Of a DNA stretch of 64,000 nucleotides, positions 1-64,000 are shown piece by piece. Positions within the stretch are counted from its first letter, which is position 1. Each line of letters opens with the position of its first letter. The notes beneath the pieces were generated by a model that saw only the letters and a program-made list of their open reading frames with translations, ran no database searches and had not been told where the DNA came from. Source of the stretch: Halobacterium wangiae (lineage in GTDB: Archaea; Halobacteriota; Halobacteria; Halobacteriales; Halobacteriaceae); the NCBI RefSeq assembly GCF_021249345.1, contig NZ_CP089588.1:1612001-1676000 (forward strand), read 5' to 3'. The translations under genes and the position numbers were made by a program.

Positions 1-9
1 GGCGGACGG

Positions 10-123
10 CTACCTGTAGCCCAGCGCGGCCGCGAGCATCGGGTCGCGGTGGTCGGGGTCGACGTCCGCCGCTTCGTCGTCTTCGAGGAGGTAGGTCGGT
101 ACGTAGCGCGTCTCCCGTTCCAT
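10..123 (-). CDS. Small acidic hypothetical protein (37 aa)
   Basis: A 37-codon frame begins at an ATG and ends LGYR-stop. The peptide is acidic in its middle (LLEDDEAADVDPDH), as haloarchaeal proteins usually are. It has no recognisable domain. It is transcribed away from the rhodanese gene, and the 79 bp between them hold two perfect inverted repeats, one of which overlaps this start codon. The frame stays open upstream to base 273, but that extension lies antisense to the rhodanese and has no acidic bias, so I prefer the internal ATG. The function is unknown, and it could be a chance frame. Confidence 0.4.
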   Translation of the reverse strand: MERETRYVPTYLLEDDEAADVDPDHRDPMLAAALGYR

Positions 124-178
124 GGTACTCTGTACCACGCCGACTGCCTTCGGTGTTACGGCGACCGAAAGCCGTAAC
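123..178. promoter_or_regulatory. Two inverted repeats in a divergent intergenic region
   Basis: TGGTAC (123-128) and GTACCA (132-137) form a perfect palindrome with a 3-nt spacer over the start of the 37-aa frame. GTTACGGC (155-162) and GCCGTAAC (171-178) form a second perfect repeat with an 8-nt spacer, 24 bp before the rhodanese start. Both look like dyad operator sites for a dimeric regulator, but no regulator is encoded next to them. Confidence 0.35.
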
Positions 179-202
179 GCCGCGGGCCACCACACTCGGG
201 GC

Positions 203-556
203 ATGGACGGCGAGCTCTCCGTGGACGAACTCGAGGCACTCCTCGAAGACGGCGACGTTCGCGTCGTCGACATCCGCCGCCGCGCGGCGTTCGAGCGCGG
301 TCACATCCCCGGCAGCGAGTGCATCCCGTTCCACGAACTCCCGCAGTCGGTGGACCGACTGGACGGCGCCGAACGCGTCGTCACCGTCTGCCCGCACGGC
401 GAGTCCAGCGTGCAGGCCGCCCGCCTCGTCGCGTCCTACGAGGGGCTGGCCGACGACGCGCGCGTCGAGAGCCTGGCCGAGGGACTGGTCGGCTGGTCGG
501 GCGACCTGGAGACGGCCGACGCCGACGGAGAGTCGACTCCCGACGCGCCCTTCTGA
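203..556 (+). CDS. Rhodanese-domain protein
   Basis: This is a 117-aa single-domain rhodanese. The motif VVDIRRRAAFERGHIPG near residues 21-37 is the typical CH2A-like region (D-x-R ... F-x-x-G-H-I-P-G). The active-site loop CPHGESS carries the presumed persulfide cysteine at about residue 63. Proteins of this family move sulfane sulfur to acceptors such as thioredoxin or cyanide; the acceptor here cannot be read from sequence. The frame extends to base 122, but MDGELSVDELEALL is the natural rhodanese N terminus. A second rhodanese lies at the right edge of the window. The C-terminal tail of about 20 residues is acidic and low in complexity. Confidence 0.85.
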   Translation: MDGELSVDELEALLEDGDVRVVDIRRRAAFERGHIPGSECIPFHELPQSVDRLDGAERVVTVCPHGESSVQAARLVASYEGLADDARVESLAEGLVGWSGDLETADADGESTPDAPF

Positions 557-629
557 GAACGACGGTCCGACCGCTCGGCCGCGACGTACCGACGCGATTC
601 CACAGAGAAGTGTGCCGCCGACGTGCGAT

Positions 630-947
<318 letters not shown>

Positions 948-957
948 CTATTAAACA

Positions 958-3159
958 CTATCGCCAGGGTGCGGGGAGGCGGCTGTATTCGGCTGCCAGC
1001 GACCGCGCGAGGCGTTTCGCCTCCGCGGCGTCCTCGCCGTCGACCCGGCCCGCGTAGCGAGCGCGTTCCCGCAGGTTCGCGACGCGTTCGGCGCGCTCGC
1101 CGGCGCGGACGTCGACGACGTACTCCCGGACCGTCTCCCCGGCGTTGCGCGGCCGGTAGCGCTTCCCGAGCACGTACTCCACGCGCTCGAAGGCAGCCTC
1201 GACCTCCTCGGCGGGGTCACCCGTGTCCGGGAGCCACCGCAGCCACAGCGCGCGGTACACCCGGTCGGCCAGCCCCGTGAACTGGAGGACCGCGGCCGCA
1301 CCGAGGAGGAGGACGGCCCAGATGGCTAGCGTCGTCAGCGGCGGCAGCGTGGGACCGTCGTCGCCGCTCCCCGCTCCGCTACCGCCGTCCAGCGCCGGCG
1401 GCGCCGTGACGTTCGACACGTTCGAGCCGTTCCCCTGGGTGGCGCCGGACTGGAACGCCTGTGGGCCGTCTGGCGCCTGCAGGGGTTCGTCCGCCGACAG
1501 GTCGCTGCCGTTGTCCGTCGGCGTCTGTGTCGTGGTCGGCGTCCACGTGCCGTTCTCGCTCCCGGCGGCGTCGACGCCGTCGACGCCACTCTCGCGGGCC
1601 TCCTCGACGCGCTCGTCCTCCGCGGACGTGCGCTCGCTGGCGGGCGTCGGGTCGAACTGGATCCAGCCGCGGTCGGGGACGTACACCTCGACCCACGCGT
1701 GGGAGTCCACGCCGCGGACGACCCACTCGTCCTCGCCGACGCGCTGGCCCTCCGTGTAGCCGGTGACGAACCGGGCGGGGACGCCCTGGGAGCGCAACAT
1801 CACGACCATCGAACTCGCGTAGTACGTGCAGTAGCCGACCTCCCGATCCAACACGAAGTCGTTGACGAGGTTCCCCCTGGAGCCCCGGGCGTCCAGGGAG
1901 TACTCCTTGTTCGCCTCCAGCCACTGCTCGATGGCCTCCGCCTGCCGGTAGTTCGACGCCTCGTCGCCCGTGATGCGGTCCGCGAGGTCGACGACGCGGT
2001 CGCTCGTGCTGTCCGGCAACTGGAGGTAGGTGTTCCGGACCCCCTCGGGCGCCTCGCCGGTCGCGTCCGCGAGTTCGGACTGGTCCGGGACGGGCGCCCG
2101 ACTCGACACCCGGTAGCTGTCGCCCGGACCGAGCGTCGGCCCGGAGAGCAGCAGTCCGGACTCGGTGATCGTCGCGTCGACCCCGCTGACCGACTGGGGG
2201 ACCGGTGCGGACGGCAGCAGGTCGAGCGTCCGCTCTGCCGTGATTCGCTGCTCGATGCGCTCCCCGGTCGGCGGGGGTGTCCCCTTGTCGGTACCGACGT
2301 CGCCGGTCTGCACCCAGCCGTTGCCCGTGAACCGGTCGTAGACGGCGGCGCGGTAGTACGATGGTTTCTCGGACTCGACGACGAACTGCACCTTCGGGTC
2401 GAGGCGGAGGCTCCCGCCGACGCCGACGTAGCCGTCCGCGCTCACGAGACTCCCCGCGGTCGCCGTCGTCGACGACGGGACGAGCGGCGTCCGGCCGCCC
2501 GGCACCGCCGTCACCGTCGCGGAGCCGACGATCATCAGCGCGAGCACTGCGGCCAGCACCTGCGTCTGCCGGGCGCTCGCGCCGTGTGCGGCGAGCGTAC
2601 CGAAGCCGACCGCACCGGCCGCCGCGAGCACGCCGACGAGCGTGATCGTCGTGGTGCTGTCGCCGGTCAGCACGAAGAACCCGAGCGCGAGCGACGCGAC
2701 GCCGGCCGCCCGGGCGTACTCGGTGCGGGCCGCGAAGTACGTCGCCAGGAACGTCGGTGCGGGAGCGACCGCGACGGCCCACACGCCCGCGGCGGGCATC
2801 CGCATCACGGAGTAGCCCGTGAGCAGCGCGACGGTGTCCTGGACCACCCGCGCCGGCGAGAGCACCGCGAAGTACGCCGGCGGCACCGCGAGCAGGTAGA
2901 ACGCCAGGCCGCCGACGAGCAGCGTCGACGCGAGGGCGAAGGCGTACTTCGACGGGAGCGCACGCAGGACGCCGGCGAGCAGCACCGAGGCGGCGACCAC
3001 GGCGAGGAACGTCGACGCGTCGCCGACCACCGTGACCACGTCGTACAGCACGGAGAGGTAGGCGCCCACGGTGATAGCGACGCACGCCGTCGCCGCGGCG
3101 CTGCGGACGGAGACGTCCGAGAGGTCCGGGTCGAACCCCCGGAGCCAAGCGGTGCTCAC
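958..3159 (-). CDS. Membrane transglutaminase-like protein (TgpA type)
   Basis: This is a 733-aa protein. The N-terminal 220 residues hold several hydrophobic segments, followed by a large extracytoplasmic part. The transglutaminase core shows the Cys-His-Asp triad in GYCTYYASS (about C441), DSHAWVEVY (about H484) and WIQFDPTP (about D503). A Ser/Thr/Gly-rich linker, one more membrane segment (ALAIWAVLLLGAAAVL type) and a C-terminal cytosolic DUF4129-like tail with FERVEYVLGKRYRPR follow. It overlaps the DUF58 gene by 4 bp (ATGA) and is the last gene of the MoxR-DUF58-TGase unit, a widespread trio thought to act at the cell surface. Its substrate is unknown. Confidence 0.9.
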   Translation of the reverse strand: MSTAWLRGFDPDLSDVSVRSAAATACVAITVGAYLSVLYDVVTVVGDASTFLAVVAASVLLAGVLRALPSKYAFALASTLLVGGLAFYLLAVPPAYFAVLSPARVVQDTVALLTGYSVMRMPAAGVWAVAVAPAPTFLATYFAARTEYARAAGVASLALGFFVLTGDSTTTITLVGVLAAAGAVGFGTLAAHGASARQTQVLAAVLALMIVGSATVTAVPGGRTPLVPSSTTATAGSLVSADGYVGVGGSLRLDPKVQFVVESEKPSYYRAAVYDRFTGNGWVQTGDVGTDKGTPPPTGERIEQRITAERTLDLLPSAPVPQSVSGVDATITESGLLLSGPTLGPGDSYRVSSRAPVPDQSELADATGEAPEGVRNTYLQLPDSTSDRVVDLADRITGDEASNYRQAEAIEQWLEANKEYSLDARGSRGNLVNDFVLDREVGYCTYYASSMVVMLRSQGVPARFVTGYTEGQRVGEDEWVVRGVDSHAWVEVYVPDRGWIQFDPTPASERTSAEDERVEEARESGVDGVDAAGSENGTWTPTTTQTPTDNGSDLSADEPLQAPDGPQAFQSGATQGNGSNVSNVTAPPALDGGSGAGSGDDGPTLPPLTTLAIWAVLLLGAAAVLQFTGLADRVYRALWLRWLPDTGDPAEEVEAAFERVEYVLGKRYRPRNAGETVREYVVDVRAGERAERVANLRERARYAGRVDGEDAAEAKRLARSLAAEYSRLPAPWR

Positions 3160-4157
3160 GCGGACACCTCCGGGGCCGCCGAGGTGCGGCCGCCGACGAA
3201 CTCCTCGTAGCGGTGGTCGTCGTCGCCGACGGTGACCGAGACGTGTTCGCCGCTCTCAGGCGCGTGGACGACGATCTCGGCCTCGGTCTTGTGTCGCTGG
3301 CGGAGTTTCCCCCGTCCGAACGCCGCGAGGACGCCGAGCACGCGGCGGCGGTGCGGGTCGCCGTTCGCGGGGTCGAGGTTCCCGGTCGACGTGACGATGC
3401 CGACGCTGATGCCGGCGTCGAGCAGGTGGGCGGCGATGCTCGCGGCGGCCTCGGCGACGGAGTCCTCGCGGGGGCCGAGGGCCTCTGCCGCGATGGTGAC
3501 GCGGTCGGTCGCCCCCTCCCCGGCGTACTCCGTGACCGCGAGACTGGTGGGGTGTTTCGCGCTCACCTTCCAGTTGACGTCCCGGAGCGGGTCGCCGCGC
3601 TCGTACTCGCGGACGCCCGCGAACTCCTCGCGCTCGTCGGTCATGCCGACGTAGCCGGTGAGCAGCGTCGCGGTGTCCGAGAGCGCGTGGACCCGCGGGA
3701 ACACCGTGACGAGCTGTGCGTCCCCACCCCTGAACTCGACGGTCCAGAGACCGAACGGGTCGGTCGCCTCGACGAAACACGGCCCGACGGCGTGGACGCC
3801 GCGGGACGCGAGTTCGATCTCGTAGGTGAGCCGTCGGCCGTCGGTCTCCGTGGTGAGTCTGCTGTCGCCCCGGAGGCCGTCGCCGAGCGCGTCGGTGACG
3901 GTGGCCGGGTACGACCGGCCGGCGTCGACGGACAGCTCGACGCGACGGCGGTCGCCCTGGTGGCCTTCTCTGGGTGTGACGCGTTCGATCTCGGGTTCCT
4001 GGAACGACCACACGTACAGCCGCGTCGCGAGGAGGAGCGCGGCGGCCGGGACGACGACGGCGTTCAGGCTGCGACCGCCGAACGCGTAGCCGAAGGCGGC
4101 GCCGAGGAGGACTGCCGCGAGCACGGCCTGCCCGCGGCGGGTGAGTGCGGTCGCCAT
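3156..4157 (-). CDS. DUF58 domain protein
   Basis: This 333-aa protein has two N-terminal hydrophobic segments (about residues 10-50), a beta-rich region, and the DUF58 signature FAGVREYERGDPLRDVNWKVSAKH, followed by a vWA-like region. DUF58 proteins are almost always encoded beside MoxR AAA+ ATPases, which are thought to act as chaperones for them. Here the MoxR gene ends one base before this start, and the next gene overlaps by 4 bp, so the three are surely cotranscribed. The exact biochemical role is not known for the family. Confidence 0.9.
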   Translation of the reverse strand: MATALTRRGQAVLAAVLLGAAFGYAFGGRSLNAVVVPAAALLLATRLYVWSFQEPEIERVTPREGHQGDRRRVELSVDAGRSYPATVTDALGDGLRGDSRLTTETDGRRLTYEIELASRGVHAVGPCFVEATDPFGLWTVEFRGGDAQLVTVFPRVHALSDTATLLTGYVGMTDEREEFAGVREYERGDPLRDVNWKVSAKHPTSLAVTEYAGEGATDRVTIAAEALGPREDSVAEAAASIAAHLLDAGISVGIVTSTGNLDPANGDPHRRRVLGVLAAFGRGKLRQRHKTEAEIVVHAPESGEHVSVTVGDDDHRYEEFVGGRTSAAPEVSA

Positions 4158-4158
4158 C

Positions 4159-5157
4159 TCACTCCGGATCGATGGTGTCCAGCGCTCGCTGGACGAGCGT
4201 GCGCGCGGGCTCTCCGCCGAGCGTGCTGCCCGACTCCGCGCGGATGCGGTGGGAGAGCACCGACGGCGCCTCGGACTGTACGTCGTCGGGCACCACGTAG
4301 TCGCGGTCGTCGAGGATAGCCCGTCCCTGCGCGGCCTGCAGCAGAGCGATGGAGCCGCGGGGGCTGACGCCGAGTGCGGCGTGGTCCCGGGTGTACCGGG
4401 CGAGTTCTGTGACGTACTCCTTGACTGGGCGACTCACCGCCACGGTGGCGGTGACGGCCCGGGCCTGCTGGAGGTCCTCGACGGTCGCGACGGCCTCGAT
4501 GTCGTCGATCGGGTGGCCGCCGACGACGCGGTCGAGCACCTCGACCTCGTTGTCGCGGTCCGGGTAGCCCAGTCGCAGTTTCTTCATGAACCGGTCGAGT
4601 TCCGCGACCGGCAGTTCGTACGTCCGGTCGCGCTCGACGGAGTTCTGCGTCGCGATGACGAGGAAGGGGTCGGGGAGGGCGCGAGTGTCGCCGTCGGCGG
4701 TCACCTGCTCTTCCTCCATCGCCTCGAGGAGCGCCGACTGCGTCTTCGGTGGGGCGCGGTTGATCTCGTCGGCGAGGAGGACGTTCGTGAAGACGGGGCC
4801 GGCCTGGAACTCGAACTCCCGGCTCTTCTCGTTGAAGACGTTGACGCCGGTGACGTCCGTCGGGAGGAGGTCCGGCGTGAACTGGACGCGACGGAACTCG
4901 CCGTCGAAGGACCGAGCGACCGAGCGCGCGAGCATCGTCTTCCCGACGCCGGGGACGTCCTCGAGGAGGACGTGACCGCCGCCGAGGACGGCGGTCAGTA
5001 CCTGTTCGACGGCGTCGTGTTTGTCGACGATGACGGTCTCGATGTTCTCGACGACGCGATGGGCGAGGTCGCTCGCCTCCGAGACCGACATCGACGCGGC
5101 CGCGTCGGACTGGGTCCGTGGGTCCGCGACAGCGTGGGTATCGTGTGCATCTGTCAT
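4159..5157 (-). CDS. MoxR-family AAA+ ATPase
   Basis: The 332-aa product has Walker A GVGKT within LLEDVPGVGKTMLARS, Walker B as VLLADEINRAPPKTQSALLEAMEE, sensor 1 in FLVIATQNSVE, and the C-terminal lid region with DHAALGVSPRGSIALLQAAQ. I place the start at MTDAHDTHAV, since the upstream 54 codons are Ser/Thr/Arg-rich out-of-frame-like sequence. MoxR ATPases remodel or activate vWA/DUF58 partners, and its partner is the next gene. The 5' leader contains an inverted repeat of CCTACCG and CGGTAGG just upstream of the start. Confidence 0.93.
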   Translation of the reverse strand: MTDAHDTHAVADPRTQSDAAASMSVSEASDLAHRVVENIETVIVDKHDAVEQVLTAVLGGGHVLLEDVPGVGKTMLARSVARSFDGEFRRVQFTPDLLPTDVTGVNVFNEKSREFEFQAGPVFTNVLLADEINRAPPKTQSALLEAMEEEQVTADGDTRALPDPFLVIATQNSVERDRTYELPVAELDRFMKKLRLGYPDRDNEVEVLDRVVGGHPIDDIEAVATVEDLQQARAVTATVAVSRPVKEYVTELARYTRDHAALGVSPRGSIALLQAAQGRAILDDRDYVVPDDVQSEAPSVLSHRIRAESGSTLGGEPARTLVQRALDTIDPE

Positions 5158-5168
5158 AGTGTGTGGGA

Positions 5169-5201
5169 ACCTACCGCAACTGGTCGGCTGTGAAACGGTA
5201 G
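5169..5201. promoter_or_regulatory. Inverted repeat in the MoxR upstream region
   Basis: CCTACCG (5169-5175) and CGGTAGG (5195-5201) are a perfect 7-bp inverted repeat with a 19-nt spacer, about 12 bp upstream of the MoxR start. It could be an operator or a leader hairpin for the MoxR-DUF58-TGase operon. Its role is inferred only from its position. Confidence 0.3.
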
Positions 5202-5221
5202 GGGATGAGATACTTGTATGT

Positions 5222-5425
5222 CTATTGGTCGCGCGTGCCACTGCCGCTTGTCCACGGCTTGCAGGCCGCACAGACGCGCTCGTCGCCGTTCTGCCAGAGA
5301 CGTGTGGCCGACTCGCCACATGCCGAACAGTGGCCGTCCCCGGACCAGGAACTCGTCACGGTGACCGGGTCGACGGCGGTGTCCTGTTCGCCGGCGAACG
5401 AATTGAGGGTCGAATCCTCCGACAC
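5222..5425 (-). CDS. Small zinc-finger protein
   Basis: The protein carries two CxxC knuckles, HCSACGESATRLWQNGDERVCAACKPW, which should bind one zinc. The N terminus SEDSTLNSFAG resembles the start of a common haloarchaeal family of short acidic zinc proteins (DUF7573-like). The frame is open from an ATG at 5452, but I prefer the GTG at 5425. A CGTTATGG TATA-like box sits about 27 bp before that GTG, which gives a leaderless mRNA, and MAVAVVHVV upstream does not fit the family. It is divergent from the 71-aa membrane protein gene. Its function is unknown. Confidence 0.7.
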   Translation of the reverse strand: MSEDSTLNSFAGEQDTAVDPVTVTSSWSGDGHCSACGESATRLWQNGDERVCAACKPWTSGSGTRDQ

Positions 5426-5497
5426 GACCACGTGTACGACCGCCACGGCCATAACGCTCCCGGAGCATCTAAGGCGTCGGCCCGACGAGTTCGCCGT

Positions 5498-5713
5498 ATG
5501 GTCTGGGTCATCGACAACGTCGTCTCGCTCGCCGAGAACTTCGCGACTGCCGCCGGCGTCGACCCGCTGTCGACGGTACTCATCCTGGTCGGCGTCCTCC
5601 TGATACTCGCCAGTTCCGCCGTCTTCGGCGGGCTCGCGACCGCGGGACTCCTCGAGGGGTTCGTCCCCGACACCGCCTTCGAGCGTCAGCGTCGCGAGCG
5701 CGACCGGACGTAA
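5498..5713 (+). CDS. Small single-pass membrane protein
   Basis: This 71-aa protein has an N-terminal amphipathic stretch (MVWVIDNVVSLAENFATAAG), a hydrophobic helix from about residue 24 to 48 (STVLILVGVLLILASSAVFGGL), and a charged C terminus ending RQRRERDRT. The charge pattern suggests the C-terminus faces the cytosol. A TATA-like TCTAAGG lies 28 bp before the ATG, consistent with leaderless transcription. The upstream open frame back to 5021 lies antisense to the MoxR and zinc-finger genes and is ignored. I do not recognise a function. Confidence 0.7.
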   Translation: MVWVIDNVVSLAENFATAAGVDPLSTVLILVGVLLILASSAVFGGLATAGLLEGFVPDTAFERQRRERDRT

Positions 5714-5722
5714 TCCCGCTTC

Positions 5723-6697
5723 TCAGACGCCGGCCTCGTCGAACGCGTCTGCCAGCAACCCGACCGCAGTCTCGCGGTCGGGGCCGAGTGGCGACCCGGC
5801 GACGACGCTGTCGACGTGCTCGGTGACGGCCCCCAGCTGGTCGGCGACGTCCCCGGGGTCGCCAGCCAGACTGAACGCCGCGAGCATCTCCTCGGTCACC
5901 AGTTCGAACGCCTCGGAGAACGCGCCCGCTTCTATCTTCTCGCCGATCTCCGCAGCGCGCTCGCTGTCGATGCCGTGCCGGTCGAGCACGGGCGGCGCCG
6001 CACCCGCAGCGATGAACGCCACGGGCGGGCGAGCCGCCGCCAGCGCTTCGTCGGCGTCCTCGGCGATCGACACCGAGGCGAACGCCGCCACGTCCACGTC
6101 GCCCGAGACGACGCGGTCGGCCGCGCCCTCCGCGACCCGGTCGGCGGACCACGCCAGGTCCGCGGGGTGGCTCGCGTTCACCAGCACGCCGTCGGCGTGC
6201 TTCCCCGCCATCCGTAGCATGTGCGGGCCCTGTGCGCCGACGTAGACGGGAATCTCGCCGACCTCGTAGTTCAGGCCGGCGTCCCGCGCGAGGAACGTCC
6301 CGTCGTGGTCGACGCGTTCGCCCGCCCACAGCGACTGGGCGACCTTGAACGTCTCCAGCACCCGACGGAGCGGTCGGTCGCGCTCGACGCCCAGGTTCGA
6401 CATCGTGGAGGCGTCGCCCGCGCCGACGCCCAGCACCGCGCGGCCGTCGCTGACCTCGTCGAGGGTCGCCACCTGCGAGGCGAGTTTCACGGGGTGGGTG
6501 TCGTATGGGTTCGCCACGCCCGGCCCGACGAGCACGTCCTCGGTCGCCGCCGCCACCCGGTCCAGCGCGACGAACGGGTCGCGGTTGTTGTAGTGACACG
6601 ACGCGAACACGGCGTCGAAGCCCGCTCGCTCCGCGCGCTCCCCCAGTTCTGCGACGTCGGCGACGGGAACCTCGGGCGTGAGTTCAATCCCGCGCAT
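5723..6697 (-). CDS. mer: F420-dependent methylene-tetrahydromethanopterin reductase-like protein (Mer)
   Basis: This is a 324-aa luciferase-like (LLM) TIM-barrel enzyme. Family features include MRGIELTPEVPVADVAELGERAERAGFDAVF at the start, GPGVANPYDTHPVKLASQVATLDE, and GVGAGDASTMSNLGVERDRPL. In methanogens Mer reduces methylene-H4MPT with F420H2. In haloarchaea, which use tetrahydrofolate-type C1 carriers, homologues are thought to act on the folate version, so the substrate is inferred. It overlaps the cofE coding sequence by 14 bp and is probably cotranscribed with it, placing a user of F420 with its synthesis. Confidence 0.88.
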   Translation of the reverse strand: MRGIELTPEVPVADVAELGERAERAGFDAVFASCHYNNRDPFVALDRVAAATEDVLVGPGVANPYDTHPVKLASQVATLDEVSDGRAVLGVGAGDASTMSNLGVERDRPLRRVLETFKVAQSLWAGERVDHDGTFLARDAGLNYEVGEIPVYVGAQGPHMLRMAGKHADGVLVNASHPADLAWSADRVAEGAADRVVSGDVDVAAFASVSIAEDADEALAAARPPVAFIAAGAAPPVLDRHGIDSERAAEIGEKIEAGAFSEAFELVTEEMLAAFSLAGDPGDVADQLGAVTEHVDSVVAGSPLGPDRETAVGLLADAFDEAGV

Positions 6698-7445
6698 ACT
6701 CCCACCCCCGGAGCGCCTGCCGCACGAAGTCCCCCTCGACCTCGCGGAAGAGCGCCTCGCTCCCGTCGTGGTCGCCGAACTCGAACTCCCGAACGACGAC
6801 CACGGGCGTGCCACCGTCGCCCTCGCCTGAGACGAGGTTCGCGGTCGCCGCGAGTTCGTCCACGACGCTCTCGACGGTCACGGCCAACTTGTGGCCGTCA
6901 CGGTCGGTCTCCCCCCGCCAGTCCCGGGAGGCGGGCATCCCCGCCCACCCGAGTGCGACGCCGCGCTGTCCGTGGCGGAACGGCCGCCCGGAGGTGTCCG
7001 TCACGACGACCGCGACGTCCGCGTCCAGTCCCGACCGGATGCGCTCGGCGCTCTCCGACGGCCGCATCGGGAGGAGGAGCAGGTCGGCGTCGCCCGTGTT
7101 CGAACGGTCGATACCGGCGTTCACGCCGACGTGGCCGAACCGCGTCTCCGTCAGTAGGAACGGCGCCTCCATCAGCACCTCCGTCGACTCCTCGAGGACG
7201 GCCTGCGCGAACCGGGGGTCTTTCTCCTCGCCCGTGACGTCGGCGAGGCGGTCGGCGATCTCCCGGGCGCGAGGTCCCGGGGGGAACGCCGACAGCGAGG
7301 CGGTCCGCCCCTCGGCCTTCGAGACGACGGTGCTGGCGACGCAGACGACGTCGCCGTCGCTCAGTTCCGCTCGCTCGGTGATCAGCGAGGCGAGGTCGTC
7401 GCCCGGCCGCACCTCCGGCAGTCCCGGCACCGCGAACGCGTGCAT
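6684..7445 (-). CDS. cofE: Coenzyme F420-0:L-glutamate ligase
   Basis: The 253-aa protein matches CofE throughout: PGLPEVRPGDDLASLI near the N terminus, DGDVVCVASTVVSKAEGR, ETRFGHVGVNAGIDRSNTG in the middle, and VVVTDTSGRPFRHGQRGVALG. CofE adds glutamates to F420-0 using GTP and divalent metal, producing the polyglutamated F420. Its last bases overlap the mer start, so the two form a transcriptional unit. npdG, another F420 gene, lies 13 kb away in this window. Length and motifs are normal. Confidence 0.95.
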   Translation of the reverse strand: MHAFAVPGLPEVRPGDDLASLITERAELSDGDVVCVASTVVSKAEGRTASLSAFPPGPRAREIADRLADVTGEEKDPRFAQAVLEESTEVLMEAPFLLTETRFGHVGVNAGIDRSNTGDADLLLLPMRPSESAERIRSGLDADVAVVVTDTSGRPFRHGQRGVALGWAGMPASRDWRGETDRDGHKLAVTVESVVDELAATANLVSGEGDGGTPVVVVREFEFGDHDGSEALFREVEGDFVRQALRGWEYARD

Positions 7446-7495
7446 ACTCCGGCTTCGACGCCCCTCACAAAAGTCCCGACGGTACCGGAGCCACC

Positions 7496-7993
7496 TCAGT
7501 CCCAGCGCGCCGTCGCGTCGACCGAGTCCCCGTCGACGTCCACGAGTAGCAGCGACGGCTGGTCGGCGGGGTCTACGCCGGTCGCGCTCCCGGGGTTCAA
7601 CAGCCGAACGTCGTCGGTCGTCCAGTCGCGCAGTTCGTGGGTGTGCCCGGAGATGCCGACGGCGTTCGGGTCGTCGCGCTCCTCGCGCACGATATCACGG
7701 ACGCGCTCCTCGTAGTCGTCCAGTGGACCGGTGCCGTGGACGACGACGAACTGGACGTCCTCGACCCACAGCGTCTCCGTCTTGGGGAGGCCGAGGCTGC
7801 GCGGGTCCATGTTCCCGCGGACCGCCACGAGGTCGTCCGCGAGGTCGCGGATCTCGTCGTAGGCTTCCTCGCTGTCGAAGTCCCCGGCGTGGACCACGAG
7901 GTTCGCGTCCTCGATCTCGTTGGCGACGAAGTCCGGCAGTTCGTCCGCGCGGGACGGGATGTGGGTGTCGCTCACGACGACTACTTGTCTCAT
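7496..7993 (-). CDS. YfcE/MJ0936-type metallophosphoesterase
   Basis: This 165-aa calcineurin-like phosphoesterase shows all metal-binding motifs in order: SDTHIP, HAGDFDS, GNMDP, VHGTGP and GHTHE. Family members hydrolyse phosphodiesters such as bis-pNPP in vitro with Mn or Ni; the natural substrate is generally unknown. I start at MRQVVVVSDTH, since MPVDAERST upstream adds nothing conserved. The gene is divergent from the Nudix-eIF2B gene. The catalytic set is complete. Confidence 0.92.
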   Translation of the reverse strand: MRQVVVVSDTHIPSRADELPDFVANEIEDANLVVHAGDFDSEEAYDEIRDLADDLVAVRGNMDPRSLGLPKTETLWVEDVQFVVVHGTGPLDDYEERVRDIVREERDDPNAVGISGHTHELRDWTTDDVRLLNPGSATGVDPADQPSLLLVDVDGDSVDATARWD

Positions 7994-8055
7994 GGTAGAC
8001 CGTTCGGCGTCCACGGGCAAATAGATTCAAGCGACTCGCGACCCACACTCCGGAC

Positions 8056-9270
8056 GTGGGAACCCACGTCGTCACGGTGTTCCTCCGCCACGGTCCCGAC
8101 GTCCTCCTCCTCCAGCGCAGCGACGCCGTCGACTCCTACCCCGGACGGTGGGGTGCGGTCTCCGGCCACGCCGAGGGCGACCCCGACGCGCTCGCTCGCC
8201 GGGAAATCGCGGAGGAGACGGGGCTCGCCAACGAGGCGACGCTGGTCCGGCGTGGTGACGCCTTCGCGGTCGAGGACCCCGACCACGGCACGTGGGTCGT
8301 CCACCCGTTCCTCTTCGACGCGGCGTCCCGCGACGTCGACCCGAACTGGGAGACCGCACAGTTCGAGTGGGTGCCGCCGACGGAGCTACGGCGTCGCGAC
8401 ACCGTCCCCGGCCTCTGGCAGTCCTACGACGCCGTCAGGCCGACCGTGGAGTCGGTCGCAGCCGACGACGAGCACGGCTCGTCATACCTCTCGTTGCGCG
8501 CGCTCGACGTGCTGCGCGACGAGGCCGCGCTCGCCGACGACTGGGACGCCGTCGCGGCGGTGGCGCGTTCACTCCGCGACGCGAAGGCGGAGATGGCGGC
8601 AGTCCGCAACCGCGTGAACCACGCGATGGACGACGCAGACCGGACGCCAGGGAGCGTCGAGGCGAGCGCGCGAGCGGTCGCCCGGACCGCCGCGGACGCA
8701 GACGGCGAGGCTGCCAGCGCGGCCGCCGCCGAACTCGTCGACGTGGCCACCGTGTTCACGCTCTCGCGGTCGGGGACAGTCACCGCGGCGCTCCGCGAAG
8801 CGACCCCGGACCGCGTGGTCGTCGCCGAATCCCGGCCCGGCGGCGAGGGCGTCGGCGTCGCGGAGTCCCTCGCCGACGAACTCGCGGTGACGCTCACCAC
8901 GGACGCGAACGCTCCCGCCGCCGTCGAGGAGTGCGACGCAGTGCTGGTCGGCGCGGACGCGGTGTTCCCGGACGGTCGCGTCGTCAACAAGGTCGGGACG
9001 CGAGCGGCCGCGCTCGCCGCGAGAGACGTGGCCGTCCCCGTGTTCGTCGTGTGCGCTGCGGACAAGGTCGCGCCCGAACCGCTTCCCGTGGCGGACGGCG
9101 ACCCGGGGGAACTCTACGACGGTGACGCGCCAGTCGACGTCCGGAACCCGGTGTTCGAGGTGGTGCCCGCGCGACTCGTCGACCGCGTACTCACGGAGCA
9201 CGGCGTCCTCGACGACGAGGGGGTCGCGACCGCTGCGGACGAACGCCGAGCGTGGGCGGACTGGGAGTGA
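8056..9270 (+). CDS. Nudix hydrolase fused to an eIF2B-like domain
   Basis: A 404-aa two-domain protein with a GTG start. Residues 1-130 are a Nudix domain with GRWGAVSGHAEGD ... RREIAEETGL; the Glu usually found before the x7 spacer is replaced by Gly in this variant box. Residues 170-404 are an eIF2B alpha/beta/delta-type fold: ATVFTLSRSGTVTAALREA, then GADAVFPDGRVVNKVGTRAAALAA. The SRSGTV loop is like regulatory eIF2B subunits rather than the Cys-bearing loop of MtnA or ribose-1,5-bisphosphate isomerase, so isomerase activity is doubtful. The fusion suggests nucleotide sensing or a nucleotide-derived ligand, but this is inference. Confidence 0.85.
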   Translation: MGTHVVTVFLRHGPDVLLLQRSDAVDSYPGRWGAVSGHAEGDPDALARREIAEETGLANEATLVRRGDAFAVEDPDHGTWVVHPFLFDAASRDVDPNWETAQFEWVPPTELRRRDTVPGLWQSYDAVRPTVESVAADDEHGSSYLSLRALDVLRDEAALADDWDAVAAVARSLRDAKAEMAAVRNRVNHAMDDADRTPGSVEASARAVARTAADADGEAASAAAAELVDVATVFTLSRSGTVTAALREATPDRVVVAESRPGGEGVGVAESLADELAVTLTTDANAPAAVEECDAVLVGADAVFPDGRVVNKVGTRAAALAARDVAVPVFVVCAADKVAPEPLPVADGDPGELYDGDAPVDVRNPVFEVVPARLVDRVLTEHGVLDDEGVATAADERRAWADWE

Positions 9271-9396
9271 AAGGCTCTTTTCGGGAGGCCCCCTACGGAC
9301 TCGCGGGCGACGGTGACGAGGAGTTACCCCCTCCGAGCCCCTTGTGACGAGGCCTTTCTCCCGAGTCGCCCGCTCTCACGTCTCCCAGCGGCGCGT

Positions 9397-9918
9397 TCAG
9401 CCGTCTACTCCGCACGCGGCCGGGTCGCCGGCGCGCGCGAGGAACCACAGCAACACGGCGACCCCGGCGAGCCGGACCAGGTTCCCGTGGAACGGCAGCG
9501 CCGCCAGCACGCCCGCGAACCCGAGCGCACCGAGGAGTCCCGCACCACAGCTCGCACACCCCGACACCACCACCCCCGGGACGACGCCGGCGATGCTCCC
9601 CACGCCCGACCGGTCGGTCACCCGGAGCCGGCCCACCACGGTCACTGCGACGACGCCCGTGACCAGCGCGTACAGGACGACGAGCGCGAGGCCGAGCGCG
9701 CCCGCCGTCGACACCGTGTTCTCGGTGAGCGCCAGCAGCGCGTCGTCGGCGTACCCGACGCCCGCACCGAGCATCTGTGCGGTGTACGACGGGAACGCAC
9801 TCAACACGAGCACCACGTACGTCACGGCCGCCACCACGCCGACGCCGAGAACCCGCCAGCCGGTCGCGAACGCGTAGCCGAACGCCGCGAACAGGTCGGT
9901 CACCGTCGCCCGCGTCAT
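9397..9918 (-). CDS. Polytopic membrane protein with CxxC, paired with DsbA
   Basis: This 173-aa protein has about five hydrophobic segments. A SGCASCGAGLLGALGFAG motif sits between the third and fourth, giving a membrane-embedded CxxC. Its ATG overlaps the stop of the upstream DsbA-like gene (ATGA), so the two are translationally coupled. CxxC membrane proteins next to exported thioredoxin-fold proteins often pass electrons or metals across the membrane, as VKOR or DsbD do, but this is not clearly either family. The frame continues upstream antisense-like through DsbA and is not real there. Confidence 0.75.
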   Translation of the reverse strand: MTRATVTDLFAAFGYAFATGWRVLGVGVVAAVTYVVLVLSAFPSYTAQMLGAGVGYADDALLALTENTVSTAGALGLALVVLYALVTGVVAVTVVGRLRVTDRSGVGSIAGVVPGVVVSGCASCGAGLLGALGFAGVLAALPFHGNLVRLAGVAVLLWFLARAGDPAACGVDG

Positions 9919-10649
9919 TCGTCTCGAACCCGCTCGATTCCCTCCTGGAACCGCGAGTACGGCTGGGCGCCGACGATCCGTCCCGCCCGCTCCGTACCGC
10001 GTCTGGCCACGACGAACGACGGCGACGCTCTCACGCCGAACTCCGCGCCCTCCGCCACGTCGTCGCCGACCTCGTCGCGGAGTTCGTCGGCGTGGTCGTC
10101 CGCGTACGACTCGACGGCGTTCGCATCGACGCCGTCGACGTCCTCGGCGACGGCGAGCAGGTTCTCCCGGGAGGCCCACCCCGAGTTCGGCTCCCCCTGC
10201 TCGTCGAACAGCGTCTCGTGCCACCGCCACCACGCCTGTGGGTCCGACTCCCTGACCTGTCGCCACACGGCGCGGTCCAGCACCGCCGCCATCGTCGACG
10301 CCTGACCGATGTAGGGGTACTGGACGAACACCAGTCGCACGTCTCCCGACTGGACGTCGTTCGACACCAGTTTCGGGAGCGTGTTCTGCTCGAACTGACC
10401 GCAGAACGGACACTGGTAGTCCGAGTAGTAGTAGATGTCCACGGGGGCGTCCATCGACCCCATGATCGGGTGGTCGGTCAGGTCGAGGCCGATGCTGGTC
10501 GTCTCGGTGCTGCTGTGGAGGGCGGCACTCGCACTGTCGCTCGACCCAGGCGAGTGCGTCGTCGCGGCGTAGGCCACGCCACCGGTGATGGCGATGACGC
10601 CACCCGCGGCGACGAACCCGCGCCGCGTCGTCTCGTCGAACCGACTCAT
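9915..10649 (-). CDS. Exported DsbA-like thiol-disulfide protein
   Basis: A 244-aa protein starting MSRFDETTRRGFVAAGGVIAI, where TTRRGFVAA is a twin-arginine signal followed by a hydrophobic core, so it should be exported folded. The thioredoxin fold begins at about residue 68 with YYYSDYQCPFCGQFE (CPFC at C80-C83). It contains the long helical insertion typical of DsbA, and the cis-Pro loop GVRASPSFVV near residue 207. It probably oxidises or isomerises cysteines outside the membrane. The downstream membrane protein overlaps its stop codon. Confidence 0.9.
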   Translation of the reverse strand: MSRFDETTRRGFVAAGGVIAITGGVAYAATTHSPGSSDSASAALHSSTETTSIGLDLTDHPIMGSMDAPVDIYYYSDYQCPFCGQFEQNTLPKLVSNDVQSGDVRLVFVQYPYIGQASTMAAVLDRAVWRQVRESDPQAWWRWHETLFDEQGEPNSGWASRENLLAVAEDVDGVDANAVESYADDHADELRDEVGDDVAEGAEFGVRASPSFVVARRGTERAGRIVGAQPYSRFQEGIERVRDE

Positions 10650-10708
10650 GTCACTCCACCAGTTGTCGGACTATCGTGGTAAACACACTGGCTCCGGTGG
10701 GACGGGTC

Positions 10709-11329
10709 TCAGGAGAAGAACTGCTTCAGGTCGTCCCGATTGGCCGCTTCCAGGTGGGTGTTCACCGCCGTCTCGAGGGCGCTTATCTGCCCCTTCTTCG
10801 CGGTGATGGGGGCGATGGTGTCCTGCCACTGCTTCCACGGCGGGAGGAGGCCGAGGCGGTCGGCGATGTCGTCGAGTCGCTCGTCGCGGTCGTCGACCTT
10901 GTCCATCTTGTTGACCGCGACCACGGGGTGGATGCCGAGTTCCTCGAGCAGGTAGAACAGCTCGACGACGTGGGGAATCTCGTCCTCGCCGGAGTGGCGG
11001 TCGATGATGTCGACGGCGGCCTTCCCGTCGAGGACGAGCACGCCGACCAGGATGTCGTCGGCGTGGGCCTCGAGGTAGCGGACGATGTCGGTCTTGATCT
11101 GCTCGCGGTGGTCGTCCTCGACGCCGGACATGAACCCGAAGCCGGGGAGGTCGGTGACCATGAAGTCCTCGCTCGCCCAGTCGAAGTGGTTCGGCTGGCG
11201 GGTGACGCCGGGTTTCTGCCCCGTCGGTACCTTGTGCCCCGTGATCTCGCGCATCAGCGTCGACTTCCCGACGTTCGACCGGCCGACGAGCACGACCTCG
11301 TCGCTCCGGTCCGGTCGATTCTCGAACAT
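10709..11329 (-). CDS. engB: EngB-type ribosome-associated GTPase
   Basis: The 206-aa TRAFAC GTPase has G1 GRSNVGKST, a G2 region around PGVTRQP, G3 DLPGFGF, G4 NKMDK and a short C-terminal tail, matching EngB/YihA. Bacterial EngB supports large-subunit assembly, and archaeal homologues are assumed to act similarly. It starts with [16 protein letters not shown], with the P-loop right at the N terminus as expected. It is followed upstream (toward 11.5 kb) by a hairpin-rich intergenic region. Confidence 0.92.
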
Positions 11330-11384
11330 ACCCAGGGTAGCCAGCGGGCGGGGTTAAACCTCGCGTCCGAGCGCGCTCTGCTCG

Positions 11385-11510
11385 CTCGGGCCGGGACGCT
11401 TCACTGCGTTCAGCGTCTCGCGGCTCACGGGTCGTTTCACTACCCCGTTCGCCCGTTCCGAGGACTCCCTGCAGTCGTCCTCGTGGACGCTCAAACGCTG
11501 CTTTGAGTCC
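11385..11510. repeat. Hairpin-rich intergenic element (type C)
   Basis: This segment of the 221-bp gap between engB and the SIMPL gene holds strong inverted repeats: GACGCT (11395-11400) with AGCGTC (11412-11417), and CTCAAA (11490-11495) with TTTGAG (11502-11507). Its GCGGCTCACGGGTCG stretch resembles CCGCTCACGGGTCG at about 22924, which suggests a dispersed family. No coding frame is supported. Confidence 0.5.
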
Positions 11511-11516
11511 GGGGGA

Positions 11517-11524
11517 GCTTAAAG
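11517..11524 (+). promoter_or_regulatory. TATA box of the SIMPL-domain gene
   Basis: GCTTAAAG is centred about 30 bp before the ATG at 11551, the spacing expected for a leaderless or near-leaderless haloarchaeal mRNA. Confidence 0.5.
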
Positions 11525-11550
11525 AAGTAAGCTGTCGTAGGGGTTCGTGT

Positions 11551-12297
11551 ATGCGACAGAAAACACTCCTGCTAGCCGTCCTCGGCTCCGCGCTGCTCGT
11601 CAGCGCCGGTGTCGCGGGTGCGCTCATGCTCGGTAGTGGTTCAGCCTCCGCCAGTCAGCCAGACCGGTCCCAGAAGTCGATCAGCGTCTCCGCCGACGGA
11701 GAGATCGAGGCGACGCCCGACCAGGCGGTCGTGCGAGTCGCCATCCTCGCGACTGGCGAGGACTCGACGACGGTCCGCGAGGAACTCGCGACCGACGCCG
11801 AGTCGATGCGGACCGCCCTCGAAGAGTACGGCCTCGACAGCGAGGACGTTCGCACGGCCCACTACGACATCCGACAGGAACGCGAGCGGACGCCCGAGGG
11901 CACCGAGATGGGTGACTACCGCGGCGTCCACGCCTTCGAGATCACCCTCGACGACACCGACGCCGCCGGCGAAGTCGTCGACGTCGCGGTCGAGAACGGC
12001 GCCGATCAGGTGAACGGCGTCTCCTTCACCCTCTCCGACGACACCCGCGAGGAACTCCACAACGAGGCGCTCACCGAGGCGATGAGCAACGCCCGCGACC
12101 GCGCCGACACGCTCGCGGCCGCCGGCGACCTCTCCGTGACCGAGGTCCACACCATCGTCTCCACCGAGACGCGCTACCACGACTACCGCGTCGAGACGGC
12201 GTACGCGAGCGCTGCCGGCGACAGTACGTCCATCGAGGCCGGTGCAGTGACCGTCACCGCGAACGTCCGCGTGACGTACAACGCGACCACCGCGTAA
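11551..12297 (+). CDS. Exported SIMPL-domain (DUF541) protein
   Basis: A 248-aa protein with an N-terminal hydrophobic signal or anchor (KTLLLAVLGSALLVSAGVAG) and then a SIMPL/DUF541 domain beginning KSISVSADGEIEATPDQAVVRVAI. The internal TVREELATDAESMRTALEEYGLDSEDVRT and a C-terminal VTVTANVRVTYN strand are typical. SIMPL proteins are oligomeric surface or periplasmic proteins with no agreed function. The start is the ATG nearest the signal peptide, and a TATA box lies 30 bp upstream. Confidence 0.88.
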   Translation: MRQKTLLLAVLGSALLVSAGVAGALMLGSGSASASQPDRSQKSISVSADGEIEATPDQAVVRVAILATGEDSTTVREELATDAESMRTALEEYGLDSEDVRTAHYDIRQERERTPEGTEMGDYRGVHAFEITLDDTDAAGEVVDVAVENGADQVNGVSFTLSDDTREELHNEALTEAMSNARDRADTLAAAGDLSVTEVHTIVSTETRYHDYRVETAYASAAGDSTSIEAGAVTVTANVRVTYNATTA

Positions 12298-12380
12298 CGG
12301 ACTCCGGACCGCCGCGGTCCACACCGGGGCTGGAACACGCTCCCTGAACGCTTTTCCCCCGTCCCGCTCAATCGACTGTC

Positions 12381-13676
12381 GTGCGACTCGTACAGGTGAC
12401 GATTCCGACGGGCAAGCGGGACGCCGTCCTCGATACGCTCGAAGACGAGGGTATCGACTACGTCGTGACAGAGGAGACCAGCGGCCGCGAGTACACCGCG
12501 GTCGCCCACTTCCCGCTCCCGACGGAGGCCGTCGAGGACGTCCTCGAGTCGCTCCACGAGGTGGGGCTCTCCGAGGACGCCTACACGGTCGTGCTCAACG
12601 CCGAGACCGTCGTCTCCCGGCAGTTCGACGCACTCTCCAAGCGCTACGAGGAGAGCGGGGAGAACGGCGGCACCATCGCCAGACAGGAACTGGTCGCTCG
12701 CGCCCAGGACCTCGCGCCGAAGTGGCGGACGTACGTCGTGTTGACGCTCGTCAGCACCATCATCGCGACGGCCGGCCTCCTACTGAACTCGCCGGCGACC
12801 GTCGTCGGCTCGATGGTCATCGCGCCACTGCTCGGCCCCGCGATGTCCGCGAGCGTCGGCACCGTCGTCGACGACGACGAACTGTTCCGGCGCGGCGTCC
12901 GCCTCCAGCTACTCGGCGTCCTGTTGTCGGTCGGCGGCGCGGCGCTGTTCGCCATCTTCGTCAAGGAGTCCCACGTCGTCCCACCCGGCCTCGACGTCGT
13001 CGAACTGTCCGAGGTCCGCGAGCGCCTGCGGCCGGACTTCCTCTCGCTGGTGGTCGCGCTCGGTGCCGGCGTCGCTGGCGTGGTTAGTCTGATGACGGGC
13101 GTCTCCTCGGCGCTCGTCGGCGTCGCGATCGCCGTGGCGCTCATCCCGCCGGCAGCCGCCGTCGGCATCGGCATCGCGTGGGGGATCCCGGCGCTCGCGA
13201 TCGGGTCCTCCATCCTGGTGCTGGTGAACGTACTCTCCATCAACCTCGCCGCGCTCGTGGTGCTGTGGTACTCCGGCTACCGCCCCGAGCGCTTCTTCCG
13301 GGTGGGGCAGGCCCGTTCGGCGCTCGTCAAGCGCGCGGCGGTGCTCGTCCTCGCCATCGCGGTGCTGTCGGCGTTCCTCGGCGGGGTCACCTACGCCTCC
13401 TTCCAGTCCGCCTCGACGGAGCAGGCGGTCAAGGCCGGCGTCGAAGACCTCACACAGACGCCACAGTACGAGGACGTCACGCTGCTGAACATGCGCTACG
13501 AGTACGAGACGGGGCTGGTGGGCCAGCAACCGAAGGAGGTGGTGGTCACACTCGGGGTGCCGCCCGGCAGCGACTACCCCGGACTCCCGGCGACGCTGAA
13601 CGAGCGCATCGACGACCGCGCCGGCCGCAACCTCACCGTCGAGGTCCGCTACGTGCAGGTCGCGCGCGTCGAGTGA
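12381..13676 (+). CDS. DUF389/TIGR00341 membrane protein
   Basis: A 431-aa protein with a GTG start. The N-terminal 80 residues form a ferredoxin-like ACT-type domain (MRLVQVTIPTGKRDAVLDTL). A series of about six membrane segments from residue 113 carries the DUF389 core NSPATVVGSMVIAPLLGPAMSAS and GVSSALVGVAIAVALIPPAAAVGIG. The C terminus is a soluble beta domain. Family function is unknown, though small-molecule transport or sensing has been suggested. A CTTTTCCC TATA-like box is centred about 27 bp upstream of the GTG. Confidence 0.9.
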   Translation: MRLVQVTIPTGKRDAVLDTLEDEGIDYVVTEETSGREYTAVAHFPLPTEAVEDVLESLHEVGLSEDAYTVVLNAETVVSRQFDALSKRYEESGENGGTIARQELVARAQDLAPKWRTYVVLTLVSTIIATAGLLLNSPATVVGSMVIAPLLGPAMSASVGTVVDDDELFRRGVRLQLLGVLLSVGGAALFAIFVKESHVVPPGLDVVELSEVRERLRPDFLSLVVALGAGVAGVVSLMTGVSSALVGVAIAVALIPPAAAVGIGIAWGIPALAIGSSILVLVNVLSINLAALVVLWYSGYRPERFFRVGQARSALVKRAAVLVLAIAVLSAFLGGVTYASFQSASTEQAVKAGVEDLTQTPQYEDVTLLNMRYEYETGLVGQQPKEVVVTLGVPPGSDYPGLPATLNERIDDRAGRNLTVEVRYVQVARVE

Positions 13677-13694
13677 CGTAGGGGTCGTCCGCGT

Positions 13695-14678
13695 TCACTC
13701 CTCGAAGGGGAGTCTGGGCTCGTACCCGACCGCCTCGACGGCCGCCTCGAGCGCCTCCGCGACGCCTTCGCCGGTTTCCACGCTCATGTAGCAGTCGGCC
13801 TCCACCTCGTCGGAGAGGTCGATCTTGTTGCAGACGGTGACCAGCGGCACGTCCGGGAACTGCGCGGCGACCTCCGCGCGGAGCGCGCGCTGGTCCTCGA
13901 GGGGGTAGCCACACGTCCCGCTCGGGTCGAGGAAGAAGAGGATGACGTCGCCGGCGTGCGCGAGCGCGGAGACCGCCTGGTTCTCGATCTCGTTGCGTTC
14001 GTCGGCCGGGCGGTCGAGCAGCCCCGGGGTGTCGACGAGCTGCCAGCGCACGCGGTCGTGCTCGAAGTGGCCCACGCGGATGCCCTTCGTCGTGAACGGG
14101 TACTCCGCGGTCTCGATCTTCGCGCTGGACACCTCGTTGGCGAACGACGACTTCCCGACGTTCGGGTAGCCCGCGACGACGACGGTCGGGTCGTCGGGTT
14201 CGATGGTGGGGAGGTTCTTCAGCGCGTCCCGCGCTCGCCCGACCGCCTCGAGGTCGTCGGCGATCTGGTTCATCACCGACCCCATGCGTGCGAACGCCTG
14301 CTTGCGGATCTTCCGGGCGCCGTCCGTGTCGTGGGGGAGTTTCCCCATGTACTCGCGGCCGAGGTCGTGGGTCTTCGAGGCCGCCCACGAAATCTCCGAG
14401 AGGTGCTGGCGGAGTCGGTCGACACCCGAGTCGCTGTCAAACTCCTTGCGGAGGATGGCGTCGGCGAGTTCGTAGTAGAACGGGTCCACCTGGTCGAAGT
14501 CCGGCCACTCCGTCACCACGTTGTGGAGGTTGTCCCCGAGGATGTTCGAGGACGTCTGCAGCATCGACTCCTGGGCCTCCCGGCCCCCCTTGGCCCGCCC
14601 CGAACGCGCCGCCCGGGAGAACGCCTTGTCGAGGAGTTCCTCCGACGTGGGCGTCGTCGGCAGGTTCTCGAAAATCAT
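13695..14678 (-). CDS. NOG1-family GTPase
   Basis: This 327-aa GTPase shows G1 GYPNVGKSS, G2 near YPFTTKG, G3 DTPGLLDRP and G4 NKIDL. The N-terminal 150 residues are helical (FENLPTTPTSEELLDKAFSRAAR) as in NOG1. Eukaryotic NOG1 is needed for 60S biogenesis, and archaeal copies are assumed to bind the large subunit. It faces the DUF389 gene convergently. The final residues RLPFEE end the usual core without the long eukaryotic C-terminal extension. Confidence 0.9.
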   Translation of the reverse strand: MIFENLPTTPTSEELLDKAFSRAARSGRAKGGREAQESMLQTSSNILGDNLHNVVTEWPDFDQVDPFYYELADAILRKEFDSDSGVDRLRQHLSEISWAASKTHDLGREYMGKLPHDTDGARKIRKQAFARMGSVMNQIADDLEAVGRARDALKNLPTIEPDDPTVVVAGYPNVGKSSFANEVSSAKIETAEYPFTTKGIRVGHFEHDRVRWQLVDTPGLLDRPADERNEIENQAVSALAHAGDVILFFLDPSGTCGYPLEDQRALRAEVAAQFPDVPLVTVCNKIDLSDEVEADCYMSVETGEGVAEALEAAVEAVGYEPRLPFEE

Positions 14679-14776
14679 GGTCGCGAGTAGGCAGGCGACA
14701 CGTAAAAGGTCACGTATCGGCGGCTGTGGGGTCTGTTCGGAGTTCCTGCAGGGTCGTCTCGTAAAACCAAGTCGTC

Positions 14777-14890
14777 GAAAGCCCCGGTGGGCTCGCGTCC
14801 GCTCGCTCGCTGCGCTCCCTGGCCACTTCGTGGCCTGCGGTGCTTACGTCCCGAGCGAACAGACACGCGCGAGCCCACCGCCCCGTTCAG
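14777..14890. repeat. Inverted-repeat-bounded intergenic element (type A)
   Basis: The 307-bp stretch 14679-14985 has no gene. In it CGGTGGGCTCGCG (14785-14797) and CGCGAGCCCACCG (14868-14880) are perfect 13-bp inverted repeats. Inside lies GGCCAC-TTC-GTGGCC (14821-14835) and CGCTCGCTGCGC. It begins GAAAGCCC like the element at 34990, and both share GCGGTGCT. A separate repeat, TCAGTCC/GGACTGA, lies just after (about 14887-14922). Confidence 0.65.
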
Positions 14891-14985
14891 TCCACCCGGT
14901 ACCGGTCGTCGAACGGACTGAGCGTGGTGGAAGACCAGACGGCTCGTACACGGCGCTTTTGAGCCTAGAGCTCCTCTACTCGGGT

Positions 14986-15348
14986 ATGACAAACTGGCGT
15001 GCGGTGCTCGTCGGCTTCGCCGTCGAGTTCGTGTTCGGCGTGTTCGCGTTCGCACTCCCCGGCGTCGGTCACGCCGCAGCGGGCCTCGTGGGCGGGTTCG
15101 TCGCCGGCTGGATGGCGGGCGGCGGCCTCGGACGTGGGGCGTGGCACGGCCTGCTCGCCGGCGCGCTCGGCGGCGTCGTCGTGGCCGTCCTCATAGTGTT
15201 GTTCGGCCTCGTGCTCGGCGCGACGGGGCTCATTCCCGCGGGCTTCCTGGGCCTCGGCATCGGCGTCATCGCGCTGATCGTCGGCCTCCTGCTCGCCATC
15301 GACAGCGCCATCGCGGGCGCAGTCGGCGGGTGGCTCGCGGCGCGCTAG
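14986..15348 (+). CDS. DUF5518-like small membrane protein
   Basis: A 120-aa, glycine-rich, almost wholly hydrophobic protein with four predicted membrane segments (WRAVLVGFAVEFVFGVFAFALPG, AAAGLVGGFVAGWMAGG, LLAGALGGVVVAVLIVLFGLVLG and FLGLGIGVIALIVGLLL). This layout matches a haloarchaeal DUF5518-type family of unknown function. The ATG follows a GCTTTTGA TATA-like box by about 27 bp. It overlaps the convergent hydrolase gene by 4 bp at a shared CTAG. Confidence 0.82.
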   Translation: MTNWRAVLVGFAVEFVFGVFAFALPGVGHAAAGLVGGFVAGWMAGGGLGRGAWHGLLAGALGGVVVAVLIVLFGLVLGATGLIPAGFLGLGIGVIALIVGLLLAIDSAIAGAVGGWLAAR

Positions 15349-16112
15349 TCGACGAACTGCCGGGCCTCGTCTTCGAGACGCCCGGGCGCCGTCTCCAGTC
15401 CGTGGTGGCCGGTGTCCGGGAGCGTAGTCACCTCGGCGTCCAGTCGCTCGGCAACCGCGTCGACCGCGCGGTGGACGTGGTTGGCACTGGTCTCGCCGAC
15501 GAGCACCCGCGCCGGCGCGTCCACGGCGGCGTCGAACTCGCCGACGCCGCACTCGACGACCACGTCGTGCTCGCGGACGACGGTGTCCGCGATGGACGCA
15601 ATCTGTTCGATGGGCATCCGGTCGACCAGCTCCTGCCCGCCGTACCCACGGAACAGCAACTCGACGGCGCCCTCGCGGTCCCCCGCGTCGAGCAGGTCCC
15701 GCATCCGGGCCGCGCGCTGCACGCCGCCCGGGTGATCGCCCGCGACGACGGCTGGCTCGTACACGAGCAGGCCCGCGAGGTCCTCGCCGGCGGCCGCCGC
15801 GAGCGCGACCAGGCCGCCGTAAGAGTGCCCGAACAGGACGGGGTCGCCGGCGTCCGCGTCCGCTTCGGCCGCGTCCAGGACCGCGTGGACGTCCTCGACC
15901 TCGCGTTCGAGCGCGTACGATTCGCCGTCCCCACTGTCGCCGCGACCCCGCCGGTCCATCGCGACGACGCGGTAGTCGTCGGCAAGGCGGCTGGGGACCG
16001 TCCGCCAACTCCTCTTGCTACCCGCGATTCCGTGTACGAGCACGACCGGCCGGCCGTCGCCCCGAGCCTCGTACGCGATTTCCGTGCCGTCGGCGGAGAC
16101 GACTGATTCCAT
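15345..16112 (-). CDS. Alpha/beta hydrolase
   Basis: A 255-aa alpha/beta-hydrolase: the oxyanion region LVHGIAGSKRSW, the nucleophile elbow LFGHSYGGLVAL (Ser in GHSYG, about residue 96), an acid in the RVLVGETSANHVHRA region, and a catalytic His in LPDTGHHGLE near the C terminus. Substrate cannot be predicted; such proteins act on esters, amides, epoxides or haloalkanes. Its stop overlaps the stop of the convergent membrane protein gene. Confidence 0.88.
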   Translation of the reverse strand: MESVVSADGTEIAYEARGDGRPVVLVHGIAGSKRSWRTVPSRLADDYRVVAMDRRGRGDSGDGESYALEREVEDVHAVLDAAEADADAGDPVLFGHSYGGLVALAAAAGEDLAGLLVYEPAVVAGDHPGGVQRAARMRDLLDAGDREGAVELLFRGYGGQELVDRMPIEQIASIADTVVREHDVVVECGVGEFDAAVDAPARVLVGETSANHVHRAVDAVAERLDAEVTTLPDTGHHGLETAPGRLEDEARQFVD

Positions 16113-16173
16113 CGACTGTATCGGTCTCGCGCCACCACGTGAAAAGCAATCGGTTCGGTATCGGTGCGCCGCG

Positions 16174-16473
16174 CTACCGCCGCGCCCGGAGTTCGTCCAG
16201 CAGGTCCTCGACGTCCATCTCGTGTTCGGCGAGCACGACCAGCATGTGGTAGACGACGTCCGCGCCCTCGTGGGCGAGTTCGTCGGTGTCGCCGTCCTTC
16301 GCGGCGAGCAGGAACTCCGTGGTCTCCTCGCCGAGTTTCTCCAGAGCGGCGTTCTCGCCCTTCTCGTGGGTGAAGAGGCTCGCCGTGTAGGAGTCCTCCG
16401 GGAGCGTCTCCTTGCGGTCCTCGACGACCGCGAACAGTTCGCGGAGCACGTCGTCGGCGTCCTCGCCGCTCAC
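16174..16473 (-). CDS. hisE: Phosphoribosyl-ATP diphosphatase
   Basis: A 99-aa all-alpha MazG-like protein matching HisE: DRKETLPEDSYTASLFTHEKGENAALEKLGEETTEFLLAAKDG with metal-binding Glu residues, then HEGADVVYHMLVVLAEHEM. It removes pyrophosphate from PR-ATP in histidine synthesis, step 2. The start is GTG, overlapping the upstream bfn stop by 4 bp (GTGA). No other his gene lies here, so the enzyme is encoded alone, as is common in archaea. Confidence 0.95.
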   Translation of the reverse strand: MSGEDADDVLRELFAVVEDRKETLPEDSYTASLFTHEKGENAALEKLGEETTEFLLAAKDGDTDELAHEGADVVYHMLVVLAEHEMDVEDLLDELRARR

Positions 16474-16916
16474 CGCTCCAGCACCTCGCGGATGTCGTCG
16501 AGTTCGTCGAACGTCTCGGGGTCCCGGCGCCCCTCCTCGAAGACGTCCTCGGCGACCTCGATGGGGGCGTCGGTGCGCGCGACCAGCGCCAGCGAGTCGC
16601 TCGGGCGCGCGTCCACGACCTCGTCGCCCCGAGGCGTCTGGACGTGGAGGTCCGCGTAGTAGGTGCCGTCCTCGACGTGCGTGACGACGACGCGGTCGAT
16701 GCGACCGCCGAGTTCCTCCACGAGGTCGAGCGTGAGGTCGTGGGTGAGTGGACGCCCGATGTCCCGCGCGTCGAGGCCGCGGGCGATGCTCGTCGCCTCG
16801 TCGAACCCGATGAAGATGGGGAGGACGTCGTCGGTGTCCTCGACGCCGACGAGCACGACCGGGAGCGCGCCGTCCGGCGTGCCCGCAACGCGGACGCCCT
16901 CGATGTGTGCGTTCAT
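16470..16916 (-). CDS. Bifunctional nuclease-family protein (DUF151)
   Basis: The 148-aa protein has the BFN/DUF151 layout: ALPVVLVGVEDTDDVLPIFIGFDEATSIARGLD, then RPLTHDLTLDLVEELGGRIDRVVVTHVEDGTYYADLHV, and SRPSDSLALVARTDAPIEVAEDVF-like C-terminal region (here ARPSDSLAL). Plant and bacterial members show RNase or DNase activity, but archaeal roles are untested. The gene sits between pdxT and hisE on the same strand, 22 bp after the first and overlapping the second. Confidence 0.88.
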   Translation of the reverse strand: MNAHIEGVRVAGTPDGALPVVLVGVEDTDDVLPIFIGFDEATSIARGLDARDIGRPLTHDLTLDLVEELGGRIDRVVVTHVEDGTYYADLHVQTPRGDEVVDARPSDSLALVARTDAPIEVAEDVFEEGRRDPETFDELDDIREVLER

Positions 16917-16938
16917 GACGGGACCACCACGAGCAGCG

Positions 16939-17553
16939 TCAAAAGACTGCCTCCTCCGCCTCCTGCTGTTCCTCCGGGAAGAATGCGAGGTCGTGGATTC
17001 GCGAGTCGTCGGTCAACTCGGGGTGGAAGGAGGTGCCGACGACGGGGCCGTCCCGGACCGCGACCGGGTCGCCGTCCCAGGACGCGAGCACCTCGACGCC
17101 GTCGCCGACCTCGGCGATGAGGGGCGCGCGGATGAACACCGCGGGGAACGGGTCGTCGAGGCCGTCCACGTCGAGGGGCGCCTCGAAGGAGTCGACCTGC
17201 CGGCCGAACGCGTTCCGGTCGACCGTGGCGTCGATCAGGTCGAGGGTGTCTACGCGGTCGTCGTTCGCGTCCGCGGAGGCGACGATGAGGCCCGCGCAGG
17301 TCGCCAGCACGGGCTTGCCGGCGGCGACGTGGTCGCGTATCTCCTCGTCGATCCCCTCGCGGGCGAGCAGCCGGGAGATGGCCGTCGACTCGCCGCCCGG
17401 GAGCAGGAGGATGTCGCAGTCGGGTACTACTCCGCTCGTCCGGATCTCCACGACCTCGGCGTCCTCGCCGTGGGCTCTGGCCGCACGGCGGATGGCGTCT
17501 GCGTGCTCGGAGACGTCGCCCTGTACGGCGACGACGCCAGCGCTGACAGTCAT
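16939..17553 (-). CDS. pdxT: Pyridoxal 5'-phosphate synthase glutaminase subunit
   Basis: A 204-aa class I glutaminase-type protein. It has GVVAVQGDVSEHADAIRRA at the start, LLPGGESTAISRLL, the nucleophile in PVLATCAGLIV, and the His-Glu pair in GTSFHPELTDD. PdxT releases ammonia from glutamine and passes it to PdxS, which is not in this window. The chosen ATG removes 54 codons of unrelated upstream sequence. It is 37 bp downstream of secG and 22 bp upstream of bfn. Confidence 0.95.
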   Translation of the reverse strand: MTVSAGVVAVQGDVSEHADAIRRAARAHGEDAEVVEIRTSGVVPDCDILLLPGGESTAISRLLAREGIDEEIRDHVAAGKPVLATCAGLIVASADANDDRVDTLDLIDATVDRNAFGRQVDSFEAPLDVDGLDDPFPAVFIRAPLIAEVGDGVEVLASWDGDPVAVRDGPVVGTSFHPELTDDSRIHDLAFFPEEQQEAEEAVF

Positions 17554-17590
17554 GACTACCGGTAGGAGTCTGCGGGGAAAAAGCCTCTCG

Positions 17591-17752
17591 CTACACGAAG
17601 AACTGAAGGAGCAACACGAAGACGCCGAAGAACGCGCCCGTGGCCACCACGGAGCGCGGGTCGATCTGGATGGCGTTGGGGTCCTCGGAGTCGAAGTAGC
17701 GGACGAGGCCCGCACTGGACATCAGTCCGCCGGAGTTCTGGCCACTGCTCAT
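17591..17752 (-). CDS. secG: Preprotein translocase Sec61-beta subunit
   Basis: This 53-aa protein has the sequence [20 protein letters not shown] at its start, followed by [16 protein letters not shown] and a single C-terminal membrane helix ([17 protein letters not shown]). Archaeal Sec61-beta is a tail-anchored protein of exactly this size with a G/S-rich N terminus, an RYFD motif and a DPR-x-V-V motif before the helix. It associates with SecYE in the translocon. It precedes pdxT by 37 bp, and this neighbourhood is seen in other haloarchaea. Confidence 0.95.
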
Positions 17753-17864
17753 ACAGTCGTATGCTCACCGCGACGGCCTAAACCTTTCGTGTCGTCGTAC
17801 TCGCGGCAAGGGGCGAGCCGTGAGTAACCCTTATGCGCGGGGCGCGGCAAGCCCCACTAGACCG

Positions 17865-18131
17865 ATGACAGTCACACTCAAGGACTTCTACGCGGACTGG
17901 TGTGGACCCTGCAAGACCCAGGACCCGATCCTGGACGACCTCGAGGAGGACTACGACAGCGTCACCTTCGAGAAGATCGACGTCGACGAGGCCGAGGACG
18001 TCGCCAACGAGTACCAGGTACGTTCGATCCCGACCATCGTCGTGGAGAACGACGACGGCGTCGTCGAGCGGTTCGTCGGCGTCACGCAGCGCGAACAGCT
18101 CGAGGACGCCCTCGAAGACGCGGGCGCCTGA
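17865..18131 (+). CDS. Thioredoxin
   Basis: An 88-aa minimal thioredoxin: FYADWCGPCKTQDPIL has the CGPC active site, KIDVDEAEDVANEYQVRSIPTIVVEND the cis-Pro loop and central strands, and a C-terminal helix ends it. I start at MTVTLKDFYADW, since it is the first Met before the fold, and a CCTTATGC TATA-like box lies about 32 bp upstream. It acts in cytosolic disulfide reduction. It is an isolated gene between secG and the SLC13 permease. Confidence 0.93.
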   Translation: MTVTLKDFYADWCGPCKTQDPILDDLEEDYDSVTFEKIDVDEAEDVANEYQVRSIPTIVVENDDGVVERFVGVTQREQLEDALEDAGA

Positions 18132-18277
18132 CCGGCGCGTCCCTCCTCCGGTAGCCGCGAGCGTCGCCCAGCGGCCGCGCTCACACTGCGGCTGACGACT
18201 CGCCGAGTGACTGCCACGAACCGGTGCGGTCGTCGGGTTCCGGTAGGCTATTGTACGGTACGCGTCTCCGCGAGGAT

Positions 18278-20137
18278 ATGTCGTGGCTGCCCCTCGCGGC
18301 CACCGGAGCGACCCAGGCGTTGACGCCCCAGATGCTGGTCGTCTTCGCCGTCGTGCTCGGGGCCCTCGTGCTGTTCGTCACCGAGTGGCTCCCCATCGAC
18401 GTCACCGCCATCCTCGTGATGGTCGTGCTCATCGTCCTGGGCCCGTGGACGCAGGTGTCCACCCAGGAGGGTATCTCCGGGTTCTCGAACAAGGCGACGG
18501 TCGCCGTGCTGGCGATGCTCATCCTGAGCGCCGGCGTGAGCAGGACCGGCCTCGTCCAGATCCTCGGCCGGCGAATGGCCTCGTTCGCGGGGACGAGCAA
18601 GCGCCGCCAGCTGCTCGCGACCATCGGCGCGGGTGGCCCCGTCTCCGGGTTCATCAACAACACGCCGGTCGTCGCCATCCTCGTCCCGGTCGTCTCGGAC
18701 CTCGCGCACAAGGGGAAGACGAGTCCGTCGAAGTTGCTCATCCCGCTGTCGTTCGCCTCGATGCTTGGCGGGATGTTGACGCTCATCGGCACGTCGACGA
18801 ACCTGCTCGCCAGCGAGACGGCCGCGCGACTCGGCGAGTCCCAGGGTATCGAGGCGCTCCACGCGTTCTCGATGTTCGAGTTCACGCAGCTCGGCGTCGT
18901 CGTCCTGGCCGTCGGCTCGCTCTACCTGTTCACGGTCGGCTACCGGCTGCTCCCCGAGCGCGTCCCGCCCGAGGACGACTACCTCACGGAGTACGAGATG
19001 AGCGACTACCTCTCGGAGGTCGTCGTCGGGGAGTCCTCGCCGCTCGTCGGGAAGACCGTTAGCGAGGCCATCGACGTGGACCGCTTCGACGCCGACGTCC
19101 TCCAGCTCGTCCGCGGCGACGAACGGTTCATCAGGCCCATCGGCCAGAAGGTCATCCGCCCGGGCGACGTCCTCGCCATCCGCACGGACCGGGACACCCT
19201 GGGCGCCATCTCCGCTGTCGACGACCTCTCGTTGACGGGCACGCCGGAGACGGAGGACGAACTCGAACCGACGACCCAGGAGGAACAGGCGCTCGTGGAG
19301 GTCGTCATCCAGTCCGGGTCGTCGCTCGTCGGTGAGACGCTGGCCTCGGCGTCGTTCCGCAACCGCTACGACGCGAACGTGCTGGCGTTCCGTTCGCGCG
19401 GCGAGACGTTCCACGAGCGCATGGAACGCGTCGAGATGCGCGTCGGGGACACGCTGCTCGTGCAGGCACCCCGGGACAGCATCGACCGTCTCTCGACGAG
19501 CCAGGACTTCATCGTCGCCCACGAACCCGCCGAGCCCGACTACCGCAGCGAGAAGATCCCCCACGCCGTCGCCGTCATCGTCGGCGTCGTCCTCGCGGCG
19601 ACGGTGACGCCGCTACACATCGTCACGACCGCGCTCGGCGGCGTCGTGGCGATGGTAGCCCTCGGCGTCCTCCGCCCTTCGGAGGTGTACGAGTCCGTCG
19701 ACTGGAACGTTATCTTCCTGCTGGCGGGCGTCATCCCGCTGGGCATCGCGCTCGAACAGACCGGCGCCGCCGCCCTGCTCGGGTCGCTGGTCGCGGCCAC
19801 GGGCACCGTGCTCCCCGCGGTCGGCGTCCTGTGGGTGTTCTACGTGTTCACCGGCCTCATCACGGGCGTCATCAGCAACAACGCGAGCGTCGTGTTGATG
19901 ATCCCGGTGGCCGTGGAGGCGGCCGTCGACATCGGCGCGAACCCGTTCGCGTTCGTGCTCGCGGTGACGTTCGCGGCGTCGACGTCGTTCATGACGCCCG
20001 TCGGCTACCAGACGAACCTCTTCGTCTACGGCCCCGGCGACTACCAGTTCAGGGACTTCTTCCGGGTCGGCTTCCCGCTCCAGTTGCTGCTGTCGTTCGT
20101 CACCGTCGCGGGCATCGTCGCCTTCTGGGGGCTCTGA
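18278..20137 (+). CDS. SLC13-family permease with two RCK_C domains
   Basis: A 619-aa protein. The N-terminal half has several membrane helices with ITGC-like regions (GGPVSGFINNTPVVAILVPVV). Two TrkA-C/RCK_C-like cytosolic domains follow at about residues 230-300 and 325-395 (SEVVVGESSPLVGKTVSEA; VEVVIQSGSSLVGETLASA). The C-terminal half repeats the membrane core, GVISNNASVVLMIPVAVEAA and GYQTNLFVYGPG. The two inverted N-N/T-P-V-type loops are the hallmark of SLC13/DASS and arsenite-pump transporters. The substrate is probably a small anion, and the RCK_C domains should regulate gating. Confidence 0.9.
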   Translation: MSWLPLAATGATQALTPQMLVVFAVVLGALVLFVTEWLPIDVTAILVMVVLIVLGPWTQVSTQEGISGFSNKATVAVLAMLILSAGVSRTGLVQILGRRMASFAGTSKRRQLLATIGAGGPVSGFINNTPVVAILVPVVSDLAHKGKTSPSKLLIPLSFASMLGGMLTLIGTSTNLLASETAARLGESQGIEALHAFSMFEFTQLGVVVLAVGSLYLFTVGYRLLPERVPPEDDYLTEYEMSDYLSEVVVGESSPLVGKTVSEAIDVDRFDADVLQLVRGDERFIRPIGQKVIRPGDVLAIRTDRDTLGAISAVDDLSLTGTPETEDELEPTTQEEQALVEVVIQSGSSLVGETLASASFRNRYDANVLAFRSRGETFHERMERVEMRVGDTLLVQAPRDSIDRLSTSQDFIVAHEPAEPDYRSEKIPHAVAVIVGVVLAATVTPLHIVTTALGGVVAMVALGVLRPSEVYESVDWNVIFLLAGVIPLGIALEQTGAAALLGSLVAATGTVLPAVGVLWVFYVFTGLITGVISNNASVVLMIPVAVEAAVDIGANPFAFVLAVTFAASTSFMTPVGYQTNLFVYGPGDYQFRDFFRVGFPLQLLLSFVTVAGIVAFWGL

Positions 20138-20170
20138 CCGGGACGTCCGCCGTTAGAACTGTCTGCAGGC

Positions 20171-20839
20171 CTACTCGAACGTGACGCCGACGTCGTGCAT
20201 GCCGTCGTTGTGGATGGCGATGTTGATGAGCAGCGGCGTCAGCGACTCGACCTCAGCGGCGTTCGCCAGCGGCCCCGCGTCGAGCGCCCGCAGGCCCTCG
20301 ATGCCCGCCGCGAGGTCGGACACGTTCCGCTTCGCGTCGCCGTCGTCCCCGACCACGAGCGTGTCGAGGTCGAGTTCCACGTCGAGGTTCGCGATGCGGT
20401 CCGCCGAGAGGTTGTGGAACGCGCCGACGACGGCCACCTCGTTGGGTGCGGCGTCCGCGACCAGTCGGGTGACACTGCCCGCGTCCGGGGGGTTGTACTG
20501 GAAGCCGCCCTCGCCCTTCCGCATCCCGACCGCGGGCGAGACGAGCAGCGTGTCGTCGTCGAGTCTGTCCGCGATCTCGTGGACGAGGTCGGCGGCGTGG
20601 TAGGCCGGCACCGCCAGCACCACCACGTCCGCGCGGTCGGCGGCCATCGCGTTCTCGAACCCCGTGATCTTCACGTCGAGCCCGCGGCTGTCGAGTTCCG
20701 TCTCGTACTCCTCGGCCTTCGTGCGGGCCTTTTCCGGGTCTCGCGAGCCGATGACGACCTCGTGGTCGGTGTGGTACGCCCACCGGAGCGCCAGCCCTTC
20801 GCCGATGTCGCCGGTTCCGCCGAGTAACGCGATTCGCAT
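20171..20839 (-). CDS. npdG: F420H2:NADP oxidoreductase
   Basis: The 222-aa protein begins MRIALLGGTGDIGEGLALRW, the GxGxxG fingerprint of NADPH-binding F420-dependent NADP reductase (Fno/NpdG). It continues with VIGSRDPEKARTKAEE for NADP 2'-phosphate contact, then FENAMAADRADVVVLAVPAYH and PAVGMRKGEGGFQYNPPDAGS. It shuttles hydride between NADPH and F420. It is the last of three same-strand genes, after UPF0146 and a HAD phosphatase. Confidence 0.93.
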   Translation of the reverse strand: MRIALLGGTGDIGEGLALRWAYHTDHEVVIGSRDPEKARTKAEEYETELDSRGLDVKITGFENAMAADRADVVVLAVPAYHAADLVHEIADRLDDDTLLVSPAVGMRKGEGGFQYNPPDAGSVTRLVADAAPNEVAVVGAFHNLSADRIANLDVELDLDTLVVGDDGDAKRNVSDLAAGIEGLRALDAGPLANAAEVESLTPLLINIAIHNDGMHDVGVTFE

Positions 20840-20913
20840 ACTCGTGAGTCGCCCGGCATGCGAATAAGGGTTGGTGGTACCGGCGGCTGTCGACCACCGG
20901 GCCGACGCGCCAG

Positions 20914-21783
20914 TCAGTCCGAGAGAATCGCGGGCAGGTCGTTCACGGAGTCGAGCACGCGGTCCGCGCCCGTCGCCTCGTACTTCTCCCGGCCCGCCTC
21001 GCCGGTGAGTCCACCCGTCAGCACGCCGACCCCGTAGTACGCCCGCTCGGGGTTGGCATCGCGGGCGTTCAGCGCCGTCTGCACGTCGTCCAGGGTGTCC
21101 CCGACGAACACCACGCTGTCGGCGTCCGTGCGTTCGGCCAACTCGACGAGCGCCCGGGGGTCGGGTTTCCCCTCGTCCCAGTCGTCCATCGTGAATCGGC
21201 GGTTCTCGGGGACGTCGAGGCCGACGCGGTCGAGCGCGATGGTCGCCTCGTCGGCCGGCCGCCCGGTCAGCACGCAGACCGGGTAGCGCTCGGTCAACGC
21301 CGCCACAGTCTCGGGCGCGACCAGCACCGACTCGTCGTTGATGTAGCCCCCGGCGTCCAGTTCGGCCTCGCCGCCCTCCAGGCGCTCGTACAGCGACGAC
21401 CCGAGGTACAGTTGCTGGAACACATCGCGCAGTCGCTTGGGGTCCCACGCCTCGAAGACGCGCTCGGCGGCGTCCGGGTCCAGGCTCGAGCGAACGACGT
21501 CCTTCGCGCCGTCGAGGCCGCCGCCGCGCTTGGCTACCTCGTCCGTGAACGCGGCGACGTCGCCGTCGTACGCTTCCCGACCGGCAAGCATGAACAACGC
21601 CGCCGCGTCCGTCAGCGTCCAGTCGTTGTTGAACCCGCCCGCGTCCTTGAACTGCTGGACGGCGGCCTTCTCGATGGTGTCCCCGTAGACGTGCTCGACG
21701 GACTCGACGATGGCGCGGCGGTAGGAGTCCGCCACGTCGACGAGCACGCCGTCGATGTCGAGGACGACTGCATCGACTTGCAT
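20914..21783 (-). CDS. HAD-superfamily phosphatase (TIGR01548-like)
   Basis: A 289-aa HAD hydrolase. Motif I is [20 protein letters not shown] (DxDG variant with D9, D11), motif [14 protein letters not shown], motif III around KPDP in [12 protein letters not shown], and motif [20 protein letters not shown] helical cap lies at about residues 40-130. It matches the TIGR01548 subfamily found across Halobacteria, whose substrate is not known. It sits between UPF0146 and npdG on the same strand. Confidence 0.9.
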
Positions 21784-21811
21784 GCCCCCACCGAGGCCGC
21801 CCGCCGAGAAG

Positions 21812-22201
21812 TCAGTTACGCGTCCGGGCGACGAACAGCGTTCCCGTCTCGACGGTCCGGCGCTCGACGGGCACCTCCGGCTGGTCGCCGCCCAGCGTCG
21901 TGAACAGGCACGCCGCGTCCGCGTCCTCGGCGACGGCGAGGAGTGCGCGGTGGAGTTCGGGTGGACAGTTCAGCGCGTACACGGCGTCGGCGTCCGCGTA
22001 CACTGCCGGGTCCGGGTTGGTCACGTCGTCGACGACGAACCGAACTCTCTCGGGCACCTCGCGCTCGTGGACGTCCGTCGCCGTCACCGCCCGCCCGCTC
22101 GCCGCGAGCGCCGCCGCCACGTCGGTGTGCCGACCGACGCCGACCTCGACCAGTCGGTCGAAGGCGGCGAGGACGTCGGCGACGTTGGGTGGTTTCCCCA
22201 C
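21812..22201 (-). CDS. UPF0146 family protein
   Basis: A 129-aa Rossmann-like protein. I start at the GTG giving [34 protein letters not shown], because a TTAAAC TATA-like box on this strand (about 22226-22231) is centred 27 bp before it. Glycine-rich [12 protein letters not shown] and [24 protein letters not shown] resemble SAM-binding folds. The family function is unknown. The same intergenic DNA carries the amzA promoter on the other strand. Confidence 0.85.
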
Positions 22202-22205
22202 GCCG

Positions 22206-22235
22206 GGATGTTTATGTCTCGCGGCGTTTAACGTC
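22206..22235. promoter_or_regulatory. Divergent leaderless promoters of UPF0146 and amzA
   Basis: Within 39 bp, TTTATGTC (22211-22218) is centred about 27 bp before the amzA ATG at 22241. On the other strand TTAAAC (22226-22231) is centred about 27 bp before the UPF0146 GTG at 22201. The two TATA boxes sit inside one another's transcript start zone, so the two promoters must share or compete for TBP/TFB. Confidence 0.6.
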
Positions 22236-22240
22236 ACCTC

Positions 22241-22762
22241 ATGCGCGTAGACATCGTCCCCGTCGGCGACGTGCCCGCGCAGGTCAAGCGCGAGGCCTCC
22301 TCGAGCCTCCGCTCGGTCTACGACTGCGACGTGGTCGTCGCCAGCGAACAGGACGTTCCACAGGGGGCGTACGACGACGCGCGAAGCCAGTACCGCGCCG
22401 CCGAACTCATCGACCTCGCGACCCGCGTCAGCGACGGCGACAAGACCCTCGCCATCACGCCCGAGGACCTCTTCTACCGCCGCCGCAACTACGTCTTCGG
22501 GCTCGCGTACCTCGACGGCCGCGGCTGCGTCGTCTCCACCTACCGACTCCAGACGTCCAGCGACGGCGGGTTCTCCGAACGCCCCGCCTCCGACGTCTTC
22601 GACGACCGCGTCCGCAAGGAGGTGGTCCACGAACTCGGCCACACGCTCGGCCTCGAACACTGCGACAACAACCGCTGTGCGATGAACTTCTCCCCCACGG
22701 TCCGGGAAGTCGACCGCAAGGAGGAGAACCTCTGCGGGAGCTGTCAGCGCACGGTCTTCTGA
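22241..22762 (+). CDS. amzA: Archaemetzincin-like zinc metalloprotease
   Basis: A 173-aa protease with the archaemetzincin signature HELGHTLGLEHCDNNRCAMNF, beginning at about H130. The three His and catalytic Glu are followed by a C-x4-C-x-M-N motif and a second zinc pair in NLCGSCQ. These are small soluble aminopeptidase-like enzymes of unknown physiological substrate. The N terminus MRVDIVPVGDVPAQVKREA matches the family start. It is transcribed from a leaderless promoter divergent to UPF0146. Confidence 0.93.
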   Translation: MRVDIVPVGDVPAQVKREASSSLRSVYDCDVVVASEQDVPQGAYDDARSQYRAAELIDLATRVSDGDKTLAITPEDLFYRRRNYVFGLAYLDGRGCVVSTYRLQTSSDGGFSERPASDVFDDRVRKEVVHELGHTLGLEHCDNNRCAMNFSPTVREVDRKEENLCGSCQRTVF

Positions 22763-22780
22763 GGGACCTTTTGCTGCACT

Positions 22781-22930
22781 CGTTCGAGCGCTTCGCGCTC
22801 TCACTCGCTGGCAAAAGCTACGCTAAAAGCCTCCTCGCTCCTGTGCGCCTTCGGCGCGTAGTCGCTCGTCGGCCTCCGCTCACTGCGTTCGCGGAGTGAA
22901 CTGCTCGCCTCGGGCTCTTCGAGCCGCTCA
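22781..22930. repeat. Hairpin-rich intergenic element (type D)
   Basis: This 196-bp gap between amzA and hflX contains four strong short hairpins: GAGCGC-TTC-GCGCTC (22788-22802), GCGCC-TTC-GGCGC (22845-22857), CTCCGC/GCGGAG (22874-22896) and GGCTC-TTC-GAGCC (22913-22925). Three share a TTC loop, as does the hairpin inside the element at 14777. No frame is supported here. Confidence 0.6.
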
Positions 22931-22958
22931 CGGGTCGCGAATGCTCGCAGTTGGTTCG

Positions 22959-24242
22959 TCAGTTCTGACTCAGCTTCTCGGCCCGTCCTTCGGCTTTCGC
23001 GGTGACCTCCGGACGCGCCTCGAAGTCGAACTCGACGGAGTCGCCGTAGGCGACATCGTGGACGGCGCCGTGGTCGTGGCACCACGAGACGAACGCGTTG
23101 CCGTCGTCGGAGTTCGGGACGGCGAGCGAGACGCGTTTGCGGTCGGGGAGCGCGTCGAGGAGCGAGTCCCGGAGGTCGTCGATGCCGTCGTCTTCCGTGG
23201 CGCTCGTGACCACAGGGTCGTCCACGAGGTTCGCGACGAGGCGGCGCTTCGCGTCGAGATCGTCCGCGACGTCGCGTTTGTTCAACACCGGAACGAGCGT
23301 GCCGTCCCGATCCTCGAGTTCGTCCAGGCTCGTCTCGACCTTCTCTCGAACTGTCTCGGGTGGGTCGCTGGCGTCGACGACGAGCAGGACCGCGTCGGCC
23401 TCGCGTGCCGCGGCGAGCGTCGTGCGGAACGACGAGACGAGCCAGTGCGGGAGGTCGCTGACGAACCCCACGGTGTCCGTGAGGAGGACGCGCCGGTCGA
23501 CGAGCGTGGCGCGCCGCGTCGTCGTGTCCAGCGTCTCGAACAGGCGGTCGCGGGCTGCCGCCGTCTCGCCCAGGTCGTCGTGGGCGTCCTCGTCGACGGA
23601 GAGGTCGTCGGCGAGCCGCTGCAGGAGCGTGGACTTCCCGGCGTTCGTGTAGCCAGCCAGCGCCACGAGGTCGAAGCCTGACTCGTGGCGGGCCCCGCGG
23701 ACCTCGTCGTCCGCGTCGTCCAGCTTGTCGAGTCGCTCCCGAAGGTGTTTGATGCGCTGCTTGTAGTCCGCGCGCATCTGGGCTGCCTGGGGCTCCTCGC
23801 CGCCGCTCTTGAACCCGCGACGGCCGGAACTCTCGCCGCGGCTGGCCTTCGCCTGCGCCCGCGGGAGTTCGTACCGGAGTTCCGCTAGCTGGACCTCCAG
23901 GCGGGCGCGCTTGGTCTCCGCGCGCTCCGCGAAGATGTCGAGGACGAGGCGCGTCCGGTCGACGACTTCGGCGCCGACCTCGTCCTCGAGGTTGTACGCT
24001 CGGCCGGGGTCGAGTTCGTCGTCCACGACCACCACGTCGATGTCGTCGCGTTCGACGCGCCCGGCGACGTCCGCCACGGCGCCCTCCCCGAGGTCGTACG
24101 TCGGGTCGGGTGGGCGGACCTGCGTGCGCTCGCCGACCACCTCGAGGCCGGCGGAGTCGCAGAGGGCGCGGATTTCGGTCGTGTCTATCGGGTGCGATGC
24201 TGCGCGTTTCGCTACGAGTGCTGTGTTGCCGCGTCGTGACAT
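22959..24242 (-). CDS. hflX: HflX-type ribosome-binding GTPase
   Basis: A 427-aa protein. The N-terminal HflX domain (SAGLEVVGERTQVRPPDPTYDLGEGAVADVA) is followed by a helical hairpin with many Arg/Glu, and the GTPase domain with G1 LAGYTNAGKST, G3 DTVGFVSDLP and G4 NKRD. HflX splits stalled ribosomes in bacteria and the archaeal role is probably similar. I start at MSRRGNTALVAKRA; upstream there are 69 codons with no HflX match. The GTPase motifs are intact. Confidence 0.92.
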   Translation of the reverse strand: MSRRGNTALVAKRAASHPIDTTEIRALCDSAGLEVVGERTQVRPPDPTYDLGEGAVADVAGRVERDDIDVVVVDDELDPGRAYNLEDEVGAEVVDRTRLVLDIFAERAETKRARLEVQLAELRYELPRAQAKASRGESSGRRGFKSGGEEPQAAQMRADYKQRIKHLRERLDKLDDADDEVRGARHESGFDLVALAGYTNAGKSTLLQRLADDLSVDEDAHDDLGETAAARDRLFETLDTTTRRATLVDRRVLLTDTVGFVSDLPHWLVSSFRTTLAAAREADAVLLVVDASDPPETVREKVETSLDELEDRDGTLVPVLNKRDVADDLDAKRRLVANLVDDPVVTSATEDDGIDDLRDSLLDALPDRKRVSLAVPNSDDGNAFVSWCHDHGAVHDVAYGDSVEFDFEARPEVTAKAEGRAEKLSQN

Positions 24243-24364
24243 GCGTGCGTGTGAGGGGGAGTCGAACGTCGGTGCACGTCGTGACGTCCGCGCGGGCGAG
24301 TCGTGCCAGCCCGCGGAACGAGCGAGCGGCACAGCCGCGAGCCGCACGCGGCGAATCCGAGAAC

Positions 24365-24380
24365 GGCCGGAACTCCGGCC
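24365..24380. repeat. Perfect GGCCGGA/TCCGGCC hairpin upstream of hflX
   Basis: GGCCGGA (24365-24371) and TCCGGCC (24374-24380) are separated by 2 nt in the 225-bp gap 24243-24467. A weaker pair GTGCC/GGCAC flanks a 20-nt spacer further downstream on the hflX side. This region lies in the 5' untranslated or promoter zone of hflX. No gene or tRNA is seen. Confidence 0.4.
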
Positions 24381-24467
24381 CGCCGGGACGGACGCCCGGC
24401 TAGTAGTCGAGGAGCATCGTCTGTGCCGACCGACGAGGACACGCGACAAAACAGTACTGGGGCCGTG

Positions 24468-25349
24468 CTACAGAGTCACGAAGTACGATTCGGCGAGCGA
24501 ATCCAGGTACGTGCCGTCGAGCGGGCCGTTGCCGGGACTGCCGGTTCCGTTCCCGGGCACGCCCGTGCCGTTGCCGGGCGGCGTCACCGCGGGCCCGTCA
24601 CCGAGCCCGTCACTCGCGTTTCCCGTCGTCACCGTCGTGTTGTCGTCGGTCGTGTTCGTGGCCGGACCGTCGGCCGTCGGGCCGTTCCCCGCTCCCGGGG
24701 TGCCGGTCGACGGTCCGCCACCGTTCCCCGGTCGGCCGGTCGACCGGTTCGCCGGCGGGCCGGCGATGTCGCGAGCGATCGCAGCCATCTCCGGGCCGGT
24801 GAGCTTCCCGGCGTCCTCCTGGAGGCGGCCGAGGGCCGCCGTGTCGACGTTCTTCGACGCCAGCGCGTCGGCGGGGAGGCCGCGGGCCGTCTCGGCTGTC
24901 CGGTTCGAGAGCCGCTCTACCGTCGAGATCTCGGTGGCGAGCTGCGCCATCTCACCGCGGAACCGCGACTGGGAGATGTCGCCGTCCTGTCTCGCGTCGA
25001 GGAGGTCCTGCTTGCGCTCACGCAGTTCGGCGAGCCGGGTCTCCAGGGCCTCGCTCTCCTCGGCGACTACCGACGCCTTCGAGGCGTTCGACTTCGCCGC
25101 GGCGACGCGGAGGCCGAACGACCGCTCGGCCACCTCGCCGGCGACTTCGGCGCCCTGCACGTTGACGACGCCGGCCAGCCGGGCGCCGGGCGCCGTCTCG
25201 TTCTCGCTCTCGTTGTTGTCGTCCTCCTGGACGTCGAACGTCGTTGCCGTGGTCGACGCCGCCGACGACTCGGCGGGTGACCCGGCGGCCAGCGGTGCGC
25301 CGGCCCCGACGACGACGAGTACAGCCACCAGCAGTACGGTCGCTCTCAT
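24468..25349 (-). CDS. Secreted, Gly-Pro-rich protein with signal peptide
   Basis: A 293-aa protein beginning with a Sec signal (ATVLLVAVLVVVGAGAPLAAG). A helical region at about residues 80-190 (SEALETRLAELRERKQDLLDAR) is followed by a low-complexity tail rich in Gly, Pro, Asn and Thr (GNGTGVPGNGTGSPGNG) and a final LAESYFVTL. Extracellular NxT sequons such as NGT and NTT are frequent, fitting N-glycosylation. It resembles a haloarchaeal DUF7096-type family. Its function is unknown. Confidence 0.75.
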   Translation of the reverse strand: MRATVLLVAVLVVVGAGAPLAAGSPAESSAASTTATTFDVQEDDNNESENETAPGARLAGVVNVQGAEVAGEVAERSFGLRVAAAKSNASKASVVAEESEALETRLAELRERKQDLLDARQDGDISQSRFRGEMAQLATEISTVERLSNRTAETARGLPADALASKNVDTAALGRLQEDAGKLTGPEMAAIARDIAGPPANRSTGRPGNGGGPSTGTPGAGNGPTADGPATNTTDDNTTVTTGNASDGLGDGPAVTPPGNGTGVPGNGTGSPGNGPLDGTYLDSLAESYFVTL

Positions 25350-25493
25350 CTTGTCCGTCCGTTGTGGCCTCCGGCCCTTATACCCGGGCGACCGTGCGCA
25401 CGACTTGTGTGGGATTAACGCCGATTAACTCGGGTTAAGGAGTGGGAGTAGAGCGCGTCAGTCGGCCACTAACGCCGAATTCGCGCTGGGGTG

Positions 25494-27326
25494 TCAGTTC
25501 GTGTAGTAGTACTCGCCGTCGCGCTTCTGCTGTTTGTCCAGCTGGCTGCCGGGCTTGTTGATGCGCGGGCGACCGAGGTTCTCGTCGCGGCGGAACGTCA
25601 CGTCGAGGTTCGCGAGGAACTCGTTCATCCCCGAGCGCATCGCCTGTGGCGTCGAGGCGCGGCCGTGCTGGGCGGGTTCGCCGTCGAACACCATCAGGCG
25701 GTCGGCGGCGAGGTCGACCATGTAGATGTCGTGGTCGATGACCATCACGGTGGTCTCGCGGTTCTCAGCGAACCGCCGGATGGCGCGCGTGGCGAGCACG
25801 CGCTGCTCGACGTCGAGGTGCGCCGATGGCTCGTCGAGGAGGTAGAGGTCGGCGTCCTTCGACAGCGTCGCGGCGATGGCGACGCGCTGGCGCTCCCCGC
25901 CCGAGAGGTCCGTGAGGTTCTGTTCCAGGATGCGCTCCAGCTGGAGCGGGTCGCCGATCTCCGTGTTCCAGTACGACGTGCCGAAGTCGTCGGTGATCGA
26001 GGAGAGGAACGCGTCGACGCGGATGTGCTGGTCGGCCTCCACGTACTGCGGTTTGTACGCGATGTCGAGGCCGACGTCGAGGCTGTCGGCGGCCTCCCCG
26101 CCGACGGTGGTGGGGTCGATGTCGCCGGCGAGCAGTTTCGCGAACGTCGACTTCCCGATGCCGTTCGGCCCGACGACGCCGAGCACCTCGTTGCGGTGGA
26201 TGTCGCCGCCGTCGACGGTGAGCGTGAACTCGCCCTCGCCGTAGGACTTCTCCATGTCCGGGTAGGAGATGAGCGTCTCCTCGCGGGAGGCCGCCCGCGG
26301 CGCGTGCTCCTCGAACGTGATCGCCTCCGGGCGGATGCGCATGTTCTCGTTGTCGAGGTAGCCCCGGAGGTACTCGTTGATGCCGTTGCGCACGCTCTTC
26401 GGCGTCGTGACGACGCCGTAGACGGAGGGTTCACCGTAGGCGACGTGGATGGAGTCCGCGAGCATGTCGAGGACGGCGAGGTCGTGTTCGACGACGAGCA
26501 CCGCGCGGTCCTCCTCCTCGGCGAGTTCGCGGACGATGCGCGCCGCGGTGACGCGCTGGCCGATGTCGAGGTACGGCGTGAGTTCGTCCACGAAGTAGAA
26601 GTCCGCGTCGCGGGCGAGCGCCGCCGCGAGCGCGACCCGCTGGAGTTCGCCGCCGGACAGCGAGTCGATGGACTGGTCCATCACCGGGCGGATGGAGAGG
26701 CGGTCGACGAGGTCGTCGAGGACGCCGCGCTCGTCCGTGCGTTCGAGCAGTTCGCGAGTCGTCCCGCCGAACTGCTCGGGGATCTGGTCGACGTACTGTG
26801 GCTTCTTCGCGACGCTGATCTCGTCGTCGCGGACCGCCACGAGGTAGTCCTGGAGTTCGGTGCCGCGGTAGGCGTCGATGACCTCCTCCCAGTCGGGCGC
26901 GTCCTCGTGGCGTCCGAGGTTCGGGGTGATCTCGCCGGCGAGCACGTTCACCGCAGTCGACTTCCCGATGCCGTTCGGCCCGAGCAGGCCGGTCACCTTC
27001 CCGGACTCGGGGACGGGGAGGCCGTACAGCGAGAAGGCGTTCTCGCCGTAGCGGTGGGTCGGGTCGTCCTCGAGTTCCTGCGGGAGGTTGATGATCTCGA
27101 TGGCGTCGAACGGGCACTTCTCGACGCAGATGCCACACGTCTCCCCGAGGCAGATCTCCTCGGAGATGCGTATCTGGTCGGGGTCGCCCTCGTCGGCGTC
27201 GTCGCCGCGGAGTGTGATGCACTCCTTGCCCGTCCGGTTCGGGGGGCAGTAGTTCGCACACTCGTAGTTGCAGCGGTCGGGCTGACACCTGTCGAGGTCC
27301 ACGACCGCGATGCTGTCCTCAGCCAT
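25494..27326 (-). CDS. ABCE1/RLI ribosome-recycling ATPase
   Basis: A 610-aa protein. The N-terminal Fe-S domain has CNYECANYCPPNRTGKEC and CLGETCGICVEKCPFDAI (two 4Fe-4S clusters). Two ABC domains have Walker A GLLGPNGIGKST and VVGPNGIGKST and LSGGE signatures (SLSGGELQRVALA, DLSGGERQRVAIA), with Walker B FYFVDE and LYLLDEPSAHLD. ABCE1 splits ribosomes after termination and is essential in archaea. The N terminus MAEDSIAVVDLDRCQPDRC is the family start, and the next gene begins immediately downstream on the same strand order (27329). Confidence 0.97.
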   Translation of the reverse strand: MAEDSIAVVDLDRCQPDRCNYECANYCPPNRTGKECITLRGDDADEGDPDQIRISEEICLGETCGICVEKCPFDAIEIINLPQELEDDPTHRYGENAFSLYGLPVPESGKVTGLLGPNGIGKSTAVNVLAGEITPNLGRHEDAPDWEEVIDAYRGTELQDYLVAVRDDEISVAKKPQYVDQIPEQFGGTTRELLERTDERGVLDDLVDRLSIRPVMDQSIDSLSGGELQRVALAAALARDADFYFVDELTPYLDIGQRVTAARIVRELAEEEDRAVLVVEHDLAVLDMLADSIHVAYGEPSVYGVVTTPKSVRNGINEYLRGYLDNENMRIRPEAITFEEHAPRAASREETLISYPDMEKSYGEGEFTLTVDGGDIHRNEVLGVVGPNGIGKSTFAKLLAGDIDPTTVGGEAADSLDVGLDIAYKPQYVEADQHIRVDAFLSSITDDFGTSYWNTEIGDPLQLERILEQNLTDLSGGERQRVAIAATLSKDADLYLLDEPSAHLDVEQRVLATRAIRRFAENRETTVMVIDHDIYMVDLAADRLMVFDGEPAQHGRASTPQAMRSGMNEFLANLDVTFRRDENLGRPRINKPGSQLDKQQKRDGEYYYTN

Positions 27327-27328
27327 CG

Positions 27329-27628
27329 CTACAGGCTGACGCCCTCGGAGAGGAGCACGCCCCACGTGATGAACCAGAGCGCGAAGGTCATGAAGAGGAC
27401 GTAGACGTGGTCTTTCGTGGAGAAGTCCGCGATGTCGACGCCGAACAGCCGCATCAGGCCGAGTTCGACGGCGACCACGCCGAACATGACGAGCAGCCCC
27501 GTCCTGCTCGAGGGGTCGGTGACGACGGCCTCCGAGAGGAAGGCCGCCGCGACACCGCCCAGCGTGGCGATGGTGGTCACCTTCAGGCTCCGCCGGTGGG
27601 AGGCCTTCGGGTCCACAGTCTCTGTCAT
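27329..27628 (-). CDS. Small membrane protein (EMC6-like)
   Basis: A 99-aa protein with three hydrophobic segments (IATLGGVAAAFLSEAVV, GLLVMFGVVAVELGLMRLF and YVLFMTFALWFITWGVLL). Size and layout resemble archaeal EMC6-like proteins, and it ends 2 bp before the RLI start codon, a recurrent arrangement. It is probably cotranscribed ahead of the recycling factor. The start is the ATG before TETVDPKASHRR; upstream extension is not conserved-looking. Confidence 0.8.
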   Translation of the reverse strand: MTETVDPKASHRRSLKVTTIATLGGVAAAFLSEAVVTDPSSRTGLLVMFGVVAVELGLMRLFGVDIADFSTKDHVYVLFMTFALWFITWGVLLSEGVSL

Positions 27629-27753
27629 ACAGGTTCCTCCGGGAGCCTCTGTCAAAAGGCGTTCGCTTGCCGTACGCGAGGGTCCGGACGTCGCTCTCAC
27701 CGTGGGAGAGACTCCCGCAGTTTTAAGCGCCTGGGGTGTTTCGATTCGTAACG

Positions 27754-28023
27754 ATGGCTGGAGACGATAGCGTCCTCGAGGACCTCCCGCCGAGCGCGAA
27801 GCTCGTCTTCAAGGTACTCGAATACGACGGCCCCCTCACCCAGAAACGAATCGTCGAAGAAACCATGCTCTCGGCGCGCACCGTCCGCTACGCGCTCGAG
27901 CGACTGGAGGACCGCGGCGTCGTCGACGAGGACATCTACTTCGCCGACGCCCGACAGAGCCTCTACCAGCTCACCTGCGAGACCGACGAGACCGGCGCGG
28001 AAGCCGACGCCGAAGCCGCCTAA
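27754..28023 (+). CDS. Winged-helix DNA-binding protein
   Basis: An 89-aa protein with a MarR/ArsR-like winged helix: PPSAKLVFKVLEYDGPLTQKRIVEETMLSARTVRYALERLEDRGVVDE. The recognition helix is TMLSARTVRYALERLE, followed by a wing. The tail is acidic (DETGAEADAEAA). TTTTAAG at 27721-27727 is centred about 30 bp before the ATG, which is a clear TATA box for a leaderless message. Small proteins of this type often repress their own or neighbouring genes, but no operator is apparent. Confidence 0.85.
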   Translation: MAGDDSVLEDLPPSAKLVFKVLEYDGPLTQKRIVEETMLSARTVRYALERLEDRGVVDEDIYFADARQSLYQLTCETDETGAEADAEAA

Positions 28024-28802
28024 CTCTCGACTGCGACCGTCTGTTCTTCGCTACTGCTCCCCCAGTCGACAGTGACACGCTCCTCGTCCTCGCCGTAGAC
28101 GGGCACCGAAATATCGACTGCCTCCCGTTCGCCGGGCGCGACGGCGACCGACCCGACGCCGAAGGCGCTGATCGATTCGGAGGTCGCTGCCGCGCGGAAC
28201 GTCCCGCTGGCCCCACCGCTGTTCTCCACGGTCACGCTGACGGTCGCTTCGCTCCCCGTCTGGACGGTGTCGGATACCGAGACGTCCGTCACCGCGAACT
28301 CGGCCGGGTCGGCGAGGAACGCTAGCTGAGACTCGTCGAGTTCGACGTCTCCGACGGCACCACTCGGGGCGTCCACAGGGCCCGGCAACGAGTACGAAAG
28401 GACTCGCCGGTCCTCGGTGTCCCGGCGGTAGAAGACGGCGTTCGCACCCGTGCTCCCGGGGAGTTCGTCGGCGGGCCGGTGCGTCTCGCCGGCGAGCGAG
28501 AGCGCCGGCCGTTCGCCGTCGGCGACGAGCGCGAACACGAACTGCGGACCACTCCCCGTGACCGTGTACGCGTTGACGTGGGCGCCGGCGTAGAGGTAGG
28601 TGAACGACCGGCCGACCCAGACGTCGCCGACGACTGGATTCGGCGTGGTCGTCGTTCGCGTCGTCGACTCGTCTATTGTCGTGGAGGGTTCTGTCGTCGT
28701 CTGGTCCGTCGACGGGGTCGCCGAGTTGCCCGCGCTCGTACACCCCGCGAGCGCCCCGGTGGAGAGCCCGACGGCGGCAGCGAGGAACCTTCGTCGTCGC
28801 AT
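28020..28802 (-). CDS. Tat-exported lipoprotein, unknown function
   Basis: A 260-aa protein starting MRRRRFLAAAVGLSTGALAGC. The twin-arginine motif RRRRFLAA and lipobox LAGC show Tat export and lipid attachment at about Cys21. A Thr-rich linker (TTTEPSTTIDESTTRTTTT) follows, then a beta-rich domain ending with a CARDB-like region (VSVTVENSGGASGTFRA). Such proteins stand on the outer membrane face. No ligand can be assigned. It overlaps the convergent winged-helix gene by 4 bp at the stops. Confidence 0.8.
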   Translation of the reverse strand: MRRRRFLAAAVGLSTGALAGCTSAGNSATPSTDQTTTEPSTTIDESTTRTTTTPNPVVGDVWVGRSFTYLYAGAHVNAYTVTGSGPQFVFALVADGERPALSLAGETHRPADELPGSTGANAVFYRRDTEDRRVLSYSLPGPVDAPSGAVGDVELDESQLAFLADPAEFAVTDVSVSDTVQTGSEATVSVTVENSGGASGTFRAAATSESISAFGVGSVAVAPGEREAVDISVPVYGEDEERVTVDWGSSSEEQTVAVES

Positions 28803-28866
28803 TGTTCCAGTCGACTCGGCCGTCCGGTAAGTGCTTTCGGCCCCGCCGGACCGTCTCGTGGACTCT

Positions 28867-30729
28867 CTACTCGTTGGGGACGACGGAGACCATCTCCTCG
28901 CGGTCGATGGCGCGTTCGAGTTCCTCCGCGATGGCCGAGCCGCGGGACACCTTGATGTCGCCGCCGCGGCCGACCGTCGCCGTGAACAGGTAGTCGCCGT
29001 CGGCCTGCACTTCCACCGTCTCGCCGGAGCGACCGCCGTCCAGCGGGAGGATGATGTGCCGCGAGGTGATCTCGGGCGTGACGATCTGGCCCGCGGGCTC
29101 GGGGTTGTCACCGCCGCCGCCGCTGCCGCCGGCCACCTGGCCGGGGCGCTCGTCGAGGGTCCGCACGTCGATGTTGATGCCGAGGCGGTTCTCGATGTCC
29201 GAGATGCGGCCGCCGCCCTTCCCGATGACGTGGCTGATCTCGTCGTCGGAGACGTACACCACGGCGTCGTTCGGGCCGCGGATGTCGACCTCGACGGGGC
29301 CGCGGGTGGCGGCCTGGATCTCCCGCTCGACCTCCTGTTTCGCGAGGCGGTCGACGCCGGAGTCAGACCCGCTGCCGCCGTTCTCGTCGAGGGGCACCGT
29401 GACGACCTGGCGGTTGAACGTGTAGATCTCGTAGGCGGGGGTCTGCGTGGCGAAGTCCCGGACCTGGATGACCGGGCGCGCGAGGTCCTCCTCCATCAGG
29501 CCCTCGGGCACCTTCACCTCCGTCGTCACGTCGTAGACGGTCTCCACGTCGCCCTCCTCTATGTAGACGACGGTGTCGACGATCTGGGGGATCATCCCGA
29601 GTTCGACGCGGCCGACGAGACGCTGGAGCGCGTCGATCGGGCGGGTGGCGTGGACGACCCCGACCATCCCGACGCCCGCCAGTCGCATGTCCGCGAACAC
29701 CTCGAAGTCGTCGGTCTTGCGGACCTCGTCGTAGATGGTGTAGTCCGGGCGCACCATCAGCAGCGAGTCGGCGGTCTTCGCCATGTCACCGCCGAGTTCC
29801 GTGTACTGGGTCACCTCGTTGCCGACCTGGAGGTCCCGCGGTTTCTCCATGGTCTTCACGACGTTGCCGGCGTCGGAGAGGAACTCCGCGACGGCCGTCG
29901 CGAACGTCGACTTCCCGGCGCCCGGCGCGCCCGCGATGAGCACGCCGCGGTCCCGTTCGAGCAGGCGCTCGCGGAGGTCGTCGGCGTGCTCGTAGTCGTC
30001 CATCGTCGTCTTCACGATGGGGCGGACGGCAGTGATCTCGATGCGCTCGGAGAACGGCGGTTCGGAGACGGCGATGCGCATGTCCCGCACCTGTGCGATG
30101 GTCATGCCCTCCTCGGACAGTTCGACGAACGCGTCGTCGGCGCGCTTGGCGGTGCTGATGATCTCGTTGGCGTGCTCTTTCAGCGTGTCCGTGTCCAGCA
30201 CCTCGTCGGCGACCTCCTGGTAGGTGATCTCGCCGACCTCGCCCCGCTTGGCCATCGGCACCAGGCCGTCCTTCAGGTGGACGCTCATCGTGAGGTCGTC
30301 GAAGTACTGCTCGATGGCGAGTTCCCCGAGGTCGTACTCGAGCGGTTCGAGGTACTCCACCTCGATGCCCTTCCCCTTCGCGACCTCGGCCTGCACGATG
30401 TCGCTGGTGACGAAGACCGCGTCGTACTCGGCGGCGACGTCCCGGATGATGGCGTCGATGGCACCCGCGGAAGCGCGCTTGATGTCCTCCTCGGTGGCCC
30501 GTTCGCCGACGTACACGACCTCGACGTCGCCGTCCTCTGCCAGTTCGACGAGTCGCTGGAGCTCCTCCAGTCCGTCCCAGCCGGTCTGCCGGCCACTGTT
30601 CGCCTGCGCTTCGATCTCGCCGACGACCGCCTCCGGTACGTACACCGTGGCGCCCGCGTAGTCCCCGTCGACGACCCGCTCTGAGATGCGGCCGTCGACG
30701 ACGACGCTCGTGTCGGGAACGACGTTCAT
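28867..30729 (-). CDS. PIN-ATPase-KH protein
   Basis: A 620-aa protein. Residues 1-150 are a PIN domain (VVPDTSVVVDGRIS with D6, and DAVFVTSDIVQAEVAK). The middle is a VirB11/PilT-like ATPase with Walker A LIAGAPGAGKSTF at about residue 266. A KH domain with VIGKGGGRISDIENRL lies at about residue 501, and a short C-terminal domain follows. The PIN domain suggests RNase activity guided by ATP hydrolysis and KH-RNA binding. The start MNVVPDTS is leaderless: CTTATC at about 30754-30759 on this strand lies 27 bp upstream, and this promoter abuts the tnpB element. Confidence 0.9.
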   Translation of the reverse strand: MNVVPDTSVVVDGRISERVVDGDYAGATVYVPEAVVGEIEAQANSGRQTGWDGLEELQRLVELAEDGDVEVVYVGERATEEDIKRASAGAIDAIIRDVAAEYDAVFVTSDIVQAEVAKGKGIEVEYLEPLEYDLGELAIEQYFDDLTMSVHLKDGLVPMAKRGEVGEITYQEVADEVLDTDTLKEHANEIISTAKRADDAFVELSEEGMTIAQVRDMRIAVSEPPFSERIEITAVRPIVKTTMDDYEHADDLRERLLERDRGVLIAGAPGAGKSTFATAVAEFLSDAGNVVKTMEKPRDLQVGNEVTQYTELGGDMAKTADSLLMVRPDYTIYDEVRKTDDFEVFADMRLAGVGMVGVVHATRPIDALQRLVGRVELGMIPQIVDTVVYIEEGDVETVYDVTTEVKVPEGLMEEDLARPVIQVRDFATQTPAYEIYTFNRQVVTVPLDENGGSGSDSGVDRLAKQEVEREIQAATRGPVEVDIRGPNDAVVYVSDDEISHVIGKGGGRISDIENRLGINIDVRTLDERPGQVAGGSGGGGDNPEPAGQIVTPEITSRHIILPLDGGRSGETVEVQADGDYLFTATVGRGGDIKVSRGSAIAEELERAIDREEMVSVVPNE

Positions 30730-30753
30730 TGGCTGGTGGTAGTCCCGGCGCAC

Positions 30754-30760
30754 AGATAAG
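30754..30760 (-). promoter_or_regulatory. TATA box of the PIN-ATPase gene
   Basis: On the minus strand CTTATCTG precedes the ATG at 30729 by about 27 bp, fitting a leaderless transcript. It lies within about 6-12 bp of the inferred end of the tnpB element, so the element is inserted immediately upstream of this core promoter. Confidence 0.55.
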
Positions 30761-30765
30761 GGTGT

Positions 30766-30930
30766 GTGACATCCTCCCCGCCGTGAGCGGCAGGGCTTCC
30801 CGTACCGCGTTGGGATATTTACGGTTTGCAGATGCTCGCTTGTTCAGCGAACGTCCCCTGTCCACTACTCGGGTCGTGTTCTCCACGACGGAACAGGTTG
30901 ACCACAGGGCGTGCCACACGCCCGCTACTC
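30766..30930 (-). ncRNA. Candidate TnpB omega (re)RNA
   Basis: In TnpB systems the guide RNA is made from the 3' end of tnpB and the right end of the element. Here the corresponding strand shows the hairpin CCCTGCCG-CTCA-CGGCGGGG (30776-30795) ending about 7-10 bp before the inferred element boundary. The extent on the tnpB side is unknown; my coordinates are a guess. Downstream bases ACACCCTTATCTGTG would be the guide. Confidence 0.35.
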
Positions 30931-32117
30931 CTATCCACAGAGGGATTCAGAGTTACCTTTTCTGCTTGGTCTAACCGACGGCGAATGTTCTCTGCGCCAT
31001 TCGAGTCGGCGTTCATCACGGCGTCACACCCACGACAGATGTACAACCCACGCTCGACGCGATTCGCCTCGCGTTTCTGCCCGCAACACGAACACGTCTT
31101 CGACGTGTCTCGCTCGCTCACCGTGACCACGGCGATGCCTTCGGCTTTCGCCTTGTACGTGAGCAGGTTCGTGAAGCGGTCGAACGCCCACCCGTGCAGG
31201 CCTTCGTTGCCACGGTCGCCCCAGTTCCGAGCCTCGCCAGTCTCGTCGTCTTCACGGATGCCCTCGAGGTTGCCGACGGCAATCGTTCCGACACCTCGTT
31301 CGACGCACTCTGTGAGGATGTGTCTGGTGACGGCGTGCAGGTAGTGCGACCGGCGCTCCGAACGCTTCCGGCGAAGCCGGAGTGCTTTGTTCGACCGAGG
31401 TGAGTTGCACTTCGCTATCTCCTTGGCGAAGTACCGTTCGTCGGTCTTGAGAGCGTTCCCCGGATACAACTCGTGGTCGTCCGTGGAATACGAGACGGCG
31501 GCAAAGTTCTTGATACCGAGGTCAATACCAGCGGTTTCGTCGCCGGGAGACCGGGCCTCGATTTCGTGTTTACACACGATGTGGAGTTCCCATTCGTCAC
31601 CATTCCAAACGGCTCGAACTTGGGGGATGTTCTCAACGACCACGTCTGGTCGGGTTTCGATGTCGCAGAGGATGAAGTCCGACCAGTGGTCTTTCAGGTT
31701 CCGGCCTTTGGAGAGTCGAATTCGGTTGTTCTTCGCGTCGTGTTTGAAGCCGTCTTCTTTGAACGTGACCGTAGAGCGCGGGTGGTCGTCGCCGTTCTTT
31801 CTGTACTTTGGTGGGTTTGCGCGGTCGTCCCCGTTTCGGCGCTTGGCGTACCAACCACGGAATGCTTCAGCGAGTTCTTCGATGACTCGCTGACTCGACT
31901 GAGAATTGAGGTCGGCGTAGCGTTCGTGGGTCTTCAGGTATGCCTTGAGCGGGCCATCATCGGGGATTGTCCCTGTTTCGTTCCAGATACGGTCGCACGT
32001 CCAGCGAGCGATGTTCCAGAGTTTCGAGGCGGCAAACCCGAGCGAGTCCAAGTCACCCTTGACCAGTTGCTGGTTCTGTATGGAAGCAACATAGGTGCGA
32101 GCGACATGAATCGCCAT
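30819..32117 (-). CDS. tnpB: TnpB RNA-guided nuclease
   Basis: A 432-aa TnpB with an intact RuvC core: GIDLGIKNF (D199), GNLEGI (E285) and NADSNGAEN (D371). A zinc ribbon CSCC (C342, C345) and CRGC (C361, C364) lies between the last two. The N-terminal OB/WED-like region has the usual TYVASIQNQQLVKGDLDSLGFAASKLWN start. All catalytic residues are present, so cleavage activity is plausible. TnpB is usually guided by the omega RNA to targets next to a TAM. The C-terminal 50 residues are variable. AT-rich DNA before the start (TTAAGTAAGATTAATTAC) likely holds its promoter. Confidence 0.93.
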   Translation of the reverse strand: MAIHVARTYVASIQNQQLVKGDLDSLGFAASKLWNIARWTCDRIWNETGTIPDDGPLKAYLKTHERYADLNSQSSQRVIEELAEAFRGWYAKRRNGDDRANPPKYRKNGDDHPRSTVTFKEDGFKHDAKNNRIRLSKGRNLKDHWSDFILCDIETRPDVVVENIPQVRAVWNGDEWELHIVCKHEIEARSPGDETAGIDLGIKNFAAVSYSTDDHELYPGNALKTDERYFAKEIAKCNSPRSNKALRLRRKRSERRSHYLHAVTRHILTECVERGVGTIAVGNLEGIREDDETGEARNWGDRGNEGLHGWAFDRFTNLLTYKAKAEGIAVVTVSERDTSKTCSCCGQKREANRVERGLYICRGCDAVMNADSNGAENIRRRLDQAEKVTLNPSVDRSSGRVARPVVNLFRRGEHDPSSGQGTFAEQASICKP

Positions 32118-32283
32118 ACATAGTCCGTGTAATTAATCTTACTTAATGCTGTGGATTGTGTAGGCAGTGTCGGATTCACTCCCGCCGTGAACGGCAGGAT
32201 TCTCTCCTCGAATCAAGATAGACGGGGGCGGCCCCCCGCCGGACGACGCCGGGGGCTAAGTTCCTCCGTCCCGTCGCTCCGGT

Positions 32284-33354
32284 GTGAACGTCCGCACGCT
32301 GACCGAACGTCTGGTCTCGATTCCGAGCCACGAGGACGAGACGGCCGCCGGCGACGCCGTCGAGTCGTGGCTCCGCGAGCAGACGGACGCCGACGTGACC
32401 CGGGACGGCGCGGGCAACGTCCTGGCGTGGCGCGAACGGGACGCCGACGGCCCGTCGCTCGCGCTCGTCGGCCACCACGACGTCGTGCCGCCGGACGAGA
32501 GCCAGACCACTGACGGTGGCTACGTGTTCGAGGGGCGCGACGGCCGCCTCTACGGCCGCGGCACCGCGGACATGAAGGGCGCCGTCGCCGCGATGCTGCT
32601 CGCGTTCCGGGACGCCGACCCGGAGTGCCCGCTCGCGTTCGCGTCGTTCGTCGGCGAGGAGACCGGCGGCGAGGGCGCGCGGTACGCCATCGACGACGGC
32701 TTCGCGCCCGACCGGGCGCTCGTCGCCGAGGGGTCGACGGGCTACTCCGCGCCGGGCGTCCTCGACGTCGCGGTGGCGCACAAGGGGCGGCGCGCGAGCA
32801 CCGTCACCGCGGAGGGCGCGGCCGCTCACGCCAGCGAACCCGAGGCGGGAGAGAACGCCATCTACCGGGCCTGCGACGCCGTCGACGTGATCCGCGACCT
32901 CGACGCCCCGAGCGCCGAGGTGTTCGGGGAGACGCTGTCGGGGAGCGTCGCCGTCACCGAGATCGAGGGCGGGTCGGCGTGGAACGTGATTCCCGAGGCC
33001 TGCGAGGTGACCGTCGACGAGCGCACTGTCCCCGGCGAGCGCGCGGCACTCGACGAGGTGGAGGGCGTCGAGGGCGTGACCTGGAGCGTCGACCAGGACC
33101 TCCCGCCGATGGCCTGCGACGACGAGGCGTTCGTGGAGCGCGCGCTCGACGCCGTCCGCGAGGTTCAGGACGGTGCCGGCGAGCGCGTGAGCAAGCCCCA
33201 CGCGACGGACGCGGGGTGGCTCGCCGACGCCGGCGTGTCGTGTCTCGTCTGCGGGCCTGCCGAACCCGGGGAGGCCCACACCGCCACGGAGAGCGTCTCT
33301 CTCGACGTGCTCGACCGGTGTCGTCGCGTCTACCGGCGACTCGCGAGCGCGTGA
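32284..33354 (+). CDS. M20-family metallopeptidase/deacylase
   Basis: A 356-aa M20 enzyme with a GTG start. Zinc ligands and catalytic residues appear in SLALVGHHDVVPP (His-x-Asp), LYGRGTADMKGAVAAML (Asp), FVGEETGGEGAR (Glu-Glu), and a C-terminal His in CGPAEPGEAHTATESVS. The dimerisation domain has AHKGRRASTVTAEGAAAHASEP. Such enzymes deacylate amino acids, e.g. in lysine or arginine synthesis (DapE, ArgE, LysK). Substrate is not settled. A GCTAAGTT box sits about 27 bp upstream of the GTG. Confidence 0.88.
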   Translation: MNVRTLTERLVSIPSHEDETAAGDAVESWLREQTDADVTRDGAGNVLAWRERDADGPSLALVGHHDVVPPDESQTTDGGYVFEGRDGRLYGRGTADMKGAVAAMLLAFRDADPECPLAFASFVGEETGGEGARYAIDDGFAPDRALVAEGSTGYSAPGVLDVAVAHKGRRASTVTAEGAAAHASEPEAGENAIYRACDAVDVIRDLDAPSAEVFGETLSGSVAVTEIEGGSAWNVIPEACEVTVDERTVPGERAALDEVEGVEGVTWSVDQDLPPMACDDEAFVERALDAVREVQDGAGERVSKPHATDAGWLADAGVSCLVCGPAEPGEAHTATESVSLDVLDRCRRVYRRLASA

Positions 33355-33425
33355 GCCGGGTAACTCGTGGTCCGGCGGTAGCGACGGACGGCAACCCTCT
33401 TGGGGCCACGGGGTGACGTGGGCAT

Positions 33426-34937
33426 ATGGCGACAGAGGTTACGACGGAAGCCCCGGAAGCGTACGACGCCCTCCTCGACCACTACGAGCAGTTGTCGAAC
33501 GTCAACAGCGCGAACATGCTGCTCTCCTGGGACCAGGAGGTCATGATGCCCGAGGGCGGGACGCCCGCCCGCTCCCAGCAGAAGTCCGCGCTCTCCTCGC
33601 TCTCCCACGACCTCCTCACCGAGGACCAGGTCGGCGAGTGGCTCGACGAACTCGACGACGCCGACCTGACCGGCGAGCAGGAGGCGGTCGTCCGAGAGAT
33701 CCGCCGCGAGTACGAGCGCGCCGACCGCGTCCCCAGCGACCTGGTGGCCGAGATATCCGAGACGACCTCCGAGGCGCTCCCGAAGTGGAAGGAGGCCAAA
33801 GAGGAGGACGACTTCTCCATCTTCGCGCCCGTCCTCGAGGAGCTCGTCGAACTGAAGCGGGAGTACGCCGCGCACATCGACGACGAGGCCGACCCCTACG
33901 AGGTGCTGTTCGCGGACTACGAGCCGTACCTCGACCTGGAGACGGCCGAGCGCGTGCTCGAACGCCTCCGCGAGGAGCTCGTCCCGCTCGTCGAGGACAT
34001 CCGCGACAGTGACGTCGAACTCGCCGACCCCTTCACCGGGGAGTTCGACGTGGACACCCAGGAGGAACTCGCGCGGGACACCCTGGACACGCTCGGCTAC
34101 GACTGGGACCACGGCCGCCTCGACACGGCACCCCACCCGTTCTCGACGGGGAACCAGTTCGACGCCCGTGTCACCACGCGGTTCGCCGCGGACGACCCCC
34201 TCGGCGCGCTCACTTCGACCATCCACGAGTTCGGCCACGCGCGCTACACGCTCGGCCTCCCTCGCGAGCAGTACGGCAACCCGCTGGGCGAGTCACGTGA
34301 CCTCACCGTCCACGAGTCCCAGAGCCGCCTCTGGGAGAACCACGTCGGGCGCTCCCGGGTCTTCTGGGAGAAGTTCCTGCCCGCGATGCAGGAGCGCTTC
34401 CCGCAGGTCGCCGAGGCCACGCCGGAGGACGCCTACGAGGCCGCCAACGAGGTGTACGAGGACAACCTCATCCGCGTCGAGGCGGACGAACTCACCTACC
34501 ACATGCACATCGTCGTCCGCTTCGAGATCGAGCGCGAACTCATCGAGGGCGACCTCGACGTCGCGGACGTCCCCGAGCGCTGGAACGACAAGTACGAGGA
34601 GTACCTCGGCATCCGCCCCGACACCGACAGTGAGGGCTGTCTCCAGGACATCCACTGGAGCCACGGCTCGTTCGGCTACTTCCCGACGTACTCGCTGGGC
34701 AGCGTGCTCGCCGCCCAGATCTACGACGCCCTCGAAGCCGACGTCGGCGACGTCGAGGCGAAGGTCCGTGAGGGTGACTTCGACGTCATCGCGGAGTGGC
34801 TCGAGGAGCACGTCCACCGCCACGGCGCCCGCTACACCACGCCCGAACTCGTCGAGGAGGCGACTGGCGAGGCGTACAACGCCGACCACTTCGTCGACTA
34901 CGTCACCGAGAAGTACACGGAACTGTACGACCTGTAA
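33426..34937 (+). CDS. M32 carboxypeptidase (copy 1)
   Basis: A 503-aa thermostable carboxypeptidase Taq family protein. The HEFGH zinc motif is at about residues 267-271. Other family motifs are present: [53 protein letters not shown], and FGYFPTYSLGSVLAAQIY near residue 415. It removes C-terminal residues broadly, except Pro. A paralogue lies 3.5 kb downstream beyond the GNAT and ADH genes. The gene begins after a short A/T box at 33395-33402. Confidence 0.93.
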   Translation: MATEVTTEAPEAYDALLDHYEQLSNVNSANMLLSWDQEVMMPEGGTPARSQQKSALSSLSHDLLTEDQVGEWLDELDDADLTGEQEAVVREIRREYERADRVPSDLVAEISETTSEALPKWKEAKEEDDFSIFAPVLEELVELKREYAAHIDDEADPYEVLFADYEPYLDLETAERVLERLREELVPLVEDIRDSDVELADPFTGEFDVDTQEELARDTLDTLGYDWDHGRLDTAPHPFSTGNQFDARVTTRFAADDPLGALTSTIHEFGHARYTLGLPREQYGNPLGESRDLTVHESQSRLWENHVGRSRVFWEKFLPAMQERFPQVAEATPEDAYEAANEVYEDNLIRVEADELTYHMHIVVRFEIERELIEGDLDVADVPERWNDKYEEYLGIRPDTDSEGCLQDIHWSHGSFGYFPTYSLGSVLAAQIYDALEADVGDVEAKVREGDFDVIAEWLEEHVHRHGARYTTPELVEEATGEAYNADHFVDYVTEKYTELYDL

Positions 34938-34989
34938 CTCGACCTCGTAGTAGCTCTCTCACGCGCTTCCTTCTCGTCTGACGACGCCT

Positions 34990-35096
34990 GAAAGCCCTCG
35001 GCTGGGTACGCTCCCGCCGCTCGCTGCGCCCTTCGCTCGCGGTGCTCGCTTCGGTACTTGCGTCGCGGGGGTTCGCGTACCCAGCCTCGCCCTTTC
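34990..35096. repeat. Inverted-repeat-bounded intergenic element (type B)
   Basis: In the 250-bp gap 34938-35187, GGCTGGGTACGC (35000-35011) and GCGTACCCAGCC (35075-35086) are perfect 12-bp inverted repeats. They are flanked by GAAAG (34990-34994) and CTTTC (35092-35096), a second inverted pair. The interior has CGCTCGCTGCGC and GCGGTGCT, as does the element at 14777. Confidence 0.65.
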
Positions 35097-35156
35097 AATC
35101 CGTCAGGAGGCTGACTGTGTCACCGGCCGCGTCACTTCCTCGCACGGTCACCGAAA

Positions 35157-35163
35157 ACTTATG
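35157..35163 (+). promoter_or_regulatory. TATA box of the GNAT gene
   Basis: ACTTATG is centred 28 bp before the ATG at 35188. The ATG at 35161 lies inside the box, so the downstream ATG is the better start. Confidence 0.5.
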
Positions 35164-35187
35164 CCCGACTCGGCGGCGAGTGCTCGT

Positions 35188-35742
35188 ATGCCTGGACCAG
35201 TCTTCCTCTCCGGCGACGAGGTAACTCTCCGACCGCCCGAGCGCGAAGACCTCGACGCGATTCACGAGTGGATGAACGACCCGCGCGTCTGGCGGCCGGC
35301 GCTCGACTCGAAGCCGATGAACGCAGAACTCGGCGAGGAGTTCTTCAAGAACGTGCTCACCACCGAGGACGGCGTGCAACTGCTCGCGTGCGTGGACGAG
35401 GACCCCATCGGCCACGTCTCGCTGACGGGCACTCAGTACGGCCCGACGGCGACCGACCGCGCTCGCGGCAGGGAACTGGCCTACCACCTCGACCCCGAGT
35501 TCCACGGTCGGGGATACGGGACGGACGCGACGAGCACCCTGCTCCAGTACGCCTTCGAGGACCTGAACCTCCGGCGCGTCGAGGCGAACGTCGGCGCGTT
35601 CAACGACGCCTCCATCGCCCTCCTCGAATCGCTGGGCTTCGAGCGCGAGGGCGCCCGGCGCGAGGCCGCGTACTACCGCGGCGACTACTACGACATGCTC
35701 ACGTACGGCCTGCTCCGCGAGGAGTGGGACGGTAGCGACTGA
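35188..35742 (+). CDS. GNAT-family acetyltransferase
   Basis: A 184-aa N-acetyltransferase. It has the N-terminal VTLRPPEREDLDAIHEWMNDP found in RimJ/RimL-like enzymes, the acetyl-CoA pyrophosphate loop HGRGYGTDATSTLLQYAF (motif A), and LNLRRVEANVGAFNDASIALLESLGFEREGARREA. It probably acetylates an N terminus or an amine. The downstream gene encodes an alcohol dehydrogenase 62 bp away, and both may be cotranscribed. Confidence 0.9.
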   Translation: MPGPVFLSGDEVTLRPPEREDLDAIHEWMNDPRVWRPALDSKPMNAELGEEFFKNVLTTEDGVQLLACVDEDPIGHVSLTGTQYGPTATDRARGRELAYHLDPEFHGRGYGTDATSTLLQYAFEDLNLRRVEANVGAFNDASIALLESLGFEREGARREAAYYRGDYYDMLTYGLLREEWDGSD

Positions 35743-35804
35743 CCGCCCACCTGAGAACCACCGGTGTCGGACGTCTTTTCCTGCTGCCGGACCCACACGT
35801 GAGT

Positions 35805-36848
35805 ATGCGCGCAGCCATCTACCAGGGGCCGGGCGAGATAACCGTCGAGGAGGTACCGAAACCGGAGGTCGAGGCGCCGACGGACGCCGTCGTGCGCGTC
35901 ACGCACACCGCCGTCTGTGGCTCCGACCTCTGGTTCTACCGCGGGGACAGCGACCGCGAAGCCGGGTCGCCGGTCGGGCACGAACCGATGGGCATCGTCG
36001 AGGACGTCGGCGACGACGTCACCTCCGTCGAACCCGGCGACCGCGTGCTCGCGCCGTTCGCCATCAGCTGCGGGGAGTGCGAGTTCTGCCGGAAGGGCCT
36101 GTACACCTCCTGCGTGGAGGACGAGTCCTGGGGCGGGGACAACGGCGGCGCGCAGGGCGAGTACGTGCGCTGTCCGTTCGCCGACGGCACGCTCGTCCGG
36201 GTGCCCGACCGGCACGCCGACGACGAGGACACGCTCGAGGCGCTCCTGCCGCTGACGGACGTGATGGCGACCGGCCACCACGCCGCCGTGAGCGCGGGCG
36301 TCAGCGAGGGTGACACCGCGGTCGTCGTTGGCGACGGAGCGGTAGGGCTCTGTGGCGTGCTCGCCGCCCAGCGCCTCGGCGCGGAGCGCGTCGTCGCGAT
36401 GGGTCACCACGAGGACCGCCTCGAACTCGCCGAGGAGTTCGGCGCGACGGAGACCGTCGCCGCCCGGGGCGACGAGGCTGTCGAGCGAGCGCTGGAACTC
36501 ACGTACGGCGGTGCGAACCACGTGATGGAGTGCGTCGGCGCGGCCACCGCGATGGACACCGCCATCTCCGTCGCGCGGCCAGGCGGCACCGTCGGCTACG
36601 TCGGCGTCCCCCACGGCGTCCAGGCGGGCGGCGGACTCGACGTGTTCTCGCTGTTCACCGACAACATCGCGCTGAACGGCGGCGTCGCTCCCGTTCGGGC
36701 GTACGTCGAGGACCTGCTGGCCGACGTGCTCCAGGGCACACTCGACCCCTCGCCCATCTTCACGAAGACGGTGGACCTCGAGGGCGTCCCGGAGGGCTAC
36801 CGCGCGATGGACGAACGCGACGCCATCAAGGTCATGGTGAAGCTCTGA
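35805..36848 (+). CDS. Zinc-dependent alcohol dehydrogenase (MDR family)
   Basis: A 347-aa medium-chain dehydrogenase. The catalytic zinc region is TAVCGSDLWFYRG and VGHEPMGIVEDVGDDV. The structural zinc loop is ISCGECEFCRKGLYTSC. NAD(P) binding is seen in VVVGDGAVGLCGVLAAQRLGAERVVAMG. A GTG two codons upstream (35799) would add two residues. The CTTTTC box centred about 28 bp upstream better fits the ATG. The GGH-rich segment is normal for the family; substrate is unknown. Confidence 0.9.
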   Translation: MRAAIYQGPGEITVEEVPKPEVEAPTDAVVRVTHTAVCGSDLWFYRGDSDREAGSPVGHEPMGIVEDVGDDVTSVEPGDRVLAPFAISCGECEFCRKGLYTSCVEDESWGGDNGGAQGEYVRCPFADGTLVRVPDRHADDEDTLEALLPLTDVMATGHHAAVSAGVSEGDTAVVVGDGAVGLCGVLAAQRLGAERVVAMGHHEDRLELAEEFGATETVAARGDEAVERALELTYGGANHVMECVGAATAMDTAISVARPGGTVGYVGVPHGVQAGGGLDVFSLFTDNIALNGGVAPVRAYVEDLLADVLQGTLDPSPIFTKTVDLEGVPEGYRAMDERDAIKVMVKL

Positions 36849-36925
36849 GCGGTCGGTCGGTGCCGCGCAGTCCCAGTTTTCCGGTGGGCGAGCTTTGACG
36901 TACTGACAGGACACAGTGGGGGCGT

Positions 36926-38428
36926 ATGGCGACAGAACCCCCCGAGGCGTCCGAAACGGACGCCTACGAGGCCCTCGAAGAGCGGACGAAACGACTCTCC
37001 TACCTCGGCGACGCTCGCGGCGTCCTCGCGTGGGACCAGCGCGTGATGATGCCGGAGGGTGGCGCGCCCGCCCGCGGCAAACAGCTGTCGGCGCTGTCGA
37101 CGGTGAGCCACGACCTGCTCACGGACGACGAGGTCGGCGAGTGGCTGGACGAACTCTACGGCCGCGACCTCGACGCCGACCAGCAGGTGCTCGTCCGGGA
37201 ACTGCGCCGGCGCTACGATCGCTCGGACCGCGTGCCCAGCGACCTCGTCGCTGAGTTGACCGAGACGCAGTCCGACGCCCAGCAGGTGTGGGAGGACGCG
37301 AAGGCCGACGCCGACTTCTCGCAGTTCGCGCCGACGCTCGACGACCTCCGCGAACTCCACGTCGAGCGCGCCCGCCACATCGACGACACCGCCGACCCCT
37401 ACGCGGTCATGTTCGAGGACGGCGAACCGTACCTCCCCCTGGAGCGCGTCGAGGAGATCTTCGACACGCTCCGCGCGGAACTCGTCCCGCTCATCGCGGG
37501 CATCAAAGATAGCGACGCCGAGTTCACGTCCCCCTTCGCAGGTGACTACGACGACGACACCCAGATGGAACTCTGCCGCGAGATCGTCGACCGACTGGGC
37601 TACGACTGGGACCGGGGCCGCCTCGACACGGCGCCCCACCCGTTCATGGTCGGCCCGCAGTTCGACGCCCGCATCACGACCCGGTTCAAGTCCGACGACC
37701 CCGTGGACGCGATGCTCTCGACCATCCACGAGTTCGGCCACGCGAGCTACCAGCACGGCCTCCGCGACGACGCCTACGGCCTGCCGCTCGGGCAGTCCCG
37801 CTCCTCGGGCGTCCACGAGTCCCAGTCGCGGTTCTGGGAGAACCACGTCGGGCGCACGGAGGCGTTCTGGGAGTACGCCGCGCCGTTCGTCAACGAGCAC
37901 CTCGGGACGGACGCCGCCCCCCGGGAGGCCTACGAGGCGGTCAACCGCATCTACCCGGACAACTGCATCCGGGTGGAGGCGGACGAACTCACCTACCACA
38001 TGCACATCATCCTCCGGTCGGACGTCGAGAAGGCATTCGTCGGCGGCGACCTGGCTGTCGAGGACGTCCCCGAGCGGTGGAACGACCTGATGGAGGAGTA
38101 CCTGGGTGTCCGCCCCGCGGACGACGCGGCGGGCTGCCTGCAGGACATCCACTGGACTGGTGGCTTCGCGTCGTTCCAGAACTACACGGTCGGCAGCGTG
38201 CTCGCCGCCCAGCTCGACGCGACGATGCGCGAGGACCTCGACGTCGACGGCCTCGTCTGCGAGGGCGAGTTCGCGCCCATCCGCGAGTGGCTCACCGAGC
38301 ACGTCCACAGCCACGGCCAGCGGTACACGACCGACGAACTGATCGAGGTGGCCACGGGCGAACCGCTGACTGCGGACTACTTCGTCGACTACGCACGCGA
38401 GAAGTTCGGGGACATCTACGACCTCTAG
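36926..38428 (+). CDS. M32 carboxypeptidase (copy 2)
   Basis: A 500-aa paralogue of the gene at 33426, with the HEFGH motif at about residue 268, [34 protein letters not shown] and [12 protein letters not shown]. However, the family's GYFPTYxLG stretch is changed to [10 protein letters not shown] (near residue 418). The zinc ligands are intact, so it should still be a metalloprotein. Together the two copies flank the GNAT and ADH genes, as though a duplication was split or the two genes were inserted between them. Confidence 0.9.
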
Positions 38429-38500
38429 GTCCCCGGCCAGCCCGGCCCGCATCTGTCACCCCGGTAGTTTCAAGTAGTGGTGTGGCATAGCATACCACGT

Positions 38501-38674
38501 ATGTCGAGCGCATCGACTCCGGACGACGACTCCCTTCTGGACGACTTCCTCGAACAGCGCGGTCACGAGACGGCGACCTGGGAGCGAAACTACAACAAGA
38601 AGCAGTGTCCGGAGTGCAGTGGTCTCCACGACGTAGACGCGACAGACTGTGGCGTCTGTGGGTGGTCGCCGTAA
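38501..38674 (+). CDS. HVO_0416-type zinc-finger micro-protein
   Basis: A 57-aa protein: acidic N terminus TPDDDSLLDDFLEQRGHETATWERNYNKKQ, then CPECSGLHDVDATDCGVCGW with two CxxC pairs for one zinc. The wording LDDFLEQRGH...NYNKKQCPEC is characteristic of a haloarchaeal family known from Haloferax as HVO_0416. These are thought to be regulatory. The TATA box TAGTTTCA is centred about 30 bp upstream. Confidence 0.9.
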   Translation: MSSASTPDDDSLLDDFLEQRGHETATWERNYNKKQCPECSGLHDVDATDCGVCGWSP

Positions 38675-38761
38675 CGCGGCACACCCCGACTCGCTCTCCG
38701 AACGCACCGACACCGACCGCTTTTCGCGTCCGTCGACGCCCGCCAGCGCCTGCTATGGCGG

Positions 38762-39208
38762 TCAGTCCGTCTCCCCCTCGCCGACCTGCTCGCAGCGTGC
38801 GAGCCAGACCTCCTCGAACGTCCCGGGTTCGACGACGCGGCCCGCGAGGTCCCCGATCTCCCGGACGCCTTCCTCCTCGCACCACTCGATAGCGGCCTCG
38901 TAGACGTCGAAGTCGTACGCCTCGCGGACTGCATCGTCCCGCTCGACGCGGAGTTCGTCGACCCCGGCGAGGTGCGCGAGGAACGCTCGCGGCATTGCCG
39001 CTCGCGCGAAACGTGACCTCGCTGTGCTCGGTCACGCGGCCCTCGTGTGGCCGTCGGAGAGGTACCACTCGCCGTCGTACTCGAAGGCGGGGAGCGTGCC
39101 GTAGTTCGGCTCGTCGAAGTCGAACCACGTCGCGACGTCCGCGAGTTTCTCGCTCGAGAGGTAGAGCTACGTCGGGTGGAGGCCCGAAACCGGAACACTT
39201 CGCGTCAT
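38762..39208 (-). pseudogene. Disrupted small protein gene with in-frame TAG and a 54-bp insertion
   Basis: On the minus strand a frame starts MTRSVPVSGLHPT, meets TAG at 39167-39169, then continues in the same frame with LYLSSEKLADVATW, DFDEPNYGTLPAFEYDGEWY and LSDGHTR. There 54 bp (38987-39040) interrupt it with AA-stop and a hairpin. The same frame then resumes with AFLAHLAGVDELRVERDD and runs to 38762. Without the insertion LSDGHTR-AFLAHLAG reads on cleanly. Two in-frame stops make the gene non-functional unless both are read through. The intact 131-aa version is a ParB/Srx-like (DGHTR) protein by resemblance only. Confidence 0.75.
39012..39036. repeat. Hairpin within the 54-bp insertion
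   Basis: CGTGACC (39012-39018) and GGTCACG (39030-39036) are a perfect 7-bp inverted repeat with an 11-nt loop. The whole insertion is 38987-39040, with GCCGCG at its start and again near its end, suggesting a short duplication. The loop sequence GAGCACAGCGA resembles the CGAGCGCAGCGAG core of the intergenic elements. Confidence 0.55.
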
Positions 39209-39279
39209 CCCAGGCTGGCGGTACTCAGTGGCGCGTGTAGACTCTTCGGGAGGTGTGCGATGGTTCCTCACGAGGCCGA

Positions 39280-40188
39280 CTACGCGGCGCTCGCGCCGCT
39301 GCCGAGGACGACGACGGCGGCGCCTACGACGACGAGGAGCGCCCCCACCACCACACCACGCGTGACGCGCTCGAGGTCCCGCAGGAGCACCGCCGCGAAC
39401 ACCGTCGTGAACAGCGGCGCCGTCGCCGCCAGCGGGTCGACGACGGCGACCCGGCCGAGTTCCAGCGCCCCGAACAGTGCCAGCAGCGCCACCGCCGTCA
39501 GCGTCCCGCTGCCCGCGAAGTAGGCGTACGTCCGCCGCGGTGCCGAGAAGACGTCGCCACGCGCCGCGTACACCCCGTAGCCGACGAGGGCCACGAGCGC
39601 ACCCACCTCGTTGAGTGCGACAGCCTCCAGCAGCGTCACGTCACCGAACGTCCTGAGGCCGTAGGCGCGAGCGACGTTCCCCACGCCGAAGAAGAACGCC
39701 GCCGCCAGCGGGAAGACGAGGTCCCGCGGGTCCCACCCCGAGAGGTCGCCGCCCTTTGACAGTGCGAGCACGACCAGTCCCGCGACCAGCACGAGGATGC
39801 CGACGCCGACGACTGGCTCGACGGCCTGCCCGAGGAAGGCGGCGGCGAGGACGGTGGCGAACAGCGGCCGCGAACTGATCCCCGCGGAGTTGATGCTGGC
39901 GCCGACCCGGTCGACGCCCGTGAACGTCGCGAGCCGACCCAGTGCGGTGCCGACGAGGCCCGCGCCGAGGAACACGGCAGCAGCCTCGGGCGTGACGGCG
40001 GCGAACGCATTCGTGCCCTGCAGGGCGAGCAGGGCGCCGGCGAAGAGGCTCGTGTCGACGACCACGACGGTCAGTGACGCCTGCAGGCTGGATCCGCCGG
40101 CCGCCATCCCTCGCTTCGACAGGACGGGGCTGAACCCCCACAGCACCGCCGGCACGAGTGCGAGTGCGACCACCGCCGTTTCGACCAT
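39280..40188 (-). CDS. DMT/EamA-family membrane exporter
   Basis: A 302-aa protein with ten membrane segments in two EamA repeats. The first repeat is at about residues 5-135 (ALVPAVLWGFSPVLSKRGMAAGG) and the second begins at about residue 155 (LAAAFFFGVGNVARAYGL). Members export amino acids, nucleobases or drugs, or serve as nucleotide-sugar transporters. The tail LGSGASAA is hydrophobic. It sits alone, with the 52-aa zinc protein divergent from it by 116 bp. Confidence 0.85.
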   Translation of the reverse strand: MVETAVVALALVPAVLWGFSPVLSKRGMAAGGSSLQASLTVVVVDTSLFAGALLALQGTNAFAAVTPEAAAVFLGAGLVGTALGRLATFTGVDRVGASINSAGISSRPLFATVLAAAFLGQAVEPVVGVGILVLVAGLVVLALSKGGDLSGWDPRDLVFPLAAAFFFGVGNVARAYGLRTFGDVTLLEAVALNEVGALVALVGYGVYAARGDVFSAPRRTYAYFAGSGTLTAVALLALFGALELGRVAVVDPLAATAPLFTTVFAAVLLRDLERVTRGVVVGALLVVVGAAVVVLGSGASAA

Positions 40189-40303
40189 CTGTCTCGGACC
40201 ATGTGACTGCCGCCAAGAACGCTTGTGGTCGCGGCAGGGCCCCGCAGACCGCTGCCACGGCCAGCACGCATAAGTTCCGCGACGAGTAACGTGAGGCGGA
40301 TCC

Positions 40304-40462
40304 ATGCCGGAGTGCCAGAACTGCGATTCCTTCGTGACAGACGCCTACGCGCGAGTGTTCACGCCGACCGGCCAGGGCGAACCTCGCGTCTGCCCGAACT
40401 GCGAGGACAAGATCCGGGACGGTGCGGACGTCCGCGAGGCGCGGTCGACGCGCCGGACCTGA
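40304..40462 (+). CDS. Small zinc-binding protein (DUF7563-like)
   Basis: A 52-aa protein MPECQNCDSFVTDAYARVFT, then PTGQGEPRVCPNCEDKIRDG and ADVREARSTRRT. It has CxxC at residues 4-7 and CxxC at residues 31-34, giving a zinc ribbon. It matches a common haloarchaeal micro-protein family of the DUF7563 type by its VFTP...RVCPNCEDKxRDG pattern. The frame is complete and short. Function is unknown. Confidence 0.85.
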   Translation: MPECQNCDSFVTDAYARVFTPTGQGEPRVCPNCEDKIRDGADVREARSTRRT

Positions 40463-40672
40463 CGAGCGCGACGAACAACCGGCGACTTCCTCCGTTCTCC
40501 GCGTCGATACTGCGGGCTAGTCAGTGGTTACGTCGGTCCTGGTGGGTGGACGACGCGGCGACGCGTTCCCGGGAGAAACCGCGGTCTACGGCCGACGCTG
40601 CCGCGTAGGGTCGGCCTGTTCGGGAGTTACCGAGCGGCGAACTCGTCCGGCCCTGCCGCCGACCTGTCGCCC

Positions 40673-40750
40673 GAATTTAGTTTCCTCGGACAGTATCAGG
40701 CCAGTAGAATTTCAAGCGGTTTATACCAGTTCGGCTCCTTTAGAACAACA
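40673..40750 (+). promoter_or_regulatory. AT-rich promoter of the helicase gene
   Basis: The 288-bp gap 40463-40750 holds no supported gene. Its last 78 bp are much richer in A and T than the surroundings. TTTATA (40720-40725) is centred about 28 bp before the ATG at 40751, so transcription should be leaderless. CCAGTAGAATTTC just upstream may include the BRE. Confidence 0.5.
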
Positions 40751-42580
40751 ATGACGGACTCGGAGCCGGAAGTCACGCGGCTGTTCGGTGGTCCGGGGAG
40801 CGGGAAGACGACCGCGCTCCTCGACCACGTCGAGGAACTTCTTGAGGAGGACGACGTAACGGTCCGGGACATCCTCGTCGTGTCGTACACACGTGCCGCC
40901 GCGGCAGAGGTCCGCGACCGACTCGCGGAGCGACTCGACGTGAACCCGCGGTCGCTGCGGGGCAACGTCGCCACGATGCACGCGAAGGCCTACGAACTGC
41001 TCGGGCTCTCGCGTGGCGACGTCGTCGGCGAGGACGACAAGGAGGACTTCTGCGAGGAGTACGGGATCCCCTTCGAGGACGAGTACGCGTCGGGCTCCCG
41101 GCGGACCGCTCGTTCGACGACGCTCGGCAACAAGGTCATCGCCACGTCCCAGTGGCTCCAGCGAACCCGACGCGACGTCTCGGACTGGTACGACGTGCCG
41201 TTCCGCTGGAACGACGAGGAGGTCCGCCTCCCGCCGGAGATCGACGACAACGCACAGACCGGCAACAAGTACACGCCGACGTGGCCCTCCACGGACGAGC
41301 GCTACGACATCCCGGAGGCCATCCGGGCGTGGCGCGCGTACAAGGGCGAGAACGAACTCGTCGGCTTCGCGGACATGCTCGAACGCGTCAAGCAGCGCTC
41401 GCTACTCCCGGACGTCGACTACCTCGTCATCGACGAGTTTCAGGACATCACGAGCCTGCAGTACGACGTCTACGAGGAGTGGCGTCCGCACATGGAGAAG
41501 GTGCTCATCGCGGGCGACGACGACCAGGTCGTCTACGCGTGGCAGGGTGCGGACCCGGAACTCCTGCTCAACACCCACGTCACCGACGACGTGGTGCTGC
41601 CGAACTCCTACCGCCTGCCGTCCCAGGTGCTCCAGGTCGTCCAGCAGGAGATCAGCCACATCGAGACGCGCCAGGAGAAGGACCTCAAACCCCGCAAGGA
41701 GGGCGGGAGCGTCGAGGCAATCGACAGCCCGTCGATGCTCGACCTCGTGCGGAACGTCCGCTCGACCGTCCAGCAGTCCGACGACGAGACGGTGATGGTG
41801 CTGTTCCGCGCTCGCTACCAGCTGTTCGACTTCGTCGACGAGTTCATCGGCGAGGGCATCCCGTTCAAGGCGCTCACCGACCAGCGCATGTGGACCGACC
41901 GGCTCCAGCAGTACATCTCCGCCGTGGAGGCCCTGGAGAACGACGACCCCATCGACGGCCTGCAGGCCCGCCGCCTGATGGACATGCTCCAGGACTCGGC
42001 GTTCGGCACCCGCGAGCGCAACGACCTCCGGGAGGCCATCGACGAGGCCCAGGGCGAGGACACTGACCTCACCGACCTCACGTTCACCGCGGAGTTCATC
42101 CGCGACTACGTCCCGTTCGTCCCCGGCCCGTCGGCCGCCGCGGACATGCTCCGGAAGGTCACGCGCTACCAGCGCCGCAGCATCGACGCCTACTTCCAGG
42201 GCGAGTACCGCGGCATGGACCCCGAGCGCGTACGCGTCGGCACCATCCACTCCGCGAAGGGTCGCGAGGCCGACCACGTCTTCCTCTCGACGGACCTCAC
42301 GGAGAAGGTCGTCGAGCAGATGGCGGCGACCGCCGACCCCGAGGACATCCCGGAGGGCGTGGAGTTCACGAGCAAGACCAGCCCGGTCCCGATCCTGACG
42401 GACAACGAGCGCCGCGTCTTCTACGTCGGCATGAGCCGTGCCCGCGAGCGCCTCGTCATCCTCCAGAACCTCATCGGCGGCGCGCCGACGCTGCCCATCG
42501 ACGTGCTGCTCTACGGCGAGCAGACCGGCCAGACTCTCGAGGACGCCCTCGAAGCCGACACCCCGGTCCAGCTCCCGTGA
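40751..42580 (+). CDS. SF1 (Rep/UvrD-like) DNA helicase
   Basis: A 609-aa SF1A helicase. Motif I is FGGPGSGKTT (residues 12-21), Ia VSYTRAAAAEVRDRL, II YLVIDEFQDIT, III AGDDDQVVYAWQGA, IV VVLPNSYRLP-like, V RVGTIHSAKGREADHVFL and VI YVGMSRARERLVIL. The order and content are complete, so it should translocate 3'-5'. It probably acts in repair or replication-fork handling. It abuts the M24-like gene, whose ATG follows its stop directly. Confidence 0.93.
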   Translation: MTDSEPEVTRLFGGPGSGKTTALLDHVEELLEEDDVTVRDILVVSYTRAAAAEVRDRLAERLDVNPRSLRGNVATMHAKAYELLGLSRGDVVGEDDKEDFCEEYGIPFEDEYASGSRRTARSTTLGNKVIATSQWLQRTRRDVSDWYDVPFRWNDEEVRLPPEIDDNAQTGNKYTPTWPSTDERYDIPEAIRAWRAYKGENELVGFADMLERVKQRSLLPDVDYLVIDEFQDITSLQYDVYEEWRPHMEKVLIAGDDDQVVYAWQGADPELLLNTHVTDDVVLPNSYRLPSQVLQVVQQEISHIETRQEKDLKPRKEGGSVEAIDSPSMLDLVRNVRSTVQQSDDETVMVLFRARYQLFDFVDEFIGEGIPFKALTDQRMWTDRLQQYISAVEALENDDPIDGLQARRLMDMLQDSAFGTRERNDLREAIDEAQGEDTDLTDLTFTAEFIRDYVPFVPGPSAAADMLRKVTRYQRRSIDAYFQGEYRGMDPERVRVGTIHSAKGREADHVFLSTDLTEKVVEQMAATADPEDIPEGVEFTSKTSPVPILTDNERRVFYVGMSRARERLVILQNLIGGAPTLPIDVLLYGEQTGQTLEDALEADTPVQLP

Positions 42581-43606
42581 ATGCGGACGGCGCCCCTCGA
42601 CGACGCGCTCGCCGACGCGGGCGCTGACGCCTTCGTCTTCGTCGGTCCACCCGGCGACCCGCTCGTCCACTACCTGAGCGGCGCCTCCCTCCCGTGTCGC
42701 GCGGCGGTCGTCTACGCGGGCCGCGTCGCCGTAGTTCCCGAGCAACTGCTCCCCGACCACGTCTCCGTCAGCGCGGACGCGACCGTCCTCGACGCCGAAC
42801 CGACGCCCGCCACGCGTCTCCCCGGCCTCGTCGGCGACTCCGTACTCGCACCGCGGACGCTCCCCCACGACGCCGCGCTCTACCTGGAGGGGGACGGCGT
42901 CGACGTGGCGTCGACCACCGCCCACCGGCGCGCGAGAGCCCGGAAGACGGACGCCGAACTGACCGCTATTCGAGACGCGCAGGCCGCCGCCGAGACGGGG
43001 ATGGCTGCCGTCGCGGCGCTACTCGCCGGCGCGGACGGCGACCCGCTGGTCGATGAGGAGGGCGAGGTGACTGCCGAGCGCGTGCGCCGCACCGCCAACG
43101 CCGCGATGGCCCGGGACGGTGCGGCGCCGGAGACGGTCGTCGGCGGAGACGGCGCGCTCTCGGCGACGGAACCGGTCCCGGTTCGCGTGACGCCGCGCTC
43201 CGGCGGCTACCACGGTCTGCTCGCGCGGACGTTCGTCGCGGACAGCGACGGCGGGTGGGAGCGCCGCGCAACGCTCGCCTGCGAGTACGCCGTCGACGCG
43301 GGAATCGACATCGTCGAACCGGGCGAGACGACCGTCGCGGCCGCGGAGAGCGAGGTGCTCGCGGAACTCGGGTCGTACGGCTTCCCGCCGGAAGCCGGGA
43401 GCGCGAGCGTCCACGGCGTCGGCCTCGACGCGCACGAGGCGCCGACCGGCGACGCCACGCTCGAAGCGGGGGCGGTGCTCGGAGTCGCGGCAGAACTCGA
43501 CGACGAGGGAGCGGTGTGGATCGCTGACCTCGGCGTCGTCACCGAGTCGGGCGTCGAGCGCGTTGGCGAGTTCCCGCGGTCGGTGGTGCCGCGAGCGGAC
43601 TACTGA
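42581..43606 (+). CDS. M24-fold protein, probably catalytically inactive
   Basis: A 341-aa protein with a creatinase/aminopeptidase-like layout: an N-terminal domain (PLDDALADAGADAFVFVGPPGDPLVHYLSG) and a C-terminal pita-bread region with HGVGLDAHEAPTG. In peptidases of this fold the metal Asp-x(10)-Asp, His, and two Glu positions are conserved. Here SDGGWERRATL replaces the first Asp region, VAAEL replaces the vEPG loop, and WIADLGVVTESG lacks the usual Glu. It may be a binding protein. It follows the helicase stop with no gap. Confidence 0.75.
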   Translation: MRTAPLDDALADAGADAFVFVGPPGDPLVHYLSGASLPCRAAVVYAGRVAVVPEQLLPDHVSVSADATVLDAEPTPATRLPGLVGDSVLAPRTLPHDAALYLEGDGVDVASTTAHRRARARKTDAELTAIRDAQAAAETGMAAVAALLAGADGDPLVDEEGEVTAERVRRTANAAMARDGAAPETVVGGDGALSATEPVPVRVTPRSGGYHGLLARTFVADSDGGWERRATLACEYAVDAGIDIVEPGETTVAAAESEVLAELGSYGFPPEAGSASVHGVGLDAHEAPTGDATLEAGAVLGVAAELDDEGAVWIADLGVVTESGVERVGEFPRSVVPRADY

Positions 43607-43836
43607 CCGTCGTCCTCGGGGTCCTCGGCGACGGCGTCGACGGTCTTCTGGACGGCGAGAATCGGGACGTCCGTCGGTGTCGTGACGTACCGCTCGAAGA
43701 GGAGGATGCCGGCGGCGAACCCGAGGAACACCAGGCCGGTGAGGTCGCCCGCGAGCAGCGTCTCGACGCCGAACAGCGCGGCCGGGGCGGCGAACGCCAG
43801 CGCGACGGCGAGGGTCACCATGTCGAGGATGCGCAC
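43600..43836 (-). CDS. Small membrane protein
   Basis: A 78-aa protein with two hydrophobic segments (MVTLAVALAFAAPAALFGVETLL and TGLVFLGFAAGILLF) and a charged C terminus (RYVTTPTDVPILAVQKTVDAV...EDDGQ). It resembles a haloarchaeal DUF7533-type family of unknown function. Its 3' end overlaps the M24-like gene by 7 bp at the two stop codons. Confidence 0.75.
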   Translation of the reverse strand: MRILDMVTLAVALAFAAPAALFGVETLLAGDLTGLVFLGFAAGILLFERYVTTPTDVPILAVQKTVDAVAEDPEDDGQ

Positions 43837-43872
43837 GTCAGACAGTGGGCGCTCGGGACGGATAAGCGTCTC

Positions 43873-44310
43873 TCACCACGTGCGAACGGGAAGCAGGTCC
43901 GCAGCGCGTGCGACGCCGACGTCGCCCGCCTCCGTCCGGACCACGACGCGGATGTCGTCGCCGTAGTCCGCGAGCAGTTCCCGGCAGACGCCGCAGGGCG
44001 GGACGACGCGGAACGACTCGTCGACACCGCGGGGGTGTTCGACGGCGACGACGCGCTCGAACGAGTGGGCGCCGTCCGCGACGGCGCTCCCGAGCGCGCC
44101 CGGTTCCGCACACGTCGACGCGCGCCCGACGCTCGCGGGGAGGCTGGCGGCCGTGTAGACGTCGCCGTCGCTGGCTTCCACGGCGGCCGAGACGATGTGC
44201 GCGGGGCCGTCGAACCGACCCGCTCCGTCGGGAGAGAAGGCGGCTTCCGCGGCGGCGACGGCGTGGTCGACGAGTCGGTCGTCGGCGTCGGTGAGGGGAG
44301 CGAGGTCCAT
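43873..44310 (-). CDS. Cytidine deaminase
   Basis: A 145-aa deaminase: TCAEPGALGSAV carries the first zinc Cys and catalytic Glu (C-A-E), and VPPCGVCRELLADYG carries the second pair (C-x-x-C). Cytidine deaminases make uridine from cytidine and deoxyuridine from deoxycytidine. The start MDLAPLTDADDRLVDHAVAAAEAAFSP is family-like, and the AAGTACTT box on this strand is about 28 bp upstream. The longer open frame continues far upstream antisense to riboflavin synthase and is false. Confidence 0.9.
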   Translation of the reverse strand: MDLAPLTDADDRLVDHAVAAAEAAFSPDGAGRFDGPAHIVSAAVEASDGDVYTAASLPASVGRASTCAEPGALGSAVADGAHSFERVVAVEHPRGVDESFRVVPPCGVCRELLADYGDDIRVVVRTEAGDVGVARAADLLPVRTW

Positions 44311-44389
44311 GTCTGCCGCTCTGTTCGCGACGGCAAGTACTTTCGGCAGAAACCGGTACGTTTTCGTTACGCGTCTCGAATCTGGAGGC

Positions 44390-44980
44390 GTGTTCACCGG
44401 AATTGTCGAAGAGGCGGGCACCGTCGAGGAGATCGTCGACAGCGAGGGCGGCCGCCGCCTGCGTATCCGCACCGACGGTCTCTCCGACTTCGCGCACGGC
44501 GAGAGCATCAGCGTCGGCGGCGTCTGTCTCACGGTCGAGGAATTCGGCTCTGACTGGTTCACCGCGTTCACCGCCACCGAGACCCTCGAGAAGACCACGC
44601 TCGACGAAGTGCGGGAGGGCGACCGCGTGAACCTCGAACGCGCGCTCCCGGCGGACGGCCGCCTCGACGGCCACATCGTGCAGGGCCACGTCGACACCAC
44701 CACCGAAGTCCGGGACGTGGAGGCCGTCGGCGAGGACTGGACGTACACGTTCGCGCTCCCCGAGGACCACGAGCAGTATGTCGCCCAGAAGGGGTCGATC
44801 ACCCTCGACGGCGTCAGTCTCACCGTCGCGGCCGTCGACGACTCGGCGGGCGAGTTCTCCGTCGCCGTCGTCCCGACGACCTACGACCTCACGACGCTCG
44901 GCGAGCGCGAACCCGGCGACAGCGTCAACGTCGAGGTGGACGTGCTGGCGAAGTACGTCGAGCGACTGAACGACTACTGA
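44390..44980 (+). CDS. Riboflavin synthase
   Basis: A 196-aa protein beginning FTGIVEEAGTVEEIVDSEGG from a GTG. The two Lum-binding repeats show GESISVGGVCLTVEE and KGSITLDGVSLTVAAVDD. The motif HIVQGHVDTT marks the lumazine site. This bacterial-type RibE makes riboflavin plus pyrimidinedione from two lumazines. GTTTTCGTTA is centred about 27 bp before the GTG. It is convergent with prsW by a 7-bp stop overlap. Confidence 0.93.
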   Translation: MFTGIVEEAGTVEEIVDSEGGRRLRIRTDGLSDFAHGESISVGGVCLTVEEFGSDWFTAFTATETLEKTTLDEVREGDRVNLERALPADGRLDGHIVQGHVDTTTEVRDVEAVGEDWTYTFALPEDHEQYVAQKGSITLDGVSLTVAAVDDSAGEFSVAVVPTTYDLTTLGEREPGDSVNVEVDVLAKYVERLNDY

Positions 44981-46050
44981 CCGTCACCGGACCTGTCGGT
45001 GGCCGTCGACTTCTCGCCGGGGTGTTCCCCGTCCGGGTCGTCGGCTCGGGCGTCGCTGGCCCCGGTGCGGACGTAGGCGGCCTGGTACGCCGACAGCTTC
45101 CGGTAGAGGAAGTAGAACAGCGCCCCGTCGTAGAGGACGACGAACGCGATGAACCCGAGTCCCGCCGAGACGTCGAGGGTGCCCGTGATGTCCGCGAGAT
45201 TCGTCACCGTCGTGTTGTAGATGGCGTGGACGACGGCGGCGATGAGCAACCCCTTCACCACGATGGGCCCGCGGTTCTCCTGGTTGAACTTCGCCAGTCC
45301 GAGGTAGTAGCCCGCGATCGCCGAGTAGATGACGTGGCCCGGGCCCGCGAGCGTCCGCACGGCCGCCGTCTCGATGGCGACGCTCTCGAGGACGACGCCG
45401 CTGGCGGCCTGCGACGTCGTGAGCACCTCGCGGCCGATGTACAGTGCGTTCTCGACGGTGGCGAACCCGAGGCCCGCCATCGCCCCGTACACTGCGCCGT
45501 CGACGACTGCGTCGAAGCGGGGGCTCCGGTAGGCGTACAGGCGGATCGCGAGCCACTTCACCGTCTCCTCGACGGGTCCGACGACGAGGAAGAAGAACAG
45601 CGCGGGTGCGAGCACGACCAGCCACCCCGGCGACCCCTCGCCCGCGAGTCCGAAGAAGAACCCCGAGCCGATGGTGTTCACCACGGCGGCGAAGCCGGCG
45701 AATAGGAACCCCAGCGCGAACGTGACGACGAGCAGTTCGAGTGGCTCGCGTCTCGTCACGTCGGCCCTCCAGATGAACGCGGCCAGCCCCAGCGCGGGCA
45801 CCACCGACAGCAAGACGTAGAGGGCGACGACGGGGCGGTCGACGAACACGAGACCGACGGCGGCCGCGAACTGTGCGATGATGATGAGCGCGCTCAGGGC
45901 GACCACGATCGCCCGCGCCGTCGTCGCGAGCGCGCCGTACAGCCACGCCGACGCGCGGTCCAGCGTCGTCCGCTGTTCCCACGTCGCCACGTCGTAGAGG
46001 TCCTCCCCGTCGGTCCCCGCGCGCTGGACGGGGTCCTTCTCGTCTGCCAT
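44974..46050 (-). CDS. PrsW-family intramembrane metalloprotease
   Basis: A 358-aa polytopic protein with about eight hydrophobic segments. The family motif GPVEETVKWLAIRLYAY (EExxK) lies at about residue 160 and GLGFATVENALY (ENxxY) about 40 residues later, with a later GHVIYSAIAGYYLG His. PrsW in bacteria cleaves an anti-sigma factor within the membrane. The archaeal target is unknown. It ends in a charged cytosolic tail and is convergent with riboflavin synthase. Confidence 0.88.
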   Translation of the reverse strand: MADEKDPVQRAGTDGEDLYDVATWEQRTTLDRASAWLYGALATTARAIVVALSALIIIAQFAAAVGLVFVDRPVVALYVLLSVVPALGLAAFIWRADVTRREPLELLVVTFALGFLFAGFAAVVNTIGSGFFFGLAGEGSPGWLVVLAPALFFFLVVGPVEETVKWLAIRLYAYRSPRFDAVVDGAVYGAMAGLGFATVENALYIGREVLTTSQAASGVVLESVAIETAAVRTLAGPGHVIYSAIAGYYLGLAKFNQENRGPIVVKGLLIAAVVHAIYNTTVTNLADITGTLDVSAGLGFIAFVVLYDGALFYFLYRKLSAYQAAYVRTGASDARADDPDGEHPGEKSTATDRSGDGQ

Positions 46051-46096
46051 GCTCGACTGTTCGGCCTCCCGACCCTTCTGTGTTCCCGCACCACGT

Positions 46097-46104
46097 CCTT
46101 ATAT
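46097..46104. promoter_or_regulatory. AT-rich bidirectional promoter of prsW and the 43-aa frame
   Basis: CTTATATG at 46097-46104 is followed by a second box ACCTTATGC (46128-46136). Together they would serve the leaderless ATG at 46160 (about 28 bp from the second box) and, on the minus strand, prsW. The 110 bp between these genes are unusually AT-rich. Confidence 0.45.
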
Positions 46105-46159
46105 GCCATTGATTACCTATAGGGCCAACCTTATGCGTGTCTTCGAGTCCCCTCCGTGC

Positions 46160-46291
46160 ATGGCATTCAGTCCCAGCCGCGGTCTGCTGTACTCCGGGCC
46201 GCCCGAACCGAACCGACGAGACGACCGCACCGCCGCCGACGACGAACGAACCGAAGCGTCGACCGACGCCCCCGCGCCTGCCGACGACTGA
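46160..46291 (+). CDS. Small hypothetical protein
   Basis: A 43-aa frame begins MAFSPSRGLLYSGPPEPNRR and ends acidic, DDRTAADDERTEASTDAPAP. The ATG is about 28 bp after a CTTATGC box. There is no recognisable domain. The frame is open further upstream through two other ATG codons but without supporting promoter geometry. It is followed 39 bp later by the 130-aa gene. It may be a genuine micro-protein; evidence is promoter spacing and acidic composition only. Confidence 0.45.
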   Translation: MAFSPSRGLLYSGPPEPNRRDDRTAADDERTEASTDAPAPADD

Positions 46292-46330
46292 GGCGGCAAC
46301 GCTGAAACCCCCACGTCCCGAAGCAGGCGT

Positions 46331-46723
46331 ATGCTCTTCGACCAGCGAACCCGGGCGAAGCTCCGGGTCGCCGGCCTCTCGCGGGACGACGTCAGCGACA
46401 TCGAGCGGGCGGTCGCCGACGAGGCCGCCGCCGAAGCCGACCGCGTGGAGGCCTTCTTCGACGGTCTCGACACCGTCTACTCCGACATGGACCAGACGCA
46501 CTCCACGGCCGAGTTCCCCGAACACGACCTCGACTACGTCGACCTGTTCACGCACAGCCAGGACATCAGGGGGTTCGTCCGGTTCGACACGTGGGGCGCC
46601 TACGTGGAGGGCGCACGCGTGCTGACCGAGGCGGACGGCGACCCCGCGGTCGTCGAACTCACGCTCGGGCCGACCGTCCACGGCCGGGTACGATTCGCCC
46701 GCGACCGGGCGGCGCTCGAATGA
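46331..46723 (+). CDS. Conserved haloarchaeal hypothetical next to FAU-1
   Basis: A 130-aa soluble alpha/beta protein: LFDQRTRAKLRVAGLSRDDVSDIERAVADEAAAEADRVEAFFDGLD. The central DMDQTHSTAEFPEHDLDYVDLFTHSQDIRGFVRF and TLGPTVHGRVRFARD are distinctive. It overlaps the RNase gene at ATGA and is surely cotranslated. By position it is probably a partner or regulator of the FAU-1 RNase. It matches a family I know as DUF7532-like. Function is unknown. Confidence 0.8.
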   Translation: MLFDQRTRAKLRVAGLSRDDVSDIERAVADEAAAEADRVEAFFDGLDTVYSDMDQTHSTAEFPEHDLDYVDLFTHSQDIRGFVRFDTWGAYVEGARVLTEADGDPAVVELTLGPTVHGRVRFARDRAALE

Positions 46724-48141
46724 CCCGCGTCCGCGTCCGTGGCATCTACGCGACGGCGCTCACACATCTGTTCCGCGAGGCGGGCCTCGACGTGGTGGCG
46801 GCGTCGCCACCCATCCGCGAGCGCTTCGACGCGGACTTCGAGACGGCCGAACACGACGCCGTCGTCTGGATGACGTCTGACCGGCAGGGCGTCGGCGTCG
46901 CCGCCACTCCCGACGCCGCCGAGGCCGTGCTCGCCGTCCTCCGTGACGTGGGTCTCGACACGTTCGTCTGGGCGGACCGCGCGGCCCGCGGCGCGGTGTT
47001 CGACGCCGTCGTCGAGCGGACGGTCGGCGGCGGCGCGGTCGTCGACCTAGGAGAGGGCCGGGAGGCGTACCTGCCCTTCGACGCCGCCGACAGCCACGTC
47101 GAGGAGGGCGACACGGTCCGCGTGCAGGTCCATGAACCGAACCCCCCGTGGGGCCGCGACCGGCCCGTCGTCGGCACCCGGATCGACGCACCCGGCGGGG
47201 TGGCGACGCTCGAACGCGGCGTCGACGCGCTCGTCGCGGGGACGCCCGGGGGTGGCGCGGACCACGAACTCGCGCGGACCACGGAACTACTCGACCCCGA
47301 CCTCCCGGAGAACTGGGGCGTCCGCTGGGAGTGCGACGCCGAGGATGCGGACATGACCGCGCTCGGCGACGCCCTCGACACCGTGGCAGCGGTCGCCGGC
47401 GACCTGGAGGCCGCACTCGAGGCGGCCACTGACCCCGGGGACGACGCGCCCCGTCTGGTGGTCGCCTCCGAGGAGACAGCGTGGGCGTGGTTCGGGCGCG
47501 ACTCGCGGTTCGCCCTCGACGACGTCCGCCGCGAGGTGACCGCGACGATGGACGGCCACCACCGCGTCAAGGCCGGCAGCGAGACGGCCAGCGGCGCCGT
47601 CGACTTCGCGGAGGCGCTCGGCGTCGACACCGGGGCGTTCCCGTTCGACGCGGTGACCGACCAGTTCGGGCCGCGAGAGGGCGACACGGTGGCGCTCCGG
47701 CACGGCAAACCCGACGGCCGACGCATCACACTCGGCCGGGGTGAGGTCACCGACCGCGACGTCGAGAACGGGCGACTCACGGTGGAGCGAGCGATGACGG
47801 CGGGCGGCGTCTACGACGAACTCGACGTCGAACGCGAGGCGGGCGACGTCGCCACCACCCGGTTCACGGAGGGGAACTGGTGGTACCCGACCGTCTACCG
47901 CGCCGACGACGGCACCGTCAAGGGGACCTACCTGAACGTCTCGACGCCCGTCGAGGTGTTCCCGGACGCCGTGCGGTACGTCGACCTCCACGTGGACGTG
48001 GTGAAACACGCCGACGGCACGGTCGAGGTCGTCGACGAGGACGAACTGCAGGACTGCGTCGACGCCGGCACGGTCTCCCCGGACCTCGCGGAGCGCGCGC
48101 TGGACGTCGCCGAGCGCGTGCGACGCGCCGTCGAGAACTAG
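46720..48141 (+). CDS. FAU-1-type RNA-binding protein/RNase (DUF402)
   Basis: A 473-aa protein. The N-terminal domain with [30 protein letters not shown] precedes an S1-like RNA-binding segment ([35 protein letters not shown]). The C-terminal DUF402 domain carries [67 protein letters not shown] and a Glu-Asp-rich tail. FAU-1 proteins bind AU-rich RNA and process 5S rRNA precursors. It overlaps the upstream hypothetical at ATGA and a convergent NifU gene by 4 bp. Confidence 0.9.
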
Positions 48142-48509
48142 AAGTGGTTGTCGGAGTTCGGACTGCCCTCGCCGCGGCCGCCGCGGCCGCCATCGTTGCG
48201 GTCGACGCCCATGAAGCTCTCCGGCTGGTCGCCGCCCCACCCGCCGCCGTCACCGTCCGTGAACCGCACGACGACGTCGTCGACCTCGTCGAACTCCGCG
48301 GCGAGGTCCATCTTGATCCGCTGGGCGGTGCGGGGGCTGATACCGCACCCCGAGCAGGCGCCGCCGAGTTCGACGATCACCTCGCCGTCCTCGGGGTCGG
48401 CCTTCCGCACCGCGCTGGTCCCGCCGTGGCTCCGGATGATCGGCATCTGGGCCGTGAGCCACGTCTCGACGCGCTCGTGGAGGTCCCCCGCACCCGCTGT
48501 CTCGCTCAT
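48138..48509 (-). CDS. NifU C-terminal domain protein
   Basis: A 123-aa protein containing the NifU-like scaffold: [58 protein letters not shown]. The CSGC cysteines can bind a Fe-S cluster for transfer to target proteins. The C terminus is Gly-Asp-Gly-rich. Other suf or nif genes are not visible in this window. It ends in a 4-bp stop overlap with FAU-1. I start at MSETAGAG, the first Met before the domain. Confidence 0.88.
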
Positions 48510-48547
48510 GAGCGAGGTTACGCGCCCGAGGTGTGGTATACCTTCGG

Positions 48548-49999
48548 TTAGTCGAGACGCCGCCACGCCGCCAGCGCGGCCGCCGACGCCGCCGACAGCC
48601 CGGCGACTACACCGAATCCGGGTACGTCGGCGCCGGACTCGCCAGTGCTGTCGGGTTCGGCGGTGAGTTCGGTCGTCGTGGTGCCGCTGGTCGTCGTCGT
48701 GCTCTGGGTGGTGGTGGTGGTCGTAGTCCCCTCGTTCGTCGTCGTTGTGGTCGTCTGCGGGGCCAGCGACGGCGGGTTCGCCTGCTCGCCCGCGCGGTTC
48801 GGGAACGTGTAGACGCCCGAGGGGTAGTCGCCGCTGCCGGCCCGGTTGCTCGCGACGAACGCCTCCTCGGAGAGGTACTGGGCGGCCCAGAAACTCGCCT
48901 GCTCGGGCTGGCGCCACCACGTCATCTCCTCGGGGTTAGCGGGGTCGCTGACGTCGAACAGCTTCACGCCGCCCCGGTACCACGACGTGTAGAGGCGGTC
49001 GCCGCGGAGTTCGAAGTTGTGACTCGTCGTCCACGTCCCCTGCTGGGTCGGGTCCGGCGTCGCCGGTGCCTCGATGAACGCCACCTTCTCGGGGTTCTGG
49101 GGGTCCGAGATGTCCCAGAGGTTGATGCCGCCCGGGCCGCCCGTGGTCTCCGTCTCGGGGACGTCCCAGGCCTCCGCGCCGGAGCCCAGCAGCGTCGCGT
49201 CGTCGTTGACCGTGACGTAGTGGGAGTTCCCCGGCGTCTCGACGCCCTCGACGTACGGCTGTTCGAGCGTCTGGAGCTCCGAGAGCTCGTAGTGACCGAA
49301 GTGGTTGACGTACTCCGGGTTCGCGGGGTCGCTGACGTCGACGAGCCACGTGCCGGCGTCCCAGTGGGCGATGTACAGCGTGCCGTCCTGGACGTAGAGG
49401 TCGTGGTTCGACCGCACAAACCAGTTGACGGTCCGCCACGCCTCGTCGTGGTCGACGATGGACCAGCGCCCGATCTCCGCGGGGTCCCCGCTCACGTCGA
49501 CCATCACGACCGGGTTGTCACGCTGGTCGTTGGCGGTGAGGTACGCCACGCCGTCCTCGAGGTAGGCGTTGTGGATGGGGTAGTCGGTCTCGTGGAACCC
49601 CATGCGCTCCGGACTGGCTGGGTCGCCGACGTCGTACACCGCCACCCCCTGCAGGGTCTCCTCGACGGTCCCGTTCGCCGGGCCGACGACGATCAACGTG
49701 TCGCCGTCGACTTTCACGTCGTAGATCTGGGTGAGGGGGCCGTTCTCCCGGTCGGAGAGCAGGAACGACGCCTCCGAGAGCACCTCGGGGTTCGCGGGGT
49801 CGCCGACGTCCACAGTCGCGAAGCCGTCGGTCGTGGCGACGTACGCCGTCTCGTCGTCGACCACGACCTCCTTCGTCGCCTCGATGGCGACGTGGCCAAG
49901 GGGTTCGTAGGACTCCTGGCTGTCGGCGGTCACCGCGCTACTCACCAGCGGGAGGGCTGCTGCGCCCAGGGCGCCGCGCAGCACGTCGCGTCGTCGCAT
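48548..49999 (-). CDS. Exported LVIVD-repeat protein with PGF-CTERM
   Basis: A 483-aa protein beginning [21 protein letters not shown], a Tat signal. A beta-propeller-like region has repeats [44 protein letters not shown] and [15 protein letters not shown] (LVIVD repeats). After a Thr-rich stretch the protein ends [25 protein letters not shown], a PGF motif, a hydrophobic segment and basic end. Such C termini are cut and lipid-anchored by an archaeosortase. It is a surface protein of unknown ligand. The start ATG gives the arginine pair at the N terminus. Confidence 0.88.
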
Positions 50000-50063
50000 G
50001 GCACTCCCTCTGGGTGGGCCGGGCAAAAGTCCTGCGACGAGTCACGCGCCCTGCGAGCCACTC

Positions 50064-50669
50064 CTACCGGGGCCTGCGCCGGGTTCCCACCCAGACGGTG
50101 CCCGGCCCGCCGATGCGGCAGGTGGCCGTCGCGTCCTCGAGCGCGCTGATTCGCTCCACGCTCACGTCCGCACGGCTGTCGAACGCGACGACGTGGTCGG
50201 CCGAGACGACGCGGCCCTCGCCGTCCGCGACGTCGACGCGCTCGACGCGCCCGCGGCTCGCGAGGAACACTGTGCCCGCACCCGACAACGTCGTCAGGAA
50301 CAGCCCGTGACCGCGGTCCGGCGCGTTGCCCACCCGGTCGGCGCCGACGCGCACGCCGTCGGTCGCCGCCAGGAACGCGGTGCGGGCCGCCGCCACGCGC
50401 CGCTCGCCGACCTCGCAGGCGACCAGTTCGCCGTGGTGTTCCGGTGCGAAGCGGGCGGTCGTCTCCCGCTCGGCCGTGACGCGGACCGGCGTCTGCTCCC
50501 GCTTGCGGGCCGCGTTCGCCACCGTCCGGAGGACGCCCTCCCTGGCGCGCTCGACCCGGAGGCCGCCGGTGTGGTCGACGAGCGCCCCGGCGGCCGCGAG
50601 CAGCGACTCTCCCGCGTCGAGGGTCGCGATCAGCACGCCGTCCACGCCATCCTCGACAGCCGTCTCCAT
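50064..50669 (-). CDS. AIM24-family protein
   Basis: A 201-aa protein related to AIM24/TIGR00266: TAVEDGVDGVLIATLDAGESLLAAAGALVDHTGGLRV at the start, a beta-helix-like core with DRGHGLFLTTLSGAGTVFLASRGRVERVDVADGEG, and the closing ISALEDATATCRIGGPGTVWVGTRR. Yeast AIM24 is a mitochondrial inner-membrane organiser; prokaryotic roles are unknown. Its ATG overlaps the stop of the universal stress protein gene, so the two are coupled. Confidence 0.82.
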   Translation of the reverse strand: METAVEDGVDGVLIATLDAGESLLAAAGALVDHTGGLRVERAREGVLRTVANAARKREQTPVRVTAERETTARFAPEHHGELVACEVGERRVAAARTAFLAATDGVRVGADRVGNAPDRGHGLFLTTLSGAGTVFLASRGRVERVDVADGEGRVVSADHVVAFDSRADVSVERISALEDATATCRIGGPGTVWVGTRRRPR

Positions 50670-51121
50670 CAGTGGTCTTCGCGGACGAACATCACCGGAC
50701 ACGGCGCCGACAGCAACACCGTCTGCGCGGTACTCCCGAAGACGGCCTTCCCGGTCGGCGAGCGCCTCCGGCCGCCGACGATGACGAGGTCCGCGTTCAC
50801 GTCATCGGCGAGAGTGACGATGGACTCGCCGTGTGGTCCCACGCGGCCCCGAACATCGACGTGGATGCTTTCATCGGTCAGTCGGTCAGTGAGGCCGCGA
50901 ACCGTCGCATGCTGACGTGCGACGGTGTCGACAGTCACGTCGTCGCCAGAGTCTATGTCGAGGTCCGACCGTGCTTGGTCGTACTCTTCCTCAGTGAACA
51001 CGTGTGCGAATGTCACTGTTGCTCCAGCAGGTCCCGCAATGTCGATTGTCGTCCTCGCGAGCGCATCGATACGTTCCGCGTCGCCCGGGCCGACTGCTAG
51101 CAGTACGTTTTTCAGTGTCAT
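50669..51121 (-). CDS. Universal stress protein
   Basis: A 150-aa UspA-fold protein: MTLKNVLLAVGPGDAERIDAL at the start and VNADLVIVGGRRRSPTGKAVFGSTAQTVLLSAPCPVMFVR with the ATP-binding GG(R)-x(9)-G-S-T motif. It may bind ATP. A CTTATG box on this strand is about 28 bp before the ATG. The gene is cotranscribed with AIM24 (ATGA overlap). A second USP lies at 52986. Confidence 0.88.
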   Translation of the reverse strand: MTLKNVLLAVGPGDAERIDALARTTIDIAGPAGATVTFAHVFTEEEYDQARSDLDIDSGDDVTVDTVARQHATVRGLTDRLTDESIHVDVRGRVGPHGESIVTLADDVNADLVIVGGRRRSPTGKAVFGSTAQTVLLSAPCPVMFVREDH

Positions 51122-51154
51122 ACAACGGCGGTGTTCGGGAAAGCCCATAAGCAT

Positions 51155-51922
51155 ATGCCCGTGTCAGAAGTGTATTCGGACGTGCTCGAACCCGACCTCG
51201 ACGGTCATACCGCACTCGTCACCGGGAGCTCGCGGGGTCTCGGCAGCGCGCTCGCGCGCTCGCTCGCCGCCTGCGGCGCCAGCGTCGCCGTCCACTACCA
51301 CAGCAGCGCCGAGGCCGCCCGCGAGACGGCCGACGCCGCCCGGGACGCCGGCGCACCCGCGGTCGCTACTGTGCAGGGCGACGTCACCGACCCCGACGGC
51401 GTCGACGCCCTGTTCGCGGCCGCCGAGGACGAACTCGGCACCGTCGACGTGCTCGTGAACAACGTCGGCGACTTCGCGCCCGACCACTGGGCGGACATCG
51501 CCTTCGCGGACTGGAACCGCGTCCTCGACACGAACCTCACCGGCACCTACCTCTGTTCGAAGCGCGCGCTCGACGGGATGCGCGACCAGGGGTGGGGCCG
51601 CATCGTCAACGTCGGCTACGCGTCCTCCGAGAAGGGGCTGGTCTCCCCGAAGAACTTCCCGTACTTCGTCGCCAAACAGGGCGTCCTGATGTTCACGCGG
51701 ATGCTCGCCGCCGACACCCAGGACGACGGCGTCACCGTCAACGCCGTCTCTCCGTACGTCCTCGAGAACTCCGACGAGTTCCCCGAGGACGCTCCTCGCG
51801 GCCGCTGGGCCTCCTTCGGCGACGTCGCGCAGGCAGTGCGGTTCTTCTGCGACGAGGACTCGGCGTACATCTCCGGGGAGAACGTCGAGGTGGACGGCGG
51901 GTGGCTACCCGAGTCCGTCTGA
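51155..51922 (+). CDS. Short-chain dehydrogenase/reductase (SDR)
   Basis: A 255-aa SDR. The cofactor motif is ALVTGSSRGLGSALARSLA (TGxxxGxG), the structural motif VLVNNVGDFAP (NNxG), the catalytic Ser in RIVNVGYASSEKG, and YFVAKQG (YxxxK). The C terminus is SGENVEVDGGWLPESV. FabG-like proteins reduce ketoacyl or hydroxy substrates; the substrate is not known here. The start is uncertain, since GTG codons at 51170 and 51182 would remain. The last 42 bp recur 131 bp further on. Confidence 0.9.
   Translation: MPVSEVYSDVLEPDLDGHTALVTGSSRGLGSALARSLAACGASVAVHYHSSAEAARETADAARDAGAPAVATVQGDVTDPDGVDALFAAAEDELGTVDVLVNNVGDFAPDHWADIAFADWNRVLDTNLTGTYLCSKRALDGMRDQGWGRIVNVGYASSEKGLVSPKNFPYFVAKQGVLMFTRMLAADTQDDGVTVNAVSPYVLENSDEFPEDAPRGRWASFGDVAQAVRFFCDEDSAYISGENVEVDGGWLPESV
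51881..51922 (+). repeat. Tail repeat of the SDR gene, copy 1
   Basis: The final 42 bp including the stop codon, encoding NVEVDGGWLPESV. It matches the copy at 52012-52053 with three differences, all in third codon positions and all synonymous. Confidence 0.85.
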
Positions 51923-51929
51923 GCAGCGC

Positions 51930-51947
51930 TTTTTGGTGCAGATTTTT
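51930..51947 (+). terminator. Oligo-T terminator after the SDR gene
   Basis: TTTTT at 51930-51934 and TTTTT at 51943-51947 lie just after the SDR stop codon. Archaeal RNA polymerase terminates at such T-runs in the non-template strand. Confidence 0.5.
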
Positions 51948-51964
51948 ACGGCCGAGCAGTGCGA

Positions 51965-51978
51965 GCGGCGAGCGCCGC
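51965..51978. repeat. GCGGCG/CGCCGC hairpin between the SDR tail copies
   Basis: GCGGCG (51965-51970) and CGCCGC (51973-51978) pair with a 2-nt loop, inside the 89 bp that separate the tail copies. It resembles the GC hairpins of the other intergenic elements. Confidence 0.45.
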
Positions 51979-52011
51979 GAGCGATGTGAGGCCGGGAAAA
52001 GGTGCGTGCAG

Positions 52012-52053
52012 AACGTCGAGGTCGACGGCGGTTGGCTGCCCGAGTCCGTCTGA
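52012..52053 (+). pseudogene. Second copy of the SDR C-terminal tail
   Basis: These 42 bp encode NVEVDGGWLPESV-stop in frame, like the end of the SDR gene, with GTG to GTC, GGG to GGT and CTA to CTG. No start or catalytic core lies before it, only 89 bp of hairpin-rich DNA. It is most simply the remnant of a former tandem SDR paralogue, whose synonymous changes were fixed while it was coding. Confidence 0.7.
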
Positions 52054-52072
52054 TTCTCTCTTCGGTCGCGCT

Positions 52073-52273
52073 TCACTCGGCCTTGTCGGGCGCCCACGGG
52101 CCGATTCCCGCGACGTTCCCGAGCAGCCACCCGCCGACGAACGGGACGAGGATCGCCAGACAGCCGAGGCCGACCCACCGGGCCGGCGGCGGCTGCGTTG
52201 CGAGCCAGACGAGGTAGGCGGTCCCGGCCACCGGGAGCAAGCGGGCGAGCACCGACCCTGACTCCGAACTCAT
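52073..52273 (-). CDS. Small two-helix membrane protein
   Basis: A 66-aa protein with two hydrophobic helices (LPVAGTAYLVWLATQ and WVGLGCLAILVPFVGGWLLGNV) and charged ends. It is transcribed toward the SDR tail remnant. There is no recognised family. The frame is compact and acidic at its end (GPWAPDKAE). It is likely a real gene. Confidence 0.7.
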   Translation of the reverse strand: MSSESGSVLARLLPVAGTAYLVWLATQPPPARWVGLGCLAILVPFVGGWLLGNVAGIGPWAPDKAE

Positions 52274-52417
52274 GCCCGGGCTTGCACCCCGGGACGGAAG
52301 TATTCACCTCTGTTCGTCGGACGTGCGGCGATCCGCGGGCGCCGGAGTTCGACCGCGTGACCTCCCGGATTACGCCGAACGACACACCTTTTTCGCCGGG
52401 CCGTGTGACCGACGAGC

Positions 52418-52891
52418 ATGCACGAGCGCGCCGCCGAGTTCGCCGAGCTGGCTCGCGAGGAGCACGGTCTCGACGTGGACGTCCACGAGTTCGACGAGGG
52501 GACGAAGACCGCCGCCGACGCCGCCGACGCCATCGGCTGCGACGTCGCACAGATCGCCTCCAGCATCGTCGTAGTGGCCGACGACGACGACCCAGTAGTG
52601 GTCGTGACCAGCGGCGCCAACCGCGTCGACCTCGACAAAGTAGCCGTCTACCAGGACGCCAGCGACGCGCGGATGGCAGAGGCCGACGAGGTGAAGGAGG
52701 CGACCGGCTGGAGCATCGGCGGCGTGCCGCCCATCTGCCACGAGAACGGCGTCCCCGTCCTGCTCGACGACACGCTGCTCGCCCACGACGAGGTGTGGGC
52801 GGCCGCCGGGACGCCGACCGCCGTGTGGCCGATAGCGCCCGAGCGACTGCAGGAACTCTCGGGTGCGGAAGCGGCCGACGTCGCGGAGTAG
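52418..52891 (+). CDS. YbaK/EbsC-type aminoacyl-tRNA deacylase
   Basis: A 157-aa protein: VHEFDEGTKTAADAADAIGCDVAQIASSIVVVADDDDPVVVVTSGANRVDLDKVAVYQDA is the YbaK domain, with GWSIGGVPPICHENGVPVLLDDTLL. These proteins deacylate mischarged tRNAs, typically Cys-tRNAPro or Ala/Ser-tRNAs. An ACCTTTTT box is centred about 27 bp before the ATG, suggesting a leaderless mRNA. Length is normal for the stand-alone family. Confidence 0.92.
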   Translation: MHERAAEFAELAREEHGLDVDVHEFDEGTKTAADAADAIGCDVAQIASSIVVVADDDDPVVVVTSGANRVDLDKVAVYQDASDARMAEADEVKEATGWSIGGVPPICHENGVPVLLDDTLLAHDEVWAAAGTPTAVWPIAPERLQELSGAEAADVAE

Positions 52892-52952
52892 GACGACTGC
52901 CGCTGGGGGACGCGGTGGCGCCCGATAGTTCTCGGCGACTGGGAACCGCGTC

Positions 52953-52968
52953 GGCGGTATAAGCCGCC
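52953..52968 (+). promoter_or_regulatory. TATA box inside an inverted repeat
   Basis: GGCGG (52953-52957) and CCGCC (52964-52968) flank TATAAG (52958-52963), which is centred about 26 bp before the GTG at 52986. A protein binding this dyad would directly cover the TATA box, so it may be an operator. Confidence 0.45.
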
Positions 52969-52985
52969 GCGGAACCGACTCCCAC

Positions 52986-53468
52986 GTGAGGATGTACGAC
53001 ACCGTGTTGCTGCCGACGGACGGAGCGTCGTCCACGAACGCCGTCGTCGAGCACGCGCTCGACGTGGCCGCCAGACGGGACGCGTCGGTGCACGTGCTCT
53101 ACGTCGTCGACGACCGGCCGTTCACGCTGCTCCCCGACGACCGCGTCGAGTCGGTCGCCGACGGACTCCGCCGGGAGGGCGAGGACGCGCTCGCCGACGC
53201 TGCGTCCGCGCTCGCCGAGGAGGGGGTCGACGTGACGACCGGGATGCGGACGGGGACGCCCACCCAGGAGATCCTGGCCGCCGTCGAGGACCGCGGCGCG
53301 GACCTCGTGGTCATGGGAACGCGAGGCGACGACCCGACGCAGAACCTGCTCGGCAGCACCGCCCAGAAGGTGGTCACGCTGTCTCCGGTCCCCGTGCTCA
53401 CGGTCGGCATCGAGGACGCCGCCGACGCCACGACTGCAGCGGGTGCGGCCGCGCCGAACACCGACTGA
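52986..53468 (+). CDS. Universal stress protein
   Basis: A 160-aa UspA-type protein: MYDTVLLPTDGASSTNAVVEHALDVAA at the start, and DLVVMGTRGDDPTQNLLGSTAQKVVTLSPVPVLTV with the ATP-binding G-x(2)-G-x(9)-G-S-T loop. The start is the GTG, since the TATA box is 26 bp away. The ATG two codons later gives MYDTVLL, also possible. The C terminus is Ala-rich. It is separate from the USP-AIM24 pair. Confidence 0.88.
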   Translation: MRMYDTVLLPTDGASSTNAVVEHALDVAARRDASVHVLYVVDDRPFTLLPDDRVESVADGLRREGEDALADAASALAEEGVDVTTGMRTGTPTQEILAAVEDRGADLVVMGTRGDDPTQNLLGSTAQKVVTLSPVPVLTVGIEDAADATTAAGAAAPNTD

Positions 53469-53487
53469 GACCGACACACCACTCGCC

Positions 53488-53700
53488 ATGACTCCGACGC
53501 CACCGTCGAACGACGACGCGCTGCCGGACGGCGGCCGCGGGCCGGAAGGGCGCCCGCGGGGCGTCATCGCGGTCGTCGAGGAGCACGACGACGCCCCCGA
53601 CGAGTGCACCATCTACCCGGACAGCGACAGCCGACGACTCCTCACGGAGTGGGTCTCCGCCGAGGCGGGGTCGTTCGTCTCGCTCGACGAGATGCGCTGA
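53488..53700 (+). CDS. Small protein (DUF7511-like)
   Basis: A 70-aa protein whose C-terminal half, IAVVEEHDDAPDECTIYPDSDSRRLLTEWVSAEAGSFVSLDEMR, matches a haloarchaeal family of the DUF7511 type (CTIYP...LLTEWVSA). It follows the USP gene by 19 bp and may be cotranscribed. No motif suggests activity. Confidence 0.82.
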   Translation: MTPTPPSNDDALPDGGRGPEGRPRGVIAVVEEHDDAPDECTIYPDSDSRRLLTEWVSAEAGSFVSLDEMR

Positions 53701-53810
53701 CCACCGACGGTATCCGGCTATCCACCGGCCAGAGAGCACCGCGAACCGCCGGGCAGTGGCCGTGCCGGGACCGACAAACCTTCACCCCCGCACGCGGTAA
53801 GAGACTCCTA

Positions 53811-56786
<2,976 letters not shown>

Positions 56787-56878
56787 CCGTTCACGTCGAG
56801 TGGGCTGGTGGTGCCCGTTCCCTCCGGTACAGTTCGAGAGTCCGAATGGTTTTTCGCAGTGCGCTCGGACCTGGGCGT

Positions 56879-58144
56879 ATGCCCTCCCCTGGACCGGTCC
56901 TCCGCTACTTCAACGACACCGAGCGTGCGTACGACGACCCGTCGCGGATTGGGTGGCTCGCGGCCGCTCTCCGCGAGGGGACTCGCTCCGACTGCCTCGT
57001 GATCGACGGCGGCGACTCGACCGCCCTCGGTGCACTGTCTCTGGAGGCGACTGCAGAGACGGACCACGCCCTCCCCTTCTTCGAGGCAGTGTCGCCGGCG
57101 GTCCACGTTCCGGGAAACCACGACTTCGACGACGGTGACGACCAGCTTGCCGCCGTCCAGGCCCAGACGGCCGGTCGCTGGCTCGCTGCCAACGTTCGCG
57201 GGGGCGGGGCGACCTTCGAGTCCCACGCGGTCTTCGAACGTGCGGGCCGCCGTATCGGAGTCGTCGGTGTCGCGCATCCGGACACCGTCCAGATGGCGAG
57301 GCTGGTCTCCAGGTTCACCGCGGCGTCTGCCGACCTGTCCGCGGACCTGGCGGTCGGCGACCCGGTTGCTGCCGCGCGACGCGGACTCGCACGGCTGCGG
57401 GACTGCGGCGTCGACCACACCGTGGTCGCCTCCCACTGTGGGCCGACGAGCGAGACGATAGCAGCGGAGACGGACGCGGACGTCGTCCTCGGCGGCCACG
57501 ACCACCGCCGCGTGGTTCGCACCGTCGACGGGACGGTTGTGGCGCGGACCGAGGGGCACGGGCGGGCCATCCTGGACGTCCACCTCGACGACCGGTCGGT
57601 TACAGTTCGAGACGCCAGCACGACGAACAACGACGTTGCAGCGCACTACCGGGAGCGCCTGGCCGATGCCGGGCTGGACGGCACCGTGACGACGTTCGAG
57701 GACGAACTCGGGTCGACTGACGTTCGCGAACTGGCCGCGCGTGCGCTACGTGAGACGACCGGCGCCGACGTCGCGGCAGTGCCGTACGCCTCGATACGTG
57801 GCGAGCTAACTGGCGAATCTACTGCTGGCGATGTCGCCGGGGTCGTGCCGTTCCGGCTGCCGACGGTGACTTTTCGCGTTCCGGGAGCCACACTCCACTC
57901 GCTGCTCGCTGCCGCCGACGAGGCAACCGACCTCTTCGAGCGGACCGTGTGGTCTGGCGCCGACCCCAACACTGGTGGAATTGATGCCAAACCTGCTGAC
58001 GCCACCGAATACCGGCTCGCAACGGTACGCGGGTTGCTACGGTCGCGGCTGTTCCCCGAGGGTCCCGCGACAGCGGTCGAGTCGGAACATTCACTGCTCC
58101 ACAGGGTACTCGTCGAATACCTCCAGCAGTCTACCGCCGGGTGA
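56879..58144 (+). CDS. 5'-nucleotidase-like metallophosphoesterase
   Basis: A 421-aa protein with a calcineurin-like N-terminal domain and a 5'-nucleotidase C-terminal domain. Metal motifs: VHVPGNHDFDDGDDQL, VASHCGP and VLGGHDHRRV. The usual D-x-H-G near the N terminus is replaced by RYFNDTERAYDDPSRIGWLA, a form seen in some haloarchaeal members; one ligand may be supplied by the Glu or by D35-like positions in VIDGGD. Unlike most 5'-nucleotidases it has no signal peptide, so it is probably cytosolic. Confidence 0.8.
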   Translation: MPSPGPVLRYFNDTERAYDDPSRIGWLAAALREGTRSDCLVIDGGDSTALGALSLEATAETDHALPFFEAVSPAVHVPGNHDFDDGDDQLAAVQAQTAGRWLAANVRGGGATFESHAVFERAGRRIGVVGVAHPDTVQMARLVSRFTAASADLSADLAVGDPVAAARRGLARLRDCGVDHTVVASHCGPTSETIAAETDADVVLGGHDHRRVVRTVDGTVVARTEGHGRAILDVHLDDRSVTVRDASTTNNDVAAHYRERLADAGLDGTVTTFEDELGSTDVRELAARALRETTGADVAAVPYASIRGELTGESTAGDVAGVVPFRLPTVTFRVPGATLHSLLAAADEATDLFERTVWSGADPNTGGIDAKPADATEYRLATVRGLLRSRLFPEGPATAVESEHSLLHRVLVEYLQQSTAG

Positions 58145-58210
58145 CGTCCAGGTTCGCTGGTCGACGCGGCCCGGTTCACGCTTCGAACGGCCGTGCCACC
58201 GGAGGGCCTA

Positions 58211-58495
58211 CTATCGCGGGGAGACGTAACAGTCCGAGACGACGTTCCGCGACGGGTCGTACTCCAGTGCGCCCCGCTCCTCCAGAACTGGGAGGTGGAC
58301 GTGGTGGAGCCGCACCCGGAGGGTGTCGGCGTCGGAGTCGGCCGACTGGTCGGCGACCGCTTCGGCGAGTTCGGTCAGCGACAGCGGCAGTTCCCGGTTC
58401 TCGACGGTGGTCAGGACCAGTTCACGGCGGCGTCCAAGGCGAAGTTCTCGGTTCGACCCGAGGTGGGCGGGCTCGGGGTTCTCCTCCATCTTCAT
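58211..58495 (-). CDS. Winged-helix protein (DUF7344-like)
   Basis: A 94-aa protein with a winged-helix pattern: RRELVLTTVENRELPLSLTELAEAVADQSADSDADTLRVRLHHVHLPVLEERGALEYDPSRNVV. It belongs to the haloarchaeal DUF7344 transcriptional-regulator type. The N terminus MKMEENPEPAHLGSNREL is charged. It is divergent from the HNH gene by 136 bp. The target is unknown. Confidence 0.85.
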   Translation of the reverse strand: MKMEENPEPAHLGSNRELRLGRRRELVLTTVENRELPLSLTELAEAVADQSADSDADTLRVRLHHVHLPVLEERGALEYDPSRNVVSDCYVSPR

Positions 58496-58631
58496 TTTCT
58501 ATTCGTTAGTACGAGACCCACACAAAAAGGGTTGTGGCCGCTGCCGTCGCTGGAGGGGTGTCGGAGGGGGGCTGTGCTCCCGGCCCGGACGGCCACCGAA
58601 GGCTTTAGATCGGGCGATCCGAAGCGCGGCT

Positions 58632-59321
58632 ATGTCGCGCTGGCGCCGCGTCGTCCGCCGGGAACTCGCTCGCTACCGCGAGGAGGCCGGCACCGACGTA
58701 CTCGAACGACAGGAGTTCTTGGCGTTCGCGCTCCCGGTGTTCCGCGAGGAGTTCCCGGACGCGAACACGCCCGGTCAGACGTTCAGCCGGGAGATGCAAC
58801 AGCTCCGCGACGCCGAGGAGGTAGAGTTTCTCGGGAACGGCACCTACCGACTCGTCGCCCTCGACACCGAGCACGGAGACACCACTGACGCGGTGGACGC
58901 CGCACGAGAGTGGCCCTACGAGGCCAGCGAGTACGAGACGACCGTCGGCGCCCGTTCGCTGCCGGCGGCGTTCCGCGAGGCGGTGCTGGCGCGCTACGAT
59001 AGCCAGTGTCCGGTGTCGGGCGTCGACCACCCCCGACTGCTCGACGTCGCACACGTGCTGTCCTGGAGCGACCACGAGTCGCTGCGCACCGACCCCGGGA
59101 ACGTCGTCGCGCTCGACAGGACCCACCACGCGGCGTTCGACGCGGGACTGTACACGCTCGACGGGGACTTCCGCCTCCACGTCTCCCCGGCCTTCGAGAC
59201 GGAGAGCGCGCTGCTCCGGCGGACGCTACTGGACCGGGACGGCGAGCGCGTCGACGTTCCGGAGGGTGCGCTCGACCCGGCGAACCTCCGCCGACGCAAC
59301 CAGTCTCTGGACTGGTGGTGA
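58632..59321 (+). CDS. HNH endonuclease-family protein
   Basis: A 229-aa protein with an N-terminal helical part (RRVVRRELARYREEAGTDVLERQEFLAFALPVFREEFPDANTPGQTF) that may bind DNA, and a C-terminal HNH: SQCPVSGVDHPRLLDVAHVLSWSDHESLRTDPGNVVALDRTHHAAFDAGLYTLD. The H and N positions of HNH appear as AHVLSWSDH and GNVVALDRTHHAAFD. It could be a restriction-like or repair nuclease. GCTTTAGA precedes the ATG by about 27 bp. Confidence 0.82.
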   Translation: MSRWRRVVRRELARYREEAGTDVLERQEFLAFALPVFREEFPDANTPGQTFSREMQQLRDAEEVEFLGNGTYRLVALDTEHGDTTDAVDAAREWPYEASEYETTVGARSLPAAFREAVLARYDSQCPVSGVDHPRLLDVAHVLSWSDHESLRTDPGNVVALDRTHHAAFDAGLYTLDGDFRLHVSPAFETESALLRRTLLDRDGERVDVPEGALDPANLRRRNQSLDWW

Positions 59322-59382
59322 GTGCGTCGGCACACCGCCCCGAGGGGAAGACATTTGCTCGCGGCCGGGCAAGTCGTACACA

Positions 59383-60462
59383 ATGTACGACTTCGCGGTC
59401 GTCGGCGTCGGTCCCGCCGGGGCGCGGTTCGCGCGGCGGGCCGCCGAGCGAGGGTACGACGTGGTGGCCTTCGAGTCGGGCGAACTCGGCAAACCCCTGG
59501 CCTGCTCGGGCCACGTCAGCCTCGACGTCTGGGAGTACGTCCCGGAGGATGCCCGCGAGGACCTGTTCCAGAACGCCATCCGCGGTGCGCGCTTCCACCT
59601 CGGCGGCGCGGACTCCGCGGCCTACCCGTTCTACAAGGACAGCGCCATCTCGAACGCGGTCGACCGCGTGCAACTGGACGGCGTGCTCGCCGACGCGGCG
59701 CGGGACGCGGGCGCCGACGTCCGCGAACACCACACCGTCACCGACGTCACCGAGGGTCGCGAGTCGGTCGAACTCACCGTCCGCGGCCCCGAGGAGACGT
59801 TCGACGTCGAAGCCAGGATGGTCGCGGGCAGCGACGGTCCGCGCTCGCGGGTGCGGGACGCACTCGACCTCCCGGAGCCCAGTGAGTTCCTCCACGGCGC
59901 GCTCGCGTTCGACCCCGAACCGGACCACGAGGACTTCGTGGACGTCCACCTCACGGTCCCCGAGTTCTTCGCGTGGCGTATTCCCCGGGGGGAGGGCGGC
60001 GTCGAGTACGGCCTCGCGGCCGCACCCGGCGCGGACGTTCCGGCCCTCTTCGACGAACTCGTCGCGGACTACGGCGTCGACGTCGAGCACCGCTGCTCGG
60101 GGCTGATCCCCATCGGCCCGCCGGACACCGTCACCAGCCACCGCGGGTTCCTGCTCGGCGACGCCGCCGGCCAGACGAAACCGTTCACGGGCGGCGGCAT
60201 CCTCTACGGAATGACCGCCGCGGACTGCGCGGCCCGCGAAATCGACCCCAACCGGCCGTCGACGCTGGCGGGCTACGAGCGAGCGTGGCGCGACGAACTC
60301 GAACGCGACATCGCACTCGGCCACCTCGTCCGCCGGGGCTACTCCGCACCCGAACCGCTCCAGCGCGCCGGGATGGGACTGTTCGAGGGCGAGATCGGCG
60401 TCCACATGGACCGGCCGACGAGCCTGTTCTCGGCGGCACAGATACGCGCACTGCTGCGCTAG
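59383..60462 (+). CDS. Geranylgeranyl reductase-family flavoprotein
   Basis: A 359-aa FAD protein: VVGVGPAGARFARRAAERGYDVVAFESGE holds the FAD dinucleotide fold (GxGxxGxxxA), CSGHVSLDVWEYV is a signature of digeranylgeranylglycerophospholipid reductases, and FLLGDAAGQTKPFTGGGILYGMTAADCAA is the GD motif with the FAD-binding loop. It saturates the isoprenoid chains of archaeal lipids. The start is the ATG right before YDFAVVGVG; a longer upstream frame lacks any FAD motif. Confidence 0.9.
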   Translation: MYDFAVVGVGPAGARFARRAAERGYDVVAFESGELGKPLACSGHVSLDVWEYVPEDAREDLFQNAIRGARFHLGGADSAAYPFYKDSAISNAVDRVQLDGVLADAARDAGADVREHHTVTDVTEGRESVELTVRGPEETFDVEARMVAGSDGPRSRVRDALDLPEPSEFLHGALAFDPEPDHEDFVDVHLTVPEFFAWRIPRGEGGVEYGLAAAPGADVPALFDELVADYGVDVEHRCSGLIPIGPPDTVTSHRGFLLGDAAGQTKPFTGGGILYGMTAADCAAREIDPNRPSTLAGYERAWRDELERDIALGHLVRRGYSAPEPLQRAGMGLFEGEIGVHMDRPTSLFSAAQIRALLR

Positions 60463-60478
60463 CGAGGAGCGCGCTCCG

Positions 60479-61561
60479 TCAGTCGTCGTACACGGGGAGG
60501 CGAGCGGAACGCTGCCCTCCCTCGACGAACGGAAGGTCCGCGAGCGCCGCGTCCACCGTTCCCTCCGCGGTGTCCACCGTCAGGCCGCCGCTCACGTCGT
60601 AGTCGACGACGGCGAGCGCGATTGGCTCCTCGCGCATCGGGCTGACCGCGGCCCGGGTCACCGCGCCGACCTCGCTCCCGTCGGCGTGGACGGCGGCGCC
60701 CGCATCGGGGAGCGCGTCGGGTTCGAGGCCGACCAGCCGGGAACTCGGGCGGCCACGGTTCTCGACCTTCGAGACGACCTCCTGGCCGACGAAACACCCC
60801 TTCTCGAAGTCGACGGCGTTCCGGAGGCCGAGCACGTTCGGTACTCTGTCCCTGAGTTCGGTCTCGAACAGTGGCGTGCCGGCCTCCAGAGTGAGCGTCT
60901 CCCAGGTCCGCCGGCCGAACGGCGTCGCGTTCAACCCCCGGACGAGCAGCGTCTCGAAGACGTCGCTGGCGCCGTCGGCGTCGCAGACGACGAGGTAGCC
61001 CTCCTCGCCCGCGAGGTCGTCGTCGCGGACGACGGTGACGCCGGCCTCCATCTCGCCGCGGACGAACCGGAGGTGTTCCTCGGGCGGGCTAGCGTGGTGG
61101 AGCACGCTCGCGACCTTCTCGGTCGCGTTCGGTCCGTGGACGCCGAAGGTGCCGAAGTCGTCGGTCGCGAGCGCCACGTCGACGTCCTGGACGAACGTCC
61201 GTTCGCTCCACTCCTCGGCGACCGTCTCGCCCTCGCCGACCGGGAGGAACAGCAGGAGGCTTTCCCCCGTGGCGAACACGTAGCAGTCGACGCGGATCCT
61301 GCCCTGCGGGTCGAGCAGGAGCGCGTAACAGCCCTCGCCGTCGCTCGTGGGCACGCGGTTCGTGACGGTGTCGTCGACGAACGCGTGGCGGTCCTCGCCG
61401 GAGACGACGAGCACGTCGAAGGCGTGCTCGGTGACGCCGACGACGTTCCGCACCGCGCGGTGCGTGCGCTCGGGACGGCCGTACTCCTCGGGGACCGCCG
61501 TACCGCCCACGTCGCGGAACGTCGCACCGTGGGCCTCGTGGCTCTCCCTGACGACAGTCAT
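60479..61561 (-). CDS. YgfZ/GcvT-like folate-binding protein
   Basis: A 360-aa protein: AVRNVVGVTEHAFDVLVVSGEDRHAFVDDTVTNRVPTSDGEGCYALLLDPQGRI, and the signature EKGCFVGQEVVSKVENRGR (K-G-C-x-x-G-Q-E, near residue 250). These resemble the aminomethyltransferase fold; YgfZ is involved in Fe-S cluster or tRNA-modification maintenance. The start is MTVVRESHEAHGATFRD; the upstream 30 codons have a different composition. It is convergent with the geranylgeranyl reductase. Confidence 0.88.
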   Translation of the reverse strand: MTVVRESHEAHGATFRDVGGTAVPEEYGRPERTHRAVRNVVGVTEHAFDVLVVSGEDRHAFVDDTVTNRVPTSDGEGCYALLLDPQGRIRVDCYVFATGESLLLFLPVGEGETVAEEWSERTFVQDVDVALATDDFGTFGVHGPNATEKVASVLHHASPPEEHLRFVRGEMEAGVTVVRDDDLAGEEGYLVVCDADGASDVFETLLVRGLNATPFGRRTWETLTLEAGTPLFETELRDRVPNVLGLRNAVDFEKGCFVGQEVVSKVENRGRPSSRLVGLEPDALPDAGAAVHADGSEVGAVTRAAVSPMREEPIALAVVDYDVSGGLTVDTAEGTVDAALADLPFVEGGQRSARLPVYDD

Positions 61562-61614
61562 TGCCCGAACGTGGGGCGCTCGGCGGGGTAAAGCCACCGC
61601 ATCGACGCCCGCTT

Positions 61615-61911
61615 TCAGAGTCCGATCTTGCGGCGAATCTCGTCCAGCCACGACGGTTCGTCCTGGGGTTCGTCGCGCTCGGGGACGACGCGCTCGTCGA
61701 CGGTGATGACGGTGCGGTCGCCGTCGTCCTCGGCGGCGATGAGGCCGTCATCCTTCAGCGATCCGAGGGCCTCCTCGAGGTCGTCGATGCCGGCCTCGAC
61801 GTGCGAGCGCAGCTCGAAGACGGTCATCCCGCCGTTCGTGCGGTCGACGAGCGCGTCGAGCACCGCCACCTCCGTCTCGTCGCGGTCGCGATACTCGCGC
61901 TTGGCCTGCAT
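61615..61911 (-). CDS. Winged-helix protein (DUF6432-like)
   Basis: A 98-aa protein with a compact winged helix (EVAVLDALVDRTNGGMTVFELRSHVEAGIDDLEEALGSLKDDGLIAAEDDGDRTVITV) and an acidic tail with DEPSWLDEIRRKIGL. It matches the haloarchaeal DUF6432 family in length and wording. It lies 53 bp upstream of ygfZ-like gene on the same strand and may share its transcript. Target unknown. Confidence 0.85.
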   Translation of the reverse strand: MQAKREYRDRDETEVAVLDALVDRTNGGMTVFELRSHVEAGIDDLEEALGSLKDDGLIAAEDDGDRTVITVDERVVPERDEPQDEPSWLDEIRRKIGL

Positions 61912-61992
61912 ACGTCCACGAACACGCGCCGGCGTCTTATCGGTATCCCCGAACGGTAGTCTTTTGCCGTTGGCCCGGATACGACCCTGCCA

Positions 61993-62934
61993 ATGGGTCT
62001 CAGGTGCTCCCTGCTCGGACACGATTACGGCGAGTCGTTCGTCGAGCGGGACCGCGAGGAGCGGGGCAACGAGGTGGTCGTCACGGAGCGCGAACTGCGT
62101 GAGTGCGCGCGCTGCGGCGCGGAGAACGTCACGACCGAGAACACCGAGGTACGGACCCTCCAACCCGAACGCTCCACCGACGCGGACACCAGCCAGTCGA
62201 GCGACCCCGACCCGACACCGTCCGAACAGACGCCGCCGGAACCGACCGAACCGACGACGGACGCGCCGGGCGAGGAGTTCACGTCGCCGACCGACGCCAT
62301 CGAGCAGGCCGAGACGGGCCCCGTGACCACCCCCGACGAAGTCGAGGGCGACGACGCAGTCATCCTGGAAGCGGATGCCGACGACACCGACCCGCGCAGC
62401 GAGCAGTGGGACGAACCGGCCGACCCCGCTGACGCCGACGCGGTCCCGGAGCCGAGCCCCGACCCCGCCGACGAGGACGTGGAGTTCGTCGAGTCCAGCC
62501 CCAGCGAGGTCGACGACGACCCGGCCACCCAGCCCGACCCCGAACCGGACCACCAGCCCGCGACGGACGCGGGTGCGGGAACGGCTGCCGCCGACGCGGG
62601 CACGACGAGCCAGTCCGCGGGACCGGCCGAGCGTGCCCGCGGCGAGTGGCCCGAACCGGAGGGCGAGGACGTGGGGTTCGACGCCGGGACGGCCGCCGAG
62701 ACGGAGCAGACGGCGGAGTTCCAGTTCGGCGACGAGGACGACGAGGAGGAGTTCGTGGCGACCGACACCGGGTTCACGAGCGCGGGCCCCATCGACCAGT
62801 CGGACGCCGACGACCTGGACTTCGCGCTGTTCTGCCCGGAGTGTGGTTTCGAGCGGTACGCGGCGGGGTCGAGCCTGCGCGCCGGGGACATTTGCCCGGA
62901 GTGCAAGCGCGGCTATCTCGCCGAGGAGCGCTGA
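61993..62934 (+). CDS. Acidic protein with terminal zinc ribbons (DUF7093-like)
   Basis: A 313-aa protein. The N terminus MGLRCSLLGHDYGESFVERD leads to a Cys-x-x-Cys ECARCGAENVTTENTEV. A long acidic Pro/Thr/Glu-rich region (about residues 55-255) appears disordered. The C terminus has a zinc ribbon LFCPECGFERYAAGSSLRAGDICPECKRGYL. It resembles a haloarchaeal DUF7093-type family. It is probably a hub-like protein that uses its zinc modules for binding. Confidence 0.82.
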   Translation: MGLRCSLLGHDYGESFVERDREERGNEVVVTERELRECARCGAENVTTENTEVRTLQPERSTDADTSQSSDPDPTPSEQTPPEPTEPTTDAPGEEFTSPTDAIEQAETGPVTTPDEVEGDDAVILEADADDTDPRSEQWDEPADPADADAVPEPSPDPADEDVEFVESSPSEVDDDPATQPDPEPDHQPATDAGAGTAAADAGTTSQSAGPAERARGEWPEPEGEDVGFDAGTAAETEQTAEFQFGDEDDEEEFVATDTGFTSAGPIDQSDADDLDFALFCPECGFERYAAGSSLRAGDICPECKRGYLAEER

Positions 62935-62971
62935 CGAAGGGATTAAACCCCTCGCTGTCTTTTTCGCGTCC

Positions 62972-63367
62972 ATGAAGGAGTACAAGATGCGGAGAGGGGA
63001 GTACCTCGAAGAGCGAATGCCCGACCTCGAAGCCGAAATCGAGGAGTTCTTCGGTCCGATCACGACCACCGAGGAGTACAAGGGCAGCGACCTCTACGTC
63101 GTCGAGGACCCCAAGAACCCCGTCTTCGAGCGCGTCGTCGCCGGCGCGGTCGAGTACTCCGGGAAGAAGGACAAACTCGGCGTGGACTTCGAGGAGCGTC
63201 CCGCCGAGGACGTCATCGCCGAGGGGAACGCCGACGCCGCCGCGGACGCCGTCGACGCGAAGAACGACTTCCTCTACGACGCGACCGGCCGCGACGCGAA
63301 GTCCCGCCGCGACTCAATGAAGCGCTCCGTCGAGGACGAGGCGGAGAAGCCCGACAACGTCTCGTAG
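62972..63367 (+). CDS. DUF5611-like soluble protein
   Basis: A 131-aa protein: MKEYKMRRGEYLEERMPDLEAEIEEFFGPITTTEEYKGSDLYVVEDPKNPVFERVVAGAVEYSGKKDKLGVDFEERPAEDVIAEG. Distinctive and conserved in Halobacteria and relatives as DUF5611. The ATG follows an ATTAAACC box by about 27 bp. It has no catalytic motif that I can see. It lies after the DUF7093-like gene on the same strand. Confidence 0.85.
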   Translation: MKEYKMRRGEYLEERMPDLEAEIEEFFGPITTTEEYKGSDLYVVEDPKNPVFERVVAGAVEYSGKKDKLGVDFEERPAEDVIAEGNADAAADAVDAKNDFLYDATGRDAKSRRDSMKRSVEDEAEKPDNVS

Positions 63368-63440
63368 CCGGTCGACACGAGAGCGTACTGCTTCTGTGAA
63401 CGTCCGCGGAGAACTGTGCAGCGACGGCCGGGTGGAGCGG

Positions 63441-63797
63441 TCAGTGGCGGTTGAGCTTCGACCGGCTGATGGCGATGCCGTTCGGCGTGACGATGAGCTG
63501 GTCGTCGCCCTTCTGGACGATGTCGCCGCCGACCTCCTGGGCGACCTGCCGGAGTTCGTCGACGACGTGTTCGACGGTGCGGTCCTCCGTGCGCAGTCGC
63601 GTGATGTCCGCGATGACCATGTCGCCGTCGTAGACGGCGTCCTTGATGGCGATGACGTCCTCCTGGCCGTCGATCTCCGCGACGTGTACTTTCACACCGA
63701 CTTCGCTCGCGTCCGTGTCGAAGTCGTCGATGTCCAGTTCGACGTAATCCTCGGTGGAACTCCCGCTCCCGCCGAGAATCTTCTCCATGAAGCCCAT
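63441..63797 (-). CDS. sepF: Cell-division protein SepF
   Basis: A 118-aa SepF: MGFMEKILGGSGSSTEDYVELDIDDFD is the membrane-binding start; the core VIAIKDAVYDGDMVIADITRLRTEDRTVEHVVDELRQVAQEVGGDIVQKGDDQLIVTPNGIAISRSKL is the dimer-forming part. In haloarchaea it tethers FtsZ1 and FtsZ2 to the membrane at midcell. The length and order are typical. Confidence 0.95.
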   Translation of the reverse strand: MGFMEKILGGSGSSTEDYVELDIDDFDTDASEVGVKVHVAEIDGQEDVIAIKDAVYDGDMVIADITRLRTEDRTVEHVVDELRQVAQEVGGDIVQKGDDQLIVTPNGIAISRSKLNRH

Positions 63798-63865
63798 AGA
63801 CGTATGACCCGCCCGCCGCCCGCATAGTTCTTGCGTCAGACGCGCCCGAGTCGTGGCGGGTCGGG

Positions 63866-64000
63866 CTAGTCCGCTCCGCCGAGCGAGTCGTCGTCCACCC
63901 AGGCTTCGTAGCCGCCCTCCATGCTGGCGACCGTCTCCGCGTCCCCGTACTCGGCGACGAACCGGGCGGCCTGCACGGACGTCTCGCCGACGTAACAGTA
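63866..64000 (-). CDS. Rhodanese-domain protein (partial, 3' end)
   Basis: The window edge cuts off the N terminus. The 44 visible C-terminal residues begin YCYVGETSVQAARFVAEYGD and continue AETVASMEGGYEAWV and DDDSLGGAD-stop. The active-site loop CYVGETS with the presumed nucleophilic Cys is visible at the very edge. It is a second rhodanese, distinct from that at 203 (CPHGESS). Confidence 0.88.
   Translation of the reverse strand, partial: YCYVGETSVQAARFVAEYGDAETVASMEGGYEAWVDDDSLGGAD

What the first reader, a model, noticed from the sequence alone, without database searches (positions are those of the whole stretch)
30746..32216. Intact TnpB element with matching end hairpins, a TTGAT flank and a rebuildable insertion site
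The tnpB-only element ends in same-oriented hairpins (CCTGCCG-TTCA-CGGCGGG and CCCTGCCG-CTCA-CGGCGGGG). Just outside the left one is TTGAT, which is the published TAM of ISDra2 TnpB. Joining TTGAT to the right flank gives TTGAT-ACACCCTTATCTGTG as the empty site. The downstream flank, and so the predicted guide, overlaps the TATA box of the PIN-ATPase gene, so a functional TnpB-omega RNA complex would target the uninserted allele of that promoter.
Basis: partly seen in the sequence, partly recalled or inferred. Interest (0 to 1): 0.72.

Follow-up and report, generated by a model that had tools for sequence, protein, structure and literature searches.

The report
Haloarchaeal TnpB element, CTAT insertion site
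A well-preserved but otherwise ordinary archaeal "jumping" element with an RNA-guided nuclease gene sits at the edge of the promoter of a DNA-repair-type gene; relatives show it landed after the letters CTAT, not after TTGAT as first proposed.

Summary
The element is real: a tnpB-only IS200/IS605 (IS1341-type) element of a haloarchaeon, minus strand, 30766-32217 (1452 bp). It has two same-oriented subterminal hairpins, an open 432-aa tnpB and a sot0042-like omega RNA region.

The central claim, a TTGAT TAM, is wrong. The nearest relative lacks the element and reads CCGTCTAT|ACACCC; flanks joined at CTAT align gap-free over 1600 bp, whereas the TTGAT version leaves 6 extra bases. CTAT precedes 25 of 28 true copies with unrelated flanks; TTGAT occurs in only one, this one, inside the element. 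A second empty site (phnE, nine homologues) agrees. The ends fit the IS608 guide code: CTAT with AGAA, TCAC with GAAG, with covarying alternatives in sister subfamilies.

"Intact" needs a caveat. TnpB of this clade lacks the canonical RuvC-II Glu in all 108 sequences examined; invariant E335 is the likely substitute. The tnpB leader has lost about 37 bp. A new member of a known kind with a corrected target motif; cleavage and omega RNA production are untested.

The parts
30766..32217 (-). whole element, 1452 bp; left end at 32217, right end at 30766
   Evidence: flanks joined at these ends align gap-free with the element-free relative G001 over 1600 bp; homologous copies in other genera share the same ends
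32218..32221 (-). target site CTAT (left cleavage site CL; predicted TAM), outside the element
   Evidence: directly upstream of 25 of 28 true left ends with unrelated flanks; present in the empty site of G001
32212..32216 (-). TTGAT, element-internal; coincidental variant of the TTTCT found in most copies
32200..32203 (-). left DNA guide GL = AGAA, directly 5' of the left hairpin, predicted to pair with CTAT
   Evidence: IS608 pairing rule (PMC5934647) applied to the sequence; covaries between subfamilies
32180..32199 (-). left subterminal hairpin
   Evidence: sequence; conserved in copies
30819..32117 (-). tnpB, 432 aa; D199, D371 and two zinc-ribbon CxxC pairs conserved; no canonical RuvC-II Glu (G282); invariant E335
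   Evidence: dN/dS 0.09-0.17 against 12 copies
30766..30958 (-). predicted omega RNA scaffold (sot0042-like)
   Evidence: Rfam RF02656 at 30775-30958, 54.8 bits, E 6.6e-13, below the gathering score of 88; fold z = -2.3
30796..30799 (-). right DNA guide GR = GAAG
   Evidence: 4th base covaries with the 4th base of CR in 74 of 78 right ends
30776..30795 (-). right subterminal hairpin
   Evidence: compensatory changes at three stem positions over 43 copies
30766..30769 (-). right cleavage site CR = TCAC, last bases of the element
30750..30765 (-). predicted omega RNA guide ACACCCTTATCTGTGC, flanking DNA overlapping the promoter core of the PIN-ATPase gene
   Evidence: right boundary; 16-nt guide length by analogy with ISDra2 (PMC8612924)
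28867..30729 (-). downstream PIN-domain ATPase gene (NF010335; related to Holliday-junction migration ATPase PINA)
32284..33354 (+). [quoted passage not shown]

Best explanation
This is a tnpB-only IS200/IS605 (IS1341-type) element that inserted, without target duplication, directly 3' of a CTAT tetranucleotide in the short divergent intergenic region between an M20 deacylase gene and a PINA-like PIN-ATPase gene. It most likely moves as single-stranded DNA by a Y1 TnpA acting in trans, with CTAT read by the element's own DNA guide AGAA and the right end TCAC read by GAAG, as in IS608. Its TnpB with the 3'-end omega RNA most likely cuts the re-formed empty site CTAT-ACACCCTTATCTGTGC after excision or in element-free alleles, which restores the element by homologous repair. 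Shown here: boundaries, target site, guide-code consistency, purifying selection on tnpB, promoter overlap. Inferred: trans mobilisation, omega RNA production, cleavage and its biological effect.
For: Empty site in G001: CCGTCTAT|ACACCC, gap-free over 1600 bp at 92% identity. CTAT before 25 of 28 true left ends, against 2 of 29 in control windows. Second empty site in phnE, gap-free to nine homologues, each version with 6 added bases scoring lower. GR/CR covariation G:C 46, A:T 17, T:A 11, 74 of 78 Watson-Crick. Left-end pairs CTAT/AGAA, TTAC/AAAG, CTAC/AGAG fit the pairing A+16:T-3, A+17:T-4 of IS608 (PMC5934647). TnpB family matches. Rfam sot0042. dN/dS about 0.1.
Against: No tnpA in the element. 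The only full-length tnpA found in the genome sits beside another tnpB with a GAAT/TCAA right end, so cross-mobilisation is assumed. The canonical RuvC-II Glu is missing (G282). The sot0042 match is below Rfam's curated score. About 37 bp are missing from the tnpB leader relative to all nine copies compared. Three true left ends lack CTAT (L123, L125, L140).
Confidence: 0.88

Rival explanations
1. One reading: the element uses the ISDra2 TAM TTGAT and its empty site is TTGAT-ACACCC.
For: TTGAT is present at 32212-32216 near the left hairpin and is the ISDra2 TAM (PMC8612924).
Against: G001 lacks TTGAT at the junction and the joined sequence then needs a 6-nt gap. No other copy has TTGAT. The left guide AGAA fits CTAT under the IS608 pairing rule.
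Confidence: 0.03
2. The insertion site in this lineage carried CTTGAT as a polymorphism, later deleted in G001.
For: A 6-bp deletion between AT repeats could turn TATCTTGATAC into TATAC.
Against: The more distant G008 also reads TATACACCC. CTAT followed by CTT is conserved at the left ends of most copies with unrelated flanks, so CTTGAT belongs to the element. A second locus gives the same boundary.
Confidence: 0.03
3. A captured, regulatory TnpB (TldR-like) that uses its guide to repress the PIN-ATPase promoter without cutting.
For: The guide overlaps the promoter core; the RuvC-II Glu is absent at its usual place.
Against: The guide is only flanking DNA at the insertion site and does not match an unoccupied site in its own genome (no match to CTAT+guide start with up to 1 mismatch). 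None of the relatives read shows an element end at this site. D199 and D371 are kept and E335 is invariant.
Confidence: 0.04
4. An immobile relic under decay.
For: No tnpA; a leader deletion of about 37 bp; no close second copy in the genome (next is 63% identical).
Against: Open tnpB with dN/dS about 0.1 against other copies (which reflects the whole lineage); ends and hairpins intact. Absent from the nearest relative, so the insertion postdates that split.
Confidence: 0.15

Closest known systems
IS608 (Helicobacter pylori), IS200/IS605 family
   Same: subterminal hairpins, no target duplication, four-base cleavage sites read by four-base DNA guides 5' of each hairpin
   Different: CL/GL CTAT/AGAA and CR/GR TCAC/GAAG here, against TTAC/AAAG and TCAA/GAAT in IS608; no tnpA here
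ISDra2 TnpB (Deinococcus radiodurans)
   Same: TnpB with right-end RNA whose last ~16 nt come from the flank
   Different: TAM TTGAT there, target CTAT here; canonical RuvC-II Glu absent here
Haloarchaeal IS1341-type elements and sotRNAs (Halobacterium sot0042, RF02656; ISNph and ISHwa elements)
   Same: tnpB-only elements with a sense-overlapping right-end RNA, conserved target oligonucleotide outside the element (PMC3119063, PMC12558985)
   Different: below the Rfam curated score; the group closest to this one has the CTAT target and about 83-90% DNA identity between genera
TnpB clades with RuvC-II rearrangement (RII-r, PMC10278001)
   Same: no Glu at the usual RuvC-II position, NADxN RuvC-III motif; one RII-r5 member is active
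   Different: assignment of this clade to RII-r5 is inferred from E335 after the fifth strand, not tested

Membership tests
IS200/IS605 family, tnpB-only (IS1341) group | subterminal hairpins near both ends, same orientation, no terminal inverted repeats | tested here: met
IS200/IS605 family, tnpB-only (IS1341) group | insertion 3' of a fixed short target without target duplication | tested here: met
   CTAT; empty sites in G001 and phnE homologues
IS200/IS605 family, tnpB-only (IS1341) group | guide/cleavage-site pairing at both ends | tested here: met
   sequence fit and covariation, rule from PMC5934647; pairing itself not assayed
IS200/IS605 family, tnpB-only (IS1341) group | mobilised by a Y1 TnpA in trans | not testable with these tools
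   a tnpA exists elsewhere in the genome
RNA-guided endonuclease TnpB | TnpB family profile above cut-off | tested here: met
   NF040570 209 bits, cut-off 100; PF07282 70.5, cut-off 26.3
RNA-guided endonuclease TnpB | canonical RuvC D/E/D triad | tested here: not met
   D199 and D371 kept; position 282 is G or S in all 108 haloarchaeal sequences; E335 invariant and possibly substituting
RNA-guided endonuclease TnpB | guided double-strand cleavage at TAM + guide | not testable with these tools
   needs an assay
ISDra2-type TAM | TTGAT at the left flank | tested here: not met
   CTAT instead
Rfam sot0042 (RF02656) omega RNA | score at or above the gathering threshold | tested here: not met
   54.8 bits against 88, E 6.6e-13, full model length

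The most novel reading that the evidence does not exclude
The haloarchaeal TnpB clade to which this belongs uses an active site in which the RuvC-II glutamate has moved to the end of the next strand (E335), and this subfamily has a CTAT TAM set jointly by the DNA guide and the protein. Element, TAM, guide and an element-free sister genome together would make a clean natural test case in a genetically tractable group.
Probability: 0.5. Interest if true: 0.4.

Novelty: new member of a known kind. Interest (0 to 1): 0.25.

Why it matters
It shows that a familiar TAM seen by eye can mislead: with an element-free relative and many copies the target is unambiguous. It supplies a haloarchaeal TnpB subfamily with a firmly defined target (CTAT), right end and guide, and a testable non-canonical active site. 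The biology is otherwise that of known IS200/IS605 elements.

Tried and rejected
TTGAT as TAM: rejected. TldR-like repressor: considered, not favoured. Empty-site search for the L041 copy in its own genus found no homologue of the interrupted gene; joined at the same boundary its flanks read through as an uninterrupted frame resembling an HTH regulator, not tested against Pfam. AlphaFold model of TnpB: mean pLDDT 58.6, pTM 0.42, too poor for distances or a fold search; used only for the order of strands. The left end of the tnpA-bearing element elsewhere in the genome could not be identified. The consensus fold of the whole omega RNA over 44 copies was uninformative because the alignment mixes two subfamilies. 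The RF00062 (HgcC) match at 23.8 bits overlaps the same RNA and is below its gathering score.

Full report
What is there. On the minus strand a 432-codon tnpB runs from 32117 to 30819, matching NF040570 (RNA-guided endonuclease TnpB family, 209 bits, cut-off 100) and the Pfam domains OrfB_IS605 and Cas12f1-like_TNB. The window is GC-rich (about 70%) with a dip over the element, and its relatives are haloarchaea.

The junction. The PIN-ATPase gene downstream was used to find the same place in relatives. The nearest one, G001 (96% protein identity), has no element and reads CCCCCGTCTAT|ACACCCTTATCCGTG. Flanks of the window joined after CTAT and before ACACCC align with G001 without a gap over 1600 bp at 92%; the version that keeps CTTGAT needs a 6-nt gap. 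The more distant G008 also reads TATACACCC.

Copies elsewhere. Copies at 83-90% DNA identity occur in other genera. Anchoring on AGGAGAGAATC, with no demand on what lies upstream, gave 29 distinct flanks, one of them a chance match (the first of the two L042 rows, without a hairpin). CTAT lies in the last 17 bases before the anchor in 25, against 2 of 29 in control windows further upstream; TTGAT occurs in one, the window itself. Most copies continue CTAT-CTTTCT..., the window CTAT-CTTGAT..., so TTGAT is inside the element. A second empty site supports this: the L045 copy interrupts a phnE-like gene, and its flanks joined at the same boundaries align gap-free to nine uninterrupted homologues, while adding 6 bases lowers every score.

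Guide code. In IS608 the cleavage sites are read by four-base DNA guides 5' of each hairpin (PMC5934647; the pairs A+16:T-3 and A+17:T-4 are stated there, the pairing of the fourth bases is my reading). Applied here, CTAT calls for AGxA and the sequence has AGAA; TCAC calls for GAxG and the sequence has GAAG. Over 78 distinct right ends the fourth guide base and the last base of the cleavage site are G:C 46, A:T 17, T:A 11, 74 Watson-Crick. Sister subfamilies have TTAC with AAAG and, in a few copies, CTAC with AGAG. These comparisons do not correct for relatedness of the copies.

TnpB and its RNA. dN/dS against 12 copies is 0.09-0.17. In 108 haloarchaeal sequences D199 is invariant, the zinc-ribbon cysteines are nearly so, and D371 is kept in 107, but the usual RuvC-II Glu position is G or S in all; E335, right after the next predicted strand, is invariant. 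TnpB clades with such RuvC-II rearrangements are known and one member is active (PMC10278001). That E335 substitutes is inference. The right-end region matches Rfam sot0042 over its whole length at 54.8 bits, below the curated 88; its fold is more stable than shuffles, z = -2.3. The right hairpin shows compensatory pairs at three stem positions among 43 copies. The tnpB leader lacks about 37 bp present in nine compared copies.

Site. The guide ACACCCTTATCTGTGC begins at the conserved core promoter: CTTAT (CTTAA in one) lies 29-34 bp before the ATG in 19 of 22 relatives, consistent with a TATA box of a leaderless transcript (general knowledge of haloarchaea; not tested here). The insertion left this core untouched. 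The gene matches NF010335 above cut-off and the Holliday-junction migration ATPase PINA model below cut-off. No second copy of CTAT+guide start exists in the own genome at up to one mismatch; G001 has an exact match to the 15-base pattern and differs from the full guide at one base.

Mobility. The element has no tnpA. The genome holds one full-length and one partial Y1 match; the full-length one lies beside a tnpB whose right end is of the GAAT/TCAA kind. Mobilisation in trans is assumed. Haloarchaeal tnpB-only elements with target oligonucleotides outside the element were described before (PMC3119063), and their RNAs too (PMC12558985).

Verdict. An ordinary, well-preserved element of a known kind, with the target motif corrected from TTGAT to CTAT, the right end and promoter overlap confirmed, and catalytic competence open.

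Noticed in passing
30819-32117: The haloarchaeal TnpB clade lacks the canonical RuvC-II Glu in all 108 sequences compared and has an invariant E335 instead.
   Followed up: partly
32117-32180: About 37 bp of the tnpB leader present in nine related copies are missing here.
   Followed up: partly
30755-30925: Rfam HgcC (RF00062) matches the omega RNA region weakly, which suggests that HgcC itself may be a TnpB omega RNA.
   Followed up: no
L130: The flanks of this copy carry parts of CPBP-type protease reading frames that do not form one interrupted gene.
   Followed up: no
L045, L046: Identical element and flanks in genomes placed in two different genera, pointing to recent transfer of a larger stretch.
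   Followed up: no
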